A stretch of 64,000 nt of DNA, from positions 496,001 through 560,000 of the forward strand of contig JACQZP010000026.1 of the NCBI GenBank assembly GCA_016213825.1. Direction: 5' to 3'. Both the position numbers and the translations under genes were made by a program. Shown here piece by piece: positions 1 to 64,000 of this stretch. This stretch comes from Acetobacterium woodii. Its GTDB lineage: Bacteria; Bacillota; Clostridia; Eubacteriales; Eubacteriaceae. The notes under the pieces were generated by a model, which saw only the letters and a list, made by a program, of their open reading frames with translations, made no database searches and was not told the DNA's origin. Numbering within the stretch: the first letter of the stretch is position 1; each line of letters starts with the position of its first letter.

Positions 1-1
1 T

Positions 2-1006
2 CGGATTGGATGGCTGCTCCTCAAAGATTACCGTGAATTCGAGGAAATTGCCAGAATTATAAAGTTTCATCACGTGGATTGGAGAGATGGAGAGGGACTT
101 GAGTTTAATGGGGAAGTGGTCATGCCTGAAAGCCATCTTATTCATTTAGCAGATCGCATTGCCACTCTCATCGCTCGAGATGAAAAGATTATCAATCAGA
201 AGGATCGGATCTATAAAAAAATCGAAAGTGCTTCCGGTCAAAAATTTAATCCAGAATATGTGAAGGCGTTTGAGCGGCTAAAAGAAAAAGAATTTTTCTG
301 GTATGATCTGGAGTCTATTTCTAATGGTCGGCGTTATTATAAACGAATAAAATTTAAGGATCAATGCCTGAATATAGACGAATTAATCGGTATTACCAAG
401 CTCTTCGCCCGGGTTATTGACTTCCGGAGCAATTTTACGGCCGTTCACAGCGAGGGTGTTTCGGCAGTGGCCAAACGACTGGCACAGCATTTTAACTGTG
501 ATGAGCTCACCTGCAAGAAAATCCAGGCGGCGGGTTATGTTCATGATATTGGAAAACTGACCGTTCCCACTGAGATCCTGGAGAAACCGGGAGCACTCTC
601 CAAAGAAGAATTTGATGTGATCAAAGAACATACTTATCACACCTATGTGTTATTATTTCAAGTTAAAGGGCTGGAAGAAATCAACGAATATGCTTCCATG
701 CACCATGAGCGACTGGACGGAACCGGTTATCCTTTTAAACTTGAAGCAAAGGATCTATCTTTGGGAGCGCGAATTATGGCAGTTGCAGACATTTTTACGG
801 CGGTTTCTGAAAACAGACCCTATCGAAAAGGGATGCAAAAAGAAGAGGTGGTCGAAGTCTTGAGAAAAATGTCAATTGAAAATAAAATTGATAAAAATAT
901 CGTGGAGACGCTCATCAGCTACTACCATGAGATAAATAAAGCCAGAATTAAAGCGCAGAAAAAAGCACGAACTCGTTACGACGATTTTGCTAAGCTACTG
1001 GTTTAA
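2..1006 (+). CDS. Tandem HD / HD-GYP domain protein, 5' end outside window
   Basis: This is a probable cyclic-di-GMP phosphodiesterase or its relative. The frame is open to the left edge, so the gene starts upstream; the GTG at 74 is only an internal codon. The visible N-terminal part (IKFHHVDW, then SHLIHLADRIA) looks like the tail of a first HD domain. The C-terminal half is a classical HD-GYP domain: HDIGK near 542, then HHERLDGTGYP near 700 and a conserved ADIFTAV segment. HD-GYP proteins hydrolyse c-di-GMP at a metal centre formed by these His/Asp residues. The patatin-like gene starts 14 nt downstream, so the two are probably co-transcribed. Family call is confident; substrate is inferred from the family. 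Confidence 0.88.
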   Translation, partial: RIGWLLLKDYREFEEIARIIKFHHVDWRDGEGLEFNGEVVMPESHLIHLADRIATLIARDEKIINQKDRIYKKIESASGQKFNPEYVKAFERLKEKEFFWYDLESISNGRRYYKRIKFKDQCLNIDELIGITKLFARVIDFRSNFTAVHSEGVSAVAKRLAQHFNCDELTCKKIQAAGYVHDIGKLTVPTEILEKPGALSKEEFDVIKEHTYHTYVLLFQVKGLEEINEYASMHHERLDGTGYPFKLEAKDLSLGARIMAVADIFTAVSENRPYRKGMQKEEVVEVLRKMSIENKIDKNIVETLISYYHEINKARIKAQKKARTRYDDFAKLLV

Positions 1007-1020
1007 GGAGACAAACATCC

Positions 1021-1899
1021 ATGACAATCATCAATAACATTAAAGATACTGCCCTGATTTTCGAAGGGGGTGGGATGCGAGCCAGCTATACGGCGGGGTT
1101 TTTAAATAATTTGCTGGAAAATGAAATCTATTTTGACTACGTCGCAGGAATCTCTGCCGGCTCCAGTCATACCGTCAATTATTTGTCCCGGGATCCGGAA
1201 AGAGCCAGACGTTCATTTGTAGAGCTGGTACAGGACCCACAATTTGGCGGCTGGCGATCTTTTCTAAAAGGTGAAGGCTTTTTTCGTTCTGAATATATCT
1301 ATGAAGAAACCTCCCATCCGGAAGGCCCACTGCCTTTGGATTTTGAGACCTTTATGGCAAATCCGGCGCAATTACGGATCGGTGTTTTTGAACGGGAACA
1401 GGGTAAAGTTATTTACTATACCAAGGATGATATTCATGAAATGAAAGATCTGATGAAAATTGTCCGCTCATCATCTTCCATGCCAATTTTCATGCCACCA
1501 ACCCAATATAAAAATCATACCTATGTGGATGGCGGCCTGGGGGGCGGCATTGCGTTGGATATTGCTAAACAGGATGGATACAAAAAATTTTTTGTCATTC
1601 TTACCAGAGAGAAAGGCTATCGAAAACAACCGATGAAGTTTAAACGAACCATTAGGGCTTACTACCGCAAGTATCCCAAAGTGGCTAAAGCCATGCTGAC
1701 CCGCCATCTGATTTATAATGAAACCCTGGACGAACTGGAAGAATTGGAACGGGAAGGACGTGCTTTTCTGGTTTACCCAGACACGATGCCGGTATCCAAC
1801 CGTGAGATCGATTTTGAAAAACTCACAAACAGCTACAAATTGGGATATGCTCAGGGAAAGTGGGATCTGCCAAACTGGAAAGCTTTTCTGGGACTATAA
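1021..1899 (+). CDS. Patatin-like phospholipase family protein
   Basis: This is a predicted serine acyl hydrolase of the bacterial patatin family (RssA/YjjU-like, 292 aa). It has the oxyanion loop GGGMR (residues 16-20), the nucleophile elbow GISAG with Ser45, and the DGG motif with Asp170, which completes the Ser-Asp dyad. No signal peptide or membrane segment is evident, so it should act in the cytoplasm or on the inner membrane face. The start has a good AAGGAG site in the short gap after the HD-GYP gene. A strong terminator follows directly. The natural substrate cannot be told from sequence. Confidence 0.88.
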   Translation: MTIINNIKDTALIFEGGGMRASYTAGFLNNLLENEIYFDYVAGISAGSSHTVNYLSRDPERARRSFVELVQDPQFGGWRSFLKGEGFFRSEYIYEETSHPEGPLPLDFETFMANPAQLRIGVFEREQGKVIYYTKDDIHEMKDLMKIVRSSSSMPIFMPPTQYKNHTYVDGGLGGGIALDIAKQDGYKKFFVILTREKGYRKQPMKFKRTIRAYYRKYPKVAKAMLTRHLIYNETLDELEELEREGRAFLVYPDTMPVSNREIDFEKLTNSYKLGYAQGKWDLPNWKAFLGL

Positions 1900-1948
1900 A
1901 AACCACCCTTTCACCGATTGAATAAAGTCGATGAAAGGGTGGTTTTTT
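1899..1948 (+). terminator. Rho-independent terminator after patatin gene
   Basis: A perfect stem of about 13 bp (AACCACCCTTTCA paired with its complement at 1932-1944) has an 18-nt loop and is followed by a T run. It overlaps the stop codon of the patatin gene and ends the HD-GYP/patatin transcript. Confidence 0.9.
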
Positions 1949-1985
1949 GGTTGAAAGCGCAAGAACAAGGTGTCATTAATCGCGA

Positions 1986-2357
1986 TTATATTTTTTTCTT
2001 TTTATAGCCGTCTTCTTTGTAAGCAAGCAAACCATTAACTGATAAAGATTTACGACCTAAAAAATTTCGAAGCTTAATGGTTATATCCGGCGTTTCTTCA
2101 TTGAGCATTTTTTTGGGCAAATAGCAGGCGATGTCATTTTGCTCAAAGCGGTCATACATTGCGTCATAAGTCGGTTTTCCCAACTTGACAGTTGGCACAT
2201 AAATTGGCCCAGAGCAACAACCACCACGATTATCCATTTCAATATAAATATCCTGAACATTTTGATGATTTAAATAATCTTTGACATTCTTCTTAATTTC
2301 TATGTTGATACGAACACATCCTTTACCATTTTTATAGTTAGAATTATTGTACATCAT
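1986..2357 (-). CDS. Small protein with GGCCSGP motif, CC/Se motif family candidate
   Basis: This is a 123-aa protein of unknown function with a lysine-rich C-terminus. Its centre carries DNRGGCCSGPIYVP, a vicinal Cys-Cys between glycines and a proline. This resembles the small clostridial 'CC/Se motif' proteins, in which the second Cys can be selenocysteine in some members. Here both codons are ordinary Cys. No signal peptide or membrane helix is seen. The start is uncertain because no clear Shine-Dalgarno site precedes the ATGATG pair at 2357/2354. It is monocistronic and convergent with the patatin operon. A redox or metal-binding role is possible but not shown. Confidence 0.6.
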   Translation of the reverse strand: MMYNNSNYKNGKGCVRINIEIKKNVKDYLNHQNVQDIYIEMDNRGGCCSGPIYVPTVKLGKPTYDAMYDRFEQNDIACYLPKKMLNEETPDITIKLRNFLGRKSLSVNGLLAYKEDGYKKKKI

Positions 2358-2469
2358 TTGATTTTTATTGCAATACCGAATTAGTTTTTTAAAGTAATTT
2401 TGGTCTTAAATTTAAGAAGGCTTAAGATAAGGAACTCAATTTTAAGTCATTAAGCTAATAATAGCAAGA

Positions 2470-2512
2470 ATCCCGCCTGATTTGCAATCAATTGATTCAA
2501 ATCAGGCGGGAT
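2470..2512. terminator. Near-perfect GC-rich palindrome, likely terminator of the first chemoreceptor gene
   Basis: Arms ATCCCGCCTGATTTG (2470-2484) and its exact complement (2498-2512) flank a centre that is itself self-complementary around TCAATTGA. It lies 48 nt past the stop of the minus-strand chemoreceptor gene. The T run is weak on both strands, so it may terminate inefficiently or act as an RNA 3'-end stabiliser. Confidence 0.6.
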
Positions 2513-2559
2513 CTTTGAGTAGCGGTTTAATCTTAAGTTAATGGATAATCAGTAACAAA

Positions 2560-5295
2560 TTAATATTTGTCAAAGTCCAGATCATCTAAGACGATTTCAG
2601 TCTGGGACGGAGGAGCTGCGACGGTTTCATTGACTTTGGGAGCAGCCGAAGCACTGCTTGTCAGTTTTTTATTCACATTTTTTAATTTAAAAGCTTCCAC
2701 CATTTGTTTGAGCATTTCAGCCTGACCTGAAAGCTCCTGGCTGGCAGCGGCACTTTGTTCGGCAGTGGCAGAATTGGTTTGGACAACCTGTGAGACTTGC
2801 TCGACACCCTGATTAATCTGGGCAATTTCCGAAGCTTGATCATTGGATGCCCGGGCAATACTGCCGACCAAAGTCGTGACTTTTTCGATTTGCTTGAGAA
2901 TTTCAGAAAGACTTTCAGCGGTTTCATCAGCAATTTTAGTACCAACATCCACCTTATCAATCGATCCTTCAATCAGACCAGTTGTCTCTTTGGCTGCTTC
3001 AGCGCTTCTGGCAGCCAGGGTACGAACTTCTTCGGCAACTACAGCAAAACCTTTGCCATGTTGTCCAGCTCGGGCGGCTTCCACGGCCGCATTAAGAGCC
3101 AGTATATTGGTTTGGAAAGCAATATCGTCAATCACCTTGATGATTTTAGAAATATTATGAGACGAATCATTAATTTCACTCATGGCGGATACCATTCTGA
3201 CCATTTGAGCATTACCAACTTCAGCATTGGAACGGACACTGATGGCTAATTCATTGGCCTGGTTGGCATTAACCGCATTTTGTTTGGTTTCTGAGGCGAC
3301 TTCTTCAATGGAAGCAGTCAGTTCTTGAATTGCACTGGCTTGTTCAGTGGTACCCTGAGACAGTGCCTGGCCGCCGTCGGATATTTGCTGGGCACCGATT
3401 TCAACCTGGCTTGCGGCAACATTAATATCAGACAAGGTGGTGCTTAGATTTGCGGCAATTTCATTTAAGGCTATTTTAATAGCTAAGAAGTCACCACAAA
3501 ACAGATTGGTAATTTCAAGATCAAAATTACCGCGACCCATTTCTTCCAGTGTAAGCGTAATTTCTTCCACATACGCTTTTAAGAAATTGATGGTTTGATT
3601 CATATCATGCTTGATTATTCCATGCTGACCTTTGAAATCTCCTTCCATTGTAATGCTAAGATGTCCTTGAGCCAATTCTTTTAAAGTCGTTGAGGCCACT
3701 TTAATAGGATCAATTACGGCATCAAGGGTGAGGTTAAAGCCTTCAATGACCGTTGCATATTCGCCCTGGAATTTTGCGGCATCCCCACGATTGTTTAAAT
3801 CACCGTCGATGGCCTGCTTGGCCATGTTTTGGGTTTCTTCAACCAACATGGTAATGGTTTCAGTCATCCCCAGGAGGGCCGGCACCAGCTGATCATTCTC
3901 ACTTCGTTTACCAATACTTCGCAAGAAGTCCAAATCACTGAGGTCACCATTACGAATGTTAGTTGCTATATTGACAATTCGACCAAGCTGGGCATGCACA
4001 CCGTTGATCGAGACTGCAATTTCGCCAAAAATACCATCGAAATTTCCATCGATGGATTGAGATAAATCGTTTTTATTCATCAATTTCAGAGTGTGGTCGG
4101 CAGTCGTCAAGGCACTTAATCCATCAAGACAGGCATTGAGATTGTTTTTAATTTCACGGAAATCCCCATAATATTCATCAGTGATTTTAGGAGGGATTTC
4201 ACCTTTACCAATACGTTCAATATATTCAGCGGCGACATTGAGGGGACCGACAACCGCATCCAACGTGCTGTTAACGCCTGAGACAATATCTTTGAACCCG
4301 CCAGCAAACTTGTCTGCATGTCCTCGAGTATCCAAACGTCCTTCAACAGCGGCCTGAGACAACAGATTGGCTTCAGTGATGAGGGCGCGAATGGTTTCAA
4401 TGGTTTTCTTCAGGGCTGGAGCCAGTTCATCTAAAGGATCTTTTAGTTCAATGTTAGCAGAGACATCGCCATTGGAAATTTGATTCATGGTGCCAATAAC
4501 AATGTGCTGGAGGTCATCGGAAAAACTGTCCATGGCATCAGCCATTTCGCCAATTTCGTCTTGACTATCCATTTTCAGGCGATTGCCAAAATGTCCCTTA
4601 CTCATTTCATGAATCATATGGCTGGCTTTTTTTAGTGGGGTGCTGATCAGTGAGCTCAGTAATAGTCCCAGAGCAATGGCTAGAATCATACTGACAGCCA
4701 TAATAATGGACATGGTGGTGACCACCTGGTCGGCCTGACTGCTGTTTTCCACTGACTTAGCAAGACCTTCATCCAGTTTCATGGTTGACAGGTTGTCAAT
4801 GGCATCATGGAGGGCCACAGTTGCCTTTCCGGCAGTACTATCAGGATTTATGGCGATGAAGGCCTCAGTATCTTGATTTTGGGTCGCCAGGTTCATGACA
4901 AGGTCAAGTTGTTTAGTATAATCCAACTTTGTTTTAGTAAATGTTTCAAATGATTGGCGCATTTCTTCGCTTTCAATGGATTTTTCATATTCCGCAGCTA
5001 ATTCATCAATTTTTGTTTGTTGTTCAGTAATATTTGTCCTGATACTCTGAATAGTTTGGACATCGTTAGCAAGAATCATATCTCGCAGTGACACACGCAT
5101 CATTTGAAATTCAGTCGACATTTCTCCGACCTGAGAGATGGGCACGGTCATGTTTCCATACAATTCCTTATCAGAATCCTGAAGAGCACGGGTATTCAGA
5201 ATACCCATACCACCAACAACACCGACTAATAGAGCAATGAAAATGAACGATGCCAATAATTTTGTTTTGATTTTCAAATCTTTTAACCACTTCAA
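2560..5295 (-). CDS. Methyl-accepting chemotaxis protein with long HAMP-like repeat array
   Basis: This is a membrane chemoreceptor of 911 aa, much longer than a typical 550-650 aa receptor. It has an N-terminal membrane helix (about residues 11-31), a four-helix-bundle-like sensor of about 160 residues and a second membrane helix near 190-215. A long series of HAMP-like repeats follows to about residue 620, each with a 'KGQHG' or 'GDF' turn. Last is a cytoplasmic signalling hairpin whose tip reads DDIAFQTNILALNAAVEAA. The start is TTG, set by GGAGG with good spacing. The C-terminus ends ILDDL-like/DKY, shared with the neighbouring receptor. It signals to CheA/CheW, which are not in this window. 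Confidence 0.93.
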   Translation of the reverse strand: MKWLKDLKIKTKLLASFIFIALLVGVVGGMGILNTRALQDSDKELYGNMTVPISQVGEMSTEFQMMRVSLRDMILANDVQTIQSIRTNITEQQTKIDELAAEYEKSIESEEMRQSFETFTKTKLDYTKQLDLVMNLATQNQDTEAFIAINPDSTAGKATVALHDAIDNLSTMKLDEGLAKSVENSSQADQVVTTMSIIMAVSMILAIALGLLLSSLISTPLKKASHMIHEMSKGHFGNRLKMDSQDEIGEMADAMDSFSDDLQHIVIGTMNQISNGDVSANIELKDPLDELAPALKKTIETIRALITEANLLSQAAVEGRLDTRGHADKFAGGFKDIVSGVNSTLDAVVGPLNVAAEYIERIGKGEIPPKITDEYYGDFREIKNNLNACLDGLSALTTADHTLKLMNKNDLSQSIDGNFDGIFGEIAVSINGVHAQLGRIVNIATNIRNGDLSDLDFLRSIGKRSENDQLVPALLGMTETITMLVEETQNMAKQAIDGDLNNRGDAAKFQGEYATVIEGFNLTLDAVIDPIKVASTTLKELAQGHLSITMEGDFKGQHGIIKHDMNQTINFLKAYVEEITLTLEEMGRGNFDLEITNLFCGDFLAIKIALNEIAANLSTTLSDINVAASQVEIGAQQISDGGQALSQGTTEQASAIQELTASIEEVASETKQNAVNANQANELAISVRSNAEVGNAQMVRMVSAMSEINDSSHNISKIIKVIDDIAFQTNILALNAAVEAARAGQHGKGFAVVAEEVRTLAARSAEAAKETTGLIEGSIDKVDVGTKIADETAESLSEILKQIEKVTTLVGSIARASNDQASEIAQINQGVEQVSQVVQTNSATAEQSAAASQELSGQAEMLKQMVEAFKLKNVNKKLTSSASAAPKVNETVAAPPSQTEIVLDDLDFDKY

Positions 5296-6055
5296 GTTAT
5301 CTTCCTCCGGTTTTAAATCTTTTGCAAACAGTTAAGAACGACAATGATTTGATCCAAACTTTGGAATTTATAAAAGCAAACAAAAAACAACAAAACTACA
5401 AGCAATATTGTAAAATGCAAACAAAAACGATTACAATTTGGATCGACTAATTTCACATGGATGACTTTTTTTAAACACCACCTTCAATATTTAATAGGAA
5501 ATATTATTATTAAATGGATATGAATTTACGAAGCAAAATAATTATAAGGGATATAAATATAAAAAGATACAAAAAATATTGATTTTTATGAATGTTTATT
5601 TAAAATACAGATGGAAAAAACTGAATTTTCACTAATAATTCCTTAATATTGATACAAAGTTTCGACAAAAACAATATTTAATTTTATGATGTTCAAAAAA
5701 AGAACACAGAAAGTAATTGTAAAATAACGATTAAGTCGTGCTAAATGTATTTGTAGCTAATTATTCTGGGCTAAGGTTATTAGAAAGAAGTTGAATAAAA
5801 ATTGTAAAGAAAAGGAAGAACAACTAAATTGCAACTCGAAATTTAAATCATACTAAACCAAAATTGAGTTGTAATGATCAAGAGTAATTAAAATTGACAG
5901 GCGGTTTTTTTAATACTTTATTTGTTAGCTTGTTGATGATTACTAAAATTGAGGACATAAAAAATCCTGAAAACAATCGAAAAATTGTTTTCAGGACAGG
6001 GGTATGACAATAAAGTAAGTAATGTTATTTTTATAAACGTTATTAAATTAAATAA
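5296..6055. other. 760-bp AT-rich gene-free region between the two chemoreceptor genes
   Basis: This stretch is very A/T rich and has no coding frame I can support. It contains the terminator of the upstream receptor gene (5956-5996) and otherwise acts as the long upstream region of the downstream receptor gene on the minus strand. I could not identify a convincing sigma-A or flagellar sigma-28 promoter or a riboswitch by eye. A short GTTC-N7-GAAC inverted repeat lies near 5692-5706. Confidence 0.6.
5956..5996 (-). terminator. Rho-independent terminator of the second chemoreceptor gene
   Basis: A perfect 13-bp stem (TCCTGAAAACAAT and its complement) with a 6-nt loop is followed on the minus strand by six T residues. 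It lies about 60 nt past the stop of the minus-strand receptor gene. Confidence 0.9.
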
Positions 6056-9000
6056 TCAATATTTGTCATTTTCCAGATCGTCCAATATGATCCGGGGGTT
6101 CGGCGGGATAACTTTGGTTACCGGCTCCAATGGTTTAGCTTTAGTTTCGACGCGGTCATTGCCTTTTTCATTTTTGAGTTTAAAGTTACTCATCATCTGC
6201 TTAAGCATTTCAGCCTGGCCGGATAGTTCCTGGCTGGAAGCGGCACTTTCTTCAGCTGTTGCTGAGTTGGTTTGAACAACATTGGATACTTGCTCAATCC
6301 CTTTGGTTATCTGGGCAATTTCCGAAGCCTGATCATTTGAGGCCCGGGCGATATTGCCAACCAGACCAGTCACTTTTTCAATATTATTGAGAATTTCAAC
6401 CAGACTTTCGGCAGTTTCGTCAGCGATTTTGGTACCAACTTCGACTTTATCAATGGAGCCTTCAATTAATCCAGTCGTTTCCTTGGCAGCTTCAGCACTA
6501 CGGGCGGCCAGTGATCGTACTTCCTCAGCAACTACTGCAAAACCTTTACCATGTTGTCCAGCTCTGGCTGCTTCCACGGCGGCGTTGAGAGCCAGAATAT
6601 TGGTCTGGAAGGCGATATCATCAATAACCTTGATGATTTTGGAGATATTGCTGGATGATTCATTGATTTCCACCATTGCGGTAACCATTTTGGCCATTTG
6701 CGTATTACCGACTTCAGCATTGGTTCGTACCTCAATGGCAAGGGCGTTGGCATCGTTGGCGTGCATGGCATTTCGTTTGGTTTCAGCAGCAACTTCTTCA
6801 ATGGAAGCGGTGAGTTCCTGGATGGAGCTGGCCTGTTCAGTAGTACCCTGAGACAGTGCCTGACCACCGTCAGATATTTGGATAGCCCCAGTTTCGACTT
6901 GTCCGGCAGCGTCGTCTATTTCTTTCATAACTTTGCTTAAATGCGTCGTAATACCATTAATTGCCAGCTTAATATCAACAAAATCGCCATGGTAATAAGT
7001 CGTTATTTCCTGACTGAGATCCCCTTCACCAATGCGTTGGAGGGTATTGGTAATTTCTTCCACATAGTGTTTGAGGAAATTAATGGTGCGGTTCATGTCT
7101 TCTTTTATCTTGCCGTGTTGACCCTTATAATCACCGTCCATAATAATACTCAGATTACCTTTGGCTAGTTCATCCAGGGCTACCGACGCGGCTTGAATAG
7201 GTTCAATAACTGCATCAAGGGTTTGGTTAAAGCCGGAGATGACCTTGGCATATTCGCCTCGGAATTTACTGGGGTCGCCCCGATGATCCAGTTCTCCCTC
7301 AACTGCCAGCTGGGTCATTTCATCCGCTTCATTAACCAGCGAGTGGATATTTTCAATCATTTGGATCAGACTTGGGATAAATTCATCTTCTTCGCAACGT
7401 TTACCAATCGACACTAGTTCGTTATAATCGCTCATATTACCGTTGGAAACATTGTTGACAATCGAATGAATGTAATTGAGCTTCCAGTGGATTTCGTTAA
7501 CGGAGGTGGCCAGATCGCCAAACACTCCCAAATAAGTGCCTTCCATTTTAGCAGAAAAATCATTGATAAACAATCGGTGGAGGACTTCTCCGGTTTCGGT
7601 TAAAGCGCCCAAACCATCGATGCAGGCGTTAATATTATTCTTAAGATCATTAAAATCGCCTTTGTAATCGGTGGTGATTTTGGGTGGAATCACGCCATGT
7701 CCAATTCGTTCAATGGCCTTATTAGCCACCTTTAATGGTTTGACAAAGGTGTTAATAACATTATTTAAACTGATAATTAAATCTTTGTATGCACCAGTGT
7801 ATTCATTGGTATTGCCCCGGTAGTTTAACTGACCTTCAAGAGCAGCATTGCCTATTTTTAAGATGCCATCGTGAACACGGTTCATTTCACCAACCACCGC
7901 AATCATTGAGTTGGAAATAACATCGTCATCAGATCGCGGGACGATTTCAACTTGAAAATCGCCCTGAGCCATTCGCTCCGCTGCATCCGCCATGCCTTTG
8001 TTGTTTCTGATCATTGTTTCAAAGGAACGCATTAAGTCACCGATTTCATCATGAGTTGTAATTTCAATGTCCACATCAACTTTTCCCACTGCCACTTGAT
8101 CAGCGACTTCTTTGAGTTTGATAATGGGATTTGAGAGTTTTTTTGCCATCACGTAGGCCGCAATTCCGCCAATTAAAAGAATAACGAATGAAATTAAAAT
8201 AATCAGGTTTCTCAGGCTGTTAATTGGAGCTAATACATCATCTTCATATCGAGTTACGACCAGAGTCCAATTTGTTCCTGGGATTGGTGAGGTAGCACCG
8301 ATTTTGGTTTGACCATTTACCGTATAGGTAAGCATTCCAGTTTGACCAGTTCCCATTTCTTTTAAGGCTAAACCTAAACTTTTCCAGATACCGTCTTTTT
8401 CGATGTCATCAAAGACATTGACCTGATCCAGAATCGTCTGGGAATCGGGATGGGACATCATCGCACCATCTTCATTGACAACAAAACCATATTGGCGTTC
8501 GCCATCACCCATTGCATTGGTGGTATCCTGAAGGAAGGTAGGATCTCGGCGACCCACCAACAGACCAACAACCTGACCATTGTTTTTTATCGGAGCCACA
8601 TCAAAAACTACTGGTTCTTTGGTAACCTTACTGATGGCAACATCGGATACGGCGAGTTCACCTTTTAATCCGTCCTCGTACCAGAATTCACCGGCAGAAT
8701 CAAATTCGCCGCCACCTTTGATGTATTTACCATGGCCAGCAAGATTCATAATTGCAATGTCCTGATAGCCGAGACGCTCAATATCGTCAGCAATTGTTGA
8801 AACTTGAGTATTCCAATCCATTGAGGATACTTGATCCAAGGATGCAACTTCACTGAGGGTAGCCAGATTTCCGGTGATGATGGCTCCAACATGGGCAGCA
8901 CCCTGAGTGGCATATTCCTGTGAATCGGTGTTGGCCTGATTAGTAAGTGCCGCTGCTCCCAGATTAACGGTAATCAGTCCAAGAGAAAATACGGCCAGTG

Positions 9001-9160
9001 CAACAAGTGCAACAGTGAATACCAGTAATTTTGTGGAGATACGTATTCTCCTGTATTCCTTTTCATGAAAAACTACTTGTTGATTTACACTGCTGTTCGG
9101 AATTGATTCTGATACATTATGCATTTCAGAATTCAGGTCTGGTTCTAGATTTTCGTTCAT
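6056..9160 (-). CDS. Methyl-accepting chemotaxis protein with extracellular Cache sensor
   Basis: This is a membrane chemoreceptor of 1034 aa. A cytoplasmic N-tail of about 45 residues precedes a membrane helix (LLVFTVALVALAVFSL). A dCache-type periplasmic sensor of about 270 residues follows (QDIAIMN, FWYEDGLKG and PVVFDVAPI segments), then a second helix, HAMP, a poly-HAMP-like array and the MCP signalling domain. The start is placed at ATG 9160 because AAGGGGG sits 5 nt before it; the frame is open further upstream to 9208 but without such a site. Its C-terminal half is a close paralogue of the 911-aa receptor, with the same tail ILDDL-x2-DKY. dCache domains usually bind small ligands such as amino or organic acids; the ligand here is unknown. 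Confidence 0.93.
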   Translation of the reverse strand: MNENLEPDLNSEMHNVSESIPNSSVNQQVVFHEKEYRRIRISTKLLVFTVALVALAVFSLGLITVNLGAAALTNQANTDSQEYATQGAAHVGAIITGNLATLSEVASLDQVSSMDWNTQVSTIADDIERLGYQDIAIMNLAGHGKYIKGGGEFDSAGEFWYEDGLKGELAVSDVAISKVTKEPVVFDVAPIKNNGQVVGLLVGRRDPTFLQDTTNAMGDGERQYGFVVNEDGAMMSHPDSQTILDQVNVFDDIEKDGIWKSLGLALKEMGTGQTGMLTYTVNGQTKIGATSPIPGTNWTLVVTRYEDDVLAPINSLRNLIILISFVILLIGGIAAYVMAKKLSNPIIKLKEVADQVAVGKVDVDIEITTHDEIGDLMRSFETMIRNNKGMADAAERMAQGDFQVEIVPRSDDDVISNSMIAVVGEMNRVHDGILKIGNAALEGQLNYRGNTNEYTGAYKDLIISLNNVINTFVKPLKVANKAIERIGHGVIPPKITTDYKGDFNDLKNNINACIDGLGALTETGEVLHRLFINDFSAKMEGTYLGVFGDLATSVNEIHWKLNYIHSIVNNVSNGNMSDYNELVSIGKRCEEDEFIPSLIQMIENIHSLVNEADEMTQLAVEGELDHRGDPSKFRGEYAKVISGFNQTLDAVIEPIQAASVALDELAKGNLSIIMDGDYKGQHGKIKEDMNRTINFLKHYVEEITNTLQRIGEGDLSQEITTYYHGDFVDIKLAINGITTHLSKVMKEIDDAAGQVETGAIQISDGGQALSQGTTEQASSIQELTASIEEVAAETKRNAMHANDANALAIEVRTNAEVGNTQMAKMVTAMVEINESSSNISKIIKVIDDIAFQTNILALNAAVEAARAGQHGKGFAVVAEEVRSLAARSAEAAKETTGLIEGSIDKVEVGTKIADETAESLVEILNNIEKVTGLVGNIARASNDQASEIAQITKGIEQVSNVVQTNSATAEESAASSQELSGQAEMLKQMMSNFKLKNEKGNDRVETKAKPLEPVTKVIPPNPRIILDDLENDKY

Positions 9161-9552
9161 AATAACCCCCTTGTTAATAGTACGGCTCATCTTTGCCAGC
9201 AAATCCAATTCTGATCCACAGAATTGAGATGATATATTTAAAAGAATGAATACACGCTTAACTATTATATAATGTTTAAAAGCAAATATCTACTGTTTAT
9301 TGTCTAAAATTTACACTTTAACATTGATTCAAATAAGTGATTTTGGATAATGCTGGATTGAAAGAAGAAAATTAAATTGATTAAATAACCCTAAAAGACT
9401 GGAGAATCGAACACAATCTTGATACAATATAATAAATAATGAATATTACATAATTCTAAGTTAACCGATTAGATAATAAAATAACTTATTTCGAACGGAT
9501 ATCTTTGACCGGATGAAAATAATGACAAAATAGAAATGAAGGGAAGAATTCA
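9161..9552. other. Divergent intergenic region between chemoreceptor and FIST-GGDEF genes
   Basis: This is about 390 bp of AT-rich DNA holding the two outward promoters. A TATAAT-like element lies near 9265-9275 on the minus strand and another near 9428-9433 on the plus strand. Neither has a convincing -35 at 17 bp, so I do not annotate exact promoters. I see no coding frame or repeat. Confidence 0.5.
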
Positions 9553-11316
9553 ATGATCACAAAAATTCTCACCATCCATTCAATTGACAAACTAACTGAA
9601 TGGATACGGCTAAGTGAAATTAATAACGATTCAGAAAGGTTTTTATCGGTATTTATACAGATATTTTCTTCTCAACGTGACCCAAAATGGATGATGGATA
9701 TTGAATCTATCCTCAGAACGGCAATACCACAGGGGGTGATTGTCGGAGCATCAACTATGGGTGAGATTGCCGAAGGACAGTTATTAATTAATGCAACGGT
9801 CATTTCATTTGCATTTTTTGAAAAAACGCTTATTCAGGGCATTTTAATATCTGGAGAAAATCAAACAGAAGCTCCTATGGGAAAACAGTTGGCTGAAAAA
9901 ATAGAAAATCAATGTCATAACATAGCAGGGGTTATGCTGCTGGCAACACCTTATACCATGGATGTTTCTGATTTCCTTAAGGGTTTTAATGCTGGACGAA
10001 GGCAGAACTACCCGGTTTTTGGCGGTGGTGCTGGTGATTATGAGGCGGTTCAGGAACCACTGATCATCTTAAATAACAATTATACTGCCAAGGGAGCATT
10101 GGCTATTGTTTTTATGGGGGATGACATTCACATTGATATTTATACATATTTAGGATGGCAGCCTTTAAGCAAGGAAATGACGATTACCGAAACCGATGGC
10201 CTTTGGGTCAAGACGATTGATGATCAACCGGCCTTTGATGTTTTTTATCGCTATCTGGATATTCAGAATGATGAAGATTTTTTTTACAATGTACTTGAAT
10301 TTCCGCTTTTACTAAAACGAAATGGCATTGAGTATGCCAAGACTCCGATGGAGGTTAATACCGATAATGAGATAAAATTTATTACAAACATTAATGAGGG
10401 GGAATCTGTTTGCATCGGCTATGGCAATCCAGCGGTGATGATTGAAAAAGCTAAAGACATTCAAAATCATATTCAGATTTTTAACCCAGAAGCAATTTTT
10501 CTATATTCATGCATTTGTCGGCGTTTTTTGCTTCAGAGTGAGGTCGATTTAGAAACGAAACCATTTGAAACCATTGCACCCACCGCGGGATTTTATACTT
10601 TTGGTGAAATTTGTTCTCAGGGTAAAGAGGTAGTAATGCTAAATGCCACCATGTTGGCAGTGAGCATGAAAGAGGGCGAAGGTAAGCGGCCAGTGATTGG
10701 ATTTGAGAATCGGATTGCTAAAACAGAATCCTTGGATCCCTTTACCAGTCAGCACACCCGGATTATTTCCCGGCTGGTCAATTTTATCAAGGTAGTCACA
10801 AAAGAACTGGAGGATGCCAATGCCGAAGCTAGGCGGTTAGCCGAACGGGATTACCTGACTCAGGCTTATAACCGGATGAAGGCCCATGAATTTATTGAAA
10901 ACGAAATAGAGCGATGTAATCGCTATGATCTGGAATTTTCAGCTATTATGCTCGATATGGACTTTTTTAAAAAAGTAAATGATACCTATGGTCATAATGC
11001 TGGGGATGAAATTCTCATTCATCTGGTAAAACTGCTAACTCTGGAGATCAGAAAGATTGACATGTTGAGTCGATGGGGTGGGGAAGAATTTCTTATTATT
11101 ATGCCATTAACGAATTTAGAAGGGGCAAGAATTACGGCAGAACGGATTCGCGCAATTATCGAACTGACCTTTTTTCCAAGGAACCTTAGCCAGACCTGTA
11201 GTTTTGGTGTTACCGCATATAAAAAGAATGAGTCAATTGAGATGTTTGTCGATCGCGTCGATAAGGCTCTCTATGAAGCAAAACGTATGGGTCGAAATTG
11301 CGTAGTAACAAAATAA
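9553..11316 (+). CDS. FIST sensory domain-GGDEF diguanylate cyclase
   Basis: This is a predicted soluble sensor enzyme of 587 aa. Residues about 30-370 form FIST_N and FIST_C domains (GVIVGASTMGEIAEG, YPVFGGGAGD, FLYSCICRR), a sensory module thought to bind small ligands such as amino acids. A short helical linker leads to a GGDEF domain (about 425-587) with an intact active-site motif GGEEF at 509-513. It also has an intact inhibitory-site motif RxxD at 500-503, so the enzyme should make c-di-GMP and be product-inhibited. An AAGGGAAG ribosome site precedes the ATG. A bidirectional terminator separates it from the convergent GGDEF gene. Confidence 0.9.
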   Translation: MITKILTIHSIDKLTEWIRLSEINNDSERFLSVFIQIFSSQRDPKWMMDIESILRTAIPQGVIVGASTMGEIAEGQLLINATVISFAFFEKTLIQGILISGENQTEAPMGKQLAEKIENQCHNIAGVMLLATPYTMDVSDFLKGFNAGRRQNYPVFGGGAGDYEAVQEPLIILNNNYTAKGALAIVFMGDDIHIDIYTYLGWQPLSKEMTITETDGLWVKTIDDQPAFDVFYRYLDIQNDEDFFYNVLEFPLLLKRNGIEYAKTPMEVNTDNEIKFITNINEGESVCIGYGNPAVMIEKAKDIQNHIQIFNPEAIFLYSCICRRFLLQSEVDLETKPFETIAPTAGFYTFGEICSQGKEVVMLNATMLAVSMKEGEGKRPVIGFENRIAKTESLDPFTSQHTRIISRLVNFIKVVTKELEDANAEARRLAERDYLTQAYNRMKAHEFIENEIERCNRYDLEFSAIMLDMDFFKKVNDTYGHNAGDEILIHLVKLLTLEIRKIDMLSRWGGEEFLIIMPLTNLEGARITAERIRAIIELTFFPRNLSQTCSFGVTAYKKNESIEMFVDRVDKALYEAKRMGRNCVVTK

Positions 11317-11340
11317 AAGCCAGACCTAAACCTGGCTTTT
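11315..11340. terminator. Bidirectional terminator between two convergent GGDEF genes
   Basis: A 9-bp stem AAAAGCCAG / CTGGCTTTT with an 8-nt loop supplies a T run on the plus strand and, through its A-rich left arm, on the minus strand. It overlaps the stop of the FIST-GGDEF gene and lies just after the stop of the convergent gene. Confidence 0.85.
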
Positions 11341-11348
11341 GTCAGCTG

Positions 11349-11903
11349 TTATTTTTCCCAGTTAATGAATTGATTGCGACCCATCTCGATGGCATAAGAT
11401 AAAGCCTGTTCCACTTTGGCAATCAGTTCATCACAGGAAGTATCATCTGTGAGAATGGTTGATACACTACCAATTGATACCGTGACAATCTTTGCCACCG
11501 GGGAATCAACATGGGGAATATTTAATTCCATAATTGCTTTTCTTAGTCTTTCTCCCATTTTTTCAGCACCGATGAAATCGGTATCGGTCAACAGACAGAT
11601 AAACTGGGAGTCTCCCCATCGGGTAACCAGATCGCCAGCTCGTTTAAAAGAACTTTCTAAAGAAAAAGCAACTTGCTGCAGACAATTTGCTCCGGCCTGG
11701 TGACCATAAGTGTCGAGGTAGTTTTTAAAATAGTCGATTTCGACCAATAAAAGAGATACATAACTGATCGTGTTTTTGGCTTTTATAATTTCCTCAGCCA
11801 GCATGGTGTCAAATTTTTTCCGCTTGGCAGTCTGGTTTGTTGGGTCAAAGAATCCAAGCAGGTCGATGTCGAATTCGTTATTGGTAGTATCGAAATTACT
11901 CAT
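11349..11903 (-). CDS. Stand-alone degenerate GGDEF domain protein
   Basis: This is a single GGDEF fold of 184 aa with a short N-terminal tail. The catalytic motif is degenerate: GDSQF (residues 97-101) replaces GG(D/E)EF, so diguanylate cyclase activity is unlikely. The inhibitory-site motif RAGD (88-91), five residues upstream, is intact, so the protein could still bind c-di-GMP. The start is placed at ATG 11903 because AAAGGA lies 8 nt upstream; a TTG at 11921 is in frame but poorly placed. Sequence around the motif (KRAGDLV-RW) matches the GGDEF domain of the hybrid protein at 13840-15978, suggesting recent duplication and decay. A receptor or regulatory role is inferred. Confidence 0.85.
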   Translation of the reverse strand: MSNFDTTNNEFDIDLLGFFDPTNQTAKRKKFDTMLAEEIIKAKNTISYVSLLLVEIDYFKNYLDTYGHQAGANCLQQVAFSLESSFKRAGDLVTRWGDSQFICLLTDTDFIGAEKMGERLRKAIMELNIPHVDSPVAKIVTVSIGSVSTILTDDTSCDELIAKVEQALSYAIEMGRNQFINWEK

Positions 11904-12246
11904 ATACTTTTTCCTTTCCAATTCTGGGGCAGACGCTCATTATTGCCATTATTTTATACTTCTATGAGGGCGTCTGTAAAGCTTTTTTAATTAAAAGAAA
12001 ATCCGAATTAAAGGGTAGTCGATTCGTTTTCAGTCAAATGACGTTTAAAAAGAATAAAACTGGGTAAAAACTGTGAAGATAAGGATAAATTTAGCAATGA
12101 GATGTGTTTATTCAGCTTTAGGTTATAACTGAAGCTGAAAATAGAATTTGAAATTAATTGCTCAGATATTGAATCATCAAAAAATGAAGTATAATTTATG
12201 GTAGCTACATAATTATCTAGCAATTTTTGAGATTGAGAGGAAAAAA
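11904..12246. other. Divergent intergenic region with an inverted repeat
   Basis: This is about 340 bp with no supported gene. An imperfect inverted repeat (CAGACGCTCAT at 11930-11940 and ATGAGGGCGTCTG at 11964-11976) lies in the leader of the minus-strand GGDEF gene and could be an operator. A TATAAT element near 12190 may serve the plus-strand ferredoxin gene, but its -35 is weak. Confidence 0.5.
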
Positions 12247-13131
12247 ATGGAGTTTAAGAGTGCGAATCTTGTTTATTTTACCGGCACCGGTGGAACTGCT
12301 CGGGTTGCCGATGCCTTTGAACGCTCTTTTTCCAATAGAGCAGTCTCTGTTTATAAAACAGAGCTAACACGTCTGGTTGAACCGGTTGTCTTGGGCGATG
12401 TACTGGTCTTGCTTTTTCCAGTTTATGCATTTAATGCACCTAAGTCCATTGATGAATGGTTGGAAAAAATCCAACCGACAGATGGGCGACCCGCCATAGT
12501 GGTATCCGTTTCTGGTGGTGGCGATATTTCTCCAAACACGGCTTGCCGGGTGGCATCCATACACGGTCTTGAAAAAAAGGGTTATGATGTAATCTATGAA
12601 AAAATGTTGGTGATGCCATCTAATTTTATGATTGGTTTTGACGAGAGTCTTAGTGCGATGGTTCTCCATGCAACACCGGCGGTAGTCGATCGGGTGGTTT
12701 TGAATATTATGGCAGGGGAACGACGCCGGACAACTCCCTATGGCATTGACCGGATTGCTTCAAAGCTGGGCTATTTTGAAAAATTTGGCGGAAAGTATTT
12801 TGGTCGATATCTCAAAATTACAGATGATTGTGCGGATTGCGGTTGGTGCGCAAAACTCTGTCCCCGGGATAATATAAAAATAATTAATGGTAAATATTCA
12901 TTTGGCGAAGATTGTGTGATTTGTCTGAGATGTGTTTATGGTTGTCCTCAAAATGCTATTGAACCGGGATTTGGAAAATTTATGGTATTGCGCGATGGCT
13001 TCAATCTAACAAAAATAGAAAATCGCATGGATCATCTAACAGTTTACCCCAGGATCAGTCAGGCAACCAATCACCCCTCACTCCGAGGTGTTCGGGAGTA
13101 TCTCATTGAAAGCGATTGTTTTGAATTATAG
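12247..13131 (+). CDS. EFR1-family flavodoxin/ferredoxin fusion protein
   Basis: This is a predicted electron-transfer protein of 294 aa. The N-terminal half is flavodoxin-like (YFTGTGGTARVA phosphate-binding loop near residues 10-21). The C-terminal part has two [4Fe-4S] motifs, CADCGWCAKLCP and CVICLRCVYGCP, as in bacterial ferredoxins. This fusion (EFR1 type) is common in anaerobic Firmicutes and is expected to be cytoplasmic; its partners are unknown. GAGAGG precedes the start. The methyltransferase gene follows after about 50 nt on the same strand, so the pair may form an operon. Confidence 0.9.
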   Translation: MEFKSANLVYFTGTGGTARVADAFERSFSNRAVSVYKTELTRLVEPVVLGDVLVLLFPVYAFNAPKSIDEWLEKIQPTDGRPAIVVSVSGGGDISPNTACRVASIHGLEKKGYDVIYEKMLVMPSNFMIGFDESLSAMVLHATPAVVDRVVLNIMAGERRRTTPYGIDRIASKLGYFEKFGGKYFGRYLKITDDCADCGWCAKLCPRDNIKIINGKYSFGEDCVICLRCVYGCPQNAIEPGFGKFMVLRDGFNLTKIENRMDHLTVYPRISQATNHPSLRGVREYLIESDCFEL

Positions 13132-13179
13132 TTTACGGCATAATAATCAATTTAAACTATGAAAGGAGGCGGGAAAAAG

Positions 13180-13767
13180 ATGGATGTAAAGGCTTTAGTT
13201 GAATTCTATAATCATCTGGATCGTTCCTATTTTATTGATACAGATATGAAGGCTTTTGCGGATCTGGACAAACCATTATCCATCGGTTATGAACAAACCA
13301 TTTCCCAGCCAAGTTTGGTATTGGAAATGACCAGACTGCTAGCGCCAGAAATGGATAGTAGAGTGTTAGAGATTGGTACCGGTTCAGGTTATCAGACTGC
13401 TTTGCTGGCTAGATTTTCTAAATCTGTTTATACCGTTGAGCGGATCAGCGCACTTTCTGAAACTGCTCAAAAAAGACTGAATGATATGGGCTATACTAAC
13501 ATTTTTTATAAAATCGGTGATGGTAGCGATGGCTGGGCTGAACACGCCCCATATGACCGGGTAATGGTAACCGCTGCTGCTGGTAGAATTCCCGATGAAC
13601 TGATGGAACAACTGGCGATGGGGGGACGGATGATTATTCCCATTGGACCTCCAGAATTACAGGAATTAAAACTGGTTTTTAAGGATGAAAAAGGGATGCT
13701 TCATGAACAAACTATTGAATTGGTCCGTTTTGTGGAAATGAAAGGGAAATACGGCTGGCCAGAATAG
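13180..13767 (+). CDS. Protein-L-isoaspartate O-methyltransferase family protein
   Basis: This is a SAM-dependent methyltransferase of the Pcm family (195 aa). It has the SAM-binding motif VLEIGTGSGYQTALLA and the family segment HAPYDRVMVTAAAGRIPDEL. A YEQTISQPS segment corresponds to the GQTISAP(Y/S) motif of Pcm enzymes. Pcm repairs isoaspartyl residues in damaged proteins. The frame is open from 13159, but a strong AAAGGAGG site lies inside that extension, so ATG 13180 is chosen. The variant Q-T-I-S-Q-P sequence departs slightly from typical Pcm, so the precise substrate is less certain than the fold. Confidence 0.85.
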   Translation: MDVKALVEFYNHLDRSYFIDTDMKAFADLDKPLSIGYEQTISQPSLVLEMTRLLAPEMDSRVLEIGTGSGYQTALLARFSKSVYTVERISALSETAQKRLNDMGYTNIFYKIGDGSDGWAEHAPYDRVMVTAAAGRIPDELMEQLAMGGRMIIPIGPPELQELKLVFKDEKGMLHEQTIELVRFVEMKGKYGWPE

Positions 13768-13797
13768 AAATGCCGAAAATGAATGTAAAACTAAGAT

Positions 13798-13832
13798 AAA
13801 CCCATATTCGGACTGGAATATGGGTTTTTTAT
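13798..13832. terminator. Terminator between pcm-like gene and the convergent hybrid regulator
   Basis: A 12-bp stem AAACCCATATTC / GAATATGGGTTT with a 6-nt loop is followed by six T residues on the plus strand. The A-rich left flank makes it usable for the convergent gene too. Confidence 0.9.
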
Positions 13833-13839
13833 TGGCTAT

Positions 13840-15978
13840 TTATTTTTTGTAAACACTAACCTGATTTCGTCCAGATTGTTTTGATTTTGTCAAGGCGGAC
13901 TGAGCGTGATCGAGAAGGGTGTTAAAAGAATCATCTTCGCCTGAATTTTCATAAGATGTGGTTCCGGTTGCGACGCCCAGTGATATGGTGATAACTTTTT
14001 CTCCAGGAGATGACTGGTGAGGAATTCTCAGATTTAGTATTGCTTTTCTGATCTTCTCGGCGACATGACTGGCTCCCTTTAAGTTAGTGTCGGGGAGCAG
14101 ACAAGTAAACTCCTCACCTTCCCAACGGGCAACCAGATCACCGGCCCGTTTTAATGTTTTTTTAAAGACATTGGCAACTTCCCGAAGACAATCGTCTCCT
14201 TCAAAATGTCCATAGGTATTGTTATAAGATTTAAAATAGTCGATATCAATTCGGATCACCGACAAAGGGGTGTTATTGCGCTTAGCTTTGCGAATTTCGA
14301 TAACCAACATTTCTTCGAATCGGCGACGGTTGGCGATTTGAGTTAAGGCGTCGGTATCAGCCGTAATGCTGAGGATTTCCCGATAGTATTTAAGAGCCAG
14401 CTGATTTTTTATTTTTTCTGCTACGCTGGGGAGATCAAAGGGTTTAGAAATAAAATCCATAGCACCGGATGGTAAACCATAGACTTCATTTTCCGTGTCG
14501 CTCAGAGTGGTCAGAAAAATAATCGGAATGGCCATCGTCCTTTCTTCCAATTGGATTTGTTTACAGACCTCATAGCCGCTCATATCCGGCATACTCAGAT
14601 CCAACAGAATCAGATCTGGAGCTGGAACCTGTTGAACAATAGCTAAGGCTTCTTCTCCGCTGTTAGCAACAAGAATTTCATAATTTTCGATCAAAGTCTG
14701 GGTGAGTAATTGGGTGTTAGCAAGGGAATCGTCAACCACTAAGATCCGCTGTCTTTTTTCGGGACTAATCTTGTCATGCGATTTAGCCTGATCATTCCCG
14801 ATTTGCTCAATTGCCAGCAGTTCTTCTTCTTTGAACCGAATGTTTTTATTATACATCGGCAATACCCGCCTAGATGGATTGCTGTCGCTTTTGGTAGTGT
14901 GAATATCATCTCGGAGCAATAGAATGTGGAATGAAAATTCATAGCCCTCCTCATTGTCTCGGGTGGCAGATAGCTTGCCATTCATGGTTTCAACCAATGT
15001 TTTGACCAACTCCAAAACAAAACTCAGGTTATTCTCAGTAGCCCCGCCATTGGAATCGTTGCTGAAAAAAGGATCGGTGACACTTTTTAAGGATGGAATT
15101 CCAGCAGTTTTCACATTAAAATAAATCTTAAAAACGGCTTTGCTGGTATTTTCAGGAGTAACTTCGATACTGATTTTGCCCTGTTCCAGACATTTAATGG
15201 CGTTAAGAATTAAATAGGAAATAATCTGTTTGAGTCGCTGTGCATCCCCCAGGACATTGGGTGGGATTTTTGGATCAATCGCCAAATCGATGGTGATGTT
15301 ATGCCGTTTAGCGCTGGCGATAAGGGGGATAATCGCATCTTCAACGGTGTTATGAAAATTAAAAGAAGTCACATCATGGCTGGTCTGATTTCTTTTGTCA
15401 ATCACCAGAATGCCATTAATCAGATTTTCCAGAAATTTTGAGGAAAGCCGGATATTTTCCAGACAGATAGTCTGATCCGAGATGGACCGGGCTTTACTAA
15501 TTAACTGCAAAAATAGTGACAAATTTTCCAGGGGTTCATGAATTTCGGTGGTTAAAAGGGAAAGCAGTTGGTTTCTAGAGAATTCGGCGGATTCGGCATC
15601 TTTTTTTGCATAATAGAGTTCGGTCAGATCTTTGGCACAGCTGTAAATTAGCCCATCCACCCATTGAAACTGCCAGGTTACAAATCGATAGGAACCGTCA
15701 GTTGAAAGCAACCGACTGGCCAGTGACAGATTTTTTTTTTCCGTAGAGAGTTTTTTAAAGGCCAGAATCAGGTTTGCCACATCGTTGGGGTGGACGAGGT
15801 CAATAAGGTTTTTATCAATAAGTTCGGGAGTCAGATAGCCCAGTTTGGTTTCCCAAACCTGATTTGATTTCATAATTTTTCCCCGTACATCAGTGATACA
15901 AAGAAATTCTGTGCTCACAGAAAAAATACCGTTAAAATGCTGCTCACTATTTTCATTGAGGAAAAAGAAGTCGTTCAT
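13840..15978 (-). CDS. PAS / histidine-kinase-like / receiver / GGDEF hybrid protein
   Basis: This is a soluble multidomain signalling protein of about 712 aa. Domain order is PAS (about 15-125), HisKA-like helices with TTEIHEPLENL, a HATPase-like domain (about 210-360), a receiver and a C-terminal GGDEF domain. The receiver has acidic pair DD, phospho-acceptor region LLDLSMPD and Lys in SKPFD. The ATPase part lacks the usual DTGIGI and GTGLGL boxes (it reads KTAGIP and GATENNLSF), so kinase activity is doubtful. The GGDEF signature is EGEEF with intact RAGD inhibitory site; some variant first-position GGDEF enzymes are active. The start is ATG 15978, set by AAAGGGGT. Its leader carries a short repeat shared with the purH leader. 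Confidence 0.88.
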   Translation of the reverse strand: MNDFFFLNENSEQHFNGIFSVSTEFLCITDVRGKIMKSNQVWETKLGYLTPELIDKNLIDLVHPNDVANLILAFKKLSTEKKNLSLASRLLSTDGSYRFVTWQFQWVDGLIYSCAKDLTELYYAKKDAESAEFSRNQLLSLLTTEIHEPLENLSLFLQLISKARSISDQTICLENIRLSSKFLENLINGILVIDKRNQTSHDVTSFNFHNTVEDAIIPLIASAKRHNITIDLAIDPKIPPNVLGDAQRLKQIISYLILNAIKCLEQGKISIEVTPENTSKAVFKIYFNVKTAGIPSLKSVTDPFFSNDSNGGATENNLSFVLELVKTLVETMNGKLSATRDNEEGYEFSFHILLLRDDIHTTKSDSNPSRRVLPMYNKNIRFKEEELLAIEQIGNDQAKSHDKISPEKRQRILVVDDSLANTQLLTQTLIENYEILVANSGEEALAIVQQVPAPDLILLDLSMPDMSGYEVCKQIQLEERTMAIPIIFLTTLSDTENEVYGLPSGAMDFISKPFDLPSVAEKIKNQLALKYYREILSITADTDALTQIANRRRFEEMLVIEIRKAKRNNTPLSVIRIDIDYFKSYNNTYGHFEGDDCLREVANVFKKTLKRAGDLVARWEGEEFTCLLPDTNLKGASHVAEKIRKAILNLRIPHQSSPGEKVITISLGVATGTTSYENSGEDDSFNTLLDHAQSALTKSKQSGRNQVSVYKK

Positions 15979-16010
15979 GGGTATACCCCTTTCTGTATTA
16001 TAGTTAGGCA

Positions 16011-16049
16011 GTTGTGAAACTGAACACAAAGCTCATGGTACTTTCGCAC
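16011..16049. repeat. Copy A of a dispersed short element (GAAACTG...ACAAAGCTCA...CTTTC)
   Basis: About 35 nt here closely match the right arm of the palindrome before purH: GAAACTG, then ACAAAGCTCA, then GG-ACTTTC-CA. Flanking TGTGAAA and TTTCGCA can pair, giving a hairpin. On the minus strand it sits just after a TATAAT element and before the start of the hybrid regulator gene, so it probably lies in that gene's 5' untranslated leader. Confidence 0.6.
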
Positions 16050-16082
16050 TTACCTATATTATAGCCTGAAAGATGGAAAATA

Positions 16083-16781
16083 TCAGGATCCATTAGACCA
16101 GGTATTTTTGATCTTCACATTTCGTTCTTTAAATATCGGGATAACGGTATCAGTAATTCCGATTTTGTCCTTGAATTTTCGAATGATGCTGAAATCATCT
16201 CGAAAATGCATCGGAATCAAGACTTTGGGATGAAAGGTCTCAATAAAGTACTCACCGGCTTTGTAGAAAGAGTCCCCCAGACGGGGATCTACCGGAATAA
16301 AGGCGAACTCCATCGGAAGATCATGCATTTTCGCCAGTTCACCCTTATAGTCTTTTTCTTCCTGTGCCGGATCGATATTTGGTTTTTCATTGGTGTCCCA
16401 GTCCCACCAATTCAAATCACCGGCATGGAAAATTCGGTGTGAGTTGGTAGCAATGTAAAAGGAAACACCTTGATCGGTGGATCCAAAGGTTTTAATGTCC
16501 ATGCCTCCGAGAGACATGTGCTGATAGGGTCCCATGGTGTGTGTTTTGTGGGTGGAAGCCTTGGGAATATCGCTGCTTAAGATATAAGTGGGCTGGTAGA
16601 TCCGTTCGGTTGAGAAAATGTCTGCCGTGTAATGATCGCCATGACCATGAGATACAAAAAAATAATGGGGCAGTCCTTTTCGCAGCAGACTTGTTGGTAT
16701 ATGTGTAAAGCAGTCAAAAATCAGAGTTTTATCTTCCAGCTGAATTAAAAAGCCGCTATGGTGTAAATGGAAAATTTTCAT
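16083..16781 (-). CDS. MBL-fold metal-dependent hydrolase
   Basis: This is a metallo-beta-lactamase-fold protein of 232 aa with the metal-binding motif HGHGDH (about residues 45-50), an HAGDLNWWDW segment carrying the bridging Asp, and a late PMHFRDD. It belongs to the broad group that includes UlaG-like lactonases and other hydrolases. There is no signal peptide. It is transcribed alone, divergent from purL, so its context does not reveal a substrate. Confidence 0.85.
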   Translation of the reverse strand: MKIFHLHHSGFLIQLEDKTLIFDCFTHIPTSLLRKGLPHYFFVSHGHGDHYTADIFSTERIYQPTYILSSDIPKASTHKTHTMGPYQHMSLGGMDIKTFGSTDQGVSFYIATNSHRIFHAGDLNWWDWDTNEKPNIDPAQEEKDYKGELAKMHDLPMEFAFIPVDPRLGDSFYKAGEYFIETFHPKVLIPMHFRDDFSIIRKFKDKIGITDTVIPIFKERNVKIKNTWSNGS

Positions 16782-16992
16782 TTTATACCTCTCGTAGATG
16801 TTTATTTTCGATGAATTGATGATTGAAACTATAATACCCAGATCACATCGAATTATAACTTTAATTATATCACATTAATGAATACTTAAACATAGCAGGT
16901 AAGCGAAACAAAGTGATTTGTTGCCAAGAAGATCCAAAGCTTAAAAATAAATGCGCAAACCTAAGAAAATATCCGGAAAATAAAAAAATAAT

Positions 16993-17028
16993 CCGAACGT
17001 TTTAAATTCTATTGAAATTATTGTTCGG
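16993..17028. promoter_or_regulatory. Inverted CCGAAC boxes, PurBox-like operator
   Basis: CCGAAC (16993-16998) and GTTCGG (17023-17028) form an inverted pair 24 nt apart. Read on the minus strand, the second box fits ATTTCCGAACAAT, close to the PurR PurBox consensus of Bacillus and Lactococcus. The pair overlaps the purL promoter, as expected for a purine operator. The regulator itself is not in this window. Confidence 0.6.
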
Positions 17029-17040
17029 AAATAGTAAAAT
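17012..17040 (+). promoter_or_regulatory. Sigma-A promoter of the pur cluster
   Basis: TTGAAA (17012-17017) and TAAAAT (17035-17040) are separated by exactly 17 bp, about 30 nt before the purL start codon. The spacer contains the right-hand CCGAAC-type box. Confidence 0.75.
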
Positions 17041-17070
17041 AAGTGTATCATTAAAAAAGGTGGAAAAATT

Positions 17071-20000
17071 GTGATAAAACGAATTTTTGTAGAAAAAAAA
17101 GACAAGTTTGAAGTAGAAGCTAAATCGCTGACGCAGACCTTTCAACGGATTTTGAAGATTCAGAAACTTAAATCCATGCGTATTCTATACCGATATGATG
17201 TGGAAGGTGTGGACGATGCGGTATTCAATCAGATTATCAGCACCATTTTATCCGAACCCAACGTGGATCAGGTATTTGAAGGATCCCTTCAGATCAATGA
17301 TGACGAGAGAATTTTCGGGATTTCATATTTGCCTGGCCAATATGACCAGCATGGAGATTCTGCAATTCAGTGTATTCAGATCGTGTCCGGTGAACGGGCG
17401 CTGGTAAAGGTAGCAAAAATTGTTGTACTCACAGGAGCATTAACACAGAAGGAATTTGACAGCATTAAACACTATATGATCAATCCGGTGGATTCTCAGG
17501 AAGCCAGCCTAGAGCCATTTGTCACCCTGGTTGATGAAATTCGGGAACCGAAAGATATTAAGCCACTGGACGGTTTTATTGATCTTGGTAAAAACCAATT
17601 GGAAACTTTTCGGGTGGACAATGGATTCGCCATGACCACCGAGGACATTCAATTTGTCCAGAATTATTTTAATAAAGATGAAAAACGAAATCCGACCATA
17701 ACGGAATTAAAGGTAATTGATACCTATTGGTCGGATCATTGTCGTCATACGACCTTTTTGACCCAAATCCAGCAGGTCCGTTTTCTGGGGGATGATCCCA
17801 TTTCTCAAACCATGAAGCACGCCTACGAGGACTATTGTCAGGCCAGAACCGAATTATACGGCGAAAATACCGAACGTCCCATGAGCCTCATGGATCTGGC
17901 TGTGATTGGTACTAAGGCACTTAAGAAACAGGGGCAGATTCCGGATCTGGATGAATCGGAGGAAATTAACGCCTGCAGCATTAATATGATCGTCGATCAT
18001 GACGGTGTCGATGAAGAATGGCTGCTGATGTTCAAAAACGAAACTCATAATCATCCCACTGAAATCGAACCTTTTGGGGGCGCTGCTACCTGTTTAGGCG
18101 GTGCTATCCGGGATCCCCTTTCCGGTCGAAGCTATGTTTATCAGGCCATGCGGGTTACCGGTGCCTGGGATCCCCGGGCGGCGATTGAAGATACCTTGCC
18201 AGGCAAATTGCCACAGCGTAAGATTTCCACTGAAGCTGCCCATGGTTACAGCTCTTATGGAAATCAGATCGGTTTGGCGACCGGCCAGGTAACAGAAGTT
18301 TACGATCCGGGCTTTCTGGCCAAACGGATGGAAGTTGGGGCAGTGATTGCGGCAGCGCCCAAAGAAAATGTCATCCGGGAACGCCCCACTCCTGGCGATG
18401 TAGTGCTGCTGGTTGGCGGAAGAACCGGACGGGACGGCTGCGGTGGAGCTACCGGCTCATCCAAGGCCCACACCGAAGAGTCGATTCTGGAAAGCGGCGC
18501 AGAGGTTCAAAAAGGGAATCCGGTGGAAGAACGAAAGATCCAGCGGCTATTCAGAAGTAAGGAACTGGCCAATTTAATCAAGCGTTGTAACGATTTTGGT
18601 GCCGGTGGCGTATCGGTAGCTATTGGCGAACTAGCTGACAGTCTGGAAATTGATTTAGACAAGGTGCCAAAGAAATATGAAGGATTGGACGGCACGGAGC
18701 TGGCCATTTCTGAATCCCAGGAACGAATGGCGGTGGTGGTCGATCCCAAAGACGTGGATACCTTTATTGCCATGGGCAATGCTGAAAATCTCGAAATCAC
18801 TCCGGTTGCCCTTGTCACTGATACCGGCCGGCTGATCATGAAATGGCGGGGCGCAGAAGTTCTGAATATCTCCCGAGCATTTCTGGAAACCAACGGCGCA
18901 CCGCAATTTATTGATGTAGTGATTGAGTCGCCAACAGAAATAAAAAGCGAAATAAAAACAGTGGATCAAGACCCGAAAAAAGACGAACCATTCGATTTTA
19001 TCAATAAGATGAAAGAAACCCTGAAAAATCTGAATGTAGCCAGTCAGCGGGGAATGGTAGAAATGTTTGACTCCACAATTGGTGCCGGCACCGTGGCCAT
19101 GCCCTATGGCGGAAAGAATGCTCTGTCACCAATGGATGGTATGGTAGCCAAGATTCCGATGACTCATGGGGATACCACTACTTGTAGCATGATGACTTTT
19201 GGGTACAATCCAAACATTGCCAAGAACAGTCCGTTTTTAGGGGGAATGATGGGGGTTCTCGAATCCCTGTCAAAACTGGTGGCTATCGGTGGCGATTATA
19301 AAAAAGCCCGACTCAGTTTTCAGGAGTATTTTGAACGCTTGGGCAAAGAACCGGTTAAATGGGGGCGACCATTTGCGGCTCTCTTAGGTGCCCATCAGGT
19401 ACAGACAGCTATGGGAACTCCGGCCATCGGCGGTAAGGACAGCATGTCCGGTACCTTTGGTGAACTGACTGTTCCGCCAACGCTGATTTCCTTCGCGGTA
19501 GCGACATCCCATGTAGATGCAGTGATTACCAGTGAACTGAAGTCTACTGAGTCGTTGCTACAATTATTCACCCTACCTTTGGATGAAAATGGAGTACCGG
19601 AATTAACAGCAGTTAAAGCTGTTTATGATATCATCATCAAAGCCAATCAGGAAGGCAAGATCCTAAGTGCAAAAACCACTGGCTTTGGCGGTCTGGCCGA
19701 AGCCGTCGCTAAAATGGCCTTTGGAAACGGCATTGGAGTTACCCTCAATGACCGAATCGATCCAATCTTTTTGTTTAAACCGCTGTATGGCAGTATTTTA
19801 GTCGAAAGTTTTGAAATTCTGGAGGGCTCAATTCCCATCGGAAAAACAAATGATACCGATAAAATTGTTTATGGCATTGATACCATCGATATCAATGAAC
19901 TTGCCGAAGTCTGGGAAGCGCCGCTGCGTTCGGTGTATCCTGAAAAAGCGGAAACCATTGGGGATGTAAAAACCTTGATCTTTACGGCAACACCGATTGT

Positions 20001-20820
20001 TTACAGCAAAGAAAAACAAGCCAAACCGCAGGTGTTTATCCCAGTCTTCCCGGGAACCAACTGTGAATACGACTCGGCTAAAGCCTTTGAAAACGCCGGG
20101 GCAAAACCGATCACCACTATTTTTAGAAATCAGTCAGCTCAGGATATTAGTCATTCCATTGATGAAATGGTCGCGCATATCAAAGCATCCCAGATGATTA
20201 TGATTCCGGGTGGCTTCAGCGCTGGGGATCAGCCCAACGGTTCCGGAAAGTTCATTGCCTCGGTTTTTAGAAATCCCAAGATGATGGATGCGGTGATGGA
20301 TTTACTCAACAATCGGGACGGTCTGGTGCTGGGAATCTGTAATGGCTTCCAGGCTTTGATCAAGCTAGGACTGGTGCCTAACGGCGAAATCTGTGAAATC
20401 ACCGAAGCGATGCCAACCTTAACCTTTAACACCATCGGCCGACATGTATCCACTATTCCGATGACCCGGATCAGCTCCAATCTGTCGCCGTGGTTAGCAA
20501 ACACTAAAGTGGGAGACATCCATCGCATGCCCATGTCCCATGGGGAAGGCCGCTTCGTGGCCAGCGATGAGGTACTGAAAACTCTCATCGAAAATGGCCA
20601 GATTGCCACCCAATATGTGGATTTTGACGGTGAAGCCACCCTTGATGGCCGCTTCAATCCCAATGGATCGGTATTTGCGGTAGAAGGCATCACCAGTGTA
20701 GACGGACGGGTGCTCGGAAAAATGGGTCACTCCGAACGGATCGGTAAGAATCTTTACAAAAATATTCCCGGAAATATGGATCAACAGATCTTTAAAGCCG
20801 GCGTCAATTATTTTAAATAA
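17071..20820 (+). CDS. purL: Phosphoribosylformylglycinamidine synthase, single-chain
   Basis: It converts FGAR, ATP and glutamine to FGAM in step four of purine synthesis. The 1249-aa chain fuses the synthetase (PurL/PurS functions) and glutaminase (PurQ) in the clostridial arrangement. The synthetase part shows SDHCRHTTF and NETHNHPTEIEPFGGAATCLGG. The C-terminal glutaminase has PGTNCEYD, a nucleophile Cys in GICNGFQ, and a downstream MSHGEGR with the catalytic His. The start is GTG with AAGGTGG. It is the first gene of an eight-gene purine cluster, behind a promoter overlapped by PurBox-like sites. Confidence 0.97.
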   Translation: MIKRIFVEKKDKFEVEAKSLTQTFQRILKIQKLKSMRILYRYDVEGVDDAVFNQIISTILSEPNVDQVFEGSLQINDDERIFGISYLPGQYDQHGDSAIQCIQIVSGERALVKVAKIVVLTGALTQKEFDSIKHYMINPVDSQEASLEPFVTLVDEIREPKDIKPLDGFIDLGKNQLETFRVDNGFAMTTEDIQFVQNYFNKDEKRNPTITELKVIDTYWSDHCRHTTFLTQIQQVRFLGDDPISQTMKHAYEDYCQARTELYGENTERPMSLMDLAVIGTKALKKQGQIPDLDESEEINACSINMIVDHDGVDEEWLLMFKNETHNHPTEIEPFGGAATCLGGAIRDPLSGRSYVYQAMRVTGAWDPRAAIEDTLPGKLPQRKISTEAAHGYSSYGNQIGLATGQVTEVYDPGFLAKRMEVGAVIAAAPKENVIRERPTPGDVVLLVGGRTGRDGCGGATGSSKAHTEESILESGAEVQKGNPVEERKIQRLFRSKELANLIKRCNDFGAGGVSVAIGELADSLEIDLDKVPKKYEGLDGTELAISESQERMAVVVDPKDVDTFIAMGNAENLEITPVALVTDTGRLIMKWRGAEVLNISRAFLETNGAPQFIDVVIESPTEIKSEIKTVDQDPKKDEPFDFINKMKETLKNLNVASQRGMVEMFDSTIGAGTVAMPYGGKNALSPMDGMVAKIPMTHGDTTTCSMMTFGYNPNIAKNSPFLGGMMGVLESLSKLVAIGGDYKKARLSFQEYFERLGKEPVKWGRPFAALLGAHQVQTAMGTPAIGGKDSMSGTFGELTVPPTLISFAVATSHVDAVITSELKSTESLLQLFTLPLDENGVPELTAVKAVYDIIIKANQEGKILSAKTTGFGGLAEAVAKMAFGNGIGVTLNDRIDPIFLFKPLYGSILVESFEILEGSIPIGKTNDTDKIVYGIDTIDINELAEVWEAPLRSVYPEKAETIGDVKTLIFTATPIVYSKEKQAKPQVFIPVFPGTNCEYDSAKAFENAGAKPITTIFRNQSAQDISHSIDEMVAHIKASQMIMIPGGFSAGDQPNGSGKFIASVFRNPKMMDAVMDLLNNRDGLVLGICNGFQALIKLGLVPNGEICEITEAMPTLTFNTIGRHVSTIPMTRISSNLSPWLANTKVGDIHRMPMSHGEGRFVASDEVLKTLIENGQIATQYVDFDGEATLDGRFNPNGSVFAVEGITSVDGRVLGKMGHSERIGKNLYKNIPGNMDQQIFKAGVNYFK

Positions 20821-20884
20821 GTTGTAATCAAACATAAAATATAGTTTAGAAAATTAAGAAAACAACACCAAAGGAGATTAAAAA

Positions 20885-21379
20885 ATGAGTACACCCAAAG
20901 TAGCTGTTATTATGGGCAGTGATTCTGATTTTGACATCGTCAAAAAATGTCTGATTGCGTTGGAAAAATTTGACATCGAGTATGATGTGCAAGTCATTTC
21001 AGCCCACCGAAATCCTCAAAAGATCTTTGAGTACGCTTCCACCGCGGAAAAACGGGGAATTGAAGTCATTATCGGCGCAGCTGGAAAAGCCGCCCACCTG
21101 CCAGGAGTTATCGCCGGAATCACACCACTTCCGGTTATCGGGATTCCGATTCAAACTTCTTTCCAGGGCGGACTGGATTCTCTTTTATCGATTGTCCAGA
21201 TGCCATCCGGAGTACCAGTTGCTACCGTGGCGGTCAATGGTGCCGAAAACGCCGGGATTTTAGCAGCTCAGATGTTGTCAATCAAATATCCAGAGATCCG
21301 GACAAAAATGAAAGCCTTTAAAATTCAGCTAAACGACGAAGTCGTTGCGAAAAACGAAAAGGTTCAGGAAATTTTATAA
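20885..21379 (+). CDS. purE: 5-(carboxyamino)imidazole ribonucleotide mutase
   Basis: This is a purine carboxylation-step enzyme of 164 aa, the usual class I PurE length. Motifs GSDSDFD near residue 11, SAHRNP and AGKAAHLPG form the nucleotide and CO2-handling loops. No purK is present in the cluster or window, so the CO2 route (carboxylated AIR formed spontaneously, or PurK elsewhere) is open. AAAGGAG precedes the ATG; the gene lies 64 nt after purL. Confidence 0.95.
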   Translation: MSTPKVAVIMGSDSDFDIVKKCLIALEKFDIEYDVQVISAHRNPQKIFEYASTAEKRGIEVIIGAAGKAAHLPGVIAGITPLPVIGIPIQTSFQGGLDSLLSIVQMPSGVPVATVAVNGAENAGILAAQMLSIKYPEIRTKMKAFKIQLNDEVVAKNEKVQEIL

Positions 21380-21441
21380 ATAATTAAAATGTATCCCCAA
21401 AAACACATCATTGATTCAAATCATATTTTAAGGAGATTAAA

Positions 21442-22149
21442 ATGGAAAAGTTAGAACAATTGTATGAAGGTAAGGCCAAGAAAGTTTTTAAAACCGACAA
21501 TCCCAACGAATTCATTATCGAGTATAAAGACGATGCTACCGCATTTAACGGTGAGGTAAAAGGCAGTATCGGCGGTAAAGGGGTCATCAACAATAAAATG
21601 ACCGGTGTTATCTTCACCATGCTGGAAGAAAAAGGAATCCCCACCCATTTTGTTAAAATTCTCTCTGAAAATGAACAGCTGGTTAAAGCGGTAACTATTT
21701 TCCCATTGGAAGTGATTATCCGTAACACCGCTGCCGGTTCCATTACTAAACGCTTAGGTTTAGAAGAAGGCTTGAAATTGAAATCACCAATCTTTGAATT
21801 CTGTTATAAAAATGACGATTTTGGGGATCCCATGATCAATGATTACCATGTCATTGCGATGGGATTGGCAAATGCTGAAGAGATTGAAGTGATCCGTGAA
21901 ATGACCTTTAAAATTAACGATATTTTAAAAGCTTATTTCCTGGAACGAGGCATCAACCTAATTGATTTTAAAATCGAGTTCGGAAAAACCAATGACGGAC
22001 AAATTGTACTGGCTGACGAGATTTCACCGGATACCTGTCGTTTCTGGGATGTGGAAACCAATGAAAAACTTGATAAAGATCGTTTCCGAAGAAACCTTGG
22101 CAATATTGAAGAAGCTTATGAAGAAATGCTTAAACGGGTTCAGGCATAA
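21442..22149 (+). CDS. purC: Phosphoribosylaminoimidazole-succinocarboxamide synthase
   Basis: It joins CAIR and aspartate to make SAICAR. The 235-aa protein shows YEGKAKKVF at the N-terminus, [11 protein letters not shown] in the middle and [14 protein letters not shown] near the C-terminus, all family hallmarks. AAGGAG precedes the ATG. It lies between purE and purF in the same orientation. The next enzyme, adenylosuccinate lyase PurB, is not encoded in the window. Confidence 0.97.
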
Positions 22150-22258
22150 AACTCATCACCATCAACGCATTACTATTAATGCATTACCATTATGATAAAA
22201 GAAAAAATTAAGGTAGTAAGAAAATTAAAATTAAAATACCTGGAGGATGCACACACCA

Positions 22259-23647
22259 ATGATAAATGACAAGTTTCGCGATGAATGTGGAATAATGGGG
22301 GTTTATCTCAAATCCAAAGAGAATAACTGTTCTTCCTATATCTATTATGGACTTTACGCGCTTCAACACCGAGGTCAGGAAAGTGCCGGCATATCTGTTA
22401 ACAAAGATGGGAAAATTTTGACCCATAAAGAAACTGGTTTAGTCTGTGACGCTTTTAAAGGCAATGTATTAAAACAACTCAAAGGAAACATCGGAATCGG
22501 CCACGTTCGTTACTCTACTTCAGGGGAAGATGGTGTCACCAATGCTCAGCCTTTAACGGTTAATCACAGTATGGGTCAAATTGCTTTGGCCCACAATGGT
22601 AACCTCATCAATGACAGTGCTTTACGAAACATGCTGGAAGACTCAGGGGTTGTTTTTCAAACCACCATTGATACAGAAGTAATGGTAAATATTTTAGCTA
22701 GAGGATTACGACATGGAATGATTGAAGCCATTCAGCGAATGGTTGAAATTATCAAGGGTGCCTATGCCCTGGTTATTACCGTTGGCGATAAACTGGTGGG
22801 TGTTCGTGACCCTTATGGTTTACGTCCGCTTTGCATCGGCAAGAAAGATGAAGATTATTTTCTGGCTTCTGAAAGCTGCGCGCTGGATGCTATCGGGGCT
22901 GAACTGGTTCGTGACGTTGAACCTGGCGAAATTGTCGTCATTGACGAAAATGGCTTAACCAGCTATGGTCAAAACAATTGGGTTAAAAAGAAAGCCTGTA
23001 TTTTCGAACTGATTTATTTTGCCCGTCCCGATTCGGTGATGGATGAAACATCCGTTTATGCCGCCCGTCATAAGGCCGGCGAAATTCTCGCTAAAGAGTC
23101 ACCGGTTGAAGCCGATGTTGTCATCGGGGTGCCAGATTCAGGAATTGGTGCCGCCATCGGTTATGCCGAAGCGTCAGGTATTCCTTACGGGGTGGGTTTG
23201 ATTAAAAACAAATACATCGGTCGGACCTTTATTCAGCCTAATCAGAAGCTACGAGAAGAAGGGGTGCGAATTAAACTCAACCCATTAAAAGAGACGATCA
23301 AGGGTAAGCGGGTTATTATTATTGACGATTCCATTGTGCGGGGAACGACCTCTAAACGCCTGGTTGAAATTTTAAGACAAGCCGGCGCAACCGAGGTTCA
23401 TTTCCGGGTCACCAGTCCACCGGTCGCACATACCTGTCATTTTGGAATTGATACTCCCCGGAGAAAGTACCTGATTGGTGCCAAGAAAACTGTCGAAGAA
23501 ATCAGAGAAATTTTAGGCGCGGATTCGCTGGCTTATATTTCACTGGATGGATTAACCGAATCAGTCGGCGGAAAAACAACCTTTTGCCGAGCCTGCTTTG
23601 ATGGGGAATACCCAATGGAAGTGCCAATTTTAAATGCCAACGACTAA
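22259..23647 (+). CDS. purF: Amidophosphoribosyltransferase
   Basis: It performs the first committed step, PRPP plus glutamine to phosphoribosylamine. The catalytic Cys follows a short propeptide (MINDKFRDE, then CGIMGVY), which is expected to be cleaved. Later come the PRPP loop [16 protein letters not shown] and Cys residues (KKACIFE, HTCHFG, FCRACFD) matching the [4Fe-4S]-type Bacillus enzyme, which is oxygen sensitive. The frame extends to an ATG at 22247, but that codon abuts the GGAGG site, so ATG 22259 is preferred. Confidence 0.96.
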
Positions 23648-23652
23648 ATCGT

Positions 23653-23669
23653 AAAGCAATCATTGTTCG
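23653..23669. promoter_or_regulatory. PurBox-like half site before purM
   Basis: A 17-nt word ending ATTGTTCG lies in the purF-purM gap. It matches 16 of 17 positions of a word before purH (25452-25468, opposite strand). Its last 8 nt equal the right half of the purL operator. Confidence 0.4.
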
Positions 23670-23721
23670 ACTATTTATAAGGATCGAAATTATCAAAAGT
23701 GTAAAAATAGATGGAGGAAAC

Positions 23722-24768
23722 ATGTCAGAAAATCAGATAAAAACAGATGCATATCGACAGGCCGGAGTAGACGTGGAAGCAGGTTATGAATCGGTTAAAC
23801 TAATGAAGGCGGATGTTCAACGAACCTTCAATGAACGGGTTCTTTCGCACCTGGGAGGATTCGGGGGCCTTTTTGAACTGCCGGAAGGTTATCAGAAACC
23901 AGTTTTGGTTTCAGGAACAGATGGAGTTGGAACCAAACTGCGGCTGGCCTTTATGATGGATCAGCATGATACCATCGGTGTGGATTGCGTGGCGATGTGT
24001 GTCAATGACATTTTGTGTCAGGGCGCCCAACCAATGTTCTTTTTAGACTACATTGCTTGTGGTAAAAATTACCCGGAAAAAATTGCCACCATCGTTAAAG
24101 GCATCGCTGAAGGCTGTATTCAGGGAAATATGGCCTTAATTGGTGGAGAAACTGCAGAAATGCCGGATATGTACGGTTTGGATGAGTATGACCTGGCGGG
24201 TTTTGCCGTAGGCATCGTTGAAAAAGATGATATTGTTACCGGCGCAGATATCGCTGAAGGCGATGTTCTGGTTGGCTTGCCATCCTCTGGGGTTCATAGC
24301 AACGGTTTTTCGCTGGTTCGGAAAGTTTTATTTAAGGATTTGTCCATGGATGTTAATACCTATGTGGATGATCTGGGGATGACTCTTGGTGAGGCTCTGT
24401 TAACACCGACCCGAATTTATGTTAAAGCGTTGGCTGATTTAATCAAACCCTGTGGGATCAAAGGCATGAGCCATATCACCGGTGGCGGTTTTTATGAAAA
24501 TATACCCCGGATGATTCCCGACGGACTTTGCGCCAAGGTCGATGCCAGTGTCATCGAAACCCTGCCGATTTTTAAGTTTATTCAGGAAGCTGGCAGAATT
24601 CCGGCTGAAAGCATGTATGCCACCTTTAATATGGGGATCGGTCTGGTGGCAGTTTTACCAGCTGATCAGGTTGACGCCTTTGTGTCCGGTTTAATCGCCA
24701 AGGGTGAAAAGCCGGTTATTCTCGGTTCCATTGTTAAGGGAGAGGAAAAAATCGATTTATGTCTGTAA
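23722..24768 (+). CDS. purM: Phosphoribosylformylglycinamidine cyclo-ligase
   Basis: It closes FGAM to AIR using ATP. The 348-aa chain has the usual order: [11 protein letters not shown] at the N-terminus, [38 protein letters not shown] and [23 protein letters not shown] precedes the ATG. Its end overlaps the purN start by 10 nt, implying translational coupling. Upstream sits a PurBox-like half site. Confidence 0.97.
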
Positions 24769-25397
24769 AAGCTTTAAAAAAAATCGGCGTGCTGGTTTCC
24801 GGTGGTGGAACAAATTTTCAGTCTCTGATCGATACCGTTCATCAAAAAGATGGTGAAATCGCAGTGGTGATTTCCAATAATCGCCACGCCTTTGGCTTGG
24901 AACGTGGCGAAACGGCAGGGATTCCGGCGGTGGCCATCAATCCCAAAGGTTATCCCACCAATGAGGCCTTTGATCAAAAGGTCATCGAGATTCTACAAGG
25001 CTATGATGTGGAGCTGGTGGTTCTGGCAGGCTATATGAAAATTATTACCCCAGAATTTGTGAAGGCCTATCCCAATGCTATTATCAACATTCATCCAGCC
25101 TTGATTCCATCTTTTTGTGGAGCCGGGTTTTATGGTATGCATGTCCATCAAGCTGTCATCGATTATGGTGTGAAGGTCACCGGGGCAACTGTTCACTTTG
25201 TCAACGAGGTGGCTGATGGCGGACCGGTTATCTTTCAGGAAACTGTCGCAGTTGAGGATGATGACACACCGGAATCGATCCAGCAGAAAGTCCTTAAAAT
25301 CGAACACGAGCTTTTACCAAAGGCGGTGAAGGCTTTTTGTCATGACCAATTGACAGTGGCAGGCCGACTTGTTAAAAATAAAGCGGCTTCGAATTAA
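24759..25397 (+). CDS. purN: Phosphoribosylglycinamide formyltransferase
   Basis: It transfers the formyl group from 10-formyl-tetrahydrofolate to GAR. The 212-aa protein shows [13 protein letters not shown] (nucleotide loop), the catalytic [11 protein letters not shown] (Asn, His) and a following [13 protein letters not shown] region with the conserved Asp. Translation starts inside the last codons of purM. In an acetogen, formyl-THF is also an intermediate of the Wood-Ljungdahl pathway, so the enzyme draws on that pool. Confidence 0.96.
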
Positions 25398-25463
25398 ATA
25401 AGCGCAGGTAACTTGTTAAGTAACAATAGGTAATTGCGGAATTAATAACACCGAATAATGATT

Positions 25464-25547
25464 GCTTTGTGTGCAGTTTCCACAACCTCGAAGAAATTCG
25501 CATCGCGATTTCTTCTGGTTGTTTCGTGCGAAACTGGGTAACAAAGC
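25464..25547. repeat. 84-bp imperfect palindrome before purH (copy B of a dispersed element)
   Basis: Four arm pairs nest symmetrically: GCTTTGT/ACAAAGC, CAGTTTC/GAAACTG, ACAACC/GGTTGT and AAGAAAT/ATTTCTT, around a 10-nt loop. The right side continues into CTCACGGCACTTTCACA, shared with copy A near 16011-16049. It could be a miniature inverted-repeat element or a structured RNA leader. It lies in the 198-bp purN-purH gap; there is no T run after it. Confidence 0.7.
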
Positions 25548-25595
25548 TCACGGCACTTTCACAATTGTCTAGAGTAATAAATTTGGAGGAATAAT

Positions 25596-27125
25596 ATGAG
25601 AGCATTGTTAAGTGTATCGGATAAACGTGGGATTGTTGAGTTTGCAACAAAACTGGCAGAGATGGGCTGGGAAATCCTATCCACTGGAGGAACCGCCAAA
25701 GCCCTGAGAGAAGCAGGCTTGACGATTACCGGTGTTTCGGAAGTCACTGGCTTTCCGGAATGTCTGGACGGCCGGGTCAAAACACTGCATCCTAAAATTC
25801 ACGGCGGAATTTTGGGAATCCGCGACAATCCGGATCACCAGAAACAGATGGCAGAGCTTGAGATTACGCCCATCGATTTGTTGGTGATTAATCTGTATCC
25901 ATTCAAAAACACCATTTTAAAAGAAGGGGTTGCCTTCGAAGATGCTGTCGAAAATATCGATATCGGGGGACCAACGATGCTACGATCGGCGGCTAAAAAC
26001 TTCAATGACGTGACTGTAGTTGTGGACCCGGAAGACTATGCTGTGGTTCTGGCTGAGTTGGAAGCAAATGGAAAAACAAATTATGAAACCCGCTATAACC
26101 TGGCCTTAAAAGTGTTTGAAACGACCTCCAACTATGACACAATGATCGCTGATTATTTGAGAAAACGGGTAAACGGGGAAGTTCTACAAGACACCATCAC
26201 GATGACCTTTGAAAAAGTTCAGGATTTACGTTATGGCGAAAACCCTCACCAAAAAGCCGCTTTTTATGGTGAAGTGGTTCCGGTTAAAGGAGCCCTTACC
26301 GCGGCTAAACAGCTTCAGGGGAAAGAACTTTCCTATAATAATATTAACGATACCAACGGTGCCCTGGAAATTTTAAAAGAGTACGGAGACGAACCTACCA
26401 TTGTAGCCGTTAAGCACGCCAATCCCTGTGGCATTGCCAGTGATGAGAAAATTGCTGTAGCATATAAAAAAGCCCACGACAGTGATCCGGTTTCCATTTT
26501 CGGCGGCATTATTGCTTCCAATCGCCTGATTGATGAGGCTGCTGCTAAAGAAATGGTGGAAACCTTCCTGGAAGTAATCGTCGCACCAGAATTTACACCG
26601 GAAGCTTTGGCTGTTCTGGCAGCTAAACCAAATCTGCGTTTATTAGAGCTAGCCGATATCACGCACAATGAACCTAGTTATGAAGTGAAAAAAGTGATGG
26701 GTGGTCTGCTAGTTCAGGAACGGGATACCAAATTATATGATGATTTAAATGTTGTTACCAAACGTCAACCCAGCGAAGCCGAAATGGACGAATTGCTGTT
26801 TGCTTGGAAAGCGGTTAAAAACACCAAATCCAATGCCATCAGTTTGACTAAAAATAAATGTTTGATCGCCAACGGTCCAGGACAGGTAAATCGAGTCGGT
26901 GCTCTGGAAAACGCCATTCGTCAAGCTGGCGAAGCTGTCAAAGGATCCGTGATGGCATCGGACGCCTTCTTCCCATTTGATGACAGCGTTAAGGCTGCTG
27001 CTGCTGCTGGTATTACCGCTATCATCCAACCAGGCGGAGCAGGACGTGATGAGGATTCAATCAAGGCCTGTGATGAGGCGGGAATTGCTATGGTATTTAC
27101 CGGCATGCGTCACTTCAAACACTAA
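25596..27125 (+). CDS. purH: Bifunctional AICAR transformylase / IMP cyclohydrolase
   Basis: It catalyses the last two steps to IMP. The 509-aa chain has the N-terminal MGS-like IMP cyclohydrolase domain ([37 protein letters not shown]). The C-terminal transformylase domain includes [13 protein letters not shown], the catalytic KHANPCG, and a terminal AFFPFDDSV region. GGAGG precedes the ATG. The gene is separated from purN by 198 bp holding a large palindrome, so its expression may be adjusted separately. Confidence 0.97.
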
Positions 27126-27166
27126 TTTTTTCCACAGAATTGGGTTAGAATAAAGTATTTTGAATT

Positions 27167-27174
27167 CGAACAAT
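27167..27174 (+). promoter_or_regulatory. PurBox-like half site before purD
   Basis: CGAACAAT in the purH-purD gap is the same 8-mer as in the right half of the purL operator. It sits inside a wider AGAATTG / CAATTCT inverted repeat (27136-27177). Confidence 0.35.
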
Positions 27175-27212
27175 TCTCTTAGCAAAACAGAAAGCAAAAC
27201 AAGGAGAGACAG

Positions 27213-28469
27213 ATGAAAGTATTAATGATTGGATCCGGTGGACGGGAGCATGTTCTGACATGGAAGCTTGCCCAAAGCCCCCGAGTTAAAAAAATATATG
27301 CGGCCCCAGGTAACGGTGGTATGGCAGAATTGGCCGAATGTGTGGATTTGTCGGTGGAAGATATTCCCGGCTGTCTGGCCTTTGCCAAAGAACATCAGAT
27401 CGATCTGACCGTTGTGGGTCCCGAAGTTCCCCTGGTGATGGGGATGGTCGATGCTTTTGAAGCCGCCGGTTTAAAAGTCTTCGGACCCAATAAGCATTGT
27501 GCCCAGTTTGAAGGCAGCAAGGCTTTTACCAAAGAATTTTTATTCCGTCACAAGATTCCCACGGCCGCCTATAAAGAATATACCGATTTTGATGAAATCA
27601 TCAAAGATCTGGGCGTTTATGGTTATCCCATGGTAATCAAGGCTGATGGTCTGGCTGCTGGTAAAGGTGTGCTGATCCCGGAAAACGAAGCTGATGCCCG
27701 GGAAGGCATGGAAATGATCATGAAAAAGCGGGAATTTGGCGAAGCTGGCGACAAGGTGGTTATTGAAGAATTTCTAATCGGTCAGGAAGCCTCCATGCTT
27801 TGTTTTGTCGATGGCAAAACCATCATCCCGATGGAAAGTGCCCAGGATTACAAACGGGCCTATGACAATGATGAAGGTTTGAACACCGGCGGGATGGGAA
27901 CTTATTCTCCCAACGTACTGTTTGCCGATGAAGCCCTGAATAAACGTATTAAAGCTGAAATTCTGGATCCGATTATCAACGGTTTTATTGCCGATAGCAT
28001 GAACTTTAAAGGAATCCTGTTTATTGGACTGATGATCAACAACGGTGTGCCAAAGGTTCTGGAATTTAACGTTCGTTTCGGCGATCCTGAAGCTCAGAGT
28101 GTTCTGATGAGGCTGGAGTCGGATCTGGTGGACATCATGGAAGCCGTCATTGATGGTAAACTGGCCGATTGTGAGATCAAATGGAGTGATAAAGAAGCAG
28201 TTTGTGTGGTGATTGCCTCCGGCGGCTATCCTGGTGCTTATGAAAAAGGAAAGGTCATCACTGGTATCGAAGATGTGAAAGACTGCGTCGTTTTCCACGC
28301 CGGAACCAAGCTGGTCAACGGCGAATTGCAAACCAACGGCGGCCGGGTTCTCTGCGTCGCCGCCCTGGGTGAAAACCGGGAAGCGGCAAGAAAAACAGTT
28401 TATGATAACATCGACAAAATCCACTTTGAAGGTGCTCAATACCGAACCGATATTGCTAAGTTTAATTAG
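27213..28469 (+). CDS. purD: Phosphoribosylamine-glycine ligase
   Basis: It joins phosphoribosylamine and glycine in the second step of the pathway. The 418-aa ATP-grasp enzyme has the N-domain VLMIGSGGREHVLTWKL, the ATP-grasp lid and loop KADGLAAGKGV, and metal ligands in LEFNVRFGDPEAQ. AAGGAGAG precedes the ATG. It is the last gene of the purine cluster. Confidence 0.97.
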   Translation: MKVLMIGSGGREHVLTWKLAQSPRVKKIYAAPGNGGMAELAECVDLSVEDIPGCLAFAKEHQIDLTVVGPEVPLVMGMVDAFEAAGLKVFGPNKHCAQFEGSKAFTKEFLFRHKIPTAAYKEYTDFDEIIKDLGVYGYPMVIKADGLAAGKGVLIPENEADAREGMEMIMKKREFGEAGDKVVIEEFLIGQEASMLCFVDGKTIIPMESAQDYKRAYDNDEGLNTGGMGTYSPNVLFADEALNKRIKAEILDPIINGFIADSMNFKGILFIGLMINNGVPKVLEFNVRFGDPEAQSVLMRLESDLVDIMEAVIDGKLADCEIKWSDKEAVCVVIASGGYPGAYEKGKVITGIEDVKDCVVFHAGTKLVNGELQTNGGRVLCVAALGENREAARKTVYDNIDKIHFEGAQYRTDIAKFN

Positions 28470-28506
28470 AGTAAAAGCGTACCGAAATTTGAAACAAAAC
28501 TAAATT

Positions 28507-28542
28507 GCTTGTCTGTCAGTTAATATAAACAGATAGACAAGC
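28507..28542. terminator. Hairpin after purD
   Basis: GCTTGTCT (28507-28514) pairs with AGACAAGC (28535-28542), with further imperfect pairing inside. There is no T run, so it is a weak terminator candidate or a processing hairpin between purD and rarD. Confidence 0.45.
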
Positions 28543-28590
28543 GCACTGACCTTATTCAGATTTGATCCGAATTTAATATGGAGGGCTACC

Positions 28591-29478
28591 ATGCAGAAAA
28601 GTATTATCAGCGCCATGATGGCATATGTTTTATGGGGAATCCTCCCGATCTACTGGAAGGCACTGAAAGAAGTGTCACCGCTTTACATCCTAGCTTCGCG
28701 TATTTTCTGGTCCTTTATCTTTTGCGTGATTTTTGTCACCATCATTAAGAAATGGCCAGAAATAAAGACGATCCTAGTAGACAAAAAAAGATTTATTTAT
28801 TGTATTCTCAGCGGGATTATGGTATCCCTGAACTGGTATACCTATATCTGGGCCGTGAATGCCAATTTCATTATTGACGCCAGTTTGGGATATTATATCA
28901 ACCCACTGGTGGTGGTTCTGTTTAGTGCCTTGTTCTTTGGCGAACGTTTTAACAAATGGGAAAGTCTGTCGGTATTGCTGGCCCTGGTTGGGGTTGTTTT
29001 CATTACTCTGAAAATCGGCAAATTTCCGGTGGTTGCTATAGTTCTGGCACTAACTTTTGCGTTGTATGGTGTTTTCAAAAAGAAACTGAACGCCAGTCCG
29101 ATAGTCTCATTGATTTTAGAAACAGCAGTGGTAGCGCCGTTTGCTTTTGGTGCGATTCTTTACATTGAGGGCCAGGGTCAGGGTGTCATTGCGCTGGGTA
29201 ATCCAATGGTCACAACATTGGCTATTTTAGCCGGGGTGGTCACCGCCATTCCGTTACTGCTTTATGCCAAAGGGGTTCAGGAAATATCCTTTTCCCTGTT
29301 GGGCTTTTTCCAATACATTACACCCACGATCATGCTGTTCCTAGGGGTATTTCTATATGGTGAAGTATTCTCAACAGTGGATCTGATTGGTTTCGGATTC
29401 ATCTGGGTGGCATTAATTATCTTTACGATCTCGAAGATTCGTTCTGGTACCAAAGAAATCGCAGAACCGGATTTATAA
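28591..29478 (+). CDS. rarD: RarD-type EamA-family transporter
   Basis: This is a membrane protein of 295 aa with about ten hydrophobic helices arranged as two EamA repeats, a drug/metabolite-transporter fold. The N-terminus (MMAYVLWGILPIYWKAL, then SRIFWSF) and LGYYINPLVVVL are typical of the RarD subfamily. The substrate of RarD proteins is unresolved. GGAGGG precedes the ATG and a clear terminator follows. It lies after the purine cluster but probably has its own transcript. Confidence 0.88.
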   Translation: MQKSIISAMMAYVLWGILPIYWKALKEVSPLYILASRIFWSFIFCVIFVTIIKKWPEIKTILVDKKRFIYCILSGIMVSLNWYTYIWAVNANFIIDASLGYYINPLVVVLFSALFFGERFNKWESLSVLLALVGVVFITLKIGKFPVVAIVLALTFALYGVFKKKLNASPIVSLILETAVVAPFAFGAILYIEGQGQGVIALGNPMVTTLAILAGVVTAIPLLLYAKGVQEISFSLLGFFQYITPTIMLFLGVFLYGEVFSTVDLIGFGFIWVALIIFTISKIRSGTKEIAEPDL

Positions 29479-29501
29479 AAACAAACAAAATTTATGTGAT
29501 C

Positions 29502-29532
29502 AACCCATTAATTTAAGAATTAATGGGTTTTT
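29502..29532 (+). terminator. Rho-independent terminator after rarD
   Basis: A perfect 12-bp stem AACCCATTAATT / AATTAATGGGTT with a 4-nt loop is followed by a T run. Confidence 0.9.
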
Positions 29533-29636
29533 CCATTTTAGGTTTGCACTGGGTTGAATTAAAGTCTAAAATAGAGGGTATATAATTAAAACAGACATTT
29601 GAAACATTTTAGTGTTTTGGAATTAAAGGAGTTAGT

Positions 29637-30452
29637 GTGAAAAATATAATTGGTTTTATTGGATGTGGTAATATGGCAAAGGCCATGATTGGTGGTTTAG
29701 TTAAAAGTGACTTGTTCAAACCTGAAAATATCTTGTGTTATGATCCGACAGAAGCAGCAAGAATTCATGTGGCCGAAGAATTCGGTGTCACTGTGATGCA
29801 GTCGAATGCGCAAGTGGCCGAAAAAGCAGACTACTTGGTGTTAGCAGTTAAGCCGTTCTTATACTATAAGGTATTGGAAGAAATCGCAGGTATTATCAAA
29901 CCATCGGTCGTTATTGTGTCCATTGCTGTCGGTGTCAGTTTCTCAGACATTAAAGAGCAATTAGGAAAAGAAGTCAAGGTGATCAGAACCCAACCCAGTA
30001 CCCCAGCCTTTGTGGGTGAGTCCGATTCTACGCTGTGTCCAGATCAACATATGACCCCTGAAGATGTTGCTGATATCGTCACAATTTTCGAAAGTTTTGG
30101 AAAAGCTGAAATTATCAGCGAAAAACTGATGGAAGTGGTTCCCGGTATTGCCAGCTCAGCTCCAGCGTATGCGATGTTACTGATTGAGGCGATGGCAGAT
30201 GCCGGCGTACTCCATGGGTTTCCCCGGGATCAGGCCTATCGGTTATCAGCTCAAGCAGTTTATGGCGCGGCCAAACTCGTTCTGGAATCCGGCGAGCATC
30301 CGGGAAAACTGAAAGACCAGATCTGCACCCCCGGCGGAACGACTATTGAAGCCGTTCGGGTTCTTGAAGCAAAGGGTTTTCGAGATGCAGTGATTTCAGC
30401 CGTAGATGCCTGCGCAAAGAAATCCCTGGCGATGAGCAAGAAACAAGTTTAA
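29637..30452 (+). CDS. proC: Pyrroline-5-carboxylate reductase
   Basis: It reduces pyrroline-5-carboxylate to proline with NAD(P)H. The 271-aa protein has the N-terminal Rossmann motif GFIGCGNMAKAMIGG. The C-terminal family signature region runs from LKDQICTPGGTTIEA, preceded by the SSAPAY segment. The start codon is GTG with AAAGGAG nine nucleotides earlier. It is monocistronic in appearance, with the GH3 gene 90 nt downstream on the same strand. Confidence 0.96.
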   Translation: MKNIIGFIGCGNMAKAMIGGLVKSDLFKPENILCYDPTEAARIHVAEEFGVTVMQSNAQVAEKADYLVLAVKPFLYYKVLEEIAGIIKPSVVIVSIAVGVSFSDIKEQLGKEVKVIRTQPSTPAFVGESDSTLCPDQHMTPEDVADIVTIFESFGKAEIISEKLMEVVPGIASSAPAYAMLLIEAMADAGVLHGFPRDQAYRLSAQAVYGAAKLVLESGEHPGKLKDQICTPGGTTIEAVRVLEAKGFRDAVISAVDACAKKSLAMSKKQV

Positions 30453-30542
30453 GTTTGATATAACAGCATATCTTAGAAACCTTACATAAATTTAAGTGTT
30501 ATTACTTTAGTTTGGTTATTCCACTAAGGAGATGATCGAATC

Positions 30543-33146
30543 ATGGATGACGGATTAATTAAAAAAATAAGAAGAAATATGAGTTTAGAAGAAATGGTCT
30601 CCCTTTGTTCCGGTCGAACGGATTGGGAGACCATGGGTTACCTTAAATACGGCATTGAACCAGTGATCATGGCCGATGGCCCTCATGGGATGCGGGTGAT
30701 TGATCAAGATGGGTCCCTGGGGATTCCTCAGGGAAAGCCGGCCACCTGTTTTCCGCCGGCGGTGCTTTCTGCCTGTTCCTGGGATGAAGGGCTGCTGGAA
30801 TTTGTCGGCAAAACGATTGCGATAGAAGCTAGGGCTCTGGGTGTTGATCTGATTCTCGGGCCGGGAATCAATATTAAACGCTCGCCCTTGTGCGGACGAA
30901 ATTTTGAATACTTTTCAGAAGATCCGTTATTATCAGGGCGACTGGGAAAAAACTTTATTCTTGGTGCAAAAAGCCATGGAGTCGGAACAACCGTGAAACA
31001 TTATCTCGCCAATAATCAGGAAACCCGCCGAATGACCGTAGACGAAAAAATTGATGTCCGTGCCCTTCGGGAAATCTATCTTAAACCATTTGAGATTGCC
31101 ATCAAAGAAGGCAAACCGATGGCGGTGATGTGCTCTTACAATAGCATTAACGGTAAATTTGTGTCTCAAAGTAATTATTTTCTCACCAAACTACTCCGGG
31201 AAGAGTGGGGATTTGAAGGAATTGTTATGTCCGATTGGGGCGCTGTTTATGATCGGGTAAAAGGCGTGGTAGCTGGAATGGATCTGGAAATGCCCGGAAA
31301 TGGTGGGATCAATAACCAAAAAATATTTGATCGGATTAAAGAGGGCAAGCTAAAAATAACGATCTTAAATGAAATGGTGGAACGGCTGATTCGCTTTTCA
31401 TTTGAGGCAAAGGAAAACCGGCGAAGCTTTTCAACAAATACCGAAATTGAACCAAAGGGCCATCATAAAATTGCTCATCTGGCAGCTGTTGAGAGTATGG
31501 TACTGCTAAAGAATGATGAAGATATGCTGCCGATTGATATGAAGAAAATCAAAAAGCTGGCAATTATCGGAAGTATGGCATTTGATCCGCGCTATCAGGG
31601 AAGTGGCAGTTCAAAAATCAACCCTTATCATATCGATTCACCGTACGAGCGGATTAAAAAAATCGTTGGCGATGAGATTCAGCTATTTCCCCATCAGGGT
31701 TATCTTCACGATGAGGTTGTAGAACAAATCCATTTAGCTGACCAGGCCGTGGAGGTTGCAAAAAATTCAGAAATGGCCTTGTTATTTGTGGGTTTGCCAG
31801 ATCATGACGAATCCGAAGGTTATGACCGTACCCATCTGAATCTTCCCCAAAAACAAATTGCCCTGATTCGCAAGGTCTGCAAGGTCCAACCTAAAACAGT
31901 GGTGATTGTTCAAAACGGCGGGGTAGTCGATATGAGCTGGGAGCATCAGCCTAAAGCCATCATCGAAATGTTTTTAGGCGGACAAGCTGGTGGTGATGCC
32001 ATTGCCAAACTCTTATTTGGCGAGAATAATTTCTGCGGGAAATTGGCAGAAACCATTCCGATGCGGTTGGAAGATACCCCAGCATATATTAACTTCCCTG
32101 GTATTCATGACGAAGTGGTTTATGGGGAAAGCATTTTTGTAGGCTACCGCTACTATGATTACACTAAAAAGAAGGTGCGATTTCCCTTTGGGTTTGGGCT
32201 TAGTTACACGTATTTTAGCTATGAATCCATCGATGAACCCGACTTGACCATCGATGCACAAAAAACAGTGACAGTAAAATGCCGGGTTACAAATACCGGC
32301 GAAATGAATGGTAAAGAAATCATTCAGTTATATACCGGAAAGGCTGATACCGCAATCCTTCGCCCGGTTCGCGAACTCCGGGATTTTAAAAAGGTATTCA
32401 TCCCCGGGGGACGGTCGGCGGAAGTGAGCTTTGAAATTGGACTCAGTGATTTTTTCTATTATAATCCCACCACAAAATCATGGGAACATGAGTCCGGCTG
32501 TCACCAGATTTATATTGGCTCATCCAGCCGGGATTTACCGATTGTCTATCAGGTTGAAATTACCAAAGACCTGATTCATCCCATTAATTCATTGTCCTAT
32601 CTCAGCGATTTTGAAAAAACCGATCGCGGACAGACCATCTTAAAGCTGCTGCTCAACGGGTTTGAAGAGATCATGGGAGATGACCAAACCAGAGAAGATG
32701 ACTTTTTCATGACGATGCTGGCAAATACCCCACTGCGCAAGCTAGTTGAGTTTTCCAATGGGATCTTCACCGAAGAATGCATTGATAAGATTATCGAACT
32801 GGTCAATTCGGATGAGTCCCTGGAAGGGGTTACTTTTGAGAAACTGGTTAATTGTACCGAGAAGAAAAAAGGCTTTTTCAAAAGTCTTTTCGGCGGCAAT
32901 GACGAAGAATATCTCTGCATCCAGTCCAAAGTCCGGGATCTGGTGGAAGATGAGGATGTCATGAAGATCCTCAGAAATTACTTTGGCGATGAAACCTTTG
33001 AAAGTGATTATCTGCAAATGGCAATCAAAATGGGAATCTGTTTTGATAAGGCGCAGAAGCTGCTGCCGGATGATTTCTTTTCGGATGAAAAACTCAAAGC
33101 AATTGACAAAGACCTCAAAGCACTGGCAAAGTTAAAAAAGAAATAG
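30543..33146 (+). CDS. Glycoside hydrolase family 3 protein, beta-glucosidase-like, with C-terminal extension
   Basis: This is an intracellular glycosidase of 867 aa without signal peptide. The N-terminal GH3 barrel has MADGPHGMR, KHYLANNQE and the nucleophile Asp231 in VMSDWGAV. The second GH3 domain follows (VLLKNDEDMLPI, GSGSSKINP), then an FnIII-like domain (about 560-665). Residues after about 670 form an unusual acidic, helix-rich extension of roughly 200 residues that ordinary GH3 enzymes lack. Cleavage of beta-linked oligosaccharides or glycosides is inferred from family. The start has AAGGAG. Confidence 0.9.
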   Translation: MDDGLIKKIRRNMSLEEMVSLCSGRTDWETMGYLKYGIEPVIMADGPHGMRVIDQDGSLGIPQGKPATCFPPAVLSACSWDEGLLEFVGKTIAIEARALGVDLILGPGINIKRSPLCGRNFEYFSEDPLLSGRLGKNFILGAKSHGVGTTVKHYLANNQETRRMTVDEKIDVRALREIYLKPFEIAIKEGKPMAVMCSYNSINGKFVSQSNYFLTKLLREEWGFEGIVMSDWGAVYDRVKGVVAGMDLEMPGNGGINNQKIFDRIKEGKLKITILNEMVERLIRFSFEAKENRRSFSTNTEIEPKGHHKIAHLAAVESMVLLKNDEDMLPIDMKKIKKLAIIGSMAFDPRYQGSGSSKINPYHIDSPYERIKKIVGDEIQLFPHQGYLHDEVVEQIHLADQAVEVAKNSEMALLFVGLPDHDESEGYDRTHLNLPQKQIALIRKVCKVQPKTVVIVQNGGVVDMSWEHQPKAIIEMFLGGQAGGDAIAKLLFGENNFCGKLAETIPMRLEDTPAYINFPGIHDEVVYGESIFVGYRYYDYTKKKVRFPFGFGLSYTYFSYESIDEPDLTIDAQKTVTVKCRVTNTGEMNGKEIIQLYTGKADTAILRPVRELRDFKKVFIPGGRSAEVSFEIGLSDFFYYNPTTKSWEHESGCHQIYIGSSSRDLPIVYQVEITKDLIHPINSLSYLSDFEKTDRGQTILKLLLNGFEEIMGDDQTREDDFFMTMLANTPLRKLVEFSNGIFTEECIDKIIELVNSDESLEGVTFEKLVNCTEKKKGFFKSLFGGNDEEYLCIQSKVRDLVEDEDVMKILRNYFGDETFESDYLQMAIKMGICFDKAQKLLPDDFFSDEKLKAIDKDLKALAKLKKK

Positions 33147-33191
33147 CGAATCGCGTTGTTTACAAAGAATGAAAATTGATTATGGAAAAGT

Positions 33192-33223
33192 GTACCGATC
33201 GATTGATAATCAATGGTCGGTAC
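33192..33223. terminator. Hairpin after the GH3 gene
   Basis: GTACCGA pairs with TCGGTAC and an inner ATTGA with TCAAT. It is 32 nt long, with only a weak T-rich tail. A related 32-nt hairpin occurs at 35184-35215. Confidence 0.6.
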
Positions 33224-33250
33224 CTTCTATTTGTTATATATATTTACAAA

Positions 33251-33302
33251 TAGAGAACTTAGTTATGGAATTTGAGTAGAGAATTTAATTATAGAATTTA
33301 AT
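33251..33302 (+). repeat. Two tandem 26-bp imperfect repeats before tsaB
   Basis: Two adjacent 26-bp copies (33251-33276 and 33277-33302) begin TAGAGAA and match at 21 of 26 positions. They sit directly before the tsaB ribosome binding site. They may be a regulatory repeat or simple duplication. Confidence 0.7.
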
Positions 33303-33323
33303 ACAGATAAAAGGAAAGAAAAT

Positions 33324-34010
33324 ATGAATACACTCACCATCGATACATCAACCATTGTAGCAACGGTAGCCATATTAAATGAGGAAAAATTAGTTGGCGA
33401 AATGATTATCAATCATCAAAAAAAACACTCCGAAAAACTGATGATCGCTATCGATCATTTACTTAGTGATGGCGGTCTGTCGATTCAGGATATTGATGTT
33501 TTTGGCATTGTTTCTGGACCTGGTTCGTTTACCGGGTTGCGGATTGGCATGGCTACTGTCAAAGGTTTTGCGCAGGCGCTGAATAAACCAGTGGTGGGAG
33601 TATCCACCCTGGAAAGCCTGGCAATGAATATTCCCTTTGCCGATGGTCTCATCTGCCCAGTTCTGGATGCCCAGCGAAACCAGACCTATACTGGCGTTTT
33701 TCATTTTGAAGATGGACATCTGGTTCGAGATATGGCCGATTCAGTGATGGAAATTGATGACCTTATTGCTTTTTTAAAAACAAAGAATGAAACCATTTAT
33801 TTTCTGGGTGATGGACTTCCCCGGTTTTCAGAGTCTCTGTTAGAGGGTTGCCCGGGAAGTCGGATCGTTCCCAACTATCTCAATATGAATCGGGCATCGT
33901 CAGCGGGTGCTCTGGTACTTGAACGGGCATTAAAAGGGGAAACCAGCCATTATCGGGAAGTGGAGCCCTTTTATATCCGCCCATCCTATGCCGAAGAGCA
34001 TAAAAAATGA
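33324..34010 (+). CDS. tsaB: tRNA t6A biosynthesis protein TsaB
   Basis: This is the non-catalytic partner of TsaD in threonylcarbamoyl-adenosine (t6A37) modification of ANN-decoding tRNAs. The 228-aa ASKHA-fold protein has NTLTIDTSTIVATVAI at the N-terminus and the TsaB/TsaD signature FGIVSGPGSFTGLRIGMA. The gene overlaps rimI by 4 nt (ATGA), so translation is coupled. The usual upstream neighbour tsaE is absent; a GH3 gene is there instead. Confidence 0.93.
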   Translation: MNTLTIDTSTIVATVAILNEEKLVGEMIINHQKKHSEKLMIAIDHLLSDGGLSIQDIDVFGIVSGPGSFTGLRIGMATVKGFAQALNKPVVGVSTLESLAMNIPFADGLICPVLDAQRNQTYTGVFHFEDGHLVRDMADSVMEIDDLIAFLKTKNETIYFLGDGLPRFSESLLEGCPGSRIVPNYLNMNRASSAGALVLERALKGETSHYREVEPFYIRPSYAEEHKK

Positions 34011-34450
34011 TGATTAACTATCGTTTAATGCAATCCCGGGATGTGCCCGGGGTTTTTACGGTGGATCAGGCATGTTTTAAACATAATTGGGCTCAGGATT
34101 CCTATGAGGCGGAAACAAAAAACATCCTCTCCAACTATGTTATTGCAGAAATTGATGGCGAAATTGTCGGATTTGGCGGCTTCTGGCAGGTGATTGATGA
34201 AGCCCATATCACTAATATCGCAGTACTGGAAGAGCATCGGCAAACTGGAGTTGGACAAAATATTATGAATGCGATGCTTGCCATTGCTCTTGAAAAAGGC
34301 TGCGTGGGCATGACTCTTGAAGTGCGCGAGGACAACCAACCAGCCATTAATTTTTATTTAAAAAACGGTTTTACCCGTGAAGGCAGACGGAAAGACTACT
34401 ACGGCACCGGAATGGATGCAATCATCATGTGGAGGTATGGACTTGAATAA
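34007..34450 (+). CDS. rimI: Ribosomal-protein-alanine N-acetyltransferase RimI
   Basis: This is a GNAT acetyltransferase of 147 aa, of the family that acetylates the N-terminal Ala of ribosomal protein bS18. It has the acetyl-CoA loop region VLEEHRQTGVGQNIMNAML (the loop itself departs a little from RxxGxG) and the C-terminal NGFTREGRRKDYY typical of RimI. It lies between tsaB and a TIGR01906-type membrane gene, the common Firmicute arrangement. The start overlaps the tsaB stop. Confidence 0.92.
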   Translation: MMINYRLMQSRDVPGVFTVDQACFKHNWAQDSYEAETKNILSNYVIAEIDGEIVGFGGFWQVIDEAHITNIAVLEEHRQTGVGQNIMNAMLAIALEKGCVGMTLEVREDNQPAINFYLKNGFTREGRRKDYYGTGMDAIIMWRYGLE

Positions 34451-35147
34451 AACCGTCAAAATTTTTTCAGTGATGCTGGGAATTCTTTTTCCCTTCGTCA
34501 TTTTTGTGAGTGGCATTGAAGCGGCAGTATTTGACAAAGCTTTTTATATGGATCAGATGGAAAAAAATCAGGTAACCCAGAATACCGGAATTTATCCACC
34601 GGACATGGAACAGGTGGTGGATGAAATAATTAATTACCTGAAAGGAACCCGGGAGGATTTTGATATCAAAGCCCGTTTAGCTCCTGAAAATGCTAAAAAT
34701 GTGAATGGAAGCGTGTCTATTTTTAACGAAAAAGAAATCACCCACATGGACGATGTGCGAGATTTGCTTTTATCCGTTCTCGGACTTCGGGATGCCGCGA
34801 TGATTCTGGCGCTGATTGCTTTTCTGATTCTTTTGAAATATAACTGGAAGGCTATCATCAAAGCCTTGTTTTACGGATCGGCCATTTTTTTAGTCTTACT
34901 TCTGGTCATTGGTTCAAGTTTTGTTTTTAATTTCAACGATACCTTCATCCTTTTTCATCAGCTGTTTTTTTCAAATGACTTATGGCTGATGGACCCTTCC
35001 ACTGACCGACTGATCTGGATTGTTCCCGAGCCCTTCTTCTTCGCAATGATCGGCCGGATGGTCATCTACATCCTGGTGCCTCTGGGACTGACCACCCTGG
35101 GAACAGGACTCGTGTTGTTTAAAAAAATACGAAAATTTCAAAATTAA
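34443..35147 (+). CDS. TIGR01906-family (DUF1461) integral membrane protein
   Basis: This is a membrane protein of about 235 aa of unknown function. It has one hydrophobic helix near the N-terminus, an outside loop of about 100 residues, and three further helices (LRDAAMILALIAFLILL; AIFLVLLLVIG; YILVPLGLTTLGTGLVLF). Start choice: the frame is open from 34377 inside rimI. GGAGG at 34431-34435 abuts an ATG at 34437 but is 7 nt from TTG 34443, so the TTG is preferred. It overlaps the rimI end by 8 nt. The family often accompanies tsa genes in Firmicutes, but no role is established. Confidence 0.8.
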   Translation: MNKTVKIFSVMLGILFPFVIFVSGIEAAVFDKAFYMDQMEKNQVTQNTGIYPPDMEQVVDEIINYLKGTREDFDIKARLAPENAKNVNGSVSIFNEKEITHMDDVRDLLLSVLGLRDAAMILALIAFLILLKYNWKAIIKALFYGSAIFLVLLLVIGSSFVFNFNDTFILFHQLFFSNDLWLMDPSTDRLIWIVPEPFFFAMIGRMVIYILVPLGLTTLGTGLVLFKKIRKFQN

Positions 35148-35183
35148 AGTGATAAAACTAAGTAGATAAATACATACGAAGTA

Positions 35184-35215
35184 GCACCGACAACTGATTA
35201 ACAATTGGTCGGTGC
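35184..35215. terminator. Hairpin between the TIGR01906 gene and tsaD
   Basis: GCACCGAC pairs with GGTCGGTGC across 32 nt, with inner partial pairing. It resembles the hairpin at 33192-33223 in length and in the ACCGA/TCGGT core. No good T run follows. Confidence 0.55.
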
Positions 35216-35271
35216 GGTAATATGAAGATATACTGAAGTACAAATTACGAGTAATTCTAATCGAGGTAAAC

Positions 35272-36285
35272 ATGAAAATTCTTAGTATTGAGACATCCTG
35301 TGACGAAACATCCGTGGCCATTGTCGAAGATGGTCGGAAAATATTGACTAATCGGATCTATTCGCAGATAGATATTCACCAGAAATATGGCGGCGTGGTA
35401 CCCGAGATTGCATCTCGAAACCATGTGACCAAGCTGCCTTATATCATCGATGAAGCCCTGGAAGAAAGTCAACTGACGCTGGCAGATGTAGATGCCATTG
35501 GCGTGACCAACGGTCCGGGTCTGGTGGGAGCACTGCTGATCGGCCTGTCGACAGCCAAAGCGATTGCCTATAGTTTGGGAAAACCGCTGATTGGGGTTCA
35601 TCATATTGAAGGCCATATTGCCGCAAATTTTTTGCAATATCCGGAATTGGAACCGCCTTTTCTGACATTGGTGGTATCTGGCGGCCACAGCCATCTGGTC
35701 TTGGTCGAAGATTACCAGACCTTTAAGGTGTTGGGACGAACCATTGATGACGCTGCTGGGGAAGCCTTCGATAAAATTTCCCGGGTGCTGGGTTTGGGTT
35801 ATCCCGGCGGCCCGGCCATTGATGCCGCGGCCCAAAATGGCAATCCGGATGCGATCCCTTTTCCACGCGTATTGCTGGATAAAACGAAGTATGATTTTAG
35901 TTTCAGTGGGTTGAAATCGGCGGTGCTCAATTACCTTAATGGTAAGAAAATGAAAAATGAAGACGTGAATCCAAACGATGTCGCCGCTTCTTTTCAGATG
36001 GCCGTCATCGAAGTACTGGTTATTAAAACCATCGCCTGTGCCAAAAGTATCGGCATGAAGACCATCTGTATGGCTGGCGGGGTATCCTGTAATTCATTAT
36101 TGAGACAAATGATGGGAAAAGCTGCCACAGACGAAGGCATGACGCTGCATTATCCCGATCCGATTCTCTGCACTGATAATGCAGCCATGATCGGCTCCAT
36201 GGCTTATTATAATTATATTAATGGGGAAGAGAGTGACCTGAGTCTCAATGGTATCCCAGGGCTCAAGATAGGAACCCGTCAATAA
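35272..36285 (+). CDS. tsaD: tRNA t6A threonylcarbamoyltransferase TsaD
   Basis: This is the catalytic subunit that moves the threonylcarbamoyl group to A37 of tRNA. The 337-aa protein has ISIETSCDETSVAIV at the N-terminus, the metal-binding HHIEGHIAAN, VVSGGHSHLV, and KISRVLGLGYPGGP followed by SGLKSAV. It works with TsaB (33324-34010), TsaE and TsaC; the last two are not in the window. A short hairpin precedes the gene, so it may be transcribed partly separately. Confidence 0.97.
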   Translation: MKILSIETSCDETSVAIVEDGRKILTNRIYSQIDIHQKYGGVVPEIASRNHVTKLPYIIDEALEESQLTLADVDAIGVTNGPGLVGALLIGLSTAKAIAYSLGKPLIGVHHIEGHIAANFLQYPELEPPFLTLVVSGGHSHLVLVEDYQTFKVLGRTIDDAAGEAFDKISRVLGLGYPGGPAIDAAAQNGNPDAIPFPRVLLDKTKYDFSFSGLKSAVLNYLNGKKMKNEDVNPNDVAASFQMAVIEVLVIKTIACAKSIGMKTICMAGGVSCNSLLRQMMGKAATDEGMTLHYPDPILCTDNAAMIGSMAYYNYINGEESDLSLNGIPGLKIGTRQ

Positions 36286-36410
36286 CATTGATTCTGATTG
36301 AAACGTCAATGATAAAAGGGTAAACTCATTTATATAAAGAGATCAGTACCCTCTTTAAAAATTAAAACAACCTTAAAAAAAATTAAGATGACCAAAAAGG
36401 GAAAAAAAAC

Positions 36411-36439
36411 TTGCAATCAATCTATAAATCATTTAAAAT
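36411..36439 (+). promoter_or_regulatory. Sigma-A promoter of groES-groEL
   Basis: TTGCAA (36411-36416) and TAAAAT (36434-36439) are 17 bp apart. The -10 is followed within 5 nt by a CIRCE operator. Confidence 0.8.
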
Positions 36440-36443
36440 ACTA

Positions 36444-36470
36444 TTAGCACTCAAGATGAATGAGTGCTAA
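36444..36470. promoter_or_regulatory. CIRCE operator (HrcA binding site)
   Basis: TTAGCACTC-N9-GAGTGCTAA is a perfect match to the CIRCE consensus. It lies at the transcription start of groESL, so HrcA should repress these chaperone genes except under heat or protein stress. Confidence 0.97.
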
Positions 36471-36520
36471 TAAAAGAAAAAAAGGTACAAAGTACCCAAT
36501 ATAATCAAATGGAGGAAAAA

Positions 36521-36805
36521 ATGAGTTTAAGACCTTTAGGTGACAAAGTAGTAATTAAAGTTAAAGCTGAAGAAGTAAAAACTTTAGGTGGAATTGTTTT
36601 ACCAGGATCTGCACAAGAAAAACCACAACAGGGAAAAGTAGTTGCAGTCGGAACTGGAGAAATTATTGATGGCAAAAAAGTGCCATTAGATGTGAAAGTG
36701 GATGATGAAGTCATCTATTCTAAATACTCAGGCAGTGAAGTTAAAATCGGGGAAGAAGAATTTTTAATCATTCGTCAAGCTGACATTTTAGCAATCGTAG
36801 AATAA
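36521..36805 (+). CDS. groES: Co-chaperonin GroES
   Basis: This is the 94-aa heptameric lid of the GroEL folding chamber. It starts [13 protein letters not shown] and contains the mobile-loop region [21 protein letters not shown]. The start is ATG 36521, set by TGGAGG seven nucleotides earlier; the frame is open further upstream but passes through the CIRCE-controlled leader. It is followed after 30 nt by groEL. Confidence 0.97.
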
Positions 36806-36808
36806 TAA

Positions 36809-38481
<1,673 letters not shown>

Positions 38482-38486
38482 AATTC

Positions 38487-38530
38487 TAAGATAAATAAAG
38501 TAAGATAAATAAAAGTAAGATAAATAAAAG
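38487..38530 (+). repeat. Three tandem 14-15-bp repeats after groEL
   Basis: Three consecutive copies of TAAGATAAATAAA(A)G (14, 15 and 15 bp) fill the space between the groEL stop hairpin and its terminator. Confidence 0.85.
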
Positions 38531-38558
38531 GCAGTCTCAAAAATGAGGCTGCCTTTTT
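38526..38558 (+). terminator. Rho-independent terminator of groESL
   Basis: AAAAGGCAG-TCTC pairs with GAG-GCTGCCTTTTT (one bulge), followed by a T run. Its left A-rich flank could also serve the convergent small gene. Confidence 0.88.
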
Positions 38559-38582
38559 ATTTACAGTCTAATAAATAGCTGA

Positions 38583-38816
38583 TTAATTTACGTCATAGGG
38601 GATGCCGGCGAACAGAATTTCCATTTCTGGCTGTTCCAACTCAGCCAGTTTAACGATCAAACCATTGATTAAAGTGATCATGGCCTGGGCATCCGGAGAT
38701 TCATCATCAGTCGGTTTGGCCGCATAAAGGGCAATCAGCATGGTATTGCGGGTTGTTCCTTTTACATCTTTAAATAGGGTATTTAAAACGCGTTTTTCAT
38801 TAATTGTCAGTTCCAT
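38583..38816 (-). CDS. Small hypothetical protein
   Basis: This is a 77-aa protein that I do not recognise. It is predominantly helical and amphipathic, with an acidic overall make-up (MELTINEKRVL at the start, a central LYAAKPTDDESPDAQAMITL) and no Cys, signal peptide or membrane helix. The start is ATG 38816, because GGAGG lies 7 nt before it and the ATG at 38828 would place that site inside the gene. It lies just upstream-convergent with groEL and 38 nt after the ABC-F gene on the same strand, with which it may be co-transcribed. Confidence 0.7.
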   Translation of the reverse strand: MELTINEKRVLNTLFKDVKGTTRNTMLIALYAAKPTDDESPDAQAMITLINGLIVKLAELEQPEMEILFAGIPYDVN

Positions 38817-38854
38817 TTTTTCCTCCATCGATTTTTTTTATAATAAATAATAGT

Positions 38855-40783
38855 TTATAATGTTTCCAATGTCATCAGGGCTTCTTCCCATTCATCGGTG
38901 AGTTCTGATAATTTTTGCTTGTGATCTTCATAAGAAAGATTAATTTCAGCTGCCAGCGAGAGGTTGTCGTAGAAATCCGGAGCACACATCGTCTCTTCGA
39001 TCACTTCAATTTTCTGTTCCAGGTTCAGGATTGCTTCTTCGATCTCTTTGACTTTTTTCTTTAAAAGGCGAATTCTGGCTTCCTCTTCTTTTAGTTTCTT
39101 ACGATCTGTTTTTTGCTGTGTTTTGGTTACGATTATTTTGGATTCTTCAGCGAGAACCGCTTCCCGTTCGGATGCCTCCGCTTTGTGTTTTAAATAATCA
39201 TCGTAGTTACCTAAATGGATTTCCATACCATCAGTCGAAAACTGATAGATTTTGTTGGCAATCCGGTTTAAGAAATAGCGGTCATGTGAGATAAAAAGCA
39301 GGGTACCCTCATATTGGGATAAGGCATTTTCCAGAATTTCTTTGGTATCCATGTCTATGTGATTGGTCGGTTCATCCATCAGCAGGAAATTTGACTGGGA
39401 AATCATTAGTCTGGCCAGCAGTAATCGGGCTTTTTCGCCACCGGAAAGGGTATCAATGGGTTTAAAAACTTCATCTCCCACAAATAAAAAAGCTGCCAGA
39501 ATGTTTCGCAATTCGCCCTCAGACAGTTTTGAATCCACATCCCAAAGTGCTTCTAAGAGGTTCTCATTGTAGAATTTTTTTAAATCCTGATGCTCCTGAT
39601 CAAAATAACCAAGATGAACCTTTTGACCTAACCGGATTTCTCCGGCGTCAGCCGCTAATTTTCCCTGGAGAATGCGAAAAAGGGTGGTTTTGCCGGCACC
39701 ATTGGGACCTATAATACCAATTTTATCACCCCGGTGAATTTCGAAATTCATATTTTGAAAAAGCAGCCGATTGCCAAAGGATTTTTTGATGTCCGTGACT
39801 GTTAAAACATCATTGCCGCTCTTGACCCTGGGGATAAAGCTAAAATGGCTATTGTGAGCAGTTTCGACATTGTCAATCAACTCGATCTTACTTAAGGCTT
39901 TTTCCCGACTGGAAGCCCGTTTTGAGCTTTTTATGGAGTTGTAGGCCCGGAACCGATCAATCACTTCCTGTTGGTGCTTAATTTCTTTGGCTTGCTGTTG
40001 GAACTGATGGTTCTGCTCCAGCATATCCTGCCGTTTTTTAATGGCGTGCTGGGTATAGTTGCCGGCGTATTCCTTAATATTTTTCTGAGTTACCTCGATG
40101 ATCGTCGTACAGACCTTATCGATGAAGTAACGGTCATGGGAAACAATCATAAAGGTTCCGGGGTAGTTTTTTAAATATTGTTCCAACCATTGGAGCGCAT
40201 CAATATCCAGGTAGTTGGTCGGCTCATCCAGGAGCAACAGTTCAGGTTCCTGCAACAGGATTTGTCCCAGGGTTGCCCGGGTTTTTTCGCCGCCGCTGAG
40301 TAGTGAGAAGGCTTTATCCTGATCTTCAGGTTTAAAACCAAGTCCGTTGATGACGCCGCGGATGCGGCTGGGATATTCGTAGCCATTTTGGGCTGCAAAG
40401 GCTTCCTGCAGTTCACCGAATTCATGCATCAGTTTGTCCTGAGCTTCGCCAGAGGAAAGTGCAATGGCATCGCCAATCTGTTTGATTCGCTTTTCCATTT
40501 CAATCAGCGGTGTGAAGACATCAGTTAACATTTCAACCAGGGTGGTATTTTCAGAAATGTTGGATTCCTGGGATAGGTAACCAATGGTCAAACCGTTTTT
40601 CTTATTGATTCGGCCAGTGTCGGGAATCAGTTCCCCGGTAATGAGTTTTAATAATGTCGATTTACCAGTTCCGTTTCGACCAACAAGTCCGATTTGTTTT
40701 CTTTCATTGATCGAGATGTTGAGCTCATTAAAAATTTCATGGATGCCATAACTAAAATGCATATTTTCGATATTAATTAACAT
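38855..40783 (-). CDS. ABC-F family ATP-binding protein
   Basis: This is a soluble duplicated ABC ATPase of about 642 aa with no membrane domain. The two cassettes have Walker A GLVGRNGTGKST and GIIGPNGAGKTT, signatures LSGGEKTRATL and LSGGEKARLLL, and Walker B LLLLDEPTNYLD and LLMDEPTNHID. A linker of the ABC-F type and a C-terminal coiled coil (about 560-640) follow. ABC-F proteins act on the ribosome, in translation or antibiotic protection; this one resembles the general YdiF/Uup-like group rather than a known resistance type. The start is ATG 40783, set by AGGTG; an in-frame GTG lies upstream. Confidence 0.92.
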   Translation of the reverse strand: MLINIENMHFSYGIHEIFNELNISINERKQIGLVGRNGTGKSTLLKLITGELIPDTGRINKKNGLTIGYLSQESNISENTTLVEMLTDVFTPLIEMEKRIKQIGDAIALSSGEAQDKLMHEFGELQEAFAAQNGYEYPSRIRGVINGLGFKPEDQDKAFSLLSGGEKTRATLGQILLQEPELLLLDEPTNYLDIDALQWLEQYLKNYPGTFMIVSHDRYFIDKVCTTIIEVTQKNIKEYAGNYTQHAIKKRQDMLEQNHQFQQQAKEIKHQQEVIDRFRAYNSIKSSKRASSREKALSKIELIDNVETAHNSHFSFIPRVKSGNDVLTVTDIKKSFGNRLLFQNMNFEIHRGDKIGIIGPNGAGKTTLFRILQGKLAADAGEIRLGQKVHLGYFDQEHQDLKKFYNENLLEALWDVDSKLSEGELRNILAAFLFVGDEVFKPIDTLSGGEKARLLLARLMISQSNFLLMDEPTNHIDMDTKEILENALSQYEGTLLFISHDRYFLNRIANKIYQFSTDGMEIHLGNYDDYLKHKAEASEREAVLAEESKIIVTKTQQKTDRKKLKEEEARIRLLKKKVKEIEEAILNLEQKIEVIEETMCAPDFYDNLSLAAEINLSYEDHKQKLSELTDEWEEALMTLETL

Positions 40784-40848
40784 TGTTTCACCTGTTTTCG
40801 TTTTTGTTCGGATATTTAAGTTCACTTTTACTATTCTATCAAAAAAAA

Positions 40849-40875
40849 CGCCAAATTAAAATAAATAATTTGACG
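40849..40875. promoter_or_regulatory. Inverted repeat overlapping the rex -35 region
   Basis: CGCCAAATTA (40849-40858) and TAATTTGACG (40866-40875) form an inverted repeat with one mismatch, and its right arm contains the -35 hexamer. It does not fit the Rex site TTGTTAA-N4-TTAACAA, so the binder is unknown. Confidence 0.55.
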
Positions 40876-40898
40876 TAATTGGTACATATTGTTATAAT
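40870..40898 (+). promoter_or_regulatory. Sigma-A promoter of rex
   Basis: TTGACG (40870-40875) and TATAAT (40893-40898) are 17 bp apart, close to consensus, 32 nt before the rex start. Confidence 0.88.
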
Positions 40899-40930
40899 TA
40901 ATTAATTATCCAAAGAAAGGAGAAGTTATC

Positions 40931-41560
40931 ATGCATCGCTTCTCAAAAAAAGTATCTATGACCGTTGTCAAACGGTTGCCAAAGTATTACCAATATTTAA
41001 CTGATTTACAGCTCAATGATATCGAAAAAATATCATCCCGGGAATTAGCAAGTTTAATGGGACTTACAGCTTCTCAAATTCGACAGGATTTAAATTCATT
41101 CGGAGGTTATGGTCAACAAGGCTATGGCTATAATGTCGGAGAATTAAGGGAAGCTATCAAGGAGATTCTTGGTCTTGATAGTGAATATAATTGTATTATT
41201 ATCGGTGGCGGTAATATGGGTCATGCCATTGCAAACTATGAACGGTTTAAACGAGAAGGCGTTATTCTAAAAGGCGTTTTCGATGTTGATCCATTAACAG
41301 TTGGTACCGTCGTTGGCAGTGTGGTTGTTAAACATATGGATGAGCTTGATGAATTTATCAAGGCGAATGAAATTGACATCGCTATTTTATGTGTACCTCG
41401 GGAGGTTGGCCAAAAGGTTGCCACTCAGGTTACAGATTTAGGGGTGAAAGGAATTCTTAATTTCAGTCCATTGGATTTGACGGTGCCTAATGATGTGGTC
41501 GTGGAAAATGTTAATATTACGGATAGCTTATTTACACTAACGTATTTACTGGGCGAATAA
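40931..41560 (+). CDS. rex: Redox-sensing transcriptional repressor Rex
   Basis: This is an NADH/NAD+ sensor that represses fermentation and energy genes when NADH is low. The 209-aa protein has a winged-helix DNA-binding N-domain (ISSRELASLMGLTASQIRQDLNSFGGYGQQGYGY) and a Rossmann C-domain with IIIGGGNMGHAIAN. The C-terminal DSLFTLTYLL swaps between subunits. AAAGGAG precedes the ATG. In acetogens Rex is a likely regulator of reductant-dependent pathways; its targets here cannot be read from this window. Confidence 0.97.
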   Translation: MHRFSKKVSMTVVKRLPKYYQYLTDLQLNDIEKISSRELASLMGLTASQIRQDLNSFGGYGQQGYGYNVGELREAIKEILGLDSEYNCIIIGGGNMGHAIANYERFKREGVILKGVFDVDPLTVGTVVGSVVVKHMDELDEFIKANEIDIAILCVPREVGQKVATQVTDLGVKGILNFSPLDLTVPNDVVVENVNITDSLFTLTYLLGE

Positions 41561-41580
41561 AATCGTCGTTTTGAAAAACA

Positions 41581-41617
41581 AAAGAGCTTGGATTTAATTC
41601 CTGCTCTTTATTTTTTT
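41581..41617 (+). terminator. Rho-independent terminator of rex
   Basis: AAAGAGC pairs with GCTCTTT, with inner GGA/TCC pairing, followed by a run of seven T residues. Confidence 0.85.
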
Positions 41618-41632
41618 GCCTTTAAAATTATT

Positions 41633-41664
41633 TATAAAAAAAGAAACACGCCATGCGTGTTTCT
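41633..41664 (-). terminator. Rho-independent terminator of the XRE regulator gene
   Basis: AGAAACACG and CGTGTTTCT form a perfect 9-bp stem with a 5-nt loop. On the minus strand it is followed by seven T residues. Confidence 0.88.
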
Positions 41665-41711
41665 AAGAATTTATAACAAGTTATTTAAACATAATTTTCA
41701 TTGTTTTTATG

Positions 41712-42092
41712 TTACTTTCCGCTGGAACTTTTGAAATTAATAAAATCTAGAACTTCTTGTTTATAACTTTCCGGGAAAGAGAAATAAGAAGAAAAAGAGT
41801 CTACTTCTTCGTTGGAAAAAACGTAAGATTTTAAAAATTCTTCACAGGTCATCGGTTTGGGGTTGCTTGGTAAAAGTTTTGGCTGATCAGTTCGACATAG
41901 CAAATAGTCTACTGAGACTTCAAAAAAATCAGCAATCTTAATGAGTAATTGGTTCTCCGGTAAATTTTTATCTTTTTCATATTTAGAGATCGAGCTTTTA
42001 TTAAGATAGAAAAGATTAGCAAAATTCTCCTGAGTTAACCGTTTTGAGATACGCAACGCTTTTAATCGACTACCAAAAGTATTATTTTCCAT
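41712..42092 (-). CDS. XRE-family helix-turn-helix transcriptional regulator
   Basis: This is a DNA-binding protein of 126 aa. Residues about 5-65 are a Cro/C1-type HTH (RLKALRISKRLTQENFANLF, then SISKYEKDKNLPENQLLIKIADFFEVSVDYLL). The C-terminal half (about 70-126) is short, acidic and of unknown function, with a FPESYKQEVLDFI segment. The start is ATG 42092, with AAGAAGGTG before it. A strong sigma-A promoter lies 57 nt upstream. Targets are unknown. Confidence 0.9.
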   Translation of the reverse strand: MENNTFGSRLKALRISKRLTQENFANLFYLNKSSISKYEKDKNLPENQLLIKIADFFEVSVDYLLCRTDQPKLLPSNPKPMTCEEFLKSYVFSNEEVDSFSSYFSFPESYKQEVLDFINFKSSSGK

Positions 42093-42148
42093 TTTTTCAC
42101 CTTCTTTCAATTTAGAATTGTTGGCACAAATGCACTGCCTATTGACTA

Positions 42149-42176
42149 AGTATAACATATCTTTAACATTTGTCAA
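42149..42176 (-). promoter_or_regulatory. Sigma-A promoter of the XRE regulator
   Basis: On the minus strand TTGACA (42176-42171) and TATACT (42154-42149) are 16 bp apart. The spacing leaves a leader of about 50 nt. Confidence 0.8.
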
Positions 42177-42221
42177 GATTTGCAGTTGAATTTAAGTAAG
42201 ATATCAGAATGTAATAGAGCA

Positions 42222-43052
42222 TCAAAAGGGCGCTCTTGATTCTCTTAAAAGACGGAGACATTCAATGTATTTTGCTTTGTCCGGGGACGTTTCGTTGGCT
42301 GAAAATGGCGATTCCAGCGATTGTGATTCAATCGCATTATTTGTTAGAGTATCAAATAGTGCACTAAAATCTGCGCTAGCTGGATAATCAGTTGATTTAC
42401 GCTTTGATTTTCCGTCTTCTGTTCTAATTTCATCATAGCTGAGACGAGTTAGGGTTGAACCATTAAATGATGCTTCAAGGAAACCCTGATAGCCTTCAGG
42501 ATCGGCAGTGCCGGTTATCGTATAAGTATCAAAAGTATCAATTTTTATCGTTTCATGATCACCTTTGTATGCTTGAGCCAAAATTACAGTTGATAATTTT
42601 GTAAAACGCTCAGATGTTTGGGTCGCCCCAGAGATAGCATCGATTTCATCAGGATTTTGTGAGAGGATCAATTCATTGTACAAGCGCAGATAAAGCGCAC
42701 TGAGGTTGGCTACCCCTAAATTCTTCCAGCTTTTATCTGAACCCTCGAGCGTAAGGCGATCGGCATTACTTTTTGATAGTTCCTTAAATGAAACTTGGGT
42801 AATGATGCCATTTTTTATCAGAAGATCTAATTTTTGGACATAACCCCGGTTGTCAAAATAGCTGGTGGTGGCAGAGTACTGGCCATCCATCAGGGAGTTA
42901 GAATTTTCTCCAGTTAAAATTGAACCAGTTGTGGGATCATTAATCAGTTCTTTTTCCACACAACCGGTTAGAAACAGGGGGATAAAACCATAGAAAAGGA
43001 GCAAAATTACCAGCGCATAGCACTTATGATTTCCAAATTTATTATTGAACAT
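42222..43052 (-). CDS. FMN-binding domain lipoprotein
   Basis: This is a predicted membrane-anchored lipoprotein of 276 aa. The N-terminal hydrophobic segment ends in a lipobox (PLFLTGC), so the mature protein should be lipid-linked on the outer face. An FMN-binding-like domain follows (YVQKLDLLIKNGIITQVSF) with DAISGATQTS. This fits the DxxSGAT pattern to which ApbE-type transferases attach FMN covalently. A second half (about 165-270) repeats a related beta-rich fold. The start is ATG 43052, preceded by GGTG. It follows the pyrophosphatase gene by 26 nt, so it is in that operon. A redox role outside the cell is inferred. Confidence 0.82.
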   Translation of the reverse strand: MFNNKFGNHKCYALVILLLFYGFIPLFLTGCVEKELINDPTTGSILTGENSNSLMDGQYSATTSYFDNRGYVQKLDLLIKNGIITQVSFKELSKSNADRLTLEGSDKSWKNLGVANLSALYLRLYNELILSQNPDEIDAISGATQTSERFTKLSTVILAQAYKGDHETIKIDTFDTYTITGTADPEGYQGFLEASFNGSTLTRLSYDEIRTEDGKSKRKSTDYPASADFSALFDTLTNNAIESQSLESPFSANETSPDKAKYIECLRLLRESRAPF

Positions 43053-43078
43053 TGTTATCACCAATTTTAATAATTTAT

Positions 43079-44701
43079 TTAATAGGCAGAGGCATTCATC
43101 AGAGGGGGGACAATTTGTTTTTTTCGGGAAAAAACGCCATTCATATATTTGCTGTATTCACCCGGTTGAAAACCGAAAGCCAATTGCACCAGATTCTTAG
43201 CTTCACCAGCTACGATTAGTTCAGTACCACCTAAAATGATGTCGGTAACCATTAAAATGGCAAGGTCCAGACCTTCCTCGGCACATAATTGGTTCATTTC
43301 CAGCAGGACCTCATCGAGTTTGTCAAAAATACCGCGGAAATCGCCAGTATTAATTTGAGAAACAGCAATTTTATAGGCACCCATGGTAAAGAGCTTCTTA
43401 TCAGTTGAGATGATTTCCGAGGGGTGCATTTCCTTTAGATTACTGCCAGCAACCAGCATTTTTTCCCCATAACTTTTAACATCAATTTCGAGAATTTTTC
43501 CCAATTCCCGGGCAATAGTACGATCATCCCGGGTACAGGTGGGGGAATTAAATAATAGTGTATCCGAGATGATGGCACTGAGCATCAGTCCCGCCATGGA
43601 TTTGGGAATCGCGATCTGATGTTCATGGTACATTTTAGCAATAATGGTACAGGTGCAGCCAACCGGTTCAATTCGTAGGTATAAAGGTGTGGCTGTTTGA
43701 ATTTCGGCCACCCGGTGATGGTCGATGACTTCGATGATTTCCGCTTCTTCGACGCCGATGATGGATTGATTTCGTTCATTATGGTCTACCAAAATGACTT
43801 TTTTTCGATTGAAGTCGATGAGGTTACTACGAGAAATGGTTGAAAGCACCTTTCCATTGACGTCAACTACTGGGAATCGCTCATGATCGGAGGTCAGCAT
43901 ATTTTTTTTGACATCATCGATGGTTTCATAGGTCATGAAGTACTCCAGCTGATTTTTCTGGTAGTAGTTTTTTATGGGAATCCCTTGACACAGCAGTCGG
44001 ATGACTTCAAAGGGACCAAAGGCAACGATCAGGACAGCACCTTGATAGTCGTCGGGGATGTGAAAGACGATATCCGGTGAAGCATTGGCAACAATAATAA
44101 TCCCAGCGCCAGTGGCAAAAGCACGGTTCAAATATGTTTCCTGCTGTACGGTAACAAGAATATCGTTGACATTCAACTGCTGTTCGTCTTCAATTTCAGT
44201 GATGGTATAAACATCGCCCAATACGAATTCCGATTGCATCAATCCATAGACCTGCGCTTCCAGTAAGTCAATGATATTATCCAGCGGCGTTTCGCTTTTT
44301 CGGAGCAGGGATTTTGAAAAAGGATCGGTATAAGCCGGGATAATATCCGATAGGGAAACCATGCCGATCAGTTTTTCCTGTTCACTGATAACAGGTAATG
44401 AGCGACCGGGATGATCAATGATCTGTCCCATGGTTTTTGATACTGAGTCTTTTTCATAAGCCATCGAAAAATCGGTGAGAACCAGATCTGAAACCTGGGG
44501 TTTAACATCCTTGATCAGTTCCGGAAGAGCGACCTGGAAGGTATCCAGGACAAACTGGGTTTCTTTATTAATCGGTCCTAAACGGGCTGGAAAGACCTGA
44601 GTGTGACCGAGTGATTGTTTCAAATGAGCATAAGCAATCGCAGAACAGAGAGAATCTGTATCTGGATTTCGGTGTCCGAAGACATAGGTTTTCTGGGTCA
44701 T
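43079..44701 (-). CDS. Manganese-dependent inorganic pyrophosphatase with CBS and DRTGG domains
   Basis: It hydrolyses pyrophosphate. The 540-aa family II enzyme has the N-terminal DHH motifs (VFGHRNPDTDSLCSAIA), a regulatory insert and the catalytic C-domain. The insert is a CBS pair (about residues 75-125 and 245-305) around a DRTGG domain. VDHHRVAEI precedes the catalytic C-domain. CBS-PPases are regulated by adenine nucleotides and, with DRTGG, by diadenosine polyphosphates. AAGGAGGG precedes the ATG. It is second in a minus-strand operon with an alpha/beta hydrolase and the FMN lipoprotein. Confidence 0.92.
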   Translation of the reverse strand: MTQKTYVFGHRNPDTDSLCSAIAYAHLKQSLGHTQVFPARLGPINKETQFVLDTFQVALPELIKDVKPQVSDLVLTDFSMAYEKDSVSKTMGQIIDHPGRSLPVISEQEKLIGMVSLSDIIPAYTDPFSKSLLRKSETPLDNIIDLLEAQVYGLMQSEFVLGDVYTITEIEDEQQLNVNDILVTVQQETYLNRAFATGAGIIIVANASPDIVFHIPDDYQGAVLIVAFGPFEVIRLLCQGIPIKNYYQKNQLEYFMTYETIDDVKKNMLTSDHERFPVVDVNGKVLSTISRSNLIDFNRKKVILVDHNERNQSIIGVEEAEIIEVIDHHRVAEIQTATPLYLRIEPVGCTCTIIAKMYHEHQIAIPKSMAGLMLSAIISDTLLFNSPTCTRDDRTIARELGKILEIDVKSYGEKMLVAGSNLKEMHPSEIISTDKKLFTMGAYKIAVSQINTGDFRGIFDKLDEVLLEMNQLCAEEGLDLAILMVTDIILGGTELIVAGEAKNLVQLAFGFQPGEYSKYMNGVFSRKKQIVPPLMNASAY

Positions 44702-44719
44702 AAAGTCCCTCCTTTTTAT

Positions 44720-45655
44720 TTAAGTGAGTGTATTAGTAGTTAAAAAACGAAGCACATCCGCATAGACAAGCTCTCGTTTATCTTCGTTAAGAATTTCATG
44801 CCGCATTAGCGGATAGAGAATCAGATTGACATTCTGGACCCCGGCCTTTTTTAGCTGCTGGGTGATATGTATTACTTCTTTTCCCATATTACCGACAGGG
44901 TCGTCTCGTCCGGCTAAATAAAGGAGATGGAAATCTGTTGGGATTTTTTTGAGATTATTAGTATCAGTCGTGTAATTAAGCCCATAAAATAAATCCCGAT
45001 AAAATCCGGCGCTGCAAGTAAAACCACAAAGCGGGTCGTCGATATAGGCATCAACATTGGTTTTGCTCAATGATAGCCAGTCATACTCGGTTCGATTCGG
45101 TTTGAATTTTTTATTATAGCTGCCAAAAGAAAGCTGAGACAACAACTTGGATGGCGTTTTCTCACCGTTTTTAGCAATTTCCCAACGGGCAATGAGACTG
45201 GCTGTTTTTCGCATCAAGCTGCTAATGCCAACAGTAGTGCCAATGATTACCGCACCCTGATATAGTTCGGGATAATCAATGACAGCATGCTGGGTTACCA
45301 CCGAACCCATGCTGTGACCAATGATAAACAGGGGCAGTTCGGGGTAGATGCTTTTAAGCATCGCCGAGATTTCTTTTACATCCGTAACGACCCGATTCCA
45401 ACCATTGCCGCTGGCAAAAAAGCCCAGGTGTCCTGAATCCTTGCCAGTTTGACCATGACCCCGTTGATCAAGAATTACCGCTAGAAAGTGATTATGGTAT
45501 AAAAAATCTAGAAATTCATGATAACGGAGCGCGTGTTCAGCCATGCCATGAACGATGAGAACCACGCCCTTTGGTTTTAGTGGCAAGGGCGTTTCATAAT
45601 ATGTCAACTTCACATCATCGGAAGTATAAAACCCATTGGTTGTTAAATCTATCAT
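44720..45655 (-). CDS. Alpha/beta hydrolase, monoacylglycerol-lipase-like
   Basis: This is a serine hydrolase of about 311 aa in the Hydrolase_4 / lysophospholipase group. It shows the oxyanion region VHGMAEHALRY, the nucleophile elbow GHSMGS, a later Asp in AGRDDPVG and His in MRHEILNEDKRE, completing the triad. There is no signal peptide. Two in-frame ATGs lie at 45658 and 45655; the second has the better distance from AAGAAGGG. It heads an operon with pyrophosphatase and FMN lipoprotein. The substrate is inferred to be a lipid ester. Confidence 0.87.
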   Translation of the reverse strand: MIDLTTNGFYTSDDVKLTYYETPLPLKPKGVVLIVHGMAEHALRYHEFLDFLYHNHFLAVILDQRGHGQTGKDSGHLGFFASGNGWNRVVTDVKEISAMLKSIYPELPLFIIGHSMGSVVTQHAVIDYPELYQGAVIIGTTVGISSLMRKTASLIARWEIAKNGEKTPSKLLSQLSFGSYNKKFKPNRTEYDWLSLSKTNVDAYIDDPLCGFTCSAGFYRDLFYGLNYTTDTNNLKKIPTDFHLLYLAGRDDPVGNMGKEVIHITQQLKKAGVQNVNLILYPLMRHEILNEDKRELVYADVLRFLTTNTLT

Positions 45656-45799
45656 CATTAGCCCTTCTTTCAAGATTATTATCTTAATCCATTTTCACAT
45701 TATAACAAAATTTCTTAAAAAAAACAGGGTTACCCGTACTAAAAATGAGATAATCAGTGTATAATTAAAATAAAATAATTGGATTAAGGGGGATCAAAA

Positions 45800-46528
45800 A
45801 TGAAATTAACAGTGTTAGGCAATAATGGACCCTTTCCTGGCCCCGGTGGTGCCTGTTCGGGGTATTTGTTTGAATCAGGAGACACGCACATTGCCTTGGA
45901 TTTTGGCAATGGCGTGCTGGCGAATCTGCAAAAACGAATTGACATTTCAGATATTGACTTTGTTATCTGTTCGCATTTGCATGCGGATCACATTTCGGAT
46001 CTCTTTGTTTTGCTCTATGCGCTCCAGATGATGAATCGGCAAATGACGCTCTATGCACCGCCAGAACCGGCACTGGAATTGCAAAAACTGGATTTGAATG
46101 ACATTTATCAGATTAATAAGATCCATGAGGAACTTCAAATAAAAATCAACGGTTTAACCATCAGTTTCAAAGAACTGAATCATCCTTTTATGGACTTTGG
46201 AACAAAAATTACTGATGGCGAAACGACTTTTTTATACACTGGGGATACCTGTTATACCCCCAACCTGCTGGAATTTGCAACGGGTGTGGATGTGATGCTC
46301 TGTGATGGCGCATTTCTGGAGGATATCGTTTCAGACAAACATCTTTCGGTCAAAGAAGCCTGCGAAGTGGCCAATGAAGCTGGGATTAAAACCCTGATCT
46401 TGACACATTTGGCGCCTTTTGAAAAACCCGAAACCTATCTGGAAAAAGGAAAAAAACATTTCAAAGGAAATCTGTTGGTTACCGAGATCGGAAAAACATT
46501 TGACCTAAAAGATTTAGCTAAACCATAA
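45800..46528 (+). CDS. MBL-fold hydrolase, RNase Z-like
   Basis: This is a metallo-beta-lactamase-fold protein of 242 aa. It has the metal-binding HLHADH, an Asp in YTGDTCYTP, and a late His in LTHLAPF. The pattern is that of ribonuclease Z-related hydrolases. It is too short and lacks the exosite of true tRNA 3'-processing RNase Z, so its substrate is unknown. AAGGGGG precedes the ATG. comEC follows 11 nt downstream, suggesting one transcript with comEC and holA. Confidence 0.85.
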   Translation: MKLTVLGNNGPFPGPGGACSGYLFESGDTHIALDFGNGVLANLQKRIDISDIDFVICSHLHADHISDLFVLLYALQMMNRQMTLYAPPEPALELQKLDLNDIYQINKIHEELQIKINGLTISFKELNHPFMDFGTKITDGETTFLYTGDTCYTPNLLEFATGVDVMLCDGAFLEDIVSDKHLSVKEACEVANEAGIKTLILTHLAPFEKPETYLEKGKKHFKGNLLVTEIGKTFDLKDLAKP

Positions 46529-46539
46529 GGACGGATTTG

Positions 46540-48960
46540 ATGAAACGACCGTTATTATGGGGATTTGTCACCCTCAGTTTGGGAATTATTGCGGCTTTTT
46601 ACAAATTACCGGTCTGGGTGATTGTCTGTTTTGCCGGTATTCTTGCCGGGCTGCCTTTGATTGTTAAAAACATTAAAGTATTCCAAATTGGCTTTGCTCT
46701 GGTTTTATTTTGTCTGGGTGTCGCATTGGGGTATGGTTCATTTCCGGAGACGGATCAGTTAGCATCGTTTTATGAAAAAGCGGTGTCGGTCTTAGGGGTG
46801 GTCACCGATTATCCCAGGGCAACTGAAGACCGTTTGACGATTAACTTAAATACCAAAGAGATGATCAGTACCGATGACGAAAATGATGTATTAAAGAGTA
46901 CCACCGGTTTAAAAGCAACGATTTATTTTCAAAGCGAAGTGAATAAAAAGGGTGAATCAGGAAAAGCACCGGGTGAAGAACGTAATTTCATAAATTATGT
47001 TCCCGGTGATATCTTGTTATTTAAAGGAATCCTCTCTGAGCCGGCCGGGAAAAGAAACCCTGGGGGCTTTGATTACGATTTGTACCTCAAATCCCAGTCC
47101 ATTGATGGTTTATTAACTGTGCAACCGGAAAACATTAAATTAGTTGGTCAGGAAAGCTCTTTTTATTACCAGATTTTAGGAATCAAAAAATCTTTAGAAA
47201 ACAGCTGTGATACCTATTTTTCAGAAAATGTAGCCGATTTGCTTAAAGGGGTTATTTTTGGTGAAAAAGATATTAATGAGGATCTTTCCCAGAGCTTTCA
47301 GGATGCCGGAGTCACCCATGTTTTATCGGTATCCGGTTTACATGTGGGATATGTGTTTTTAGCGCTTTCGTTCCTGCTGATGGCAATTAAAATCAAGAAG
47401 GGGTACTGGATGCTGTTCCTGGCGCCGGTGCTGTTATTCTATGTTGCCCTTACCGGTTTTGTACCGCCAGTAATCCGAGCCTCGATCATGCTTTTATGTC
47501 TGACACTGGGGCAGGGAATTCATCGGGAACGGGATTCCCTGAATCAGCTGTGTTTGGCAGGCATCGTGATTTTGTGCATCTGGCCAGCTCAACTTTTTCA
47601 GGCCGGCTTTCAATTATCCATGGCAGCAGTTCTGGGGATTGTTCTATTTTATGAACCACTCCTGTATCGATATGAAAAGCGACGCAATAAAAAACATAGC
47701 CACCACCAAAAAAAATCGGGGCCTATCGTTCAAGGTCTGGTTTTAACTTTTTGTGCCACCGTGGGAACCTTGCCCATTCTTTTATATCATTTCAAGAGCT
47801 TTACCACAATGAGCTTTTTTTCCAATCTTATTGTGGTGCCGCTGATTGGGGTCTTGCTACTGGCAGGGATGGTATTTTTAATAATCGCATCTATTTTTCC
47901 TTTTTTAGGACCGGTAATTGCAATGCCAATTGCCTTTTTAGGAGAATCCACCATTGTTGTCCTTGACGGCATCAACGATTTGGGAAAAAGCCTTAATATT
48001 TTCTGGATCAACCGGGGCGGGTTTTCAATTGCGGAAATGGGTTTGTTTTTTTTAGCGATATTTTTTATTTCCGGGTATTTCTATCTTAAATTGAAGTCTG
48101 TGAAAATTGCCACAGTAAGCTTGGGAATCGGTTTTATGTTAATTCTGCTGGTATCACCGTTGTTTCCGAAAAATCTGGTGGTTACGATTCTTGATGTGGG
48201 CCAGGGGGACAGCATTCTGATTGAAACCCCGGGCGGACGAAACTATCTGGTTGATGGCGGCGGCTATCTCTTTGAGCGATCGACTAAAATTTCTGAGAGT
48301 GTCCTCTACCCAGCTTTGTACTCAAAAAATATCCGACAGCTGGATGCGATCTTCTTAACCCATAACCATGTCGATCATAGCCAGGGGGTTGAAGAGCTTA
48401 TCTTCGACGGTTATCCGGTGAAAAACCTTTTTATGAGCATCCAATCCAATAATGAAAAACTCCTCGACCAGCAAATGGCACCGGTGTCCTTATTAAAAAA
48501 AGGTTCGGTAATTGAAGGGGGTGACGGGGTCATGATTAAGGTGTATAATCCTGAGGGAGAAATCAGTCCAAAAGAAGATGACGAACAGAATAATGCTTCG
48601 CTGGTGATGGCGATTTCATATCAGAATACCAATCTGCTTCTATGCGGTGATATCGAGGCCGATGTCGAAAAACAACTGGTGGAAGAATTGGAATTTGAAA
48701 GTGGACAAACCGATTTTCAAATTATAAAAATTCCCCATCACGGCAGCAAAACCTCATCCACCCTGGAGTTTATTCAGGCAGTTGAACCAGAAATGGCGGT
48801 AATTTCGGTGGGTGCGCATAATCTTTTTGGTCACCCCAACGACGAGGTGCTTAAGCGACTGGATCAGGAAAAAATTACCACGCTGAGAACGGATCACAGT
48901 GGTGCCATAGAGATAACCAGCAACGGAGATTTTATCCACTATAAAAACTATGTTTATTAA
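46540..48960 (+). CDS. comEC: DNA internalization competence protein ComEC/Rec2
   Basis: This is the predicted membrane channel that carries single-stranded DNA into the cell. The chain is about 806 aa: two N-terminal helices, an OB-like domain (about 60-215) and the competence domain with multiple helices (including HVLSVSGLHVGYVFL). The C-terminal MBL domain has TILDVGQGDSILIE and FLTHNHVDHSQG. A start at ATG 46540 is preferred over TTG 46537. comEA and the pilus genes are not in this window, so natural competence is not shown. Confidence 0.92.
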   Translation: MKRPLLWGFVTLSLGIIAAFYKLPVWVIVCFAGILAGLPLIVKNIKVFQIGFALVLFCLGVALGYGSFPETDQLASFYEKAVSVLGVVTDYPRATEDRLTINLNTKEMISTDDENDVLKSTTGLKATIYFQSEVNKKGESGKAPGEERNFINYVPGDILLFKGILSEPAGKRNPGGFDYDLYLKSQSIDGLLTVQPENIKLVGQESSFYYQILGIKKSLENSCDTYFSENVADLLKGVIFGEKDINEDLSQSFQDAGVTHVLSVSGLHVGYVFLALSFLLMAIKIKKGYWMLFLAPVLLFYVALTGFVPPVIRASIMLLCLTLGQGIHRERDSLNQLCLAGIVILCIWPAQLFQAGFQLSMAAVLGIVLFYEPLLYRYEKRRNKKHSHHQKKSGPIVQGLVLTFCATVGTLPILLYHFKSFTTMSFFSNLIVVPLIGVLLLAGMVFLIIASIFPFLGPVIAMPIAFLGESTIVVLDGINDLGKSLNIFWINRGGFSIAEMGLFFLAIFFISGYFYLKLKSVKIATVSLGIGFMLILLVSPLFPKNLVVTILDVGQGDSILIETPGGRNYLVDGGGYLFERSTKISESVLYPALYSKNIRQLDAIFLTHNHVDHSQGVEELIFDGYPVKNLFMSIQSNNEKLLDQQMAPVSLLKKGSVIEGGDGVMIKVYNPEGEISPKEDDEQNNASLVMAISYQNTNLLLCGDIEADVEKQLVEELEFESGQTDFQIIKIPHHGSKTSSTLEFIQAVEPEMAVISVGAHNLFGHPNDEVLKRLDQEKITTLRTDHSGAIEITSNGDFIHYKNYVY

Positions 48961-48986
48961 ATGACATAAATTAATGGAGAAACAAT

Positions 48987-50003
48987 GTGAATTATAAAGA
49001 ACTTAATAAATATGTAAAAAATAATGAAATCAGTCCGGTCTATTTATTTACCGGTCCGGAACAGTATATCGGCCATATGATGGAAAAGACTCTCATTGGG
49101 ACCGAAATCGCCAAAGGTCTGGAACCGCTGAATTTGACAACCTATAATGATAAAAACCTGGATGTGTCGGAACTGTTGGCCACCTGTGAAACCCTGCCGA
49201 TGATGAGCAATAAGCGGATGGTTGTTGTTCGGGAAGAAGCGCAGTTGGATAAGATCACCGACAAAAAAGACCTGGATCGAATCAATGCCTATCTGGAAAA
49301 ACCATGTCCATCAACGTTGCTGATTATTTACTGGGAACAGCCGGATAAGCGGAAAAAACTGTACAAAAGCCTGACCAAAGCCGGGAGCCTGGTAGTCTTT
49401 GAAAAATTGGACGCCGGGGACCTGCAGTCATGGATTATGCGGCGAATTAAAAATGCCGATAAAAAAATAAGCCGCGCCGCGCTGGAGCTCTTTATTCAGC
49501 GATCAATGTATTTAATTAATGAAAAAAAGACCATGGAGATGGTCGACAATGAGCTCAACAGCCTCATCGATTATACCGGCGATCGCAATGAGATTACCAA
49601 GGAAGATATCCTGCTGATTCTCCCACAATCGATAGAGGAGGGAATTTTTAAACTGATTGATTATGCCGTGAGCGGAGAAAAAGATCAGGCATTGTTAATG
49701 CTGAACCAGTTTTACATGGAAGGCGAATCGCCGTTTGGGGTTTTTAGTCTGTTACTACGCCAGATTAGAATGCTGTTGATGGTAAAGATCTATAGCAATA
49801 GGGGACTGCCTGCTAAAACAGTGGCCAGCGAAATGAAACTGGCGCCATTTATCGTCAATAAAATTTTAAAAAACGGAAAGAATTATCCGATGGATAATCT
49901 ATGGGAGATCATGTTGATCGGGGCTGATTTGGATGCCCAGATGAAATTGGGTGAAATTGATCAGAATTTCGCTTTGGAATTATTTTTAATGAAGATTGCA
50001 TAA
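48987..50003 (+). CDS. holA: DNA polymerase III subunit delta
   Basis: This is the delta subunit of the clamp loader, which opens the sliding clamp (338 aa). The N-terminal PVYLFTGPEQYIGHMMEK is typical, as is the SQLL/FSLL-type helical C-domain (GESPFGVFSLLLRQIRMLL). The start is GTG with TGGAGA. It follows comEC by 26 nt and precedes the convergent rpsT gene, the usual comEC-holA-rpsT order in Firmicutes. Confidence 0.93.
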   Translation: MNYKELNKYVKNNEISPVYLFTGPEQYIGHMMEKTLIGTEIAKGLEPLNLTTYNDKNLDVSELLATCETLPMMSNKRMVVVREEAQLDKITDKKDLDRINAYLEKPCPSTLLIIYWEQPDKRKKLYKSLTKAGSLVVFEKLDAGDLQSWIMRRIKNADKKISRAALELFIQRSMYLINEKKTMEMVDNELNSLIDYTGDRNEITKEDILLILPQSIEEGIFKLIDYAVSGEKDQALLMLNQFYMEGESPFGVFSLLLRQIRMLLMVKIYSNRGLPAKTVASEMKLAPFIVNKILKNGKNYPMDNLWEIMLIGADLDAQMKLGEIDQNFALELFLMKIA

Positions 50004-50015
50004 TAAAAGTGGATA

Positions 50016-50093
50016 AACCAACGATTCTGCTCCGCTCTGTCGTTGGTTCGAGGGCAGTCGCCAACTAAGCGAGCTTGTGATTGGCTCGTTGCC
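50016..50093. other. Structured intergenic element between holA and rpsT
   Basis: This stretch is unlike its AT-rich surroundings. AACCAACGA (50016-50024) pairs with TCGTTGGTT (50040-50048). CGAGC (50070-50074) pairs with GCTCG (50084-50088), and GGCA (50053-50056) with TGCC (50090-50093). Neither hairpin has a T run on the plus strand. It may hold the holA transcript end, a degraded repeat, or a small RNA. Confidence 0.5.
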
Positions 50094-50102
50094 TTCACGC
50101 AA

Positions 50103-50133
50103 AAAAAGATGTACCTGAGTAAGTACATCTTTG
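50103..50133 (-). terminator. Rho-independent terminator of rpsT
   Basis: AAAGATGTAC and GTACATCTTT form a 10-bp perfect stem with an 8-nt loop. On the minus strand seven T residues follow. Confidence 0.9.
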
Positions 50134-50179
50134 GATAGACCCTAGAGACACGGGTTTTGGGAATATATAAATGAGGTAA

Positions 50180-50446
50180 TTAAGCAGTCATCTTGTTTAA
50201 GATTCTAGCCAAAGTACTTTTTTTACGTGCTGCTGTGTTTTTATGTAAAACACCTTTTGTAACAGCCATATCAATTTTCTTTGATGCTAAACGATAAGCT
50301 TCCTGCGCTGCTTCAACGTTACCTTCAGTAACTGCAAGATCAAATTTCTTTACAGTAGTCTTAAGATTAGTCTTTACCATCTTATTTCGCAGACGACTGA
50401 TTTCATTTGTTTTAGCTCGTTTCATAGCCGATTTAATGTTAGCCAT
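50180..50446 (-). CDS. rpsT: 30S ribosomal protein bS20
   Basis: This is a primary binding protein of the 16S rRNA 5' domain (88 aa, usual length). Lys-rich throughout, it starts [15 protein letters not shown] and ends [16 protein letters not shown] strong GAGGGGGGTG precedes the ATG and a sigma-A promoter precedes that. It lies divergent to lepA; in spore formers gpr and spoIIP often stand between them. Confidence 0.97.
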
Positions 50447-50480
50447 GGGTTCACCCCCCTCATTTATTTATAACATAGCA

Positions 50481-50509
50481 ATTCTAACACATTAGCAGAA
50501 GATTATCAA
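50481..50509 (-). promoter_or_regulatory. Sigma-A promoter of rpsT
   Basis: On the minus strand TTGATA (50509-50504) and TAGAAT (50486-50481) are 17 bp apart, about 35 nt before the rpsT start. Confidence 0.8.
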
Positions 50510-50536
50510 GAAAAAACGTGACAAAAAAAATATTTC

Positions 50537-50565
50537 TTGATAGAATATTGATCTAGGCATAAAAA
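50537..50565 (+). promoter_or_regulatory. Probable promoter of lepA
   Basis: TTGATA (50537-50542) and TAAAAA (50560-50565) are 17 bp apart, about 60 nt before the lepA start. The -10 is imperfect. Confidence 0.55.
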
Positions 50566-50625
50566 ACTAGGGATTTAAAGAACATTTCAACCATTTATAT
50601 AGATTTGAAAGTAGAGGACTAGAAA

Positions 50626-52431
50626 TTGACAAACAAACAATTACATACACGAAATTTTTCGATCATTGCCCATATTGATCATGGCAAGTCAACCCTGGCG
50701 GATCGCCTCATCGAAGACACCGGGCTGATGAGCAAACGGGATATGGAAGAACAGTTTTTGGATAATATGGATATTGAACGGGAGCGGGGGATCACCATCA
50801 AGCTTCAGGCTGTTCGCTTACTCTATACCGCTGATGACGGTGACGAGTACATTTTAAACCTGATTGATACTCCTGGCCATGTGGATTTTACCTACGAGGT
50901 GTCCCGAAGTCTGGCGGCCTGTGAGGGTGCGCTACTGATTGTGGACGGCTCCCAGGGGATTGAAGCCCAAACCATTGCCAATGTTTATCTGGCGCTGGAG
51001 AACAATCTGGAGGTCATTCCGGTGATCAACAAGATTGACTTGTTAAGTGCCGATCCCCAACGGGTTAAAGATGAGATTGAACATGTTATTGGTATCGAAG
51101 CTCAGGATGCACCACTAATTTCGGCCAAGGCTGGTCTCAATATTCGCGAAGTATTGGAGGCGATTGTCAAAAAAGTGCCACCACCAACCGGTGATGTGGA
51201 GGCACCACTGCAAGCCCTGATTTTTGATTCCTATTATGATCAGTATCTGGGCGTTATTGCCTCCGTTCGAGTCATTCAAGGAAAAATCCGCAAAAGCATG
51301 AAAATTGACATGATGGCCGTGGGAAAAACCTTTGAAGTCAATGAGGTCGGTGTTTTCGGCAGAGGTTTGATTCCCATCGATGAGCTCTGTGCTGGCGATG
51401 TTGGTTATGTCAATGCCGGAATAAAAAATGTTCGGGACACCCGGGTCGGGGATACCATCACCGAAACGAACAACCCGGCTAAAGAAGCATTGCCGGGGTA
51501 TAAAAAAGTAACCTCAATGGTATTCTGTGGAATTTATCCGGCCGATGGTTCTCGTTATGAAGACTTAAAAGAAGCCTTAGCTAAACTGCAGCTCAACGAT
51601 GCTTCGCTGCTTTATGAGGCCGAAACATCAATGGCGCTTGGCTTTGGTTTCCGCTGTGGCTTCCTGGGTCTACTCCATATGGAAATCATTCAGGAACGGC
51701 TGGAACGGGAATTCAATCTGGATTTGGTTACCACGGCGCCCAGCGTTATTTATAAGGTCATCAAAACCGACGGTACCGAATTATGGGTGGATAATCCATC
51801 CAATTTGCCCAATCCGGTTGAAATTAAAACCATGGAAGAACCGATTGTCAATGCCGACATTATGGTACCATCTGAATATCTGGGTGCGATTATGGAATTG
51901 TGTCAGGAACGACGGGGTGTTTATCTGACCATGGATTATGTTGAAGAAAACCGGGTTATTCTAAAATATGAGTTGCCTCTGAATGAGATTATCTATGATT
52001 TCTTTGATGCGCTTAAATCTCGAACACGGGGTTATGCGTCCTTTGACTATGATATCAAAGAATATCGGCCATCTGATCTGGTTAAACTGGATATTCTACT
52101 GAACGGCGAACTGGTGGATGCCCTTTCCTTTATTGTTCACCGCGACAAGGCAGCAAACCGGGGACGGCTGATCGCCAAGAAATTAAAAGAAGAAATTCCG
52201 CGACAAATGTTCGAGATCCCGGTTCAGGCTGCCATTGGTACCAAGGTCGTTGCTCGTGAAACAATCCGAGCCATGCGGAAGGATGTTTTAGCCAAGTGTT
52301 ATGGCGGCGATATCAGCCGTAAACGAAAACTGTTGGAAAAACAAAAAGAAGGCAAGAAGCGCATGCGTCAAGTTGGTAATGTGGAAGTGCCGCAAGAAGC
52401 ATTTATGGCGGTTCTTAAGCTGGATTCCTAA
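50626..52431 (+). CDS. lepA: Elongation factor 4 (LepA)
   Basis: This is a ribosome-associated GTPase (601 aa) that acts in initiation and in ribosome assembly or stalled states. It has G1 [10 protein letters not shown], switch [10 protein letters not shown]3 DTPGH, G4 NKID and G5 SAKAG. The LepA-specific C-terminal domain includes [21 protein letters not shown] without the EF-G domain IV. The start is TTG, with AGAGG eight nucleotides upstream. An M15 peptidase-like gene follows 3 nt later. Confidence 0.97.
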
Positions 52432-52434
52432 ACT

Positions 52435-52866
52435 ATGGACGATACGATTCTTAAGGCTCCCCGGGTTCATCAGAAGCTTAATAGCGACGAGCTGTTCTAT
52501 TTATTAAAAGAGCAGGATCAGGCCATCCCGAAAAAGCCAGTCAATCGGGATGATTATCGCTGTGACTGCCGGGGCAGATATTGTGATGGGTTTCCGGTAT
52601 CGCTGAATCCGACACTGCTTGAAAAAATTGAAGAGTTGGAAAAGCAATTGAAAAAGCCAGTGCAGATCATTTCCGGAGTACGTTGTGAACAGCGCAATAC
52701 TGAAGCGGATGGATCAAAACACTCCTTTCATCTGCTGGGACGAGCCGCAGATATTCGCTGCGAAACCATCGGCATCGATGAATTGGCAGCGGCGGCTGAA
52801 ACAGTCGAGTTATTGGTAATCCGGGATTATCAGGGCGATGTGGTACATTGCCAATGGAATGACTAG
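52435..52866 (+). CDS. Peptidase M15-like protein
   Basis: This is a 143-aa protein related to M15 (D-Ala-D-Ala carboxypeptidase, M15_3) metallopeptidases. The zinc motif is visible: ISGVRCEQRN, then KHSFHLLGRAADIR and a late VVHCQW, matching Ser-x-His-x2-Gly-x-Ala-x-Asp and the third ligand in VH. There is no signal peptide, which is unusual for a wall enzyme. It also carries a CDCRGRYCDG Cys cluster. It starts 3 nt after lepA with little own ribosome site, so it is translationally coupled. Confidence 0.75.
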   Translation: MDDTILKAPRVHQKLNSDELFYLLKEQDQAIPKKPVNRDDYRCDCRGRYCDGFPVSLNPTLLEKIEELEKQLKKPVQIISGVRCEQRNTEADGSKHSFHLLGRAADIRCETIGIDELAAAAETVELLVIRDYQGDVVHCQWND

Positions 52867-52872
52867 AAAAAA

Positions 52873-52913
52873 ACTGTTATCGATGGTTGTCCATCGGTAA
52901 CAGTTTTTTATAA
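52873..52913 (+). terminator. Rho-independent terminator after lepA-M15 operon
   Basis: CTGTTATCGATGG and CCATCGGTAACAG form a stem with one G-T pair and a 4-nt loop, followed by six T residues. Confidence 0.9.
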
Positions 52914-52975
52914 ATCGATAAGAAAAAAGCTTGGAGTAAAAGGCAACGGCTTGTCATTAAGATGCAATTATTCGA

Positions 52976-53974
52976 TTAGCGAACCAGATATGGTGTTCGT
53001 GCTGGGGCGTTCCAATACCAAAGGTTTTCGGTATTCATTCTGGCAAAAAATAATTGAAAGCCTGCTTGCTCCTGGACGGTCAGAACCTCTTCAACCCAAT
53101 TTGCGACGATGATGATTCCTTTTTCGCTTAAATATTTGTGAACGCATCTGAAAATGATCAGCATCTCCATAATGGTCGTAGCGCCGGCACCATTGACAAT
53201 GACCATGATTTCTTCGCCCGATCGAAGATTTAAGTCATCAATAAGTAAATCCGACATGAGCATTGCGGTTTCATCAGCACTTTTCATTTTTTGACGGCCG
53301 CCACCGCCTTCACCATGCTGGCCCATTCCGATTTCCATTTCATCAGTACCGATCACTGCAAAAGCGGAACCATTTTGTGGATGGGTAGCTGTTTTGCAGG
53401 CAACGGCAATGGTCGCCATATTATCGGCAAAATCCTGGGCGATGGTGGTCACTTCATGGAGGGATTTTCCCTGGGCAGCTGCGGCACCAACAATTTTGTA
53501 TAGCGGCACACAGCCGACCAGACCACGTCGTCTTTCAGCTTCAGAACGAGGAGCGTAAGCAACATCTTCCCGGGTAATAATCATGCTTACATTGATACCG
53601 GATTTTTGGGCTTCTTCCATGGTTCGATTTCCAGCTAACATATCGCCAGCATGGTTTAAAACTACTAAAAGTACTCCTTTGCCTTTGTCGGCGAGTTGTA
53701 GCGCTTCAAAAACAGCTTTGTAACCAGGTGCAGCAAACACATCACCGACAACAGCAATATCAATCATACCTTCGCCGACAAAGCCTTCTAGGGCAGGTTC
53801 ATGGCCAGAACCACCCAGAGTTACAATCGTAACCCTGTCCGCAGTTTTAAGGCCTTTATTGATAACAAGGTTATTAGGTGTGACTTCAAGAATCGATGGA
53901 TTTGCTAATGCCAGGCCTTCTAATAATTCAGAGGTGATGTTTTCGGATTTATTAATAAATTTCTTTAGACTCAT
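52976..53974 (-). CDS. dhaK: Dihydroxyacetone kinase DhaK-type subunit, stand-alone
   Basis: This is a substrate-binding DAK1-type kinase subunit (332 aa, length of DhaK in Lactococcus). It has TLGGSGHEPALEGFVG, LNHAGDML (Asp) and GMGQHGEGG. The His in the last is the residue that covalently holds dihydroxyacetone in DhaK. No dhaL or dhaM lies beside it, so a phosphoryl donor partner must be elsewhere or the protein acts differently. The ribosome site is AAAGGAACC. It is monocistronic, divergent from an Agr-like regulator, with LytTR-type repeats in its upstream region. The actual substrate may be another ketose. Confidence 0.85.
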   Translation of the reverse strand: MSLKKFINKSENITSELLEGLALANPSILEVTPNNLVINKGLKTADRVTIVTLGGSGHEPALEGFVGEGMIDIAVVGDVFAAPGYKAVFEALQLADKGKGVLLVVLNHAGDMLAGNRTMEEAQKSGINVSMIITREDVAYAPRSEAERRRGLVGCVPLYKIVGAAAAQGKSLHEVTTIAQDFADNMATIAVACKTATHPQNGSAFAVIGTDEMEIGMGQHGEGGGGRQKMKSADETAMLMSDLLIDDLNLRSGEEIMVIVNGAGATTIMEMLIIFRCVHKYLSEKGIIIVANWVEEVLTVQEQAGFQLFFARMNTENLWYWNAPARTPYLVR

Positions 53975-54101
53975 TTGTCGGTTCCTTTATGTTTTAAAGT
54001 CTGTACAGCAGCGAATCACTGTTACTCGGTTATCGATAAAAGAATATTCATAATTAATAATACTGAATTAAATCGACTTACTAATACTAACAAAATACAT
54101 C

Positions 54102-54150
54102 AATGAAAACAATATTGACGTAATGAAAACAGTATTTAACGTAATGAAAA
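54102..54150. promoter_or_regulatory. 21-bp direct repeats, candidate LytTR operator
   Basis: AATGAAAACA(A/G)TATT repeats with a 20-21-bp period (54102, 54122, 54143). On the minus strand TACGTTAAA (54143-54135) and TACGTCAAT (54122-54114) start 21 bp apart, leaving a 12-bp spacer. This is the geometry of LytTR-domain binding sites. They lie between dhaK and the LytTR regulator gene. Confidence 0.6.
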
Positions 54151-54182
54151 GAAGAATTAGTCAGGATAATATACATCTAAAG

Positions 54183-54211
54183 TTGTAACAATTAATTTTA
54201 TGCGATATAAT
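54183..54211 (+). promoter_or_regulatory. Sigma-A promoter of the LytTR/GHKL pair
   Basis: TTGTAA (54183-54188) and TATAAT (54206-54211) are 17 bp apart, 48 nt before the regulator start. Confidence 0.82.
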
Positions 54212-54258
54212 AAGTCACTATAAAGGATTGATTATGTGTAAGAAAATAAGGTGAGAAC

Positions 54259-54972
54259 ATGTTAAGTATAGCAGTCTGCGAAGATGAGGAACATCACAAA
54301 AATTTATTGGTGGACTTAATTAGTCATTATCAATTTATAAACGGTTATCATTTGTCTGCATTTCAATTTGGACATGAATTAATAGCAGCAATGAAAAAAG
54401 AAAAAATGTTTGATGCTATTTTTCTTGATATGCGTTTAGAAAACGAAGATGGAATTGATATCGCAAATGAAATCAGAAAAACGGATGAAAGAACCCATAT
54501 CATTATCACAACGTCCTTAATTGAATATGCGGTACTGGGTTACTCAGTTAATGCCAGCGATTTTTTATTAAAGCCTATTTCACAAGAAAAATTATATCAA
54601 ATTTTAAAAAAATTAGAAGTGGATAAAATTAAATCTCAATCCAGTTATCACGAAATTGAAATAAATAAAGTAAAAATAGTTTTACGCACAGATGACATTT
54701 TATATTTTGAGAGTCTTGGCAGAAAAATTAAAATCGTGACGTTTGATGCAGAATATGAATATTATTACAATATTTCCGTATTGGAAAAGGAATTAGATGC
54801 AGCTCGTTTCATTTTGTGTCACCGTTCTTATATTGTAAATCTTGGGAATATCAAAAGTATCAAAAAAGGGAGTGTCATTTTAAAGACTGGATTGGTGATT
54901 CCAATTAGTCCCAAAAAGAATCAAAAAGTATATGATGAATTTACCAGGTATCTAACAGGAGATCTGCAATGA
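54259..54972 (+). CDS. LytTR-family response regulator, AgrA-like
   Basis: This is a response regulator of 237 aa. The receiver (1-125) has acidic CEDEEH, the phospho-acceptor Asp in FLDMRLENEDG, and Lys in LLKPIS. The LytTR DNA-binding domain (about 130-237) includes LYFESLGRKIKIV and FILCHRSYIVNLGNI. It is of the type that controls peptide-signal systems. It shares 4 nt with the downstream kinase gene (ATGA). No agrB/agrD-like signal genes are adjacent. Its own upstream region carries candidate LytTR sites. Confidence 0.9.
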   Translation: MLSIAVCEDEEHHKNLLVDLISHYQFINGYHLSAFQFGHELIAAMKKEKMFDAIFLDMRLENEDGIDIANEIRKTDERTHIIITTSLIEYAVLGYSVNASDFLLKPISQEKLYQILKKLEVDKIKSQSSYHEIEINKVKIVLRTDDILYFESLGRKIKIVTFDAEYEYYYNISVLEKELDAARFILCHRSYIVNLGNIKSIKKGSVILKTGLVIPISPKKNQKVYDEFTRYLTGDLQ

Positions 54973-56288
54973 ACAATTGGTATGATTATACAATTCTTGT
55001 GGCAATCTTATCAAATGTGTCGGCAATTATTATCTGTTATTATTTTCTGAGTAACATTCTATTCGCAAAAAAGCAAAGTAAAAAGGTGCGATATCTTATT
55101 TTGTTTGCAATAACATGCATTTTCATGAGTATCCTACTGTTTTTTAAGCAATCACCTGTTTTTGTTTTTGTATCAATGGGAACGTTTTTATCAATTGGTT
55201 TGTTGTTGTTTCAGGGAAACGTGCTGATGCGCATCCTCTATTCAATATTCTTTGTGGCGTTTGGAGGGCTAGCTGAAACCATTACTGGTATTATCGTAGC
55301 GCTGACATTTTCTTTTAGCCTTAATGAGCTATACCAATACCCAATATATTACACTCTTGTTGCCGTTGGTTCAAAGGTTGTTCTATTTGTATTCATCAAA
55401 TTTGCGATCCGCATTATTCGAAAACAAATTCAATTTTCATCACTGCTGGAATCAATTGCGCTTTTTAGTATTCCATTTGTCAGTTTAATTGTTTGTTTAA
55501 ATGTGTACTTTATGGTAGTAAAAGTCCAAGGAAGTGAATTAATTGGTATTATATCGGTCGGTGCGTTGCTATACATCAATATTATGATCTTTGCCATTTT
55601 AAAAGTACTGGATCATGAATCAAATAAAACATTAGAATACAAGAATGCCAATATTCAACTGGAACTTGAACAAAAACATTACAAAGAAATTCTGGAAAAA
55701 AATTATGAGGTAAGAGGATTGTGGCATGATATGAACAATCATGTTATTACCATGCAGTATTTGATTAAAAACCATGCATGTGACGAAATTAATGAATATC
55801 TGCGTCAACTTCATGATGTTTTGCAAAATGCCGTTGACCATAATCTGTCTGGAAATAATGTAGTAGATGCGCTGTTGAATTACAAAATTAAATTTGCATC
55901 TAACAAGAACATTAACATCGTTCATTACATCGCCATACCGGAAAAACTGAAAATGAATAGTATCGATCTATCAATAATATTGGGAAATATCTTAGACAAT
56001 GCAATTGAGGGATGCTTGAGAGATTCACGAGATGACGAAGATAAGATAATTAAATTTAACATGTATTACAAAAAAGAGAGCTTGTTAATTGATGTTGAAA
56101 ATACTGTTGATGAAAAAACAATTAAAAAGTCTGGGAATAAGTTAGTCAGCAGCAAAATAAGTAAGCATAACAAAAGTGGTTATGGCATATCAAATGTCAA
56201 GCAGGTATTGGATAATTACGGCGGCAATATGGTTACTCAAATTCTTGATGATCGATTTAAATGCACGATTCTTATTCCATTGGATTAA
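54969..56288 (+). CDS. GHKL sensor histidine kinase, AgrC-like
   Basis: This is a membrane histidine kinase of 439 aa. The N-terminal half has about six hydrophobic helices (1-215), as in peptide-sensing AgrC-type kinases. The cytoplasmic half has the phospho-acceptor His in LWHDMNNHV, the N-box in NILDNAIEGC and the glycine-rich box in GYGISNVKQVLDNYGG. It is the cognate partner of the LytTR regulator, coupled by an ATGA overlap. The signal is unknown; no pheromone precursor gene was seen nearby. Confidence 0.9.
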   Translation: MNNWYDYTILVAILSNVSAIIICYYFLSNILFAKKQSKKVRYLILFAITCIFMSILLFFKQSPVFVFVSMGTFLSIGLLLFQGNVLMRILYSIFFVAFGGLAETITGIIVALTFSFSLNELYQYPIYYTLVAVGSKVVLFVFIKFAIRIIRKQIQFSSLLESIALFSIPFVSLIVCLNVYFMVVKVQGSELIGIISVGALLYINIMIFAILKVLDHESNKTLEYKNANIQLELEQKHYKEILEKNYEVRGLWHDMNNHVITMQYLIKNHACDEINEYLRQLHDVLQNAVDHNLSGNNVVDALLNYKIKFASNKNINIVHYIAIPEKLKMNSIDLSIILGNILDNAIEGCLRDSRDDEDKIIKFNMYYKKESLLIDVENTVDEKTIKKSGNKLVSSKISKHNKSGYGISNVKQVLDNYGGNMVTQILDDRFKCTILIPLD

Positions 56289-56330
56289 AAAAGCCGATAA
56301 AGATTGATCAACACGATTAGATTATCAAAA

Positions 56331-56359
56331 TTGACAAAAGTCGACGGATGCGATAATAT
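56331..56359 (+). promoter_or_regulatory. Sigma-A promoter of the SorC-type regulator
   Basis: TTGACA (56331-56336) and TAATAT (56354-56359) are 17 bp apart, close to consensus. It lies inside the open frame upstream of the likely start, which supports the later start codon. Confidence 0.82.
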
Positions 56360-56396
56360 TATACAGGCATTCAAGGCTAATGATCGAGGTGATCCA

Positions 56397-57320
56397 TTGA
56401 AAGAAAAAGAATTGTATCGATTAGTACATGTTTCACAATTATACTATGAAGAGAATAAAACCCAATCTGAAATCGCGCAGGAACTCGAAATTTCACGTCC
56501 AGCAGTCAGCTACCTATTAAAAAAGGCAAGAGAAGCAGGGATTGTCAAAATCGACGTGCTCTCATATCATCGTACAATTAGGGGGATCCGGCATGAAATG
56601 TGTCAGCGATTTAACCTGAAAAGTTGTTACGTCGTCACGCTGCCAGACGATATTTATCAGGCCGGCGCAGATGTACTACTGGATTTTTTACCCAAAACGA
56701 AGATTTTGGGATTGGGCTGGGGTTATAATATCAGTAAGATTATTGAAGCGTTTCCCCAACAAAGTAAAACAGGAATAAATAGTGGCACAATCTGTCCGCT
56801 AATTGGCGCAACTACAGCACCGCAACGGGGTTATCATCCCGATGATCTGGTCAACGAGCTTGCCATCAAAACCGGTTATCAAGCAGAACTGCTGAATAGT
56901 CTGGCATTTCCCACAACTGTTGCTGAGCAGGCACAGGTTATGGAGGCTGATAATTTCAAACAGATTTCTGACTATTGGAAGCGAACGACAACCGCATTAG
57001 TGACCCTGGGTAGTTTCCCATCAGTTCCTGATCATGGCTCAGCATTGCGGTTTGGTAGAAAATTGATTGAACAGCAAGCTGTTGGCTGCTTACTTTCATA
57101 TTTTTTTAATCCCCAAGGTGAACTGATTAAAGGGGAAGAAGATTATACCATTCAAATTCCTTTGAATTTTTTAAGTCATGTTAGAAATGTTATTGGTTTT
57201 GTACCCCAGGAGGCTAATGTACCAGCGATTCTCAGTGGATTGGAGACTGGCTTGATTGATCATTTGGTGATCACCGAATCTTTGGCCAGTGAAATTATTA
57301 AGACCGAACGAATTAAATAA
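56397..57320 (+). CDS. SorC-family sugar-binding transcriptional regulator
   Basis: This is a repressor/activator of about 307 aa. It has an N-terminal HTH (LYYEENKTQSEIAQELEISRPAVSYLLKKAREAG) and a C-terminal sugar-binding domain with ILGLGWGYN and NELAIKTGYQAELLNSLAF. SorC/DeoR-like regulators sense phosphorylated sugars. The TTG at 56397 is chosen: GAGGTG is 5 nt upstream, and a consensus promoter lies between it and the other in-frame start at 56304. It probably controls sugar or polyol genes, and dhaK nearby is a candidate target. The downstream terminator isolates it. Confidence 0.88.
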   Translation: MKEKELYRLVHVSQLYYEENKTQSEIAQELEISRPAVSYLLKKAREAGIVKIDVLSYHRTIRGIRHEMCQRFNLKSCYVVTLPDDIYQAGADVLLDFLPKTKILGLGWGYNISKIIEAFPQQSKTGINSGTICPLIGATTAPQRGYHPDDLVNELAIKTGYQAELLNSLAFPTTVAEQAQVMEADNFKQISDYWKRTTTALVTLGSFPSVPDHGSALRFGRKLIEQQAVGCLLSYFFNPQGELIKGEEDYTIQIPLNFLSHVRNVIGFVPQEANVPAILSGLETGLIDHLVITESLASEIIKTERIK

Positions 57321-57333
57321 ATGAGAAAATCAG

Positions 57334-57372
57334 AAAAACGCCGAATCACTAAGATGATTCGACGTTTTTTTA
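57334..57372 (+). terminator. Rho-independent terminator of the SorC-type regulator
   Basis: AAAAACG-C-CGAATC pairs with GATTCG-A-CGTTTTT (one mismatch), followed by a long T run. Confidence 0.88.
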
Positions 57373-57421
57373 GTTAATTCGTTTCTTGCTATGGTAATTT
57401 TAACACCAGGTCAGTAGAGGC

Positions 57422-59338
57422 TTACCAGCTGCCGCCACCGCCACCGCCGCCGCCGCCGCCGGAGAAGCCACCGCCACCGGAGAAGCCACCACCGCCGAAT
57501 CCGCCAGATCCCGAGTTTGGAGGAACGATGATTGATGAGGAGATACTGTTCATACTATGCATCATGCTGGTGACAAATAACATGGATGTGAAGTTATTGC
57601 CATAGGTTGCTCCATAATACCAACTCGGTTGTTCGATGGCAATTGATTCAAAATTCTTTGCCCATTTATCAGTAACGCCCAAAACATAGGCGTAAGGAAG
57701 AATATTGAAAAAATACTGGGGATTTTCATTGACCAGAGCGAGAATGCGATCTTTCTCAGCTTTTTCAATGAAATTTTTAAAGCCCAGAACTTGCCCCAGC
57801 CAGAGACGACCAGTTTCAGTACGTTGGGTTGCAATAATCTGGAAAAAGGCAGTACCATAGGTTGCCAACAGCGCCAGCAGTGCCGGGAGTAGAGAATCAT
57901 ATTCCAGTAACAGATTCACCACGATGATGACCAGGAACGAAACCAAACATAGAACAATTCCTAAAATCAAACGACCAACTGTTTTTTTTCGGGCCACGCC
58001 GTTGCGGTTACGAATCGCATTGGTAATGATATTGGCACTGAATACGGTTGGCGCAACCGCAAAAAATGACATGACACCGATAAAGATTAATCCTTCAATA
58101 AAGGACGTCATCATACCGATTTTATAAGCACCATTAATGACATATGCCAGTAGTGGCAAGGCCATAAAAATACTGATTACTACCAGACCAACTTTAGAAG
58201 CTGGTGTATAGATTTGGTTTTTGGGAATATCGAAGTATCCTTTTATTTGCTCTTTGGTTGCTACGATCGTATCATAAAAACTGGCCGGAACACTGGCAGT
58301 CGAAAAGCTGTCAGATTGATCAAAGATATTGTTGAAAAATGTATGTTCAAAATCTTCAGCGGTATCCGGTAAGTCTTTAATCTTATGGAAAATGAATTTT
58401 TTCTTATCCACCTGTTCAATGGTCATATAACCCTGATCGGCCCAGTACATCAGCAGGGCCATCACCTCCGGTTTATCTAAGGTGCCATCCACAATAAAAC
58501 CGATCTGTGAGGGGGTGAATTTTTGAGGGGGATAAAACTCCACCGTTTCCACCGGTTTCTTATCACGGCCAGTGAAAAACCAAATTAATGCACCACCCAA
58601 AAGTGACAGTCCAAAAATGAGGTACATGAATGGCAAAAACTCATTACCAGTGAAAGCGCCCACAAAATAACCCTCGGGGAGGTTGATTTTTAAAGTCACA
58701 CCCTGATAATTGGATAATGGTTGTTTAAGGGTACCCTCAATCGTATTGCCGTTAACGGTAAAATCAACCCCATTTGTATCAGTACTGCCATATCCGCCAG
58801 AGATGAATTCGACTTGAGAAGCATCAAAGGCCTTCGGCATGGTAATTTTGAAATGGGCATTTTCAATCGTGGTATCCCAATTCTGGGGAATAATATTGAA
58901 ATAAACATCATCCATTGAATCGATTTTATCATCGCCTGGATTCCACACATACGAAATAGGATATGTCTGTGTTCCACTGACATATTTATTGGCATCCCCA
59001 ATTTGAATGACCAAATTTCCGTTATCAGTCGATGTTTCAAATTTGAAATTATCCACGTTAACATTTGTGATACGCGCATTGTAGGGTGTTTCAACGGCTT
59101 GCCCGTTAATTTGACGATAAAAAGTGCCGCTGTAGGGTATATAACGATAGATCCCATGACGCTGCTCAGAAAAGGTAACAGTAATGTTTTCCTGAATGTT
59201 ATAAGCATGATTTTCCTGAACATTCATGGTAACATCGTATTGGTTGATGTCGAAATATTCTTGGGCAAAGGTGCTTCCAGGAAAAAGAATTCCCAAAAGA
59301 AGCAGTCCAAGAAGTAGAAATGTACTTTGCTTTTTCAC
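57422..59338 (-). CDS. DUF2207 domain membrane protein with Gly-rich C-terminus
   Basis: This is a membrane protein of 638 aa. It has a signal peptide (LLLGLLLLGILFPGSTFAQ), a beta-rich extracellular DUF2207 region (about 25-225; RHGIYRYIPY) and a membrane helix near 235-255. A cytoplasmic part with further helices (about 390-490) follows. The C-terminus is a Gly/Ser tail of about 30 residues (GGFGGGGFSGGGG) ending GGSW. DUF2207 proteins of the YciQ type have no known biochemical role. The start is GTG, with CAGGAGG eight nucleotides before it. It forms an operon with the upstream lemA, a common partner. Confidence 0.88.
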   Translation of the reverse strand: MKKQSTFLLLGLLLLGILFPGSTFAQEYFDINQYDVTMNVQENHAYNIQENITVTFSEQRHGIYRYIPYSGTFYRQINGQAVETPYNARITNVNVDNFKFETSTDNGNLVIQIGDANKYVSGTQTYPISYVWNPGDDKIDSMDDVYFNIIPQNWDTTIENAHFKITMPKAFDASQVEFISGGYGSTDTNGVDFTVNGNTIEGTLKQPLSNYQGVTLKINLPEGYFVGAFTGNEFLPFMYLIFGLSLLGGALIWFFTGRDKKPVETVEFYPPQKFTPSQIGFIVDGTLDKPEVMALLMYWADQGYMTIEQVDKKKFIFHKIKDLPDTAEDFEHTFFNNIFDQSDSFSTASVPASFYDTIVATKEQIKGYFDIPKNQIYTPASKVGLVVISIFMALPLLAYVINGAYKIGMMTSFIEGLIFIGVMSFFAVAPTVFSANIITNAIRNRNGVARKKTVGRLILGIVLCLVSFLVIIVVNLLLEYDSLLPALLALLATYGTAFFQIIATQRTETGRLWLGQVLGFKNFIEKAEKDRILALVNENPQYFFNILPYAYVLGVTDKWAKNFESIAIEQPSWYYGATYGNNFTSMLFVTSMMHSMNSISSSIIVPPNSGSGGFGGGGFSGGGGFSGGGGGGGGGGSW

Positions 59339-59362
59339 ACGGTATACCTCCTGAAGATTTAA

Positions 59363-59390
59363 CTTATGGCACTTTCACAAGTGCCATAAG
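59363..59390. other. Perfect hairpin between lemA and DUF2207 gene
   Basis: CTTATGGCACTT and AAGTGCCATAAG form a perfect 12-bp stem with loop TCAC. It shares GGCACTTTCACAA with the palindrome before purH. It lies 25 nt before the DUF2207 start in the lemA transcript and has no T run, so it could be a stability or attenuation hairpin. Confidence 0.65.
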
Positions 59391-59435
59391 TGCTCATTTC
59401 TGTTGATGAAGCTCACAACTTACTTTAAGAAGTAA

Positions 59436-59993
59436 CTAGTTAAATTTAACCTGAACATTTTCCCGCTCTTCAGCAGAACCGACTTCAAAGAAAGGTTGTT
59501 TTTTGAATCCAAAGATACCAGCAATGATATTACTGGGGAAAGATTCAACTTTGGTATTCATGGTCCGGACGACGGCATTATAATATTTTCTGGAGTTGGC
59601 AATTTCATCTTCCAGCATTTTTAACTGTTGCTGTAAATCCAGGAAATTTGAATTGGCCTGTAGTTGCGGATACGCTTCTGCCACGGCAAAAAGACTTTTT
59701 AAAGTACCGGACAAAGCGTTTTCATTGGCGATTTTCTCGTCAATACTGGTTGAATTCATCGCTGCTGTCCGCGCTGCGGTTACCTTGGTAAAGGTTTCCG
59801 ATTCATGTGTCGCATAGCCTTTGACTGTTTCAACAAGGTTGGGGATCAGGTCATATCTTTTTTTTAGGTAAACATCCATGGTAGAGAATGCTTCTTCCAC
59901 CTGGTTTTTAATACTAACGAAGCTGTTTCGAGATATAACAAGCCAAAGTCCGACAATCACAATAAGTCCGATGATAATTAGAACTGCAATCAT
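59436..59993 (-). CDS. lemA: LemA family protein
   Basis: This is a membrane-anchored helical protein of 185 aa. It has one N-terminal membrane helix (IAVLIIIGLIVIVGLWLVI) and a coiled-coil-rich domain with VEEAFSTMDVYLKKRYDLIPNLVETVKGY and FPSNIIAGIFGFKK, the family hallmarks. The function is unknown; LemA often accompanies DUF2207 or TPM-domain membrane proteins, as here. AAGGAGG precedes the ATG, with a consensus promoter upstream. Confidence 0.94.
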   Translation of the reverse strand: MIAVLIIIGLIVIVGLWLVISRNSFVSIKNQVEEAFSTMDVYLKKRYDLIPNLVETVKGYATHESETFTKVTAARTAAMNSTSIDEKIANENALSGTLKSLFAVAEAYPQLQANSNFLDLQQQLKMLEDEIANSRKYYNAVVRTMNTKVESFPSNIIAGIFGFKKQPFFEVGSAEERENVQVKFN

Positions 59994-60029
59994 TTTTAAT
60001 AATCCTCCTTAAACATTTTGATTATTCAT

Positions 60030-60058
60030 ATTATATCACGTCACCATACATGCCACAA
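60030..60058 (-). promoter_or_regulatory. Sigma-A promoter of lemA-DUF2207
   Basis: On the minus strand TTGTGG (60058-60053) and TATAAT (60035-60030) are 17 bp apart, 36 nt before the lemA start. Confidence 0.82.
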
Positions 60059-60148
60059 TAAAATTAAGGGATACTTTTGAATTGAAGATTATCGTAAAAA
60101 AATTACATGTGGTAAACGATTTAATCCAGCTATGAGTAATATTTTGTC

Positions 60149-60177
60149 TTGTTGGATGGATACTTCTATATTATAAT
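60149..60177 (+). promoter_or_regulatory. Sigma-A promoter of the HAD / P-loop pair
   Basis: TTGTTG (60149-60154) and TATAAT (60172-60177) are 17 bp apart, 58 nt before the HAD gene. Confidence 0.78.
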
Positions 60178-60235
60178 TAATATAAACAAAAAGTTAAGGT
60201 GCTTTATATAAATTAGCAATATACGAGGAGATAGA

Positions 60236-60886
60236 ATGAAGTATTCACATATATTATTTGACTTGGATGGAACACTGATTGACTCAAAGGATAGCATTCG
60301 TTGTTCATTTGAATACGCATTAAAAAAGATGAATGTACTGAATCCGGAGATTTCAGATATTAATTCTTTAATCGGTCCTCCGATGCTCACAACTTTTCAG
60401 GAGGTTTATGGCTTTTCGCTAACTGAAGCAAGAAGAGGTTATGAATTTTATCTGGAAGAATATGTTCTCAATGGACAGATGTATCAAGCGCAGCTGTATA
60501 AAGACGTTAAGGAAACGGTAGATACTCTTTACCAGAGCGGATGTTTTTTGGGAGTGGCCACAACAAAAAATGAAACAAATGCCCGAAAAATCGTTGGGAA
60601 TCTGAAGCTGAACATTGAAATTGCAAGGGTTTATGGAACCTATAATGATGGCACCCGCAGCAATAAAAAAGAAATTATTACCAACCTACTAGAAGACAAT
60701 GATGTGATGGATTTAGCCGATGTATTAATGGTTGGTGACCGCCATTATGATATCATCGGCGCCAAAGAAGTGGGCATCGATTCGGTGGGAGTCACCTATG
60801 GCTGTGGCAGCGAGGATGAACTGCGACAAGCCGGAGCCACCCATCTAATTGCCAGTTTTAGCGAATTATTGGAGATTATCAAATAG
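60236..60886 (+). CDS. HAD-family phosphatase (Gph/PpaX-like)
   Basis: This is a haloacid-dehalogenase-fold hydrolase of 216 aa. Motif I is FDLDGTLIDS with nucleophile Asp, motif II is ATTKNE, a Lys lies in SNKKEI, and motif IV is MVGDRHYDIIGA. A cap of about 70 residues lies after motif I. The length and motifs resemble phosphoglycolate phosphatase and PpaX pyrophosphatase. GGAGATAG precedes the ATG. The P-loop kinase-like gene starts 9 nt downstream with its ribosome site across the HAD stop codon, so the pair is co-translated. The substrate is unknown. Confidence 0.88.
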   Translation: MKYSHILFDLDGTLIDSKDSIRCSFEYALKKMNVLNPEISDINSLIGPPMLTTFQEVYGFSLTEARRGYEFYLEEYVLNGQMYQAQLYKDVKETVDTLYQSGCFLGVATTKNETNARKIVGNLKLNIEIARVYGTYNDGTRSNKKEIITNLLEDNDVMDLADVLMVGDRHYDIIGAKEVGIDSVGVTYGCGSEDELRQAGATHLIASFSELLEIIK

Positions 60887-60895
60887 GAGGAAACA

Positions 60896-62677
60896 ATGGA
60901 ATCAAAAAACATTAATTTGGAACGGACAGCATTAATTAAAGGTGATTTGAAATTCACAAATTTTGGTCAGATTATTAAGTCCAACCTGTTCAAAAAGTTG
61001 ATTAAAACTTTTATTGACGAACTCACCGTAAAAAAATCCTATCTGTTAAAAACCTTGGAACCTTTTGAAAATCAAAAGAGCGAATTCAATGAAAGTGCCT
61101 TTGTCGATTTTGTTTATTTGCTTAATATTAATTCATTGGATGAGATCATCCGCTCGGGGTATTTTGATATTCAATTTACCTATGAAGAGTATTCACAACT
61201 CTTTCTGGGTTTTCTGGAAGGCTTCTACAACTACTGGCGAAGTATTCAGCGATTTATGATTAAAACTGATGAATATAGTCCTGATGAGAACACCAAGCGT
61301 TCGAAGGCTTACTCGCTAGCCTCAAACAATGATGCCTTTAAAAAAATGGTTTTGGATCTCTATCGTAATATCCATTTTAATGTTACGGGAAAAAGTGTCA
61401 GTATTTATCGTCAGCTCCCCAGTGGTGCCCAGGTGGCATTTTTAACCGATAAATTTGAATTTGATCGTGGGGTTAAAAGTAAGAATGATTCACTTTACAA
61501 TGTTCCCTATGTCTGGGAGGCGATCTTTGAACCGCCGGTCATTTTCTATACCCAGTCCAGCAAACGGGATGGTATCTTTCCGGTAAAGGACAAACGGATT
61601 TTACAAAAATTTTATCTCGACTGTGATGAATGGTTTGCGATTCCTATGAAAGTAGGCCGTTTACTTGCCATCGTTTATGTTCAAAAAGAATATCTGGCTC
61701 TTGGGGCAGGCTTATTCAATCTTTTTGAAATGGCAACGCCTGAAGAATTCACCAAAGAAAAACCAGCTGCAGTTGTTTTCTTTGGCTTGGATGAGGTCCT
61801 TTTTGAAGAAGATGAAAAATTGGGATTTGTAACCAAAGAAGATGATGTATACTATGGTCTGATTCCCGACCTGCCACAGATTGACTACTTTGGTTATATG
61901 AAAAAAATGATGCTAACCCTTCATAATATTATTCAGATTGAAATGAAAGCCATGCCAGTTCATGGTGCCTTTGCGAAAATCCGAGTTGGTGGGAAAAAAT
62001 CTGCTAATGTTATGTTGATCGGTGATAGTGGTGCCGGAAAATCTGAAACCCTCGAAGCCATCAATAAGCTACCAAAAGAATTGGCTTGCGATTTTGACAT
62101 TCTCATTGACGACATGGGCTCGCTCCATTTTAATAAAGAAGGCGAATTGATGGCAGTGGGAACTGAAATCGGCGCTTTTGTCCGACTGGATGATCTCCAG
62201 CCGGGATACGCCTACAGCACTATGGATCGAAGTATTTTTATGAATCCGAATATTGTCAATGCCCGGGTTATTGTTCCGCAAATGTCTTACGAAGAAATCT
62301 CAAAATCGACGCGAGTGGATTTTGTTTTCTATATTAATAACTATGAAGAAATTAGCGAAGCGGCACCACCGATTGAGTTGTTTGATGATTTAGATGAAGC
62401 CTATGCAGTTTTCTGCGAAGGAAAACGAATGGCGAAGGGTACCACCGGTGAAGTAGGGATTACCACGACCTATTTCGCTAATCCCTTTGGCGCCGTGCAA
62501 TTAAAAGAAGAACATGAAAAAATCGCCAAGAAAACTTTCAAGAAAATGAAGGAAACCGGCGTTCAAATTGGGATGATCCGAACCCAGCTGGGGATCCCCG
62601 GGTATGAACAGGATGGTCCATTCCTGGCGGCACAGGCGCTCATACAGTTTATTGATGAACTTAACAAGTTAGATTGA
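60896..62677 (+). CDS. HPr kinase / PEP carboxykinase-like P-loop protein
   Basis: This is a 593-aa protein with no firmly known function. Residues 376-385 read GDSGAGKSET, the Walker A of HPr kinase/PEPCK-fold proteins (GxSGxGKSE). DD at 405-406 (ILIDDMG) takes the place of the following acidic pair. The first 350 residues are helical and unlike any domain I recognise. It is not a normal ATP-PEPCK (about 530 aa, with GLSGTGKTT). The late MIRTQLGIPGYEQDG segment may help identify the family. The upstream HAD phosphatase echoes the hprK-ppaX pairing. Kinase activity on a protein or metabolite is inferred. Confidence 0.75.
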   Translation: MESKNINLERTALIKGDLKFTNFGQIIKSNLFKKLIKTFIDELTVKKSYLLKTLEPFENQKSEFNESAFVDFVYLLNINSLDEIIRSGYFDIQFTYEEYSQLFLGFLEGFYNYWRSIQRFMIKTDEYSPDENTKRSKAYSLASNNDAFKKMVLDLYRNIHFNVTGKSVSIYRQLPSGAQVAFLTDKFEFDRGVKSKNDSLYNVPYVWEAIFEPPVIFYTQSSKRDGIFPVKDKRILQKFYLDCDEWFAIPMKVGRLLAIVYVQKEYLALGAGLFNLFEMATPEEFTKEKPAAVVFFGLDEVLFEEDEKLGFVTKEDDVYYGLIPDLPQIDYFGYMKKMMLTLHNIIQIEMKAMPVHGAFAKIRVGGKKSANVMLIGDSGAGKSETLEAINKLPKELACDFDILIDDMGSLHFNKEGELMAVGTEIGAFVRLDDLQPGYAYSTMDRSIFMNPNIVNARVIVPQMSYEEISKSTRVDFVFYINNYEEISEAAPPIELFDDLDEAYAVFCEGKRMAKGTTGEVGITTTYFANPFGAVQLKEEHEKIAKKTFKKMKETGVQIGMIRTQLGIPGYEQDGPFLAAQALIQFIDELNKLD

Positions 62678-62687
62678 TTAAATATGT

Positions 62688-62715
62688 TTGCATTCGATCA
62701 ATCTTGGTATATAAT
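62688..62715 (+). promoter_or_regulatory. Sigma-A promoter of rubrerythrin
   Basis: TTGCAT (62688-62693) and TATAAT (62710-62715) are 16 bp apart, about 40 nt before the start codon. Confidence 0.72.
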
Positions 62716-62752
62716 ATAAAGTAAGTTTATAATCATTATAAAGGAGGAAAAA

Positions 62753-63349
62753 ATGGGTAAATTACAAGGAACACAAACATTACTTAATTTAATGGCATCT
62801 TTTGTAGGTGAATCTCAGGCAAGAATGCGCTATACATTTTTTGCATCAATTGCCAAAAAAGAAGGTTTCGTTCAAATCAGCGAAATTTTCACCGAAACAG
62901 CTGGCAATGAAAAAGAACATGGTGAATTGTTCTACAAACACATAGCTGCTAATGAATATACGACTGGTAATGCAGTTGAAATTCCGGTTAATGCAACCTT
63001 CCCGGTCGCGCTTGGGGATACCAAAAACAATTTATTACATGCAGCTTCCGGAGAAAATGAAGAATGGAGCGAACTCTATCCGAAGTTTGCTGAAATTGCA
63101 AAACAGGAAGGCTTCGACGAAATTGCTGAAACGTGGCTCGAGGTCATCGTTGCTGAAAAAGCTCATGAAACCCGTTATTTAAAACTGGCTGCTAACATTG
63201 AACTAGGCCGAACCTTTAAGCGGTTCAGTGATGTTAAGTGGAAATGCGGCAATTGCGGTTACATTTATGAAGGTGCAGAAGCACCTGATTTATGCCCGGC
63301 CTGCAAACATGCCCAAGCTTATTTTGAATTATTTGCTGAAACCTATTAG
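62753..63349 (+). CDS. rbr: Rubrerythrin
   Basis: This is a peroxide-reducing di-iron protein of anaerobes (198 aa). The N-terminal ferritin-like bundle carries ESQARMRY and ETAGNEKEHGE, then EIAETWLEVIVAEKAHE, with the Glu/His iron ligands. The C-terminal rubredoxin-like domain has CGNCGY and CPACK. It protects oxygen-sensitive enzymes by reducing hydrogen peroxide with electrons from NADH through rubredoxin partners. AAAGGAGG precedes the ATG and a strong terminator follows. It is monocistronic. Confidence 0.96.
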   Translation: MGKLQGTQTLLNLMASFVGESQARMRYTFFASIAKKEGFVQISEIFTETAGNEKEHGELFYKHIAANEYTTGNAVEIPVNATFPVALGDTKNNLLHAASGENEEWSELYPKFAEIAKQEGFDEIAETWLEVIVAEKAHETRYLKLAANIELGRTFKRFSDVKWKCGNCGYIYEGAEAPDLCPACKHAQAYFELFAETY

Positions 63350-63374
63350 AAAATAATAAAATAAAAAGGCAATA

Positions 63375-63415
63375 AAAAAGAAACGGATTGCGATTGCATC
63401 CGTTTCTTTTTGTTT
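63375..63415. terminator. Bidirectional terminator between rubrerythrin and Ldh_2 genes
   Basis: AAAGAAACGGAT and ATCCGTTTCTTT form a 12-bp stem with a 9-nt loop, with T on the right and A on the left. It serves both converging genes. Confidence 0.9.
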
Positions 63416-63435
63416 TCAGTACGGTTGTGATTATC

Positions 63436-64000
63436 TTATTTTTCAAAAGGGAACTGGTACTGATCCAGGCCAAGTTCAGCTTTAATATCCAGGATATCTT
63501 TAATTAAAGCATCATTGACCGGGGTACCCTTATCTTTGCGATCCAACCAGGCATCATATTCTTTTTCGCCGGCGGTGTAGATTCGTTCCTGTCCTGGCAT
63601 TTTGTCCGAAGCCCGGAGGTCTCTTAAAATATCGCCAGTGATTTTTTTAAAGGATTCCGGTTCGGTGAAGTTTTCAATATTGATAGCAATAAAGAAATGA
63701 CCCAGATGATAGGGTTGAGCCTTACCGTTGGCGTCAAAACCCAGCAGTCCCTTTAAAAACGATCCAGTCTGGAGAGCAGAAGATAAAATTTCCACAAAGG
63801 TGGCATAACCATATCCTTTATAACCACCGGTATCTTCGCCGATGCCGCCCAGCGGTGTCAGGGCCGCTTCACCTTTGACCAGATCAATGAGGATCTGTTT
63901 GGTATCAGTCCGGCTGTTTCCCTGGCGATCGATGACCCAGCCATCAGGCAGGTCTTTATTCTCGCGGTCGTAGACTTCAATTTTGCCCCGCTGGGAGACC
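63436..64000 (-). CDS. Ldh_2-family (malate/L-lactate type) dehydrogenase, 5' end outside window
   Basis: This is an NAD(P)-dependent 2-hydroxyacid dehydrogenase of the Ldh_2 family (COG2055). Only the last 187 codons are present. The frame continues past the right edge, and the GTG at 63795 is not the true start. Visible hallmarks are GKIEVYDRENKDLPDGW, ALTPLGGIGEDTGGYKGYGYA and FFIAINIENF. These enzymes act on malate, lactate or related 2-hydroxyacids. The exact substrate cannot be told from this fragment. Confidence 0.9.
   Translation of the reverse strand, partial: VSQRGKIEVYDRENKDLPDGWVIDRQGNSRTDTKQILIDLVKGEAALTPLGGIGEDTGGYKGYGYATFVEILSSALQTGSFLKGLLGFDANGKAQPYHLGHFFIAINIENFTEPESFKKITGDILRDLRASDKMPGQERIYTAGEKEYDAWLDRKDKGTPVNDALIKDILDIKAELGLDQYQFPFEK

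Follow-up and report, generated by a model that had tools for sequence, protein, structure and literature searches.

Phosphoenolpyruvate carboxykinase (PEPCK) stands where glycolysis and carbon fixation meet. In Bacilli, the gene of the HPr kinase HprK lies beside the gene of PpaX. The ATP-dependent (PckA, PF01293; 2pc9, 1j3b, 1ayl) and GTP-dependent (PF00821) PEPCKs work with Mn2+ at the active site according to a review of their mechanism (PMC8100219), and another paper places HPr kinase (PF07475, TIGR00679) and PEPCK in one kinase family (PMC1079889). Membership of both in one family explains why the protein described here gave a first impression of an HPr kinase; its placement in the P-loop group that holds both enzymes was borne out, and its closer relationship appears to be with PEPCK.

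The KIN locus

The window analyzed here is a stretch of 64,000 nucleotides of Acetobacterium woodii (assembly GCA_016213825.1, contig JACQZP010000026.1, positions 496,001 to 560,000 of the forward strand). We use the name KIN for the 593-aa product of 60896-62677. The genes and domains considered are as follows.

60236-60886, plus strand: HAD gene, 216 aa, stop codon at 60884-60886 (ORF reading)
60896-62677, plus strand: KIN gene, 593 aa, ATG at 60896; PEPCK-fold protein as judged from sequence and model
60896-61441, plus strand: KIN residues 1-182, added N-terminal domain, mostly helical in the model (pLDDT 86.9)
61442-62674, plus strand: KIN residues 183-593, predicted to hold both PEPCK-fold domains (VIA Z 18.2 to 2pc9_C)

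ORF reading agrees with the initial annotation, which had described a 216-aa HAD gene 9 nt upstream of a 593-aa chain; the gap runs from the HAD stop codon to the KIN ATG on the same strand, and an AGGAGG run resembling a ribosome-binding site precedes the ATG. The GDSGAGKSET motif (residues 376-385) and the following DD pair (residues 405-406) are likewise present as described. LemA and DUF2207 genes lie upstream of the pair on the opposite strand, and a rubrerythrin gene lies downstream of KIN. Elsewhere in the window, the stretch 52976-57320 contains a Dak1-domain gene on the minus strand and, beside it, genes for a LytTR response regulator, for a GHKL kinase and for a regulator with a sugar-binding domain.

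The KIN frame is not a chance ORF, since 26 of the 40 family genomes contain a match to the protein. One of these genomes, 81% complete, carries a copy 99% identical to that of the window with one in-frame TAG (L003 in G009), which is either an error or a recent pseudogene. The closest relatives in the species collection, among the best 80 of at least 463, include Acetobacterium and Firmicutes MAGs with 93-94% identity. GDSGAGKSE and the DD pair are present in all 67 rows of the KIN alignment, 66 of which were collected with motif patterns, and invariance of the P-loop in this set is therefore partly due to selection.

Predicted fold and domain layout

The KIN model, built from the 67-row alignment, has a mean pLDDT of 92.2 and a pTM of 0.90. 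The best 50 of 115 Foldseek matches (E <= 0.001) were all PEPCKs, with a best E of 1e-16, and ATP- and GTP-dependent PEPCKs together filled the best 50 rows of both the Foldseek and the VIA searches. VIA-align gave Z 18.2 and an rmsd of 3.3 A over 349 residues with Thermus PEPCK (2pc9_C), and Z of about 16 with GTP-PEPCKs. Both PEPCK domains are predicted in KIN because the fold searches match PEPCK over model range 196-593, and residues 183-593 are predicted to represent the whole two-domain fold. The initial annotation had reported an unfamiliar N-terminus of about 350 residues; its length is really about 182, as residues 183-350 fall within the PEPCK fold. Structure comparison, which it had suggested for the P-loop domain against HprK and PEPCK, thus gave PEPCKs in all of the best 50 rows.

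For the added N-terminal domain (residues 1-182), modeled alone, Foldseek found nothing at E <= 0.001, and the best VIA Z was 5.5, which is within the range that the tool calls common. Globin-like arrangements were among these matches; at Z 5.5 or less, they were not accepted as a sign of kinship. Four positions of the domain, W114, R119, R172 and Q173, are invariant in the 67-row alignment.

KIN resembles ATP-PEPCK in the two-domain fold over residues 183-593, in the YxGxxKK...H spacing, in the P-loop and probably in the DD pair. It differs in its low identity (14-17% in structure alignments, with a score below the family cut-off), in the extra 182-residue domain and in a P-loop ending K-S-E rather than K-T-T. 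The alignments also stop at chain residues 450-472, leaving the last part of PEPCK unmatched by KIN. GTP-PEPCK has the same fold, yet PF00821 was absent among the matches of KIN and of the seven relatives scanned.

Sequence evidence for PEPCK kinship

In a Pfam scan of KIN the sole family near its cut-off was PEPCK_ATP (PF01293), at 22.4 versus 26.5 bits and aligned at residues 330-416 only, and the NCBIfam PEPCK model gave 15.5 bits versus a cut-off of 815. KIN is thus below both cut-offs and, in keeping with the initial annotation, cannot be called a simple ortholog of a characterized PEPCK. Seven further relatives were scanned against PF01293: one narrowly passes (26.6 bits), four are below the cut-off and two have no PEPCK match at E <= 0.1. 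One more relative reaches 27 bits in a genome search.

Profile comparisons used the window's protein plus 66 of 80 loci (A3), 15 of 30 PEPCK loci (A4) and 17 of 21 HprK loci. The A3 core profile (residues 183-593) gave about equal values with PEPCK (93%), HprK (90%) and unrelated ABC ATPases (92.5%), and these values therefore mostly reflect the P-loop. For this reason, the case for kinship with PEPCK is built on a P-loop-free test and on the fold instead of on hhalign values that include the P-loop. The idea that KIN is a “missing link” between HprK and PEPCK (90% for KIN with HprK, 18% for PEPCK with HprK) was abandoned once ABC ATPases were seen to give equally high values with KIN.

In the P-loop-free test, KIN residues 183-368 aligned with canonical PEPCK over 111 columns (E 5.6e-4) and with a second PEPCK-like group (E 3.4e-5), with no match to HprK (E 0.13) or ABC ATPases (E 0.59); ten control runs with column-permuted PEPCK gave E values of 0.11-0.69. 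For residues 393-593 there was a weak match to the second group (E 1e-3), and their profile alignment to canonical PEPCK failed (E 0.43). A PDB sequence search with KIN alone gave a best E of 0.81, and in a search with profile A2 a PEPCK appeared only at 0.54, behind designed repeat proteins whose value of 0.0073 was attributed to chance. No KIN match at E <= 0.001 was found in phage-protein and defense libraries, and no phage record matched.

The second PEPCK-like group (A5) has the profile closest to that of KIN (E 2.8e-10 with the P-loop included) and similar motifs (YFGEHKKG, CHGG and HDD). It comprises 17 loci (L163-L179) of about 555 aa, for example L163:3710-5374, in 17 of 391 class genomes, none of them among the 22 class genomes that carry KIN. 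Unlike KIN, this group keeps a PEPCK-like TGR and passes the PF01293 cut-off (45-82 bits; 82.1 for L163), and nothing in it matches the N-terminal domain of KIN.

A relative 34.8% identical to KIN is encoded on a 252-kb plasmid of Limosilactobacillus fermentum (CP033373.1, L180:7776-9485) and annotated as phosphoenolpyruvate carboxykinase. This relative and two others (L026, L062) have weak DUF4914 matches of 12.6-13.8 bits, below the cut-off; DUF4914 is possibly another PEPCK-like family.

Active-site residues and proposed function

Residues of KIN with counterparts or probable counterparts in PEPCK are listed here by position.

61886-61906, plus strand: Y331-F-G-Y-M-K336-K337, counterpart of PEPCK Y207...K212-K213 (P-loop-free hhalign)
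61961-61963, plus strand: H356, counterpart of PEPCK H232, 19 residues past the second Lys
62021-62050, plus strand: P-loop GDSGAGKSET, residues 376-385, read in the sequence
62108-62113, plus strand: D405-D406, probable Walker-B/metal aspartates (PEPCK D268-D269; low-confidence full-length alignment only)
62264-62266, plus strand: R457 in N-A-R, probably equivalent to PEPCK R333 (low-confidence full-length alignment only)

The PEPCK residues compared here, which include its Mn2+ ligands and the substrate arginine, are Tyr207, Lys212/213, His232, Asp268/269, Arg333 and Arg65. YFGYMKK of KIN sits on the YxGExKK of PEPCK in the P-loop-free alignment, and the step of 19 residues from K337 to H356 matches that of a canonical PEPCK (K197 and H216 of L133). 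By alignment, the Tyr/Lys/Lys/His set of PEPCK is fully kept in KIN. Y331, K336, K337, H356, D405, D406 and R457 are identical in all 67 aligned rows, as is R224; D406 and R457 are placed by the low-confidence alignment only because the profile alignment past the P-loop to canonical PEPCK fails. The TGRSP motif with the substrate Arg65 of PEPCK is absent from KIN, and R224 of an invariant NKRxG is a candidate counterpart, a guess from order and conservation. For Arg449 and Thr455, the adenine-site residues of PEPCK, no counterpart was found in the KIN profile alignments, in which this region aligns poorly. PDB titles among the fold matches name the PEPCK mutants Lys213Ser, Asp269Asn and Arg65Gln.

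Because of this anatomy we lean toward PEPCK-like chemistry on a small carboxylate: KIN would be a phosphotransferase with a divergent PEPCK fold and an added helical domain, and its substrate would be oxaloacetate/PEP or a similar small carboxylate. The P-loop in the C-terminal lobe would bind the nucleotide, and a second metal would be held by K337, H356 and probably D406. Oxaloacetate, PEP or a close analogue would bind in the cleft and exchange phosphate with the nucleotide as in PEPCK, and the N-terminal helical domain may regulate the enzyme or fix its oligomeric state. In two genera, the HAD gene probably belongs to the same operon, and its product would be an accessory phosphatase rather than a necessary part.

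The strongest competitor, in our judgment a rather unlikely one, keeps the PEPCK fold but gives KIN another role: it would phosphorylate a small molecule that has nothing to do with oxaloacetate, or it would be a regulatory ATPase that senses nucleotides, the helical domain serving as output or sensor. In favor of this are the four invariant residues of the added domain named above and the segment after the P-loop, which no longer aligns to canonical PEPCK. The lack of a widely conserved neighbor in 68 loci, unlike a fixed pathway enzyme, also points in this direction. However, the complete retention of the PEPCK residue set for Mn2+ and substrate argues against it.

KIN and HPr kinase

The P-loop of KIN fits the HprK-type pattern GxSGxGKSE, and a His-Gly before it and the DD pair after it are also shared with HprK. 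Together with the HAD gene 9 nt upstream, whose nearest model is PpaX, and with the presence of HPr in the window's own genome, this resemblance is consistent with an HprK-like protein kinase/phosphorylase acting on HPr or another protein, with the HAD protein clearing PPi or a phospho-product as PpaX does. We consider this improbable. A true HprK (238.5 bits) is encoded on another contig of the same genome, KIN reaches only 11.5 bits on the HprK model TIGR00679 (cut-off 240), and PF07475 is not among its Pfam matches at E <= 1. The likeness is confined to the P-loop segment: with it, the HprK profile (E 1.5e-6) does no better than ABC ATPases (4.8e-7), and without it the match is gone. The HAD gene, moreover, was found beside KIN in two genera only.

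A search of 39 hand-picked KIN genomes found no HPr in 15 (one of the 15, G388, is 99% complete; completeness of the others is not given), and HPr is therefore unlikely to be a conserved KIN substrate. Two of these 39 genomes, G134 and G443, probably represent a single genome, as their match coordinates coincide. The PF07475 genome search missed its control, B. subtilis, a species that has hprK, and absences in that search were not relied on. On family models, the genome's own hprK, P-loop-free profiles and the patchy distribution of HPr, the “HPr-kinase-like” label was rejected.

The HAD gene and its pairing with KIN

DLDGT and GDRHYD motifs were read in the HAD sequence, which scores 102.9 bits on Pfam HAD_2 (cut-off 23.8) and 29.7 bits on NCBIfam HAD-IA (cut-off 23.3). 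Its best equivalogs are PpaX (NF009804; 95 versus 218 bits) and phosphoglycolate phosphatase (85.5 versus 225 bits), both below cut-off. These scores suggest a HAD-IA phosphatase for which the PpaX/phosphoglycolate-phosphatase models are the nearest. It resembles these phosphatases in family and length but, unlike PpaX, it is not beside hprK in the window's genome, where the true hprK is flanked by uvrC-like and PHP-like genes (named by reading the proteins) and has no HAD neighbor in the 10.5 kb read.

Homologs of the HAD gene (E <= 1e-30) were identified in 29 of the 40 family genomes. Wherever a genome has both genes, they are adjacent and co-directional (24 of 24; 19 in the window's genus and five in a second), and these 24 are also the only ones among the 26 KIN-bearing genomes with the HAD gene beside KIN, all in two genera of Eubacteriaceae. 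KIN occurs without the HAD gene in G029 and G039. In G039, KIN is immediately preceded by LemA-like and DUF2207-like genes, named by likeness to those of the window, and no HAD gene intervenes; the LemA/DUF2207/KIN order therefore exists without it. Conversely, five genomes without KIN (G027, G028, G030, G036 and G037) have a HAD homolog, the orthology of which is unsure because identity is merely 38-44%.

An earlier motif screen had missed one true HAD gene (L055), and the question was repeated by BLAST (E <= 1e-3) against the ORFs of 96 KIN loci (L033-L048 and L053-L132). Matches to the HAD gene were confined to the five Acetobacterium-type loci (L053-L057), always beside KIN; it was not found at L058, the sixth family locus, nor in any of the 90 loci outside the family, nine of which have fewer than 700 bases upstream of KIN and are a weak test, and in two the KIN frame was not located. 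In the data examined, the pairing is lineage-specific. The conservation that the initial annotation had asked about thus holds within the window's genus and a second genus of Eubacteriaceae and does not extend to the 90 loci examined outside the family. Its proposal of a distinct, conserved kinase/phosphatase switch is not supported, given the restriction to two genera, the occurrence of each gene without the other and an hprK that lacks a HAD neighbor. That the two proteins form one obligatory system in Acetobacterium and relatives is very improbable despite their constant adjacency and orientation where both occur, as the two genes are separated by anything from fewer than 10 to about 200 nt depending on the start chosen, conservation is lower for the HAD protein (for example, 52% versus 78% for KIN in G013) and either gene is found alone.

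Distribution and phylogeny

KIN was detected in 22 of 391 class genomes at 378 bits or more; three extra matches of 17-18 bits were taken as P-loop noise. In the species collection, at least 463 relatives were found among the 595 stretches listed. The best 80 of them, which were kept, span at least nine phyla by database record, including Acetobacterium relatives, Thermotogota, Nitrospirota and others; many are MAGs, in which single contigs can be misplaced. As judged from sequence, KIN belongs to a large and deep branch of the PEPCK family and itself scores below the PEPCK cut-offs.

In a 76-row tree (quick method, midpoint root), the KIN genes of Eubacteriaceae group with 11 Thermotogota genes (18 rows, 100% SH-aLRT), apart from the Clostridium type. 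The window's KIN is 41-49% identical to the Thermotogota rows and about 36-39% identical to the Clostridium rows (L059-L071 comparison). This grouping suggests an old, possibly horizontal, transfer.

No neighbor spans the KIN family among the 68 loci compared, which remained after 12 of 80 were dropped by a motif rule. Recurring neighbors are scattered ABC-transporter parts, genes of the Acetobacterium-type loci and small sets, each of four loci; in one of these sets, from Bacillota, a PP-loop-type gene lies at -1 of KIN. In two Nitrospirota loci (L076:4125-9555 and L094:731-6182), KIN lies within 15 nt between genes that look by eye like an aspartyl-tRNA synthetase and a ferredoxin-like-domain protein.

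Relation to canonical PEPCK and pyruvate phosphate dikinase

Neither ATP- nor GTP-PEPCK was found in the window's genome at E <= 0.001. Canonical PEPCK is present in four of the 22 KIN genomes versus 80 of the 391 class genomes overall, a count hand-sorted by E-value (of 113 matches, 17 intermediate and 16 weak ones were set aside). The idea that KIN stands in for a missing PEPCK was rejected on these similar frequencies; the two enzymes neither exclude each other nor tend to occur together. PEP can probably be made without KIN in the window's genome because pyruvate phosphate dikinase is present. PPDK_N was found in all 39 hand-picked KIN genomes and the TIGR01828 control in 330 of the 391 class genomes, including 22 of 22 with KIN. 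A link between KIN and this enzyme was not used: the chance is about 0.02 (0.844 to the power of 22, kinship ignored).

Implications

No description of the KIN branch was found in the literature searched, as judged mainly on titles and abstract openings, and the sole annotated record noted calls a KIN relative simply phosphoenolpyruvate carboxykinase. The lineage is set apart from PEPCK by the way its P-loop ends, by changes at the nucleotide end and by its additional domain. We tentatively suggest that KIN may belong to an unrecognized major branch of the PEPCK superfamily, found in many phyla and catalyzing an unassigned phosphotransfer, as a metabolite carboxykinase or a metabolite-gated switch, with the new helical domain in control. 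The lineage is either a hidden class of PEPCK or a related enzyme with another substrate, and either answer would change the metabolic models of the organisms that carry it.
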